The notes below the pieces were generated by a model. The model did not search any database and had not been told where the DNA came from. It worked only from the letters and a program-made list of their open reading frames with translations. A stretch of 24,761 nt of DNA from positions 1 to 24,761 of IMG/VR virus record IMGVR_UViG_3300008217_000084; one strand, written 5' to 3'. Made by a program: the position numbers and the translations under genes. The stretch's first letter is position 1, and each line of letters starts with the position of its first letter. This document shows, one piece after another, positions 1 to 24,761 of this stretch. This DNA comes from a virus.

Positions 1-2423
1 AAGAACTAAGAGGATTGCTTGGAGAATATAAAGACCCTCTTACTAATTATGCAAACTCTTTAATGAAAATTAATCAGACTTTAGAAACATATCAGTTTGA
101 AAATTCTATAGCTAACTTAATTAAAAATGTAGTACCTCCTGAAGGAGCCGTGGCAGGAAGAGTAGGTGCAGAAGCAGAGGACGTTTTAAGGACAAGGGAA
201 CGTCCAGAATGGATGGGTAGTGAGTTTGGTTCTTATAGTCCTGAGTGGGTAAAAAGGTTGACTGGAAGAGAAGTTGTAGAGCAGGGAACAGGGGAAAGTC
301 TTATTCGTGGTGCTGGAACACGTCCTGATCCTGCCACTGGAAGAACAGTAGAGTTGTCTTCTGTGCTGCCTGTTAGAGCAGGAGTAAGAAGACCTATTAC
401 AGAAGGCGGCGAAGAGATTGCCGGAATGGAAATAGACTTCCTTGGAGGTAGTCTGGATACCAGAGCCAGTCCTCTTGATAGATTATATGCAAATAAAGAA
501 GTTGCAGATGCAATTATTAATGGTAACAATATTGCTGTGTTACAACAAAAACATCTTCAAAAATATCTTTTATTACAAGGACATACAAGGGCTGCTAAAA
601 CTGTTTGGAGTCCCACAGCTATTGCAAGAAACTTTCTTGGTGCTGGCTGGATGGCTGCAGGAGCAGGATATTTTAGACCTAGTTCATTAAAAGGAATATA
701 TCAAGTTGCAAGAGGAATGTCTAAGTGGAGTGACAAAGAACTTAGGAAAGAAATGGAAAAGGGAGTTGCTCTTGGTTATATTCAAAGCGGTGTTGATCTT
801 GGAACCTATAGAGAAGCTTTAAGATTAGGAAGTAAAAAGGAATTCTGGAACGGAGCAGATCAGATATATAAAGGAGACAAGACTTTAAAAGACAAAGCTG
901 TTTCTATAAATACCAGTGCGGTTAAACTCTATCAGTCAATGGATGACATGTGGAAACAGATGGCTTTTATTAATGAAAAAAATACATATAAAAAGATACT
1001 TGCAGATCAGTTTGGAGAAGGCTATCCAGATCAGGTTGCCAGAAGGATGAGGTCAGGAGATGGCGAGGAGATTATAATTACAAATCTGGATGAATATGCA
1101 GCAGATATGGTATCCAGACATATGCAGAATTACGCAGGGGTTCCTCAGTTTGTAAGATATGCAAGGCTTCTTCCAGCAGCAGACTTTCTTGCCTTTACTA
1201 CAGAGCTAATGAGAACTCAAACTAATATTTATGGTACAGCATTAAGAGATATAGCACAGGGTAGTAAGCTTCTATCACAGACTGGTGGTCAGAGGGGCGG
1301 TACTCAACTTAAGGCAGGATTAACAAGAGCAGGTTCTGTGATTAGTGTAACTGCTGCTGGTACTGCATTACCTTATACAGCTAATGAAATATTTACTGAC
1401 TTGAATGAAAAAGAAGAAGGTCAGCCTTATACAAGGAAACAAGCATTAGAATTCTTTAATGCTCCTTATGATAAAGGTGATCGTTTTATTTACTATGGTA
1501 ATCCTGAAAATGGAGAAGGAACAAGAGTAAATATAAGTTACATTAATCCTTGGGCGAAATTTCAAAGTCCTATACATGCAGGAATTGAAGCTTTAAATAG
1601 GGGAGAGGATGTAGATGGTAAAATTTTAGATGCTGTTGGAGAGACTTGGTTTAAGCCTTTGTGGGAAACTTTTGGTCCCTCCATGCTTGCAGAAAGTCTG
1701 GTTAATATAGCAGTTAATCGTGATAAGTATGGGAATAAACTTTATAAAGGATCGAATAGTTTAGCACAAGATATGACAGCAGGAGTTCTAGGATTCTTAG
1801 AGCCTTTTGATCCCGGTCTTTTTAGAACAGCTAGAAATATATATGGAGCGTATACTGAACAGCCTTTTGAAGGGGCTGAGTATGCTATGAAGAGGGGGAA
1901 GGCTGGAAGAAAGACTACAAAAGAAAATGAGTTATGGAGTTTGACTGGTGTAAAGCCTCAAAAATATGACATTAAAATAGAATTAGGATATAGGATGTCT
2001 GATTTAAAAAGGCAGATGGGGGAAGCTGGAAAAATATTTACAGATATGACACAACAACAATCTCCTATGACAGCAGAAGAACTTGTTGAAGGCTATGAAG
2101 AAGCTTTAGAAAAACAATTTTCTTTAGCAAAAGATATGTTTGATGTAATAACTCATGCAAAGAGTTTGGGTATGAATAATAAAGATATTTATAAAGCCAT
2201 TACAAGAGAAGGATATTTCCCTAAATTTATGGACAAGAAAATTCTGGCTAATCTAATTAATAAAGGTGTTTATATACCTCCTGCTCCATTAAGAAAGGAT
2301 ATATTTAAATGGAACGAGGCTACAAAGAAAAGAGGTGGATCACCTCCTCCTGTTAGAGAGGCACAGGCTGAACTGATTAATGTATATAAAAGTTATGTAG
2401 GTGCTCAAACAGGACAAAGATAG
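1..2423 (+). CDS. C-terminal part of a large virion-associated polyvalent protein (LPD38-like), 5' end outside window
   Basis: The reading frame is open from the left edge of the window, so the gene starts upstream; a TTG at 15 is only an internal possibility. About 807 residues are visible. The middle region (AAKTVWSPTAIARNFLG, then YQSMDDMWKQMAF, then a VPQFVRYARLLP and TELMRTQTNIYG stretch) resembles the LPD38 module found at the C-terminus of giant phage polyvalent or internal virion proteins. The surrounding sequence is Gly/Ala-rich with amphipathic helices. The downstream M15 endolysin overlaps its stop codon by one base, as expected in a late virion/lysis operon. Role as an ejection or internal virion protein is inferred from family and context; no catalytic motif is visible in this part. 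Confidence 0.6.
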   Translation, partial: ELRGLLGEYKDPLTNYANSLMKINQTLETYQFENSIANLIKNVVPPEGAVAGRVGAEAEDVLRTRERPEWMGSEFGSYSPEWVKRLTGREVVEQGTGESLIRGAGTRPDPATGRTVELSSVLPVRAGVRRPITEGGEEIAGMEIDFLGGSLDTRASPLDRLYANKEVADAIINGNNIAVLQQKHLQKYLLLQGHTRAAKTVWSPTAIARNFLGAGWMAAGAGYFRPSSLKGIYQVARGMSKWSDKELRKEMEKGVALGYIQSGVDLGTYREALRLGSKKEFWNGADQIYKGDKTLKDKAVSINTSAVKLYQSMDDMWKQMAFINEKNTYKKILADQFGEGYPDQVARRMRSGDGEEIIITNLDEYAADMVSRHMQNYAGVPQFVRYARLLPAADFLAFTTELMRTQTNIYGTALRDIAQGSKLLSQTGGQRGGTQLKAGLTRAGSVISVTAAGTALPYTANEIFTDLNEKEEGQPYTRKQALEFFNAPYDKGDRFIYYGNPENGEGTRVNISYINPWAKFQSPIHAGIEALNRGEDVDGKILDAVGETWFKPLWETFGPSMLAESLVNIAVNRDKYGNKLYKGSNSLAQDMTAGVLGFLEPFDPGLFRTARNIYGAYTEQPFEGAEYAMKRGKAGRKTTKENELWSLTGVKPQKYDIKIELGYRMSDLKRQMGEAGKIFTDMTQQQSPMTAEELVEGYEEALEKQFSLAKDMFDVITHAKSLGMNNKDIYKAITREGYFPKFMDKKILANLINKGVYIPPAPLRKDIFKWNEATKKRGGSPPPVREAQAELINVYKSYVGAQTGQR

Positions 2424-2803
2424 TGGAGTGGAAATATTTTAGTGAGAAAGAATTAAAATGTAAGGGAACAGGTGAATGCCACATGGATTCAGCCTTTATG
2501 AAAAAGCTTGTAACCCTGAGAGAAGAGTTTAACAAACCAATTATTTTAACATCTGCTTATAGAAGTCCAACTTATAATATAAGAATTGGGGGAGCAGAAA
2601 ATTCTCCTCATGTTTTTGGAAGGGCAGTAGATATCCAGTGTCTTGGTTCTGAGGCTTACGAAATAATAAGACTTGGAATAAAACATGAGATGACTGGGAT
2701 AGGAGTAGCCCAGAGAGGGAATAGAGTTTCCAGATTTATTCACTTAGATGATATGGTTAATACAGATATACATAGAAGACCTTGGATATGGAGTTATAAA
2801 TAA
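2423..2803 (+). CDS. M15-family zinc peptidase, phage endolysin
   Basis: 126 residues. It should cleave peptide crosslinks of host peptidoglycan (D-Ala-D-Ala carboxypeptidase/endopeptidase type, Peptidase_M15_3). The zinc-binding pattern is complete: SPHVFGRAVD gives H63 and D70, and FIHLD gives H107. The preceding LTSAYRSP block is also typical of the family. It starts with GTG, whose G is the last base of the upstream stop codon, so translation is probably coupled. No signal peptide is present, so it would need a holin to reach the wall. Length is normal for single-domain phage M15 endolysins. Confidence 0.88.
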   Translation: MEWKYFSEKELKCKGTGECHMDSAFMKKLVTLREEFNKPIILTSAYRSPTYNIRIGGAENSPHVFGRAVDIQCLGSEAYEIIRLGIKHEMTGIGVAQRGNRVSRFIHLDDMVNTDIHRRPWIWSYK

Positions 2804-3079
2804 ATGGCTGGTATGAAAGGGATGACAATAAAGGGAGGATATAAAAGACCAACAAAGTCTGGTGCTGGATTAACCTCTAAGGGAGTAGAGAAATATCGCA
2901 GACAAAATCCCGGCAGTAAACTAAAGACTGCTGTAACAGAGAAGAAACCTACAGGTAAGAGAGCAGCTAGACGGAAGAGTTATTGTGCAAGATCAGCAGG
3001 ACAGATGAAGAAGTTTCCTAAAGCAGCTAAGAATCCTAATTCAAGATTAAGACAAGCCAGAAAAAGGTGGAGGTGCTAA
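2804..3079 (+). CDS. Small highly basic phage protein, DUF6321-like
   Basis: 91 residues, rich in Lys and Arg throughout, with a C-terminal block KRAARRKSYCARSAGQMKKF followed by KNPNSRLRQARKRW that I recognise as the DUF6321-type signature seen in many phages. The function of that family is not known to me. The charge suggests nucleic-acid or virion-DNA binding, which is inference only. The ATG follows the endolysin stop codon directly, and the last base of its own stop is shared with the next start, so it belongs to the same late operon. Confidence 0.7.
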   Translation: MAGMKGMTIKGGYKRPTKSGAGLTSKGVEKYRRQNPGSKLKTAVTEKKPTGKRAARRKSYCARSAGQMKKFPKAAKNPNSRLRQARKRWRC

Positions 3080-3417
3080 TGGAACTAGATGCAAGAATGC
3101 TTTTTCAAATAGGTGCTGTCCTAGCATCTCTGTCTGGAGCATGGGCTTTAGTTAAAGCTCAAGTCAGAACTCTAAAAGAAAATCAGGATATCATTTTAAA
3201 AAAGCTTAGTGAGTATGGTCATGACTTGGATGGGATGTCTAACAGCATCGTTGTTCTCCAGAACCAGATAAAAGTTTTAACTGGTATCTTAAGTCCAGAT
3301 AATTTGGCAAAGGTAAATGAGCGAAGAGGAATTTTAGAAGCTAAAGTAGCCATGATAATGGAGGATATCAGTAAGTTATACGACATGCACAATGGAAAGC
3401 ATCCTCCCATAGGGTAA
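3079..3417 (+). CDS. Small membrane-anchored coiled-coil protein, possible holin or spanin-like lysis protein
   Basis: 112 residues from the ATG at 3079. I chose this start because a strong GGAGG lies five bases upstream and the A overlaps the previous stop (TAATG); an upstream in-frame GTG at 3067 lacks such a site. Residues about 8-26 (LFQIGAVLASLSGAWALV) form one hydrophobic segment, followed by a long heptad-rich helix (about 30-105). This layout, one N-terminal membrane segment plus coiled coil, is common for proteins beside endolysins. Position next to the M15 endolysin supports a lysis role, but a structural role is equally possible. Confidence 0.6.
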   Translation: MELDARMLFQIGAVLASLSGAWALVKAQVRTLKENQDIILKKLSEYGHDLDGMSNSIVVLQNQIKVLTGILSPDNLAKVNERRGILEAKVAMIMEDISKLYDMHNGKHPPIG

Positions 3418-3583
3418 AAGAGGCGATATCCTTTTCAAGGCTCTCTAAGCCTCACTGGTGATAATCAATATTCTCCGGTATGATTGTATATAGGAACCCT
3501 CTTAACGCTCTCAGTGAGCTTCCTAGAGAGTTAATTTTCTCTAATTTAGTGTATTCGCAGGGAATTCTGTAGAAGAAGGGTCA
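3418..3583. other. Non-coding gap between converging operons with nested inverted repeats
   Basis: No convincing gene is present. The + strand late genes and the minus-strand block end here facing each other. 3441-3457 and 3512-3530 are imperfect inverted repeats (CTCTCTA + TCACTG paired with CAGTGA + TAGAGAG). Inside them AATCA (near 3465) can pair with TGATT (near 3482), and TCACTGGTGA is itself palindromic. TTTAGTGT near 3545 can pair with ACACTAAA at 3587-3594, inside the end of the HesB gene. There is no clear U-tract after any hairpin, so I do not call an ordinary intrinsic terminator, but a bidirectional stop or structured RNA fits the location. Confidence 0.45.
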
Positions 3584-3904
3584 TTACACACTAAAACTCT
3601 CTCCGCAACCACATTGACTGGTTGCAAGAGGATTTATAATTTTTAGAAAGCTTCCTCCAAGTTCCTCGACATAATCTATTTCACTTCCTAAGATATGTAA
3701 TTCAGCTACTGGATCAAGTAGAAGGATATCTTCTACAGGTTGTGACCACTGGATGTCTTCTCCGTTTAACTCAGGAGACAATCCCCATACATACTGAAAC
3801 CCAGAACATCCTCCTCCCCTAATACCAAGAGTTACATATCCTCCTTCACATACACTTTTCATGTATGCCTTGGCTCGTTCAGTAAGTGTAACCATAGTTT
3901 CCAT
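3584..3904 (-). CDS. HesB/IscA A-type Fe-S cluster carrier
   Basis: 106 residues. A-type carriers (IscA, SufA, ErpA) hold and transfer Fe-S clusters to apo-proteins in the cytoplasm. The three family cysteines are all there: C33 in GGCSGFQY, and C98 and C100 in QCGCGESF. Length equals that of bacterial members. The gene is the last of the minus-strand operon; its ATG overlaps the small terminase stop (TAATG), which also fixes the start, although a second Met lies three codons in. Phage-borne HesB-like genes are known in aquatic phages as auxiliary metabolic genes. The recipient protein cannot be told from the window. Confidence 0.85.
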   Translation of the reverse strand: METMVTLTERAKAYMKSVCEGGYVTLGIRGGGCSGFQYVWGLSPELNGEDIQWSQPVEDILLLDPVAELHILGSEIDYVEELGGSFLKIINPLATSQCGCGESFSV

Positions 3905-4311
3905 TAATCAAATTCACATTTCTTTACAAGCTTAGTTATTTCGTCTTGTCCTAATATCTCCATTGCTTTTATGATGGATGCCTGTAAGTCCTCTCTACTA
4001 ATCTCTTTATCCTTATCACTCTTATGTCCTCTTACTCTGGACAAAAGTTCCAGTGCTTTAATTGCACTGTTTGTATGTCCTTGGGTTTTAGCAAAAGCAT
4101 ATTGATTTTCTATTTCTTCTATGACATCAACACTGGTTTCAAGTTCTCTTGCTAAGTCTTCTATCCGTTCCTGAATGACAGCATCCTGCAGAAGTCTGTA
4201 TCCTTGATTATAAGCAGACCTTTCAGCATATCCTGCAGCCTTTGCAGCATCTGTTGCATTCCTGTGCATGACATATGCCTGTGCAAACTTCTCTTGCTTT
4301 TCGTTAAGCAC
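3904..4311 (-). CDS. Phage terminase small subunit
   Basis: 135 residues. The N-terminal third (LNEKQEKFAQAYVMHRNATDAAKAAGY, then a SAYNQGYRLL helix) is the helix-turn-helix DNA-recognition module of Terminase_2-type small subunits. These bind the packaging start site and recruit the large subunit. The central region is predicted helical and suits oligomerisation. The start is GTG at 4311, inside the end of the cupin gene (8-base overlap); AGGA lies almost adjacent to it, so initiation is probably coupled rather than independent. No large terminase gene is in the window, so the two subunits are not side by side. Confidence 0.8.
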   Translation of the reverse strand: MLNEKQEKFAQAYVMHRNATDAAKAAGYAERSAYNQGYRLLQDAVIQERIEDLARELETSVDVIEEIENQYAFAKTQGHTNSAIKALELLSRVRGHKSDKDKEISREDLQASIIKAMEILGQDEITKLVKKCEFD

Positions 4312-4645
4312 TTCCTACATTCTCCCTTTCTATATCTCCGTGATCAAACTCTGCCCAGTAAAGTTCAAAGGCTACTGTATCTCTTACAGCTTCAAACTGG
4401 TGATACTCTCCGGGCTTAACCTGAGTAAACTGCCCTTCTTTAAGAATGGTTATATCCATTAGATCATAATCATTTTTCCATACCTTAATAATAAGCTCTC
4501 CTTTTTCTACAAAGAAACCATTCCATTTATATTTGTGTCTGTGTTTGCTGCATTTTCCTCCTTCATTTACTTCAATTCTGTGAAATTCCAGCACACCATT
4601 AGCATGGATAAGTTGAGTGTTACCCCATACCTTACCAGCCATCAT
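4304..4645 (-). CDS. Small single-domain cupin protein
   Basis: 113 residues from the ATG at 4645. A GGAGG site sits nine bases upstream of this ATG, whereas it abuts an alternative ATG at 4654, so the later start is preferred. The sequence shows a cupin beta-barrel pattern: a first motif with HRHKYKWNGFFVEKGEL (metal-binding His residues and Gly-Glu) and a second motif with PGEYHQFEA. Cupins range from sugar isomerases to binding proteins, and the reaction cannot be told from one short domain. Its neighbourhood has two glycosyltransferase-type genes upstream in the same operon, which makes a sugar-related role plausible but unproven. Confidence 0.65.
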   Translation of the reverse strand: MMAGKVWGNTQLIHANGVLEFHRIEVNEGGKCSKHRHKYKWNGFFVEKGELIIKVWKNDYDLMDITILKEGQFTQVKPGEYHQFEAVRDTVAFELYWAEFDHGDIERENVGSA

Positions 4646-4669
4646 ACCACACATCCTCCACAGATTATA

Positions 4670-4891
4670 TTAATAAGACCCACCATTACTATAACCATAG
4701 CCGACATCCACATAGCTATAGCCATTCTTTCCCTGTATTTCTTTTTCAAGTTCTTTTAATCTCCTTTCGATTTTGTGTTTCTCGTATCTGTCAAAGAGGG
4801 AAGACGCTGCAGAAGCTCCCATCGTTAAACCAGATGTAATTGTACACCCATTTAAACATAGGATGCAGATCAGAGAGAGAAAGATTCTCAT
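4670..4891 (-). CDS. Small lipoprotein, possibly outer-membrane spanin-like
   Basis: 73 residues. MRIFLSLICILCLNGC is a lipoprotein signal peptide with lipobox L-N-G-C (modified Cys at 16). The mature part is about 58 residues with a charged helix (YEKHKIERRLKELEKEIQ) and a Tyr/Gly-rich tail (residues about 58-73). Its start overlaps the holin stop as ATGA. Small lipoproteins following a holin are often outer-membrane spanin subunits that fuse or disrupt the outer membrane during lysis, but there is no separate inner-membrane spanin here, and the short charged helix is not diagnostic. A Gram-negative host is implied. Confidence 0.6.
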   Translation of the reverse strand: MRIFLSLICILCLNGCTITSGLTMGASAASSLFDRYEKHKIERRLKELEKEIQGKNGYSYVDVGYGYSNGGSY

Positions 4892-5292
4892 CTCTTCATA
4901 TTATTTCTATGAACACCCCTCCATTTTTCTGCAGTTCTCATTCCACCTAGACCAAGAAGTGCTAATACTAAACCAGTTAGTTCCTGTGTCTGAAGAATGG
5001 GAAGAGTGACCAGAGGATACCATATGATTAAACCCCACGATATAATGGGAGCAAATATAAATTGCCATCCTAAAGCAAAGGCACATATCCACATGATTGC
5101 TGGTCTACTACCGCTTACAAAAATTGAGGGATGCTTTGCCTGTTCAATATTAGCTTGAGCCTGAAGTGCGTCTAAGTGAAGTACCTGTGTTTTAAACTCA
5201 GCCTCAAGCTTAGTTTTTAAATCCTTGTCTTCAACAAATTTATCTAAGACCTTTCCTGCAACTCCGATTACACTTTCAGCAATTCCAAACAT
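4888..5292 (-). CDS. Three-TM phage holin (GTA_holin_3TM-like)
   Basis: 134 residues. An N-terminal amphipathic helix-rich region (residues 1-55) precedes three closely spaced membrane segments at about 66-82, 83-100 and 105-118. The junction HPSIFVSGSRPAIMWICAFALG matches the conserved pattern of the 3-TM holins first named from gene transfer agents. Holins open the inner membrane at a timed moment so that endolysin can act. AGGAGG lies about five bases before the ATG. It lies between the glycosyltransferase fusion gene (9-nt gap) and the lipoprotein (ATGA overlap), far from the M15 endolysin on the other strand. Confidence 0.8.
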   Translation of the reverse strand: MFGIAESVIGVAGKVLDKFVEDKDLKTKLEAEFKTQVLHLDALQAQANIEQAKHPSIFVSGSRPAIMWICAFALGWQFIFAPIISWGLIIWYPLVTLPILQTQELTGLVLALLGLGGMRTAEKWRGVHRNNMKR

Positions 5293-5301
5293 TAAATCCT
5301 C

Positions 5302-7596
5302 CTATATCTCTAACACTTCTCTGTAATGTTTTAAGTTTTTAGTCGTTGAGTTTTCCCATATAGCTGCGACAAGAGTATCTCTTCCGTGAAAATTTAAATT
5401 CATATCTACATCTTCTCTATCAAATAATTTCTCACAGTCTTGAGCCATAGCCAAGAGTTCTCCTGTAGTCCAGAAGGGACGGTTCTCTCCGTTTACTTTA
5501 ATACCTACCTGAATATATTTTGGTTTTTCATTTTCAATTATCTTCTTCTCTTCTGCACTTGGTTCAGGCATGGAGCAGTCATATCCAAAAAGATGGAAAG
5601 TTCTGAAGCCTAGTGTATGCATAATACCTATACTCCGCATAGCCGCACAGGTTCCACCAACGATCATTGTAGCTCCTGCCTCTATGCCTAGCTCCTCTTT
5701 TACAGTGATAGCCTTCTGTTGTTCCTCTGCCTTTGTGTCTCTCAGTGCCTCTGAAAAAGCATGCCATCCAATAATATTATCTGTTTTAGATTTAATAAGA
5801 TTGGTTACTGAGGGATCAGTCATGGATGCGTTAAGGAATAAAGTATCTTTATCCACAGTCTTAAATAAATCTTTTCTTACTACACCATGAGTACTTATCC
5901 CATCAACTGGACGGGGATCAAGAATTACACAAGCCCAAGGTTTTATTCCTTCTTCTAAGAGTTTAGGATAGGAATGTTTTACACAGACAACCTTACACCT
6001 GTCTTCACCCTCATGCCTGATAAAACCCTTTAATGATTCCCAGTCAACCCTTCCTGCAGACACAAGGATTGCAACCTCATTATTTGGTTTAGCTCTTTGA
6101 ATCCACTTATTAATTATTTTTGTATTGGCCTTTACATTAGTTTCAATGTATTCTTTTGGAACACAATCCTTTGGGTGGACTACAATAGGAACTGACTGAA
6201 TATCTATGGGGATATCCGGCAAATCCTTATCTGTTAAAACAATTGCTAAATGAGTCCTTCCTCCCCCTTCTACCTGATCCTTAGAAGGGAGAATGGTAGA
6301 GCGTTTTTGTTTCTGGACAATCTTATTTACACCATAAAATTCTTTTGAAGGACCGCTCCCATCTTCTTCCTTTAGGATGTAATCGTCAAGAACAATAACA
6401 GGAGATTTATTAAGCATTTTAAAATCATGATTAACAGTATCTTCTGAATGTCCTCCATCTATAAAAGAAAAGTCTGCTTTAGATTTCTTTAAAGTTTTCT
6501 TTGTATCTCCTTTATGTAGTTTAAATTTAAATATTTTTCCCTGCTCTTTAATCTTATCTGCAAATTCCTGCAGTCTTCCAGTAACTGCTTCAATAGAATT
6601 ATGAGCTTTTGAATTTAATTCTAGTTTATCTGATTCTGTTGTTGCTTCTTCAAAAAGATCGTAGCCTGTATACGTTACCTTATCTGTATGTTGGAAGGCA
6701 GCTAAAGCCATTTGAATAGCCCTACCACCATTCCATGTTCCTGTCTCAATAATAGATTTAGGTTTATAAAAGAGAACTAACTGCATTAATTGTTTGTATC
6801 TTTCTGGTCCATTAATATCAGGAGAAACACCTCCTCCGGGTTTCTTTCTTGATCCTTTATTATGGATCATGTATTCACCTAAAGGAAATTTCTCAAAGGC
6901 TTGTACACCAGAATGAAGACTCTTAATTTCATCCAGATGTCCTGTCCAGTCATGGGCTTTTAATCCATGAGCTATATAAATTTTTAATAATCTTTCAAAG
7001 ACAAACCCATCATGCCATTCCCTGTAATTTAAAACCTCACCAGAAATATAGGCTCCTCTTAAGTCTCCTAGTAAATCTACTGGTGCTTGGTGATTAAGAT
7101 TAAATCCTAAAAAAGATGTCTCGCTATATTCATAGTGCTTCCTTCCCAGATAAACTAGGGAAGCATTTTCTGGGAGACAGGTACTAAGGGTTACATGATT
7201 TAAACGCTTTGTCGTTATGGTATCTGCATCCAGCCAGATAAGCCATCCCGGTTCTTTACTGTAAGAACATAAATCAAAAGCAAATTCTGTTAGTGCAAAA
7301 ACTTTATGACAGAATTTTAAACAGTCTAACTTGTAAGTGTAGGGAGCTTTCCCACCCAGAGTACCATCATACTTTGCATACTCTTTCTTAAAGTCTACCA
7401 TGTCCTGTACTTTATTTAAATTACGATAAGAAATTTGTGGATTAATAAACGGATCAGTCATTTCAAAGTCATGATAAAATGCTGTCAAATAAATATTTGG
7501 TCCCCAATACTTGGCGGCAGTACGCACCATCTCTTTTCCATATGTTTTCCAACCATCTTCAGAAAAAGATGTAACTATATTAATTCTTTTTTCCAT
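5302..7596 (-). CDS. Three-domain fusion: glycosyltransferase, SAM methyltransferase and MptE-like domain
   Basis: 764 residues, no obvious signal peptide. Residues 1-250 look like a GT-A glycosyltransferase: WLIWLDADT gives a DxD motif at D123/D125 for metal and nucleotide-sugar binding. Residues about 270-455 look like a class I SAM methyltransferase of the Methyltransf_24 type (IIETGTWNGGRA at 282-293, FSFIDGGHSEDT, IVLDDY). Residues about 480-764 resemble the MptE-like/DUF115 domain of flagellin-modifying Maf proteins (VAILVSAG, WACVILDPRP, FLNASMTDPSV, GGTCAAMRS, HLFGYDCSMPE). The start overlaps the upstream glycosyltransferase gene by 22 nt. A role in modifying virion or host surface sugars is inferred; the acceptor is unknown. 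Confidence 0.7.
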   Translation of the reverse strand: MEKRINIVTSFSEDGWKTYGKEMVRTAAKYWGPNIYLTAFYHDFEMTDPFINPQISYRNLNKVQDMVDFKKEYAKYDGTLGGKAPYTYKLDCLKFCHKVFALTEFAFDLCSYSKEPGWLIWLDADTITTKRLNHVTLSTCLPENASLVYLGRKHYEYSETSFLGFNLNHQAPVDLLGDLRGAYISGEVLNYREWHDGFVFERLLKIYIAHGLKAHDWTGHLDEIKSLHSGVQAFEKFPLGEYMIHNKGSRKKPGGGVSPDINGPERYKQLMQLVLFYKPKSIIETGTWNGGRAIQMALAAFQHTDKVTYTGYDLFEEATTESDKLELNSKAHNSIEAVTGRLQEFADKIKEQGKIFKFKLHKGDTKKTLKKSKADFSFIDGGHSEDTVNHDFKMLNKSPVIVLDDYILKEEDGSGPSKEFYGVNKIVQKQKRSTILPSKDQVEGGGRTHLAIVLTDKDLPDIPIDIQSVPIVVHPKDCVPKEYIETNVKANTKIINKWIQRAKPNNEVAILVSAGRVDWESLKGFIRHEGEDRCKVVCVKHSYPKLLEEGIKPWACVILDPRPVDGISTHGVVRKDLFKTVDKDTLFLNASMTDPSVTNLIKSKTDNIIGWHAFSEALRDTKAEEQQKAITVKEELGIEAGATMIVGGTCAAMRSIGIMHTLGFRTFHLFGYDCSMPEPSAEEKKIIENEKPKYIQVGIKVNGENRPFWTTGELLAMAQDCEKLFDREDVDMNLNFHGRDTLVAAIWENSTTKNLKHYREVLEI

Positions 7597-8417
7597 GCTA
7601 TATTCTTTTCCTTTCCTAAAGATTCTTCAATAGTTATAATTGAGTGGGTGTTGTCCCACTCCAACGCATACTTTGCGTCACCAATTGTTTTGGCTTTCCA
7701 GTTTTTAAACCAAGGACCACCAGTGGTGAAGTGAACATTTTTAGCTACGAGGTCAGGGGATGAGTGTCCATCCAGCCAGTTCCATTCTTCTGGAAGAGAA
7801 CCTATATCATGGTCTGAAATCCATTTAAAATTATGGAGATACCATCCTGTCTGGAGATTAACATCATCTATAGAAAAATATTTATGTGCTTCATGACCAC
7901 AGTTCCACAGTACAAAACTAGACCAGTTTTTTCTAGAGTATTGTGTTTGTGCTTTATTATCCATCTTTAAATGCTCTGTGGGGGAATGGTTGTGTTGCAC
8001 ACACCAGATAGCCTTGTCTTCTCTTAATGGATAATCAAATACTTCCATAATGTCCGACCTTACCATCATGTCACAATCCATGAATAGAGCATACCCTTGA
8101 TGCCTATTTAAAAAGGGAACTAAGAAACGAGTAAAACTAAATTCAGTTGAAAAAGGTTTTTTATCTACTGTATCTACAGATATCTCCTCTTCACTTTCTG
8201 AATGAGCCATGCTCTGGGATATATTGGGAATAATATTAATGGTTTCTCTTCTATAGAAACCTATTCGCCGCATCTCTTCCTGAAAGATAGGAATAATATT
8301 CACTGGTTTAGAAGAAAAATCCAGTATGGATTCAACAAGAACTTTATATGCTTCCCCATCTCTGGGATCGTATCCAATATAAATTGTTGGTAAACTATGC
8401 ATCTGTCTTTGTCTCAT
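7575..8417 (-). CDS. Glycosyltransferase-like protein with DxD motif
   Basis: 280 residues. After a Rossmann-like start (TIYIGYDPRDGEAYKVLVES) comes ALFMDCDMMV with D114/D116 as the DxD metal site, then SFVLWNC and the late HFTTGGPWF block, an order typical of GT-A glycosyltransferases near GT8. It would transfer a sugar from a nucleotide donor in the cytoplasm. The ATG at 8417 has AGGA seven bases upstream; an internal ATG at 8402 lies nearer the upstream stop codon but has no ribosome site. It overlaps both neighbours (23 and 22 nt), so it is co-translated with the fusion glycosyltransferase and probably works in the same modification. Confidence 0.7.
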   Translation of the reverse strand: MRQRQMHSLPTIYIGYDPRDGEAYKVLVESILDFSSKPVNIIPIFQEEMRRIGFYRRETINIIPNISQSMAHSESEEEISVDTVDKKPFSTEFSFTRFLVPFLNRHQGYALFMDCDMMVRSDIMEVFDYPLREDKAIWCVQHNHSPTEHLKMDNKAQTQYSRKNWSSFVLWNCGHEAHKYFSIDDVNLQTGWYLHNFKWISDHDIGSLPEEWNWLDGHSSPDLVAKNVHFTTGGPWFKNWKAKTIGDAKYALEWDNTHSIITIEESLGKEKNIAWKKELI

Positions 8418-8841
8418 ATAAAGTTCCTACAGGTTCTATATTTATTTTATATTTTTTAAATATCTTTTTCCATCCTGTTCTTGTACTAAAGAATTCAATA
8501 CCATTACATTCATTTTCTATGGTATATCGAACTAGAGATTTCAACATGGGTTCTTCCCACCTAGACATCTCATTATTTTTTGCTGACATATAACCCCATT
8601 GACATATACGTTTTGTAGGATACTCTATAATTTGAGTACAGTAAGCAGCAACAATATTATTGGCAGAGTCCTCCCAGCCTATCCACACTAGTAGATATCT
8701 TTCTTTAATCTTTTCTTTTAAAGAAGCTAGTGTTTCTCTCCCCATACCTTCTTTCTCTATAATTTTCTCAAACAATGGAGATATTTGGGACCAAAATACA
8801 TCTATGACCTGTGCTTCTACTGGTGTAAATTTAAAAGCCAT
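8395..8841 (-). CDS. Phage protein, possible GNAT fold (T7 gp13-like pattern)
   Basis: 148 residues. The order of elements (a helix with SLKEKIKERYLLVWIGWED, then NIVAAYCTQIIEYPTKRICQWGYMSA, then ECNGIEFFSTRTGWKKIFKKY) follows the beta-strand and helix pattern of GNAT acyltransferases and of small phage proteins related to T7 internal virion protein gp13. The acetyl-CoA pyrophosphate loop is not clear, so enzymatic activity is doubtful. No strong ribosome site is seen next to the ATG; the preceding bases form a terminator-like hairpin. It is the first gene after the Hsp20 transcription unit and overlaps the glycosyltransferase gene by 23 nt. Confidence 0.5.
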   Translation of the reverse strand: MAFKFTPVEAQVIDVFWSQISPLFEKIIEKEGMGRETLASLKEKIKERYLLVWIGWEDSANNIVAAYCTQIIEYPTKRICQWGYMSAKNNEMSRWEEPMLKSLVRYTIENECNGIEFFSTRTGWKKIFKKYKINIEPVGTLYETKTDA

Positions 8842-8870
8842 TAAAAATAGGAAGGGCTTTATACCCCTCC
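8842..8870 (-). terminator. Intrinsic terminator after hsp20
   Basis: On the minus strand GGAGGGG (8864-8870) pairs with CCCTTCC (8850-8856), seven pairs with one G-U, around a seven-base loop, followed by TATTTTTA. It starts seven bases after the Hsp20 stop codon and ends at the next start codon. It would end or reduce the heat-shock transcript, with some read-through needed for the downstream genes unless they have their own promoter. Confidence 0.6.
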
Positions 8871-8876
8871 ACTCCT

Positions 8877-9317
8877 CTAGTTAATTGTGAATATTTTAGG
8901 TTTCTTCTCCTCTGGTAGTTTATGTTCTAAATATATATGTAACAGACCGTCCTTAAAAGAAACACTCTTTACAGTCATGTAAGGAGAAAGTTTAAAATCT
9001 TTTGTAAAAGAACGACACGCTATACCATTATATAAGTATTGGGTTTCTTTTGTATCTTTTAATTTTTCTCCTTCAGAAGAAATTCTAAGAGTACCCTCTT
9101 CAATTAATTTAACAGAAATATTATCTTTATAATATCCAGCTAATGCAAGAGTTAATATATACATATTAAATTCCCCTGCTTCATTATTTCCACCAGTTGC
9201 TACAATCCTATGAGGGGGAAACACTTTATTTTTTTCTGGAAGAGACTGCATATGCTGCAGATCGTCCATAAACTTTGTTAATCCTATACTGTGATTCAGT
9301 GTGTGAGCAGTAAACAT
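8877..9317 (-). CDS. Small heat-shock protein Hsp20 (IbpA-like)
   Basis: 146 residues from the ATG at 9317, chosen because AAAGGAG precedes it at good spacing; an in-frame TTG extension to 9434 would run through the structured leader. The alpha-crystallin domain is visible: YILTLALAGYYKDNISVKLIE, LRISSEG, then LYNGIACRSFTKDFKL and LLHIYLEH, ending in an IbpA-like KPKIFTI tail that carries the I-x-I motif. Such proteins bind unfolding proteins in the cytoplasm and hand them to other chaperones. Hsp20 genes are known in some marine phages, where a role in virion assembly or host stress is suspected. It has its own promoter and leader, and is followed by a terminator. Confidence 0.85.
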   Translation of the reverse strand: MFTAHTLNHSIGLTKFMDDLQHMQSLPEKNKVFPPHRIVATGGNNEAGEFNMYILTLALAGYYKDNISVKLIEEGTLRISSEGEKLKDTKETQYLYNGIACRSFTKDFKLSPYMTVKSVSFKDGLLHIYLEHKLPEEKKPKIFTIN

Positions 9318-9442
9318 TTTATCTCCTTTCGCAAGATGTTTTGGAAACCCAACAAGGCATTTCCAAGGATAGTCTGTAGCCCGATTTCTTCTCGCTACCC
9401 TAGTTAATAGGAGTAGTCGGGAGGCACAGACCAAGCCTTGAT
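9318..9442 (-). promoter_or_regulatory. Structured 5' leader of hsp20, candidate RNA thermometer
   Basis: About 125 nt lie between the predicted transcription start and the Hsp20 ATG, and most of it can fold. Outer stem: GTCTGT with ACAGAC and TCCCGA-side with TCGGG (9372-9384 against 9417-9431), enclosing an eight-pair hairpin CTAC/CCTA with TAGG/GTAG at 9395-9415 with one bulge. Next, TTGGAAA pairs with TTTCCAA (9341-9366). Last, CATCTT pairs with AAGGAG across a GCGA tetraloop (9323-9338), with one A-A mismatch and one G-U; this covers the whole ribosome-binding site. Several hairpins with a weak, mismatched last one over the site is the layout of ROSE-like thermosensors of small heat-shock genes. 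Thermal behaviour is inferred. Confidence 0.55.
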
Positions 9443-9448
9443 TTATTT

Positions 9449-9477
9449 ATTATCTCATATTTTCTCTCTACTGTCAA
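9449..9477 (-). promoter_or_regulatory. Sigma70-type promoter for hsp20
   Basis: TTGACA (9472-9477), a 17-nt spacer and GATAAT (9449-9454) on the minus strand. Transcription would start near 9442. The -35 box begins 11 nt past the encoded CCA of the tRNA. The match to the host housekeeping consensus is close, so host polymerase should read it; it is not a heat-shock sigma32 promoter by sequence, which leaves temperature control to the leader. Confidence 0.7.
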
Positions 9478-9487
9478 CAAAAAATAT

Positions 9488-9564
9488 TGGTGCTCTTGGA
9501 AGGACTTGAACCCACAACCTACAGATTAGAAGTCTGTCGCTCTATCCAGTTGAGCTACAAGAGC
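9488..9564 (-). tRNA. tRNA-Arg (anticodon UCU)
   Basis: 77 nt including an encoded CCA. The acceptor stem GCTCTTG/CAAGAGC is perfect, the D stem is GCTC/GAGC, the anticodon stem ACAGA/TCTGT holds loop CTTCTAA (anticodon TCT), and the T loop is TTCAAGT. The T stem GTGGG/CCTTC has one T-T mismatch and one G-T pair. It reads AGA, a codon used very often in these AT-rich genes. Its first base is the last base of the ribonucleotide reductase stop codon, so the tRNA must be cut from that mRNA by RNase P. Confidence 0.93.
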
Positions 9565-11240
9565 TAAACTCCACATACCCCACCTGAACCAGTGATCTCA
9601 CAAATATCATGAGCCTGTATGTTATCTTCAAATTCTTCACCAAGTTTATCTACTGCCTCTTTATAAGACACAACGGTTAGAGGCTGTCCGCCTCTGCTTC
9701 CATCAGGAAAACAGGTAAATCCTCTAAGTCTATGAGCATACCTAGCTAGTGTCTGAGCAAAAGGCTCTACTAAATCTTCATTATTTTCTTTAGTATCCCA
9801 CGGTGGGAGATTGATTGTACTTGAAATACTCATGTCCACATATTCCTGTATGTTAGCTTGGAAAGATAATCTTCTTTCATAATCTGTAGCCAAGTCCATT
9901 GCTGATTCTATTTTGTTGGGGTCTGTTCCATACAAGTCAATCATTTCTTGAGCCGCACTATCTACAACATACTGGTAATGCCACCTTCTATTTTTCAGGT
10001 ATCTTCTTTTATAAGAGACAGCAAAGATAGGTTCAACCCCAGTAGATGTACCAGCAATAATACCTATTGTTCCTGTAGGTGCTACTGCACGTTTAGCTAC
10101 AGGTCTGGAAATTCCTAATTCATCTGCAAAGGAATCAGAAATCCTATCAGACTCTGCCTCATAAACTTTCAACCAACGGTGCATCTCTTCTGTAGTTTCA
10201 TACTTGCTATTTCTTTGTATCAACCACTCATGCAGACCCATCAATCCTAGACCAAGCCTTCTATTCTTTTCTCTTACTTCATAAACTTTATCATATGGTA
10301 GTTGTGCTCTGAGTGTACCGCAAAGAAGAAACTTTGTAGCTAATTCTACCACGTCTCTAAGCTGATTAAGATCATCAATCCTAGCAAAATTAAGACTTCC
10401 CAAATTGCACACATCTGAATCATCTTCTGACGTAACTTCTGTACAAGCATTTCGTAGCGTTTCTTTTTCCTTGTCGAAGAAATTGAAACTAAAGCCCGGT
10501 TCTGCTGTTGACAAAGCCTGACGTATATTTGTCCTAAAGACATCTCCTACCTCTCCTGTTTTCCAAAAGTTTAATAACCATTCTGTGTCATAATTAACAC
10601 TTACATTTGTCATGTCTAAGGGGGCAGGAAAATTAAAGTCATCTTGTTTAACATCAAACAAAGTCTGTCCTGTATTCCCTATCGGCATATCCTTCCAGTT
10701 TTTAGAAGAAAGAAATTTATATATATCCTCATGCTTCCAATTCAGGCTTGCATAAATTGCAGACCTTCTACTACCTCCCTGCATAACTCTTCTGCCAATT
10801 TCATTTATCATTTGTATTTTAGGAATAGGTCCAGAAGCAATACCACCTGTTCCTCCAAGTCCTTTACCTTCTGCTCTGTACACTGAGTAGTCAGAACCTA
10901 TTCCACCACCTGTCATCAGACAGGATTCAGCCTTCCAAGAAAGATTAGCCCAATCTTCTCTGGTGTCTTCCTCACATTTTAAGAGATAACAATTATTAAA
11001 AAACTTCTTCTCTCTTCCTGCGTAATATAAATACCTACCCCCCGGAATAAATCTTAATTCTGCTATATGATTTGTAAGCTCTGTCTTTTCTGAGGTAGTC
11101 ATCTTGTCCTGACACACATCCTCAACCAGAGTTGCTGCCAGTTCATACATAGTCTCAGCACCTGCATGATAGTACTTTGTATTAAATATATCTTCTGAAA
11201 ATTTGGATCGGAACTGTGGATTTTTATTGGATTTAAACAT
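9564..11240 (-). CDS. nrdJ: Class II (adenosylcobalamin-dependent) ribonucleoside reductase
   Basis: 558 residues from the ATG at 11240; a TTG one codon earlier is possible. It reduces ribonucleotides to deoxyribonucleotides for phage DNA synthesis using a B12-derived radical. The catalytic set is visible: N264-A-C266-T-E268 (thiyl-radical Cys between Asn and Glu), the redox pair C84 (FFNNCYLL) and C278 (SDVCNLGSLN), a PTGTIG glycine-rich stretch, and C-terminal redox cysteines 547 and 556 (CEITGSGGVCGV). There is no N-terminal ATP-cone and no NrdB partner gene, both fitting class II. It overlaps DUF3310 by eight bases and the tRNA by one. Confidence 0.88.
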   Translation of the reverse strand: MFKSNKNPQFRSKFSEDIFNTKYYHAGAETMYELAATLVEDVCQDKMTTSEKTELTNHIAELRFIPGGRYLYYAGREKKFFNNCYLLKCEEDTREDWANLSWKAESCLMTGGGIGSDYSVYRAEGKGLGGTGGIASGPIPKIQMINEIGRRVMQGGSRRSAIYASLNWKHEDIYKFLSSKNWKDMPIGNTGQTLFDVKQDDFNFPAPLDMTNVSVNYDTEWLLNFWKTGEVGDVFRTNIRQALSTAEPGFSFNFFDKEKETLRNACTEVTSEDDSDVCNLGSLNFARIDDLNQLRDVVELATKFLLCGTLRAQLPYDKVYEVREKNRRLGLGLMGLHEWLIQRNSKYETTEEMHRWLKVYEAESDRISDSFADELGISRPVAKRAVAPTGTIGIIAGTSTGVEPIFAVSYKRRYLKNRRWHYQYVVDSAAQEMIDLYGTDPNKIESAMDLATDYERRLSFQANIQEYVDMSISSTINLPPWDTKENNEDLVEPFAQTLARYAHRLRGFTCFPDGSRGGQPLTVVSYKEAVDKLGEEFEDNIQAHDICEITGSGGVCGV

Positions 11241-11469
11241 CAACTCCCCCCTCTGGCTTCTCGTTGTAAGCTAATTGTAGAATTAATTCTGCGTAGTGAA
11301 TAACTTTTTTGATGTCTGCGGCTCCATCACCTTTCATTCTGTGACGGGTTATATATTTTATCACATTACCCTCAAAATAGTCAAGGTTGTTTGCATAAAT
11401 ATATTCTACTGGTTGTATCTTACAACTTCTATAATGTTCTCCTCCAACCTGCTTATCTAATGGTTTCAT
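11233..11469 (-). CDS. DUF3310 protein
   Basis: 78 residues covering the whole DUF3310 motif: VGGEHYRS, IQPVEYIYANNLDYFEGNVIKYITRH, KGDGAADIKKVIHYAELIL. This domain is also found in T7 gp1.7, a nucleotide kinase, and often sits in phage nucleotide-metabolism operons. The protein here is only the domain itself, so kinase activity is uncertain. GAGGAAGG lies about seven bases upstream of the ATG. Its end overlaps the ribonucleotide reductase start, consistent with a shared role in nucleotide supply. Confidence 0.8.
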   Translation of the reverse strand: MKPLDKQVGGEHYRSCKIQPVEYIYANNLDYFEGNVIKYITRHRMKGDGAADIKKVIHYAELILQLAYNEKPEGGVDV

Positions 11470-11491
11470 GGTTGTGCCTTCCTCTAAGTTG

Positions 11492-11836
11492 TTACTGTGT
11501 GCGGCGAGAAAATAATAAATTAATTTTTTCTCTCATATGTTTTTTATTATTTGAAGTGATTACATCAAGTGCAAAAGTTTTCATTTGTGTTGGGTCAATG
11601 TTTGCTAGGTCACATACTTCTTCAAAGTCAGAAGCTGTTACACCAATGCTTGCATAGAACCAAGCCAGTGCTCTTTCTTTATTTAAAGATTTTCTTTTAT
11701 CTGGAATAAGACTTTCTTCTGTTATCGCATCAAGAAGAGCCTGAAGAATAACAGACATAAATAAAAATGATTCTGGGGTGGCAACTGTTTCTCTAGGGGT
11801 TAGGGTTTGGGATGCAATTTTCTTTGTTACAGACAT
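11492..11836 (-). CDS. Hypothetical helical phage protein
   Basis: 114 residues from the ATG at 11836, one base after the resolvase stop codon; a longer frame reaches 11902 but would run deep into the resolvase gene. The sequence appears mostly helical, with ERALAWFYASIGVTASDFEEVCDLANID looking like a compact helix-turn-helix or small helical domain, and a basic C-terminus (KKHMREKINLLFSRRTQ). I do not recognise the family. Position between the resolvase and DUF3310/RNR genes puts it in the recombination and nucleotide operon. Confidence 0.6.
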   Translation of the reverse strand: MSVTKKIASQTLTPRETVATPESFLFMSVILQALLDAITEESLIPDKRKSLNKERALAWFYASIGVTASDFEEVCDLANIDPTQMKTFALDVITSNNKKHMREKINLLFSRRTQ

Positions 11837-11837
11837 C

Positions 11838-12206
11838 CTACTGTAACCAGTCTGCAGGAATTCCTTCTGCTGCTTTACAATATAGATATCCGTTCTTCTC
11901 ACACCACCTACCGTAGGTCATCTTTCCTTTTTTCCAAAGCTTCTGTTTTGGATTAGAGAAGACAAACCTGATGTCCATGTCTGGATACTGCTCTTTAATG
12001 AACAGCATCTTCTTTCTATCTGCAAGAGTGAACCTTCCTTTACATTCCAGTATCACCCCATTAGATAGAAAGAAGTCTGGTATATAATGCTTCTCCTCTA
12101 CCCAAAGATAGGGGAGTCGTTTCTTTTCGTAACGTGCCTTCATCTTATTTTCTTTAAGATGTTTTGCTGTATCAACCTCTAGCTGAGATTTATACTTAGT
12201 TTTCAT
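11838..12206 (-). CDS. T7 endonuclease I-like Holliday junction resolvase
   Basis: 122 residues. It should cut branched DNA (Holliday junctions, replication forks) before packaging. The active-site residues of T7 gp3 are conserved: E10 in SQLE, D44 in IPDFFL, E54 and K56 in LECKG. The downstream RKKMLFIKEQYPDMDIRFVFSN also follows gp3 closely. T7 gp3 has 149 residues; this one is shorter at both ends. It starts inside the end of the RecB-like nuclease gene (11-base overlap). Confidence 0.9.
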   Translation of the reverse strand: MKTKYKSQLEVDTAKHLKENKMKARYEKKRLPYLWVEEKHYIPDFFLSNGVILECKGRFTLADRKKMLFIKEQYPDMDIRFVFSNPKQKLWKKGKMTYGRWCEKNGYLYCKAAEGIPADWLQ

Positions 12207-13074
12207 TTGTCATTCCAGAAGGAATTTCTTCTACGTTAGGCTGTTTAACAATCCTTGTAAAAAATCTAGGACCATTTGCATAACGGAATGTTCTTAAACC
12301 TCTACCCTCATTTATATCACTCCAACAAAAGAATTTATAAGGGCAATAACTACAACCAATACTAAGCTTTCTGTTTCCTGTTTTACCTTCTGGTACATCT
12401 GAATAGCATCTCTCAGGTGGGATATCGGAATCCAAAGCCTTTCTAATTTTTCCTATCCTTTGAGATACATTATCAAATTCAAGTTCATGTAGAGGTGAAA
12501 GAGCCAGCTTCCCATTCTGTTTATCAATAGCTAGGAAAGCAGCTTCCCTATCTCCTTCTGCTTGTGCATAGCCTGAAAGTTGTGAGATATATCCAAAGGG
12601 ATCATCCTGTCCCACTGTGTTGCTCTCAAACTTTTTAAAGGAATAAGAAGAAGCACTCTTTACATCTACTGTTACGCCATCAATACGACAATCCTTATGT
12701 CCTCTTACACCGTCCAGTTCAACTTTCTTTTGTTCCTCCTCAACAGTATGACCAGCAGCTTTAGCTAAGAAAAGTAAAAGCTCTTCAAGAATATTTCCGT
12801 ACAGAAATTTAATCTGATTATGAGGTAAAGGTTTTTCATTAACAGGATATTCCTTTAAATCATACCAGAGTTGCCTCAGAGGTTTACCCACCTGAGACAT
12901 CCTTAAGGTTCTTTTCCTTTTAGGTTGTTTACTTTCAAGTAACCTGTTTACAACATGATTTGTTATAGCTCTTGATAGCTGTCTAGCAGATAATTTTAGA
13001 TCGTCTTTATCAACAGAGGACGCATCGGTAAAGAGATCATATATATCTTCTACTAAGGTATCTATTTTTTTCAT
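12196..13074 (-). CDS. PD-(D/E)XK nuclease, RecB/Cas4-like, with cysteine cluster
   Basis: 292 residues. The nuclease core is visible: a helix with E97/E98 (GNILEELL), H126 and D132 (RGHKDCRIDG), D137 and K139 (VTVDVKS), then Q165/Y169 (YISQLSGYA). Near the C-terminus C223, C241, C244 and C250 (GCSYCPYKFFCW) form a Cys cluster like the Fe-S cluster of Cas4 and AddB exonucleases, but here all four are C-terminal. In phages such proteins are exonucleases in DNA degradation or recombination, filling the place of T7 gp6. GGGGA precedes the ATG. It follows the SSB gene after a strong terminator-like hairpin. Confidence 0.8.
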   Translation of the reverse strand: MKKIDTLVEDIYDLFTDASSVDKDDLKLSARQLSRAITNHVVNRLLESKQPKRKRTLRMSQVGKPLRQLWYDLKEYPVNEKPLPHNQIKFLYGNILEELLLFLAKAAGHTVEEEQKKVELDGVRGHKDCRIDGVTVDVKSASSYSFKKFESNTVGQDDPFGYISQLSGYAQAEGDREAAFLAIDKQNGKLALSPLHELEFDNVSQRIGKIRKALDSDIPPERCYSDVPEGKTGNRKLSIGCSYCPYKFFCWSDINEGRGLRTFRYANGPRFFTRIVKQPNVEEIPSGMTNEN

Positions 13075-13087
13075 ATTTTATTCCCCT

Positions 13088-13132
13088 ATAAAAAGTAGGG
13101 TCGAGGTAGGACTGGCATAGCTACCTCGACCC
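13088..13132 (-). terminator. Strong intrinsic terminator or attenuator after the SSB gene
   Basis: GGGTCGAGGTAG (complement of 13121-13132) pairs perfectly over 12 bases with CTACCTCGACCC (complement of 13098-13109) around an 11-base loop, followed after TAC by TTTTT. It starts eight bases after the SSB stop. Being far more GC-rich than its surroundings, it stands out. It should cut SSB transcript levels off from the downstream nuclease genes, allowing SSB to be made in excess. Confidence 0.8.
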
Positions 13133-13140
13133 CTTCTAGT

Positions 13141-13620
13141 TTAGTTAGAGGGAAAAGGGATATCTTCTTCAGAAGAAGAGTACCCACCTGATACTGCCTC
13201 AAAAGCCTTTTCTTCAGCAGTACCATCAGTGCCATAAGGTACAAGTTCAACTACCTGTACCCCCACAAGATCAGCACTTGTACCTGATTTACCTCCAAAC
13301 TCCCACTCATAGGTGTTGAAACGTACATTTACCTTTGAGCCGTTACCAATGAGAGTATTGTACATTGGTTTTAGTTCAGAGTCTACCAAGTTTGGAGAAC
13401 GATTTACGCCTCCACCTTTGCGACGAACCTTACGTTTCACCGTCACAAAATCCTCACGGTCATCCCCTTTGTTCTTGATGGGAAGACCAATACCCTTTAC
13501 AAACTTCTTAGTTGACGCATCTAATTGACATACATCAACTGTCCAAACACCATCCTCGTCAAAGGTTGTGTTAGGGCTGGCTATACTAGCCCAGTAAGCT
13601 GTTCCTGAAATAACTGCCAT
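13141..13620 (-). CDS. Single-stranded DNA-binding protein, T7 gp2.5-like
   Basis: 159 residues. It should coat single-stranded DNA at the fork and contact polymerase and helicase-primase. The body has an OB-fold-like pattern with aromatic and basic residues (GTAYWASIASPN, DFVTVKRKVRRKGGG, VNVRFNTYEWEF). The C-terminus is acidic and ends near EEDIPFPSN, close to the SSB-type D-D-I-P-F protein-interaction tip. AGGAG sits about ten bases before the ATG. It lies between a long hairpin upstream and a strong terminator downstream, so it can be expressed separately. Confidence 0.82.
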   Translation of the reverse strand: MAVISGTAYWASIASPNTTFDEDGVWTVDVCQLDASTKKFVKGIGLPIKNKGDDREDFVTVKRKVRRKGGGVNRSPNLVDSELKPMYNTLIGNGSKVNVRFNTYEWEFGGKSGTSADLVGVQVVELVPYGTDGTAEEKAFEAVSGGYSSSEEDIPFPSN

Positions 13621-13663
13621 AATTTAAATACTCCTTATAGTTACGGTTAGAATAAGTTCCTAC

Positions 13664-13710
13664 TATTCATATCTGAAGAACTCACTAGAGTTCGTTCTTC
13701 AGATTGAATA
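13664..13710. repeat. Intergenic hairpin H1 (shared apical motif family)
   Basis: TATTCA(t)ATCTGAAGAA at 13664-13680 pairs with TTCTTCAGAT-TGAATA at 13695-13710: 16 pairs with one bulged T. The loop region contains AGAACTCACT directly followed by TAGAGTTCGT, two blocks found in swapped order in the hairpin at 22150. It fills the gap between the HTH gene and SSB. There is no U-tract on either side, so it is not a standard terminator. Confidence 0.7.
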
Positions 13711-13713
13711 GAG

Positions 13714-13914
13714 TTAAGCTGCAAGGCGATAGTAAGTATACCGATTTCCTTCTGGAGTTGAGGCAGTCTTGGTTAAAATATTATAACCTTGACTTCTAAG
13801 CACTGAGATCACAGCAGTAAGATTTTCACACCAACCCCTTTCAATAGCGGTTCGGCGTGTTACCCTCATACCTTTCTTCAGAGCTTGTAGAACTTTACTG
13901 GAAGTTGTCTTCAT
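13714..13914 (-). CDS. Small winged-helix/HTH DNA-binding protein
   Basis: 66 residues. SSKVLQALKKGMRVTRRTAIERGWCENLTAVISVLRSQGYNIL followed by a beta-wing (NRYTYYRLAA) is a winged-helix pattern (HTH_39-like). It could be a small transcriptional regulator or DNA-binding accessory protein. AAAGGAG lies eight bases upstream of the ATG, and a sigma70-type promoter lies directly before it. It is followed four bases after its stop by hairpin H1 and then by the SSB gene, so it may influence the replication operon; the target is unknown. Confidence 0.7.
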   Translation of the reverse strand: MKTTSSKVLQALKKGMRVTRRTAIERGWCENLTAVISVLRSQGYNILTKTASTPEGNRYTYYRLAA

Positions 13915-13945
13915 ATATTTTCTCCTTTAAGTTAATTGAAAGTGT

Positions 13946-13974
13946 ATGGTAGCATAGGCCATATTTAAAGTCAA
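13946..13974 (-). promoter_or_regulatory. Sigma70-type promoter for HTH-SSB unit
   Basis: TTGACT (13969-13974), a 17-nt spacer and TACCAT (13946-13951) on the minus strand. The -35 box overlaps the stop codon of the upstream nuclease-fold gene. The -10 matches the consensus at four of six positions, so moderate strength is expected. Confidence 0.5.
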
Positions 13975-14504
13975 GAACTTTTTATAGGACACAGTAAAGA
14001 TTCTCCAACATAGTACGTCGAGGGGTAGTCGCTTCTGTACTGTTTCTCCTTTTTATTCTTTTCAAAATCAGACCTGCTAATACAACCTAAGATAGTTGCC
14101 TCTTTTAGGTTGTCCTTATCTATATAAATTAAAACATATTCATCTGGTATCTTTTTTGTGTACTCACTAACCTTAACCTTTAGTTCCTTTTCTCCTTCTC
14201 CATTATATGTTATAGTTTTAATATCAATCTTAAAGTTCTTACCTGAATTTTTAGATGTCTTAAAGTCATAGCCCTCATCTCTGACAGAATAAATATTTCT
14301 ATCCATTTGAATTCCTGTATGTTTTTCATAAGCTAATTCTCCAAGCACACCTAAGATGTGGGAACCTCCAAAGACTTTACTTACATTACCCATTCTGGTT
14401 TTCTCCCTGAACGAGGTATGCTTTGCTCCATGTCTTTGTTGTCCCATATCTATTGCCCAATCAACTTCTTTATCTGTAAAGTTAATTAATGTGTTGTTGC
14501 CCAT
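13971..14504 (-). CDS. PD-(D/E)XK nuclease-fold phage protein
   Basis: 177 residues. Spaced residues fit a PD-(D/E)XK core: E56 in GVLGELAYEK, D80 in GYDFKTS, and D94-x-K96 in KIDIKTITY. The arrangement resembles restriction-endonuclease-like phage proteins of unknown target. It starts inside the end of the DNA polymerase gene (19-base overlap, AGGTGA before the ATG), so it is made together with polymerase. It could be a recombination, repair or host-DNA degradation enzyme; I cannot name a specific family. Confidence 0.6.
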   Translation of the reverse strand: MGNNTLINFTDKEVDWAIDMGQQRHGAKHTSFREKTRMGNVSKVFGGSHILGVLGELAYEKHTGIQMDRNIYSVRDEGYDFKTSKNSGKNFKIDIKTITYNGEGEKELKVKVSEYTKKIPDEYVLIYIDKDNLKEATILGCISRSDFEKNKKEKQYRSDYPSTYYVGESLLCPIKSS

Positions 14505-16147
14505 GTCTCACCTACCTTAAACTCACTGTCTAGAGGACACTTCATTTCTAATTCCTGTGCTGTCATTTTCATAGCATCTCCTGTTAGTTGTCCAAATCTT
14601 TCTGCGTCTTTCTTTGACACTTCAAATTGATATTCGTCATGTATGGATGCAACAAGTTTAGCATCTAAGCCTAGTTTATTAATACCATCTAGGATACGCA
14701 ACAACCAATCCTTACATATAATAGCTCCTGCTCCTTGGATCAAGGTATTCAATGAGCTATGTGGTGATCTTGTGTGGTGGTATCTACCATCCAGACCTTT
14801 GATCTTGCCTTTCATTGATGCTTCCTGTACCTGATTACGAAGAAGTTTTAGTGTGGGTAAGTTGGAAAGGTATGTATCAATAAGTTTTTTACCTGTACCA
14901 GCACTTCCTCCAATGATTGATCCTATCTTGGCTGGCCCTGCACCATAAAGTAATGCATAGATAAATGTCTTTGCACTAGCCCTGTCTGGTAGACCAGCCA
15001 TCTTTTGGTTTGCTGTATGAATATCTCCTTCAAGTATTTCCTTAACAAAGGAATCGTTATTCATATAGTGAGCTAAAGCTCTAAGCTCTAACCCAGAAGC
15101 ATCAGTACCTACAAGTGTGTGGGTATCTTTATTAGAGACAGTCCAACAATTTCTACACTCTTCCCCGTAGGGAGAATAAGAAGCTGGTACTTGAGCCATG
15201 TTAGGGGCGTAGTGTGCCATCCTACCCGTCACAGTTTTTAAAGTTAGAACTCTACCATGAACCCTGCCATCTTCACCTGCCGCCTCTATCCAAGACTTGA
15301 TCTGACTAGACCTCTTTTGTAAAAGTAAATATCTTGTTATAGCTTTAGCTTCTGGCATATCTATTTTTTCTAAAACAGATTCGTCAACAATTATATTTCC
15401 TTTTTCTGTTTTATGTTTAGGATTCCATCCTTTAGCCATCAGCCTTTCAGCAATTTGTTTTCTTGAAGCAGGGTTAAAAACCTCTACATGATCAGACAAT
15501 CTCTTACCAGATGTTTTGTGATGTCTAATAGTTACTATAGGTTCAAAAATTTCTTGAAGTTCTCTTTGTATTTGATCTGACTCGTCCTCAAATTTACCCT
15601 GCAAAGTCATTGCGTAAGGCATGTCTAAAGCAAAGCCATTACTTTCTTGAACATCAATAGCAGCCCTGATTGCGTGTTCTAATTTTACAGAGCGAGAAGA
15701 AAAGTTTCTTCCTTCAGCTTCTAATTGTTTGTACAATTTATATGTTATGTTTATATCCTGCTTACAGTAATCTAGCATCGCCTCAGTAAACTGAGAAAAA
15801 TCATTTATCTCTTCTTTAGGTAAAGAAAGTTTATCACCCCACTCTTTTAGAGAATGTCCACCCTCTCTCGTGGGATTATAAAGTTGAGATAAAATAAGAG
15901 TATCTGTAACAGAATTTAAATTAATTGTTTTTCCTATAAGCTTGTTGACAACTGGAGCATCAAAAGAAATACCGTTATGCATTATAAATTTCTGAACTTG
16001 TTTGGCCCATACAGGAAAAGCTGTATAGCATTCAGCCTGTTTGAATACATAGCTTTGTCCTGTATCTATATCTGCGGCTACAATACAATGCACAGTAGTT
16101 GCTTCTTTAATTAGTCCATTTGTTTCTATGTCAACTATGCACCTCAT
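14486..16147 (-). CDS. polA: Family A DNA polymerase (T7-like) with 3'-5' exonuclease domain
   Basis: 553 residues from the ATG at 16147, chosen for its AAGGAG seven bases upstream; a frame extension to 16204 has no such site. Exonuclease motifs: D6/E8 (CIVDIETNG), N58..D63 (HNGISFDAP), Y127..D131 (DYCKQD). Polymerase motifs: A at D349 (DASGLELRALAHY), B with K393 and Y397 (AKTFIYALLYG), C at D504/E505 (HDEYQFE). Y397 sits at the position of E. coli Phe762 and T7 Tyr526. It is shorter than T7 gp5 (704). No thioredoxin-binding insert is obvious. It overlaps the primase-helicase gene by 17 bases. Confidence 0.93.
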   Translation of the reverse strand: MRCIVDIETNGLIKEATTVHCIVAADIDTGQSYVFKQAECYTAFPVWAKQVQKFIMHNGISFDAPVVNKLIGKTINLNSVTDTLILSQLYNPTREGGHSLKEWGDKLSLPKEEINDFSQFTEAMLDYCKQDINITYKLYKQLEAEGRNFSSRSVKLEHAIRAAIDVQESNGFALDMPYAMTLQGKFEDESDQIQRELQEIFEPIVTIRHHKTSGKRLSDHVEVFNPASRKQIAERLMAKGWNPKHKTEKGNIIVDESVLEKIDMPEAKAITRYLLLQKRSSQIKSWIEAAGEDGRVHGRVLTLKTVTGRMAHYAPNMAQVPASYSPYGEECRNCWTVSNKDTHTLVGTDASGLELRALAHYMNNDSFVKEILEGDIHTANQKMAGLPDRASAKTFIYALLYGAGPAKIGSIIGGSAGTGKKLIDTYLSNLPTLKLLRNQVQEASMKGKIKGLDGRYHHTRSPHSSLNTLIQGAGAIICKDWLLRILDGINKLGLDAKLVASIHDEYQFEVSKKDAERFGQLTGDAMKMTAQELEMKCPLDSEFKVGETWATTH

Positions 16148-17774
16148 CGCTGTCTCCTTCAAAAGGATTAGATATTTCTGACATTCTACCACTTTCCTTA
16201 TCATAAAACAAGTAGGTAGCTATACCTGTCTCTCCTGTATATCTATTTTTCAATATCCTTATGGTTGTAGTGTTCGCTTCTGTTGGGTCTTCAGACTGTT
16301 GGTTACGTTCTAAGGCTATAACAGCATCAGACAGTTGAGCTATGCTCTGTGATCCTCTAAGGTGGGCTAAAGATACTTCTCTTCCTTCCTCATGTCCTCT
16401 ATCAGAAGATGTCCTTCTGAGGTGAGACACAACAAGCAGAGAAATATTACACTCCTCGACGATCTTTCTTAAGTTAGTCATCAAGTTATCTATGTTACGT
16501 CTTTCATCCCCGTCCTGCTGTCCAGAAATAACCATTGATATATGGTCAAGAACTACCCACTTACAGTCCAGTGCATTAGACATAAACCTGACAAGCCCAA
16601 GGATATCTTCATTAGACATAGAACCAAAGTGATCGAAGGCTACAAACCTATTCGTTCCAATGGTATTATTCTCCCACTCCTTTAGCTGTTCTAATGAAAA
16701 TGTATCTCTGATTTCCTTAATGTATAATCTTTGGTTAGCCTCTACGGACATGATATTAAATGCAGTATTCTTTATGCTTTCCTCTAAAGCAAATATCCCT
16801 ATGTTATCCTCTGTATTTTTCATAATGTGATACATTAACTCTCTGAGTACACTACTCTTACCCATCCCAGTACCACTGGTAAAGGTAACAAGCTCACCAG
16901 TTCTTATCCCATAGATTTTCTCATTAAGTCCAGTCCAAGGATAGCTCACAGTTTCACAATAATTTTCTTCATATAAAGAAGAACCAAGAGTTCCTAGATT
17001 TATAAGACCAGCAGGAGTATAAGGTGTAGCATTCCACCATAGCTGAATGAACTCTTCCCTTTGTCCAGCCTTTAGATAATCACTTGCATCTTTAAAAGAT
17101 TTAAGATTTACAATCTTACATTTATGTGGCTCGAAAATAGCTGCAACTTTATTGGCTGCAGTTCTTCCTGCCAGATCATTATCAAAACATAATACAATAT
17201 TATCAAAAGAATTTAAATACTTAAAGTTTTTCTTACAGTCTGCTAATGCTGAAGAAGCAGACTTAACTGAAACACAAGGCCATTTAGAACCAAATATTTG
17301 GTAACATGCCAATGCGTCTAGCTCTCCCTCTGTAACAGTAATATACTTTCCTGTTGGATCAAACTTGTTCTGACCAAACAGAACACCATCACTTATATTA
17401 CCTTCTGATCTAAATTCTTTTGTTGCTACTACCCTAGTTTTATTTCCTACATGATGTCCTTCAGCATTATAATAAGGATATATATGTTTTGTAACAGCCT
17501 CATTAGTTAGCTCAACTGTAACTCCGTAAGACTTACAAGTAGATAAAGTTAATCGCCTATCAGGAATTTCAGATAGAATTCCCTTAGATAAAATGTTTGT
17601 ATATACTCCCTGTATGGGAGCCTTCTTTACAGTGTCTGGCATTTCGTCACCTTCCTCATTAGAAATAAATGTTTCACAGACAAAACAATACTGATGACCA
17701 TCATCATATAAACCATTACCATCAGATGATCCGCAATTTTCACAAGCAACGTGTTTAATAAATTGACTAGTCAT
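16131..17774 (-). CDS. Bifunctional DNA primase-helicase, T7 gp4-like
   Basis: 547 residues. A zinc-binding domain (C11, C14, C30, C33) reads primase sites. A TOPRIM domain follows, with E149 in VTEGELDALACY and D198/D200 in CFDNDLAGR, and makes RNA primers. The C-terminal RecA-like helicase has Walker A at 300-308 (SGTGMGKSS), Walker B at D410 (KWVVLDHISM) and the H4-like block HLRGSQSIAQLSD. It unwinds DNA as a hexamer at the fork. The ATG has AGGAG close upstream and overlaps the previous gene as ATGA. Its size is close to T7 gp4 (566). Confidence 0.93.
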   Translation of the reverse strand: MTSQFIKHVACENCGSSDGNGLYDDGHQYCFVCETFISNEEGDEMPDTVKKAPIQGVYTNILSKGILSEIPDRRLTLSTCKSYGVTVELTNEAVTKHIYPYYNAEGHHVGNKTRVVATKEFRSEGNISDGVLFGQNKFDPTGKYITVTEGELDALACYQIFGSKWPCVSVKSASSALADCKKNFKYLNSFDNIVLCFDNDLAGRTAANKVAAIFEPHKCKIVNLKSFKDASDYLKAGQREEFIQLWWNATPYTPAGLINLGTLGSSLYEENYCETVSYPWTGLNEKIYGIRTGELVTFTSGTGMGKSSVLRELMYHIMKNTEDNIGIFALEESIKNTAFNIMSVEANQRLYIKEIRDTFSLEQLKEWENNTIGTNRFVAFDHFGSMSNEDILGLVRFMSNALDCKWVVLDHISMVISGQQDGDERRNIDNLMTNLRKIVEECNISLLVVSHLRRTSSDRGHEEGREVSLAHLRGSQSIAQLSDAVIALERNQQSEDPTEANTTTIRILKNRYTGETGIATYLFYDKESGRMSEISNPFEGDSDEVHS

Positions 17775-17980
17775 ACTCCTCTCCTATTTTTATTAGTCCC
17801 TGTAGAGTTCGTAAGAACTCTCTCTACAGGAACTAATAAGTACACCTGATCGGGGTCATATCCTAAGTGTTGCACAAGTTTTCTTCTATCATTTAAAAAG
17901 TCTTCTGCTTTTCTTTTTGAATTAAATCTCCAACTTGCTGTTTGATTTTTATTCTTTAGACGCACCATCCATCTATCCAT
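17771..17980 (-). CDS. Small hypothetical basic protein upstream of primase-helicase
   Basis: 69 residues from the ATG at 17980, for which GGAG lies seven bases upstream; other in-frame starts (18001, 17968) are possible. The sequence is basic with MVRLKNKNQTASWRFNSKRKAEDFLNDRRKLV, resembling a short domain pairing a beta-strand with a helix. Its last 17 or so codons are also the long hairpin H2, so the C-terminal residues may be constrained by RNA structure rather than protein function. It overlaps the 63-residue gene by eight bases and the primase-helicase gene by four. Confidence 0.55.
   Translation of the reverse strand: MDRWMVRLKNKNQTASWRFNSKRKAEDFLNDRRKLVQHLGYDPDQVYLLVPVERVLTNSTGTNKNRRGV
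17791..17838. repeat. Hairpin H2 before the primase-helicase gene
   Basis: TATTAGT/ACTAATA, then CCTGTAGAG/CTCTACAGG, then AGTTC/GAACT around a GTAA loop, with one C-A mismatch and a two-base bulge. More than 20 pairs in total. The stem sequence and bulge match H3 (22150-22201), with a G-C to A-T exchange in the stem. It overlaps the end of the 69-residue gene and ends about 17 bases before the primase-helicase start. Confidence 0.75.
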
Positions 17981-18164
17981 CCTCATTCTCCCATGCCTCA
18001 TTTTGAATATTCTCTACAAAAGACATTTTATCTGCCATAACTTCATTAGCTTCTTCACTAGCATACTTCTTTGCTTCCTTAATTGAATAGCCTTCTTCTA
18101 AATATTCTTTAATGAGTTGACGCACAATAACTTTTCTATCTTTATCCCAAAGATTTTTAGACAT
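17973..18164 (-). CDS. Small hypothetical charged helical protein
   Basis: 63 residues, rich in Glu and Lys, apparently helical over most of its length (VRQLIKEYLEEGYSIKEAKKYASEEAN). No family recognised. AGGAG is eight bases upstream of the ATG, which lies one base after the SleB stop codon. It could be a small regulator or host-interaction protein in the replication operon, but nothing in the sequence says which. Confidence 0.6.
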   Translation of the reverse strand: MSKNLWDKDRKVIVRQLIKEYLEEGYSIKEAKKYASEEANEVMADKMSFVENIQNEAWENEDG

Positions 18165-18165
18165 C

Positions 18166-18651
18166 CTATTTACTCCTGTAAAATATATGGGTTCCTATTT
18201 TCTCTACCCTATCTACATAAGAAATCCAGTAGGGTCGCATATAAGATGCGTGATAGTATAAAACATTTTCCATCCTGTCTATTCTAGCACCAGCTAGGGA
18301 AAGGATTGCTATGTTTTTAGCTTGTTCTAAAGCAGTCTTGTCTTTCATTTTCTCTGACTTACCATCACACCAATAAGAAAATTGGCACTTGTTTCTGACT
18401 GGATTACCTTTCCAGTAACGTCCTTCATGCACCACGTCACATACTGTGTTAGGAAATTTAACATGCCGAACTCTGTTCAGTATAACATTAGCTACTGCTA
18501 GTTGTCCAATAAAATTCTCACCCCTAGCCTCAAAATAAATAGCCTCTGTTAAACAAGTGATCTGTTTTTGGAGGGTTAGCATGCCAGCTTTAGCAGACAT
18601 ACACAAAAAAAGGGGAGCCATAAAGACTCCCCATAGTAAATACTTTTTCAT
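18166..18651 (-). CDS. Secreted SleB-type cell wall hydrolase
   Basis: 161 residues. MKKYLLWGVFMAPLFLCMSAKA is a signal peptide (cleavage after residue 22), so it can reach the periplasm without a holin. The rest matches Hydrolase_2/SleB: LTEAIYFEARGE with catalytic Glu candidate at 36 or 41, VANVILNRV, FPNTVCDVV, CQFSYWCDGK, YYHASYMRPYW and GTHIFYRS. SleB-type enzymes are lytic transglycosylases or amidases acting on peptidoglycan. It is the second wall enzyme of the window, next to replication genes rather than with the lysis genes; its start shares a base with the DUF932 stop (TAATG). Confidence 0.85.
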   Translation of the reverse strand: MKKYLLWGVFMAPLFLCMSAKAGMLTLQKQITCLTEAIYFEARGENFIGQLAVANVILNRVRHVKFPNTVCDVVHEGRYWKGNPVRNKCQFSYWCDGKSEKMKDKTALEQAKNIAILSLAGARIDRMENVLYYHASYMRPYWISYVDRVEKIGTHIFYRSK

Positions 18652-19553
18652 TAGACATGCTCTAGCATAGCTTTAAAGTGATAAGAATTAAGCCATGCTC
18701 CAACTCTTTCTTGTCTCTTTAACAAAGTTCCTGCATCACCTGCCTTGGAAACAGGGAAACGGGGTGAGTTATGGGAAGCATAGGCACTCATTGCAGAGGT
18801 CAAAGCAAAGACAGTCTGGCCTCTGGTTTTTACCTCTTCAGCAAACTGGCGATACAGTCTGTCAGAGAGTGTATGTTTCTTCTTCTTTTGCATTGGAGAT
18901 TTTGTAAGATTTTCCAACAGCTTCCTAACTCTTGGTGCAGAGATAAACGTGTCAGCCCATTTCTGATACTTCTCTACCTGTTGCTTATGGGTCACTAATG
19001 TCTTATCAAAAGCATCTAGGAAACCTTCTGTATTGAAGTTCTTTGTATGCCTTTTCTTTGTAATGTCATATGATCCAGAGATCATTCCATTAGTGCAGAA
19101 GGTATCAATATCCCCACTGTACAACATGACCGAGCCACTTCCATCAAAGGTATTCTTAAGAATATATCTAAGATTAAACTTTGTTTTGTGTCCACTCTTT
19201 GCTGTAATCTCCTGAGAAATATCTGGGAAGGTATACTCTGACCAGCATACCGCACCATCTTTAAGGATTGTATCCTTAATTTTTATTCCTTTTAGAACTG
19301 TGGGATCAAAGTAATTTACCATCTGCTCCTGTAAAGGTAGAAGAATTTCTTTATTCTCTACAACTCTGTAATTTTCGTTGACGACAGACAGATATTTCTT
19401 TGAAAGGTTTTCACGATACTCATCCTTTGAAGTCCATGTCGTAAGCATCTTTTTCTTAGATGCTTCTAGACCACTAAAAAGTCCACGAACAGGTTCTGAA
19501 AATACTGGGAAAAATATATTTCTATCTTTGGTAGATGTTAAATGTTCTAGCAT
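18651..19553 (-). CDS. DUF932 phage/plasmid-related protein
   Basis: 300 residues. The central block (SGSVMLYSGDIDTFCTNGMISGSY followed by KKRHTKN) is the typical core of DUF932 proteins, known from phages and conjugative plasmids near replication and anti-restriction genes. The function of the family is not settled. The C-terminal part is helical and basic (SPMQKKKKHTLSDRLYRQFAEEV). AAGGAAG precedes the ATG. Genes around it are small early proteins on one side and the SleB hydrolase on the other. Confidence 0.75.
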   Translation of the reverse strand: MLEHLTSTKDRNIFFPVFSEPVRGLFSGLEASKKKMLTTWTSKDEYRENLSKKYLSVVNENYRVVENKEILLPLQEQMVNYFDPTVLKGIKIKDTILKDGAVCWSEYTFPDISQEITAKSGHKTKFNLRYILKNTFDGSGSVMLYSGDIDTFCTNGMISGSYDITKKRHTKNFNTEGFLDAFDKTLVTHKQQVEKYQKWADTFISAPRVRKLLENLTKSPMQKKKKHTLSDRLYRQFAEEVKTRGQTVFALTSAMSAYASHNSPRFPVSKAGDAGTLLKRQERVGAWLNSYHFKAMLEHV

Positions 19554-19565
19554 AAGTTTCTTCCT

Positions 19566-19751
19566 TTAGTTAATAACTATTTCAGTTTTAAATGCTTCAT
19601 CTTCTTCTAATGTTTCCTGTATTTGTTTTATCTCTTCATATATACTCCTCCATATGAGTTCCTGTTCCATAGAATTAAATGGTATTTGTTCAATACCTCT
19701 TTGGACTGCTTTTAATCTAAATACTATTTCTTCTATCTCAGTAACAGCCAT
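19566..19751 (-). CDS. Small hypothetical acidic helical protein
   Basis: 61 residues, two predicted helices with heptad-like spacing (EIEEIVFRLKAVQRGIEQI and LIWRSIYEEIKQIQETLEEDE). No family recognised. The ATG overlaps the stop of the 158-residue gene by one base (TAATG), so it is translationally coupled. It probably forms part of the early small-gene operon. Confidence 0.6.
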   Translation of the reverse strand: MAVTEIEEIVFRLKAVQRGIEQIPFNSMEQELIWRSIYEEIKQIQETLEEDEAFKTEIVIN

Positions 19752-20227
19752 TAGCTGTTCATCTTACCTCCCTCAATTGAACCAAAGTCAGTTAAAAACT
19801 GATGATTATTTATTATATCATCTAGTTTTATTCTGATTGCTTTATGTACATCATAAGGCTCTTTCATATAAGAAAATTCACCACTCCCTATATTAGTTGC
19901 TGCAGTTTCTTTCTCACCTGTAAGAATTTCATTGCGTAATTCTTTAAGTTTATCTAGTAAACTCTCCTGCTTACGTTGCTCTATTGCATCCCCTAAATCT
20001 ATTTGATAATTATAAAGCCAATTATTTACTTCTGATAAATCATGAATAGCCTGAGAGTTAGGTACTTTTTTTAATTTATTAATAAACTTAAAGATTAAAT
20101 CTTCTAAACTAAAAACGTCTAATCTATCTATTAGTATCTGCCTGTGCTTCTTTTTTTCATTATTGTTCTCTTCTTTAGTGGTGTCTGTATGTATATATAA
20201 CCCATCGTTCATTAACATTAGTTCCAT
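19751..20227 (-). CDS. Hypothetical helical phage protein
   Basis: 158 residues, mainly charged helices (SLEDLIFKFINKLKKV, EQRKQESLLDKLKELRNEIL). No family recognised. AGGAG lies about seven bases before the ATG at 20227, which follows the preceding stop codon without a gap. Two alternative Met codons lie within the first six. The AT-rich coding and the position place it with the early genes. Confidence 0.6.
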   Translation of the reverse strand: MELMLMNDGLYIHTDTTKEENNNEKKKHRQILIDRLDVFSLEDLIFKFINKLKKVPNSQAIHDLSEVNNWLYNYQIDLGDAIEQRKQESLLDKLKELRNEILTGEKETAATNIGSGEFSYMKEPYDVHKAIRIKLDDIINNHQFLTDFGSIEGGKMNS

Positions 20228-20458
20228 TTACTTTCTCCTAGAAAGTTTAGCACAGTTAGGATCACGAACACTTTCTATGACCCATACATAGTGATCATAA
20301 CACCAGTTACGCTTACCTGTAAAGGGATTTATTTGTTTTATTTCTTCTAAAGAGGATAAAGAAGACAGGGATTTCTCAACCCACTTAACTCTTTTATTAT
20401 CTACTTCTCTTGTTACATACTCTATTCTTGGGGAATGTGTTGGTTTAATTACTGGCAT
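20228..20458 (-). CDS. Small hypothetical protein
   Basis: 76 residues with a basic N-terminal half and an aromatic segment NPFTGKRNWCYDHYVWVIESVRD. No family recognised. AGGAG sits six bases upstream of the ATG. Its stop codon abuts the next gene's start, so the two are co-translated. Confidence 0.6.
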   Translation of the reverse strand: MPVIKPTHSPRIEYVTREVDNKRVKWVEKSLSSLSSLEEIKQINPFTGKRNWCYDHYVWVIESVRDPNCAKLSRRK

Positions 20459-20467
20459 AGCCTTCTC

Positions 20468-20671
20468 CTATTCGTAATAAAGTTTCATTCCGTTTTTAAT
20501 AACAGCCTTACCAAGTTTAATATCTCTTTTATATTTTCTTTTAGCAACAAGTCTATCTTTTAACATACACAGGGAAGGAAATAGTATCCATCCTATTCTA
20601 TTTAACTTGTTAAAGTTTGGGGAATTTTTACCTTTAATAATATCATGGATAACTTTTAATTTACTTTTCAT
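20468..20671 (-). CDS. Small basic hypothetical protein
   Basis: 67 residues from the ATG at 20671, one base after the preceding stop codon, with AAGG about nine bases upstream; a frame extending to 20713 would lie inside the upstream gene. It is rich in Lys and Arg, with a short hydrophobic stretch IGWILFPSLCML. It could bind nucleic acid or the membrane; no family recognised. Confidence 0.55.
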   Translation of the reverse strand: MKSKLKVIHDIIKGKNSPNFNKLNRIGWILFPSLCMLKDRLVAKRKYKRDIKLGKAVIKNGMKLYYE

Positions 20672-20672
20672 T

Positions 20673-21026
20673 TTATGTACCCTTAAATGTAGACATGACT
20701 GCAGAACCCACAATGTTTCTTACAGAAGAAAAGGGATTGTGAGCAGTCTTAGCTTCTCTATTATAGGCGGCTTCCCGTTCACAACCATCTCGAATATTAT
20801 CCGGCCAATCCAGTTGTTTGCGACAGAAGCAGTCCGAATCGTCACATGAATTTTTGTATACGTCATTAGATTCTTTATTATAAAAATCTTCTAAGCCAGA
20901 CATGTAACTATTTATTTCATCTAAAGATATATCTGTAATGCTATCTACACCAGCTACTGTACAGAGATACTCTGATATGTTGTAGCTTATTTCATCATGA
21001 CTTAAATATGGTTTATGATTTCCCAT
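20673..21026 (-). CDS. Hypothetical acidic protein with clustered cysteines
   Basis: 117 residues. The first 60 are acidic and helical; the middle has three close Cys (SCDDSDCFCRKQLDW) that could bind a metal, and another Cys in RDGCEREAAYNREAKTAHNP. The C-terminus is neutral and flexible. No family recognised. It starts inside the end of the 77-residue gene (14-base overlap). Confidence 0.6.
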   Translation of the reverse strand: MGNHKPYLSHDEISYNISEYLCTVAGVDSITDISLDEINSYMSGLEDFYNKESNDVYKNSCDDSDCFCRKQLDWPDNIRDGCEREAAYNREAKTAHNPFSSVRNIVGSAVMSTFKGT

Positions 21027-21246
21027 CGTCTTTTCCTTTCTTTAAACTCCACCAGTTCTGGGCGCAATAATCCTTACATGCAGTAAATAAATCCAAAGAA
21101 GTTACATCTTCTTCATCAAATATTTTTCTTGCCAAGATTTGACCAACATATTCTGCCGCACTGGGTGGATGCCCAGCTTTAATAAGTTCTTCATAGACTG
21201 TATCGTAAATATTTTCTAATATTTCGTCGTTATGTATGTTGCTCAT
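21013..21246 (-). CDS. Small hypothetical acidic protein
   Basis: 77 residues, helical, acidic N-terminal half (NIHNDEILENIYDTVYEELIKAG), then SAAEYVGQILARKIFDEED and a basic tail. No family recognised. It overlaps the upstream gene by 17 bases and the downstream gene by 14, typical of the dense early operon here. Confidence 0.6.
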   Translation of the reverse strand: MSNIHNDEILENIYDTVYEELIKAGHPPSAAEYVGQILARKIFDEEDVTSLDLFTACKDYCAQNWWSLKKGKDDGKS

Positions 21247-21418
21247 TTGCTATTTTTCCTTTTGATATTATATTCCAGAACTCTTTTATATCTTTGGAAG
21301 ATGTAGGATTTAGACCACGCTCTAACATGTCAACCCTTACTTCATCTTCCATAGTTAGTAATCCCTTTTTATCAAGGACATCTTCTCTTATAGCTCTGAA
21401 GTTATATATCTCTACCAT
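21230..21418 (-). CDS. Small hypothetical protein
   Basis: 62 residues from the ATG at 21418, preceded by GGAG at nine bases; an in-frame GTG at 21433 is less likely since it lies inside the 23-residue membrane peptide gene. The sequence is charged and helical (FRAIREDVLDKKGLLTMEDEVRVDML). No family recognised. One base separates it from the preceding stop codon. Confidence 0.55.
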   Translation of the reverse strand: MVEIYNFRAIREDVLDKKGLLTMEDEVRVDMLERGLNPTSSKDIKEFWNIISKGKIANEQHT

Positions 21419-21419
21419 T

Positions 21420-21491
21420 TTATAATACTCCACTCAGAAACAAATCAACAATTAATAGTACTGCAGTTGTAATAAGAATTGTTTCAATCAT
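21420..21491 (-). CDS. 23-residue single-pass membrane micropeptide
   Basis: The ATG at 21491 overlaps the upstream stop (ATGA) and has AGGAG six bases before it. The whole product MIETILITTAVLLIVDLFLS plus three residues is one hydrophobic helix. Its stop is one base before the next start. Ideal ribosome site, coupled start and exact fit between two genes argue that it is real despite its size. Such peptides can modulate host membrane proteins or lysis timing; the actual role is unknown. Confidence 0.6.
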   Translation of the reverse strand: MIETILITTAVLLIVDLFLSGVL

Positions 21492-21757
21492 CTTGCGCTC
21501 CTAATCTCAATGTTAGAGGAAATATAAAAATCTCTTTCCACGAAGCCCCTAACCTCGTCACGCAAGTCTGACTGTTCATATAAATCTTTGGCGGTGGCGA
21601 AGCTACTGTAACTTGTTGTATTGTTATTTAAAAAATTATCTATCATGTCTAAGCGTTCCTCTATTTTACTTAAACGCTCCTCTATACCTTTGTTATTTTC
21701 ATTTTGTAGTGACACGTTACTACTCCTTCTTCCATTAAATGTGTTCCAATATTGCAT
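21488..21757 (-). CDS. Small coiled-coil hypothetical protein
   Basis: 89 residues. Residues about 18-50 form a heptad-repeat coiled coil (GIEERLSKIEERLDMIDNFL). The rest is acidic and mixed. GGGGA lies seven bases before the ATG. No family recognised; it may oligomerise. It is coupled to the 23-residue membrane peptide downstream. Confidence 0.6.
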   Translation of the reverse strand: MQYWNTFNGRRSSNVSLQNENNKGIEERLSKIEERLDMIDNFLNNNTTSYSSFATAKDLYEQSDLRDEVRGFVERDFYISSNIEIRSAR

Positions 21758-21760
21758 CGT

Positions 21761-21907
21761 TTATCCCCACTCTTTCTTTTTTCTTTTATAGGGAGCCAAC
21801 CTGCCACGCTTTGGTGGCACGACAGGATGACCTAAACGCCACAGGACAGAAGCAGCCTTACTCCTGTTCTTAGGCAGCTTTCTTTTCTTCTCTTTTCTTT
21901 TCTGCAT
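21761..21907 (-). CDS. 48-residue basic Pro/Arg-rich small protein
   Basis: This gene occupies an otherwise empty 110-nt gap. The ATG at 21907 lies inside the end of the 75-residue gene in another frame, with AAGGAA nine bases upstream. The product begins MQKRKEKKRKLPKNRSKAA and continues SVLWRLGHPVVPPKRGRLAP, then ends in a basic tail. Net charge is very positive, and the central WRLGHPVVPPKRG looks like a conserved motif. The local GC is higher than in neighbours. It could bind nucleic acid or ribosomes; no family recognised. Confidence 0.55.
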   Translation of the reverse strand: MQKRKEKKRKLPKNRSKAASVLWRLGHPVVPPKRGRLAPYKRKKKEWG

Positions 21908-22097
21908 CTGTACGTTTCCTTACCTTTACCTCTATCACTAAGTCAGGGTCATGATATAATACAGCTTTTAATCCTCCACCATTCTCACTACCAACCCTTA
22001 CCCTTGTAGTTGAAAAGTAATTGTGATTAGTTCTTTCTGCCGTAACTTCATTAACTTCGTGTAAATTAATTTCTGGCATCTGGTGATCGTACTTCAT
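21870..22097 (-). CDS. Small hypothetical protein with basic tail
   Basis: 75 residues. A beta-rich body (INLHEVNEVTAERTNHNYFS, TTRVRVGSENGGGLKAVLYHD, LVIEVKVRKR) ends in a Lys/Glu-rich tail. No family recognised. It is the first gene after a sigma70-type promoter and hairpin H3, with AGGAG before the ATG, so it begins a transcription unit. The end overlaps the 48-residue gene. Confidence 0.65.
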   Translation of the reverse strand: MKYDHQMPEINLHEVNEVTAERTNHNYFSTTRVRVGSENGGGLKAVLYHDPDLVIEVKVRKRTDAEKKREEKKAA

Positions 22098-22116
22098 CTG
22101 TTTAATCTCCTAAGTA

Positions 22117-22145
22117 ATTATATCACTGTTGGTGGGTTGACGCAA
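22117..22145 (-). promoter_or_regulatory. Sigma70-type promoter upstream of the 75-residue gene
   Basis: TTGCGT (22140-22145), a 17-nt spacer and a perfect TATAAT (22117-22122) on the minus strand, about 20 bases before the start codon at 22097. Hairpin H3 lies directly upstream of the -35 box. The spacing and perfect -10 box make it a good candidate for host polymerase. Confidence 0.6.
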
Positions 22146-22149
22146 CTAA

Positions 22150-22201
22150 CTATATAGAACCCTATAGAGTTCGTAGAACTCACTCTATAGGGTCTATATA
22201 G
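22150..22201. repeat. Intergenic hairpin H3
   Basis: CTATATAGA/TCTATATAG and CCCTATAGAG/CTCTATAGGG (19 pairs with one bulged A), then AGTTC/GAACT around a short loop, with a two-base bulge. The apical part is nearly the same as in H2, and the stem differs from H2 by a paired A-T for G-C exchange. It lies between the 52-residue gene and a sigma70-type promoter, so it may separate two transcription units. Confidence 0.75.
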
Positions 22202-22219
22202 CCTATTGGACTTCGGCAA

Positions 22220-22378
22220 TCAGGATGCACTCCCATATTTATCTATGATATACTCCCTTGCCTTGGCCTGTTCCTTTTTATCCTTAAACTCTTTAAGAAT
22301 TTCTGACATGGCCCAACCTCTACGCCTACTCGACTTGGCTTCTGCCATCAAGTTTTCTACTCGTTGTTCTACATTCAT
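22220..22378 (-). CDS. 52-residue hypothetical protein
   Basis: The ATG at 22378 is one base after the preceding stop codon, with GGAAGGAA upstream. The product starts MNVEQRVENLMAEAKSSRRR and is a charged helix that ends REYIIDKYGSAS. No family recognised. The codon pattern and close packing argue for a real gene, too short for most gene finders. Confidence 0.55.
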   Translation of the reverse strand: MNVEQRVENLMAEAKSSRRRGWAMSEILKEFKDKKEQAKAREYIIDKYGSAS

Positions 22379-22379
22379 T

Positions 22380-22589
22380 TTATTTTCCTTCCTTTAAGTC
22401 CTTGCCCACAACTACTGTTTCTTCATGTATTTCTAAATTAAACCAATCATAGTCTGGTATTTCATCGAGTTCCTTAAGAGCAAGTTTCTTTATTTGATCT
22501 TCAGTTAAGTTGACAAAGTGATTAAAGATTGTAAGTTCTGTTTTCTGTGTCACTTCTCTGAAGACTGTTACATCATATCCTGTAATCAT
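22380..22589 (-). CDS. Small hypothetical acidic protein
   Basis: 69 residues, with an alternating beta/helix pattern (YDVTVFREVTQKTELTIF, EDQIKKLALKELDEIPDYDWFNLEI). AAAGGA lies eight bases upstream of the ATG. No family recognised. It belongs to the chain of small early genes. Confidence 0.6.
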   Translation of the reverse strand: MITGYDVTVFREVTQKTELTIFNHFVNLTEDQIKKLALKELDEIPDYDWFNLEIHEETVVVGKDLKEGK

Positions 22590-22602
22590 ATCATAAATCC
22601 TT

Positions 22603-22770
22603 TAGTGTTTTTTCAATATAATTCTTTGCATATTTTCCTGCATCGGCAGAGCTAAAGTATTTCTCTACATCTTCGGATACTTCTTCGATAGTAAAATCGA
22701 CTTCACCACCATAGAAATAGCCATCACAGAACTCTTCAATTTGCATAGTAAGATTTTTAATTTTACTCAT
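22603..22770 (-). CDS. 55-residue hypothetical acidic protein
   Basis: The ATG at 22770 overlaps the stop of the 49-residue gene (ATGA) and has GGAAGGA upstream. The product is acidic (MSKIKNLTMQIEEFCDGYFY, later VDFTIEEVSEDVEKYFSSAD). No family recognised. Strong acidity is common among phage early proteins that mimic DNA or bind host enzymes, but that is only a possibility. Confidence 0.55.
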
Positions 22771-22916
22771 TTTATTTTCCTTCCAAAAATTCTATCTATT
22801 TCTTCTACTATCTCACTTGCACTAGACCCTTCAGATAAACTTTCCCATTCTGGTCTACCCATAATCCATTCAAGACTATCTCTTGCATTTAGTAATAATC
22901 TTTTTATTTCATCCAT
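22767..22916 (-). CDS. 49-residue hypothetical protein
   Basis: The ATG at 22916 has AAAGGA about ten bases upstream and follows the Cys-rich 245-residue gene. The product is an amphipathic helix pair (MDEIKRLLLNARDSLEWIMG, then ASEIVEEIDRIFGRKIK). The stop overlaps the next start as ATGA. No family recognised. Confidence 0.55.
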   Translation of the reverse strand: MDEIKRLLLNARDSLEWIMGRPEWESLSEGSSASEIVEEIDRIFGRKIK

Positions 22917-22928
22917 TTTCTTTTCCTT

Positions 22929-23666
22929 TTATTGTGTGTAATGTACTGCACCATTACCATGCACCACTATAGCTATGGACTTAGCTTTAATTTGAGAGCC
23001 AGAACATAGCAAGCACTTGGTACACTGTGTTCTTCGCCCAGCCTCTTTGCTTGCAGGACAAAGTATTTCTTTTCCTTTAACTATCTCATCCATAGACGCT
23101 ATGGTACGGTATGTTCTATGATCTTTAGACCAAGCATCCATTGCTTGTTTCAAAGTATCTGCACTTTCCATCATAAACTTGGGCTGGAAGTCAGCATTTT
23201 CTATATCTTTCTGGTGACTATATGCTGTATGCCCAGAGCTTTTAGACAGTAAACTTTCCCATACATAAGCTGGTACTGCTGAAGGATCGCCATAAGTGCC
23301 TAACCTGACACTACGTCCATCCCCTATTTCAGATATATCTTTGTGAGTTGTAATTTTGATATATTTACCAGCTTTGTAAGCCTTGTATACCAGCACTGGA
23401 CCTTGACCAATAAATACATAGCAAGTTCTTTTCTTTGCAAGTTTCTTTTTCGGATCATTGTGTGGTATGCCGCGATGGATACAATCACCACAGATAGAAT
23501 AATCTAACCCGTTTTTATTAGCTATCCTTGGATCAGTATCCTTACAAAGTATATAAGTTTGTACCATGTCACCAGTTTTGTCATTGTTAGACTTACCTTG
23601 TAAGGCTATAGCAACAATAGGTTTTCCATCAAGTAGGGATGGACCATCATAGATTATATGGCTCAT
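22929..23666 (-). CDS. Conserved-looking Cys-rich phage protein (unknown function)
   Basis: 245 residues, the largest gene of the right part. It has two Cys clusters: CGDCIHRG plus RTCYVF near residues 60-85, and CPASKEAGRRTQCTKCLLC near residues 203-221, suitable for binding zinc or an Fe-S cluster. Other marked segments are MSHIIYDGPSLLDGKPIVAI and VRLGTYGDPSAVPAYVWESL. The pattern is one I associate with a family of phage proteins of unknown function (DUF7227-like), without certainty. Radical SAM CxxxCxxC is absent. It overlaps the upstream gene by four bases. Confidence 0.6.
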   Translation of the reverse strand: MSHIIYDGPSLLDGKPIVAIALQGKSNNDKTGDMVQTYILCKDTDPRIANKNGLDYSICGDCIHRGIPHNDPKKKLAKKRTCYVFIGQGPVLVYKAYKAGKYIKITTHKDISEIGDGRSVRLGTYGDPSAVPAYVWESLLSKSSGHTAYSHQKDIENADFQPKFMMESADTLKQAMDAWSKDHRTYRTIASMDEIVKGKEILCPASKEAGRRTQCTKCLLCSGSQIKAKSIAIVVHGNGAVHYTQ

Positions 23667-23905
23667 AGAATTTTTCCTTCTTCTATAATAGTATATCCTA
23701 GTTTCTTAATAGTTTCAATCACTTCCAGAGTGAGTGTCTTTGTTCCTGCAAGTCTTGCAAAGAGCCTTCCTTTAGGACAAATAGGATATATTCTTTTCGA
23801 TCCATAGTTGTCTCGTTCCTCTACATAAATAATTTTATTTTCTGGATAACCTTTATCTATGCCATGAAAAGTAACAAAACCTTCCTCACAATTTGGATTA
23901 TACAT
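23663..23905 (-). CDS. Small hypothetical protein
   Basis: 80 residues with a beta-rich first half (EEGFVTFHGIDKGYPENKII, YVEERDNYGSKRIYPICPKG) and a helix at the end (TLEVIETIKKLGYTIIEEG). AAGGAAGG lies about nine bases upstream. No family recognised. Its stop overlaps the start of the Cys-rich gene (ATGA). Confidence 0.6.
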   Translation of the reverse strand: MYNPNCEEGFVTFHGIDKGYPENKIIYVEERDNYGSKRIYPICPKGRLFARLAGTKTLTLEVIETIKKLGYTIIEEGKIL

Positions 23906-23924
23906 TTTTACTATCCTTCCTTTG

Positions 23925-24269
23925 TTATGAAAGACAACTTATTGCATTGAAAATACCTAATCCTTTGGCATAAACACCATCTACTTTGGCTTCTGCAAGG
24001 ATAGCTTTAGTGATCCTACCTATACCTTTCGGAAGCTGGCCGTCGGGAAAAGGCAACTCCACATTTACAAAAGTCCCGTCTTTGAGTTGACCATGACAAT
24101 AAGAAATATCCCAAGCAGGAAAACAGGGATCACTTAATAGTCTGAGCCTTATTATTTTATTTAATCTTTTATCTGCCCAGTCCACAGTTTCTTTAATAGT
24201 TTTTGATACAGCGGAATGGTAATCAGCGTAGGAACCGTAGACTTCAGCTAAATTATTTATTTCGTTCAT
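23925..24269 (-). CDS. Hypothetical phage protein
   Basis: 114 residues. A helical N-terminal half (YGSYADYHSAVSKTIKETVDWADKRLNKIIRL) is followed by a beta-rich region with aromatic residues (FPAWDISYCHGQLKDGTFVNVELPFP) and a helix. No family recognised. AAGGAAGG precedes the ATG, and the first copy of the 89-nt hairpin repeat lies directly upstream of that ribosome site. Confidence 0.6.
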   Translation of the reverse strand: MNEINNLAEVYGSYADYHSAVSKTIKETVDWADKRLNKIIRLRLLSDPCFPAWDISYCHGQLKDGTFVNVELPFPDGQLPKGIGRITKAILAEAKVDGVYAKGLGIFNAISCLS

Positions 24270-24283
24270 AATTTACTTTCCTT

Positions 24284-24372
24284 CCTTTGCTATGGTCAAA
24301 GACTGTTCAAGGATAGGGAACATCCTAAAGGATGCTCCCTCACCTTCAAAAGTCTTTTACAAAAGGTCTATA
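24284..24372 (-). repeat. 89-nt structured direct repeat, copy 1
   Basis: Matches 24482-24570 at about 82 of 89 positions. On the minus strand GGGAGCATCC pairs with GGATGTTCCC around TTTA, and flanking AAAGACT pairs with AGTCTTT. It runs from the end of the 38-residue gene to the ribosome site of the 114-residue gene, so it sits in the mRNA between the two. Confidence 0.85.
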
Positions 24373-24473
24373 ACTGTCATGCAAACAATCAGTGTAATGG
24401 TAATCAAGGTTAGGCAGTTAATTAAATGCCTAATATTTGATTTTTTCACATCGTTTTCACGTCTTAAATTCAT
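24357..24473 (-). CDS. 38-residue single-pass membrane protein
   Basis: The ATG at 24473 has AAAGGAG six bases upstream. The product has a basic start (MNLRRENDVKKSNIRHL) and one membrane helix (INCLTLITITLIVCMTVIDLL). Its stop codon lies within the first hairpin repeat. It shares its start region, including the ribosome site, with the 56-residue gene at the window edge. Function unknown; small early membrane proteins are known in phages for host interference. Confidence 0.6.
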   Translation of the reverse strand: MNLRRENDVKKSNIRHLINCLTLITITLIVCMTVIDLL

Positions 24474-24481
24474 ACCCATCT

Positions 24482-24570
24482 CCTTTGCTATGGTTAAAGA
24501 CTACTCAAGGATAGGGAACATCCTATAGGACATTCCCTCACCTTCAAAAGTCTTTTACAAAAGGTCTATA
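24482..24570 (-). repeat. 89-nt structured direct repeat, copy 2
   Basis: On the minus strand GGGAATGTCC pairs with GGATGTTCCC around TATA, so two bases differ from a perfect complement but both remain as G-U pairs. It lies between the stop of the 56-residue gene and the ribosome site of the 38-residue gene. Confidence 0.85.
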
Positions 24571-24736
24571 TTTTTCTTTCCTTTTCAACTTTGTGAACAG
24601 TAACACAAGAATTATAAGTTGACGACATTAGATTTTGTGTAACGTAGTTTACCCAATCCTCTGGCTCATGACCCCAACCCGGAACCATATCAAGATCAGC
24701 TTCAAAAGTAAGTTCAATCTTAACGCGACTAGACAT
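24566..24736 (-). CDS. 56-residue hypothetical protein
   Basis: The ATG at 24736 has AAAGGAG six bases upstream. The product begins MSSRVKIELTFEADLDMVPG and continues through WGHEPEDWVNYVTQN; it is acidic in the middle and basic at the end, and looks like a small alpha/beta fold. No family recognised. The start context is the same as that of the 38-residue gene, so both may be made at similar rates. Confidence 0.6.
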   Translation of the reverse strand: MSSRVKIELTFEADLDMVPGWGHEPEDWVNYVTQNLMSSTYNSCVTVHKVEKERKI

Positions 24737-24744
24737 ACCCATCT

Positions 24745-24761
24745 CCTTTGCTATGGTTAAA
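24745..24761 (-). repeat. 89-nt repeat, copy 3 (cut by window edge)
   Basis: Seventeen bases identical to the start of copy 2, reaching the right edge. The 11-nt block between it and the start codon (the SD-ATGGGT leader) is also shared with copy 2. The rest lies outside the window, so more copies may follow. Confidence 0.65.

Follow-up and report, generated by a model that had tools for sequence, protein, structure and literature searches.

We know of no explanation for why so many marine phages carry hsp20. A 24,761 bp virus record from IMG/VR (the whole of this stretch is called the window hereafter) raises the question of how such a gene is controlled, as its hsp20 lies on the minus strand behind a leader of about 125 nt that a sequence-only reading had likened to the ROSE-type RNA thermometers of bacterial small heat-shock genes. 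Comparison with the leaders of other phages indicates that positions 9321-9366 probably form a short two-hairpin RNA thermometer of the ROSE type controlling translation of the phage hsp20, a reading to which we assign a probability of about 0.8. The evidence for the hairpins, their kinship with ROSE elements, their predicted response to temperature and the other functions that they might serve are considered in turn.

The hsp20 leader and its hairpins

On the minus strand, a ribonucleotide reductase (RNR) gene is followed by tRNA-Arg(UCU), the promoter, the leader and hsp20 (Table 1). The consensus-like sigma70 promoter that had been proposed from the sequence was borne out, with an extended TG in addition to its hexamers. 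In the whole region, promoter-like sites number 4, compared with 8.2 in shuffles; since this total lies below the shuffles, only the quality of the promoter itself and its recurrence in relatives count in its favor. Like promoters, read by eye, stand at the same place in RNR-linked relatives and in two further loci, L013 and L014. The 148 aa gene that follows hsp20 matches no Pfam or PHROG family at E ≤ 0.01. Between hsp20 and the beginning of this next gene, at window 8850-8870 on the minus strand, is a hairpin that resembles a terminator and has a T-rich tail.

Table 1. Coordinates of the promoter, genes and RNA structures, in window positions unless a locus is named
Feature	Position	Strand	Description or evidence
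Sigma70-type promoter, TTGACA-17-GATAAT, TG before the -10	9449..9477	-	11/12 consensus matches
hsp20, 146 aa small heat-shock protein	8877..9317	-	PF00011 3.6e-9; phrog_432 1.1e-27; start at 9317
tRNA-Arg (UCU)	9488..9564	-	Directly upstream of the promoter; a neighbour, outside the element
148 aa gene after hsp20	8395..8841	-	Its homologue directly follows the 5' module in L013, L014 and L245
5' structured module	9364..9440	-	CAAGG/CCUUG, GGUCUGU/ACAGACU, CCCGA/UCGGG, CUAC/GUAG with one-sided CGAGAAGAAA bulge
Copies of the 5' module	L013 3751-3817; L014 2687-2794; L245 11314-11359 (minus strand, core)		
Hairpin 1 (ROSE-type first hairpin)	9341..9366	-	Covariation in 35 aligned phage leaders; bulged-G match in ROSE elements and the ROSE_3 consensus
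Hairpin 2 (proposed thermosensing hairpin)	9321..9337	-	AUCUU(G9332)C-GAAA-GGAGAU; pairs with the Shine-Dalgarno sequence; model R1 match
Shine-Dalgarno sequence AAGGAG	9323..9328	-	Sequence

The 126 nt leader folds at -39.8 kcal/mol, compared with -29.95 ± 3.94 kcal/mol in shuffles (z -2.5; 3 of 200 as good), and its three structures, a long stem followed by two hairpins, come in the order in which they had been described. Fold energy alone is modest evidence, so the case rests on comparison. The middle structure, hairpin 1, lies where it had been placed, but has ten pairs instead of seven: seven outer pairs (UUGGAAA/UUUCCAA), U9359-G9348 and, past a bulged G9358, CC against GG under a UUGUU loop. 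For the last structure, hairpin 2, the proposed pairing with the Shine-Dalgarno (SD) sequence and the presence of a G-U pair, here U9333-G9325, both stood. The register originally given, CAUCUU/AAGGAG at 9323-9338 with a GCGA loop and an A-A mismatch, was rejected in favor of the conserved register 9337-9321, which has a bulged G9332, a GAAA loop and no A-A mismatch. The isolated hairpin in this register has an energy at 37 °C of -1.6 kcal/mol (-2.3 without the inner C-G) vs -0.9 for the earlier register, and slides of 1-3 columns lose the comparative support.

Recurrence and conservation among phage hsp20 genes

Scanning with the window's Hsp20 returned seven loci, four of them with an identical leader and three distant, at 33-35% protein identity, which also show the short two-hairpin sequence. 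The neighbouring RNR protein was used for a further scan, from which the best 80 loci were taken, and hsp20 relatives occur in 54 of the 88 loci collected up to that point. Read side by side, most leaders have a hairpin with UGC[C/U]...GGG in a varying stem right after the promoter, followed by CU[U/C]GC and the SD. Among loci not chosen by pattern, 80 of 86 phage hsp20 genes have the full element before them. Four contigs occur twice in this set (L002/L010, L003/L011, L004/L012 and L005/L009), and the count over distinct contigs and records is 76 of 82; there are 53 distinct full leaders, many of them closely related. Conserved pairing over the ribosome site in related phages, whose absence the sequence-only reading had named as the finding that would count against it, is thus present, and its expectation that a phage-encoded thermosensor on a chaperone gene would be unusual gives way to an element widespread among hsp20-carrying phages. 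Of the remaining six genes, L027 and L028 have the SD hairpin only, L022, L025 and L170 have neither hairpin, and the leader of L166, cut in the script count, does match the covariance model R1 described below. The hsp20 leaders of L022 and L025 are different: the SD is preceded by a long AGTACGG..CCGTACT stem with CCTTGTCTAATAATGA, which may be another way of hiding it.

The element was also sought in 24 named phage records (3 of them without annotation), which had been chosen by hand out of 197 and 322 matching records so as to be diverse. Reading of the leaders located it in cyanophages S-T4, S-WAM1, P-SSM4, S-PM2, S-SSM7, S-ShM2, S-CAM1, S-CAM3, S-CAM7, S-RIM12, S-CREM1, S-SZBM1, S-SKS1, DSL-LC03 and S-CRM01. 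It is present as well in pelagiphages Mosig and HTVC103P, Methylophilales phage Melnitz, marine viruses AG-345-E15 and AG-345-E02, Pseudomonas phage PA5oct (287 kb), Sinorhizobium phage Phosso (469 kb) and an unverified 'Salmonella phage S.Kent' contig. The hsp20 leader of Vibrio phage PWH3a-P1 is the only one among the 24 without it.

The tie to hsp20 was equally close in scans blind to the gene. A pattern scan of all IMG/VR contigs returned 57 stretches, of which 56 precede hsp20 and the 57th lies at a contig edge. A scan for the form with a UUCG loop returned at least 120 stretches; among the matches listed, 101 run straight into hsp20, 111 of 120 have hsp20 as the next gene or within 900 nt, 8 of 120 end at a contig edge (most resembling Hsp20 N-termini by eye), and 1 of 120 (L323) enters an ORF of 14 codons upstream of groES and groEL. 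Ten of the 120 listed matches (L259, L260, L273, L282, L295, L298, L304, L337, L338 and L358) are of a bicistronic version, in which the element is followed by an ORF of 61-98 aa and then by Hsp20 within 900 nt; three N-terminal pieces of these ORFs had no Pfam match over the cut-off. The phage contig L323 has genes for ClpX, GroES, GroEL, Hsp20 and ClpS in a row (3843-8111) and carries the element twice: the copy ahead of hsp20 scores 40.6 bits, and the other, which follows clpX and precedes the 14-codon ORF and groESL, scores 25.0 bits.

In general form, hairpin 1 reads stem - Y - bulged G - CY - loop - RG - R - stem and hairpin 2 reads C-U-Y - bulged G - C - loop - G-G-A-G. All 61 parsed leaders (59 distinct) have G at both bulges, and hairpin-2 spans range from 4 to 9 nt, values that describe the set and do not test it, since the parser and the collecting descriptor require these motifs. 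UYGC faces the SD in 61 of 61, and the next base is paired as U-A in 53 of 61; the window and PA5oct carry UUGCG in place of U(U/C)GCU, differing in the last letter. For the analysis of covariation, 35 distinct leaders were aligned with their loops padded with N, since MAFFT alone misaligned the SD. In this alignment, which was laid out by the tested structure itself and so favors it, standard pairs fill 91.5% of cells (76.1 ± 1.0 shuffled), both-sided changes occupy 69 cells (16.7 ± 3.2 shuffled) and the covariation score is 0.445 (0.155 ± 0.013 shuffled), none of the three being reached in 500 shuffles; when the structure is slid by 1 to 3 columns, the score is at most 0.112.

Covariation in aligned leaders, which the sequence-only reading had put forward as a check, is strong for hairpin 1, where all cells are paired in the 35 leaders and each of the four lower pairs takes at least three Watson-Crick forms; hairpin 2 shows mostly invariance. 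Its U-A and C-G pairs are invariant, as the SD side cannot vary, and its Y-G pair divides into 19 leaders with U-G and 16 with C-G. The C-G beside the U-A is once A-U (HTVC103P) and once U-G (Mosig), and no more than 13 and 19 of the 35 leaders form the two outer pairs. Since this variation is small, the support for hairpin 2 consists of invariance over a changing loop length together with a few compensatory changes. By the comparative evidence, the structure is more than chance would give.

R1, built from phage leaders, gave 64 matches at E ≤ 1 in 83 sources (one contig twice), 59 of them at the conserved leader place, where an hsp20 start follows or the contig soon ends. The other five (L062 3623, L067 3639, L024 5432, L029 6781 and L026 4317) were rejected as chance, and since the one at L062 had an E of 5e-4, the E-values of R1 are too hopeful. 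R1 matches 23 of the 24 named phage records, of which 16 have leaders built into the model; the seven outside it (L146, L166, L168, L173, L176, L178 and L180) score 14.2-31.2 bits, and some are close to members. The window, itself one of the 35 sequences of the model, matches at 9321-9363 with 20.7 bits.

ROSE elements, bacterial leaders and the 5' stem

The proposal that the hsp20 leader has the build of a ROSE element is supported, with amendments. The leader belongs to a small heat-shock protein gene, has a bulged G in the anti-SD strand and places a stable 5' hairpin before the SD hairpin; the SD hairpin and the second hairpin recur, and ROSE_3 (RF02523) is the best Rfam family at three relatives scanned singly at a loose threshold, namely L020 (27.1 bits, E 3.1e-4), AG-345-E15 (L148; 21.3 bits, 0.01) and L323 (31.8 bits, 4.4e-4). 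Over 20 records, ROSE_3 falls on the hsp20 leaders of L020 (1.7e-5), L119 (5.8e-5), AG-345-E15 (0.0013) and P-SSM4 (0.28), its other matches there being off-leader or unmapped (that of the window is at 19194-19257), and rhizobial ROSE (RF00435) falls on the leaders of L100 (0.025) and L125 (0.057). No Rfam gathering score was reached for either family in any of the 20 records, nor in 18 and 20 sources in further scans, and nothing in Rfam matches the leader of the window itself. The elements are therefore described here as ROSE-like with the same architecture and not as members of an Rfam family.

The likeness of the phage leaders to ROSE_3 extends, bulge for bulge, over both hairpins. Its consensus opens with GGAU(G)CC..GG-GUCC, a first hairpin with a bulged G, and continues through a linker to a CUYGCU hairpin with a bulged G over AGGAG, with the start codon just after; the family is of the thermoregulator type. 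The matching phage hsp20 leaders differ in scoring 14-32 bits against a cut-off of 43, in being AU-rich and in their varying linkers, and the window, whose leader is unmatched, has UUGCG and a GAAA loop. Scanning 41 genomes of one Rhizobiales order with RF00435 gave two elements over the cut-off (L236 and L237), which precede an Hsp20-like gene (by eye). They open with the bulged-G hairpin of the phage leaders, here carrying the UGCC motif as GCCGGAU(G)CCC...GGGAUCCGGC and CGGAU(G)CC...GGGUCCG respectively, and close with UUGCU over AGGAG, but have further hairpins between the first and the last that are absent from the phage leaders. Published work on Pseudomonas supports the mechanism for leaders of this build. 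There, two-hairpin ibpA leaders, 61-62 nt long, are reported to act as thermometers: hairpin II alone melts, and deletion of G39 in it represses (PMC3669281, available part). In these leaders U(U/C)GCU lies against the SD; the ibpA gene is bacterial and under sigma32 (PMC3669281), whereas the phage promoter looks sigma70-like. A bulged-G ROSE-like motif has also been shown for oppF (PMC11342760, available part).

Bacterial genomes gave no sign that hosts share the phage form, as the first pattern found only 39 stretches in 84,980 bacterial and archaeal genomes, one of them before hsp20 (L208). Bacterial matches to R1, in 7 of 120 and 5 of 121 genomes at E ≤ 0.05, are at about chance level and were rejected; the Hsp20 profile found no Hsp20 directly after those that were read. 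ROSE_3 in 142 genomes of the class of a Nitrosovibrio MAG, which we take to be Gammaproteobacteria in GTDB, gave four matches: L241 before hsp20, L238 with a Clp-ATPase-like ORF (named by eye) at the expected place, and two with neither gene. The bacterial hsp20 leaders of L208 (15.7 bits) and L241 (16.4 bits), from the Nitrosovibrio MAG and another genome of its class, have the two-hairpin build and match R1. Separately, a look-alike two-hairpin element precedes a gene for a 184 aa HslV-like protease (by eye) in two Rhizobiales-type genomes (L202 and L209, with L221, L366 and L367); by pattern it occurs in 2 of 151 family genomes, and R1 scores 16.3 bits at L202 and has no match at L209.

Upstream of hairpin 1, the long multi-part stem described by the sequence-only reading does exist, but it extends over about 9364-9440 instead of 9372-9431, and its assignment to the ROSE element was rejected, other leaders with hairpins 1 and 2 being without it. 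Its outermost pairs overlap hairpin 1 at 9364-9366. A local search of the collected loci with the 77 nt stem found it in L013 (91% over 70 nt), in L014, where an insertion splits it, and in the near-identical relatives of the window; two pattern scans of IMG/VR added one contig, L245, again without hsp20 at that place. In L013 and L014, the stem stands between a like promoter and the homologue of the 148 aa gene, without hsp20 and hairpins 1 and 2; in L015-L018, the promoter and the gene are present and the stem is absent. Since it occurs without hsp20 or hairpins 1 and 2, it is best seen, from these sequence comparisons, as a separate lineage-restricted RNA module, and in the window hsp20 and the ROSE-like element stand between the module and its usual gene.

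The four versions of the module keep the outer stems, with G-U changes and a tip about 40 nt longer in L014; the outermost stem has one C-G to U-A change between the window and L014 (by eye) and is weak or absent in L013 and L245. No Rfam family fits the module. Its CUACUCC is complementary to GGAGUAG at the ribosome site of the L014 gene, and to six letters in L013 (by eye). The module is a candidate cis-regulatory RNA lying between a tRNA-linked promoter and the next gene.

Predicted temperature response, rival functions and significance

Folding at several temperatures, which had likewise been suggested as a check, gave a divided result for the window. With the full leader and 21 nt of coding sequence, the predicted probability (ViennaRNA) that GGAG is open rises from 0.001 at 10 °C to 0.008 at 25, 0.028 at 37 and 0.042 at 42 °C. 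In the leader alone, the C9335-G9323 pair of hairpin 2 is predicted with probabilities of 0.95, 0.85 and 0.69 at 10, 25 and 37 °C and the outer pair of hairpin 1 with 1.0, 0.98 and 0.92, behaving as a thermometer should. Once the 21 nt of coding sequence are included, however, hairpin 2 loses to pairing with it, the same pair reaching only 0.05, 0.15 and 0.27 and rising with heat. Since the coding sequence favors another pairing of the SD, the window's SD is predicted to be hidden in the cold, though hairpin 2 is not clearly what hides it. In a set of 79 distinct hsp20 leaders, which includes some loci chosen by pattern, the median probability of an open SD at 25 °C is 0.0024, vs 0.022 in 400 of the 417 other-ORF leaders of the same loci (Mann-Whitney 2e-6), and the rise from 15 to 37 °C is 18.4-fold vs 6.9-fold (Mann-Whitney 4e-6), p-values that flatter the difference since the sequences are related. 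The comparison says that the modelled hsp20 SD is unusually buried; it does not make the SD hairpin a sensor.

In the proposed mechanism, hairpin 2, with CUY(G)C facing the GGAG of the SD, would keep the ribosome off in the cold. On warming, its helix of U-A, U-G and bulged G would melt first, while hairpin 1 would stay folded as a scaffold or stabiliser of the mRNA, and the Hsp20 then made would shield proteins of phage or host. On the same transcript, the additional 5' stem is read as a separate RNA module. A wider reading, in which diverse tailed phages share an old ROSE-type family that gates chaperones by temperature and the window's lineage has it downstream of an unrelated second cis-regulatory RNA, is tentative and rather doubtful as a whole; it would make the window's a two-input leader, with the signal of the 5' module and temperature read on one phage mRNA.

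Several other functions could be served by such a leader. It might be mainly an operator for Hsp20, with IbpA-like self-repression relieved when unfolded clients titrate Hsp20 away, which we consider unlikely, although such control could join a thermometer. With the residue numbers of E. coli IbpA placed on an alignment of 22 phage Hsp20s, a placement that we presume to hold, the key arginine is found by eye in 20 of 22 (R102 in the window), 18 of 22 have a basic residue where R97 stands (K106) and all 22 have an aromatic residue just before PP, at the Y34 position (F33). At the K98 position, however, no more than 3 of 22 are basic, and the window's Hsp20, which fits the IbpA-type set at the other three places, departs from it there with D107. 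E. coli IbpA binds its own thermometer leader and represses its translation, the binding requires R93, R97, K98 and an aromatic residue at 34, and loss of K98 abolished repression; the key arginine is, in addition, common anyway in alpha- and gammaproteobacterial IbpAs (PMC10474464, available part). Hsp20 feedback could thus be an addition to the thermometer, but these residues do not support it as the principal mechanism. It is less probable still that the hairpins form a constitutive leader, acting as a 5' stabiliser, a shield against RNase or a tuned weak ribosome site without sensing temperature. The place of hairpin 1 right after the promoter in short-leader relatives (by eye) suits a 5' stabiliser, and the predicted loss of the window's hairpin 2 to early-codon pairing agrees with such a role, but the element is tied to hsp20 operons instead of being spread over phage genes, and the bulged G and UYGC against the SD match the anatomy of ROSE.

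It seems very improbable that a single multi-hairpin ROSE element takes in the entire 125 nt leader together with the long stem. Classical ROSE elements do have three to four hairpins (PMC3669281), and the three positions that the stem shares with hairpin 1 would allow mutual influence. Against this, the stem occurs apart from hsp20 and both hairpins in three loci, is confined among the collected loci to L013, L014 and the window's near-identical relatives, and stands before the first hairpin, whereas the extra hairpins of L236 and L237 stand between the first and the last. A ligand-sensing riboswitch is the least credible substitute for a thermometer: a compact conserved hairpin with SD sequestration would fit one, and cmscan reports preQ1-II at L020 (E 0.9), yet at 17.2 bits against a cut-off of 47 and below ROSE_3 in the same scan, and the stem letters of hairpin 1 vary freely, leaving few invariant bases for a pocket.

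Published precedents for phage thermometers as such are rare. The Robo-Therm authors name lambda cIII, SPbeta blyA and a Caudoviricetes sigma70, in each of which a phage-borne leader controls translation initiation; blyA and sigma70 have fourU-type elements, cIII uses alternative mRNA structures, and none is on a chaperone gene (PMC11182007, available part). The available part of that paper makes no claim of a recurrent family of phage thermometers. Among the matches listed in PMC, a scope that leaves subscription papers and preprints outside, no title or abstract start names a phage ROSE element or a phage hsp20 thermometer. The main text of each of two cyanophage small heat-shock protein papers is without the words 'untranslated', 'upstream' and 'thermometer', and PMC11936213 has 'RNA thermometer' in its reference list only. 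The kind of thermometer is known; what appears to be new is the phage family, together with its breadth and its close link to the phage hsp20.

If the thermometer silences hsp20 until the infected cell warms, phage chaperones would be a heat-response programme, testable in cultured cyanophages such as S-PM2, S-ShM2 and P-SSM4, which carry the element, and with a bearing on how infection responds to ocean warming. The few single cases of phage RNA thermometers would become a recurrent family, and its natural variants would be available for studying how ROSE elements are tuned to cool water.

A minor observation concerns gene annotation. In cyanophages S-T4 (L145), S-CAM7 (L172) and S-CAM3 (L180), the annotated hsp20 start is internal to the gene, the element and the SD indicating an in-frame ATG 75 to 87 nt upstream.
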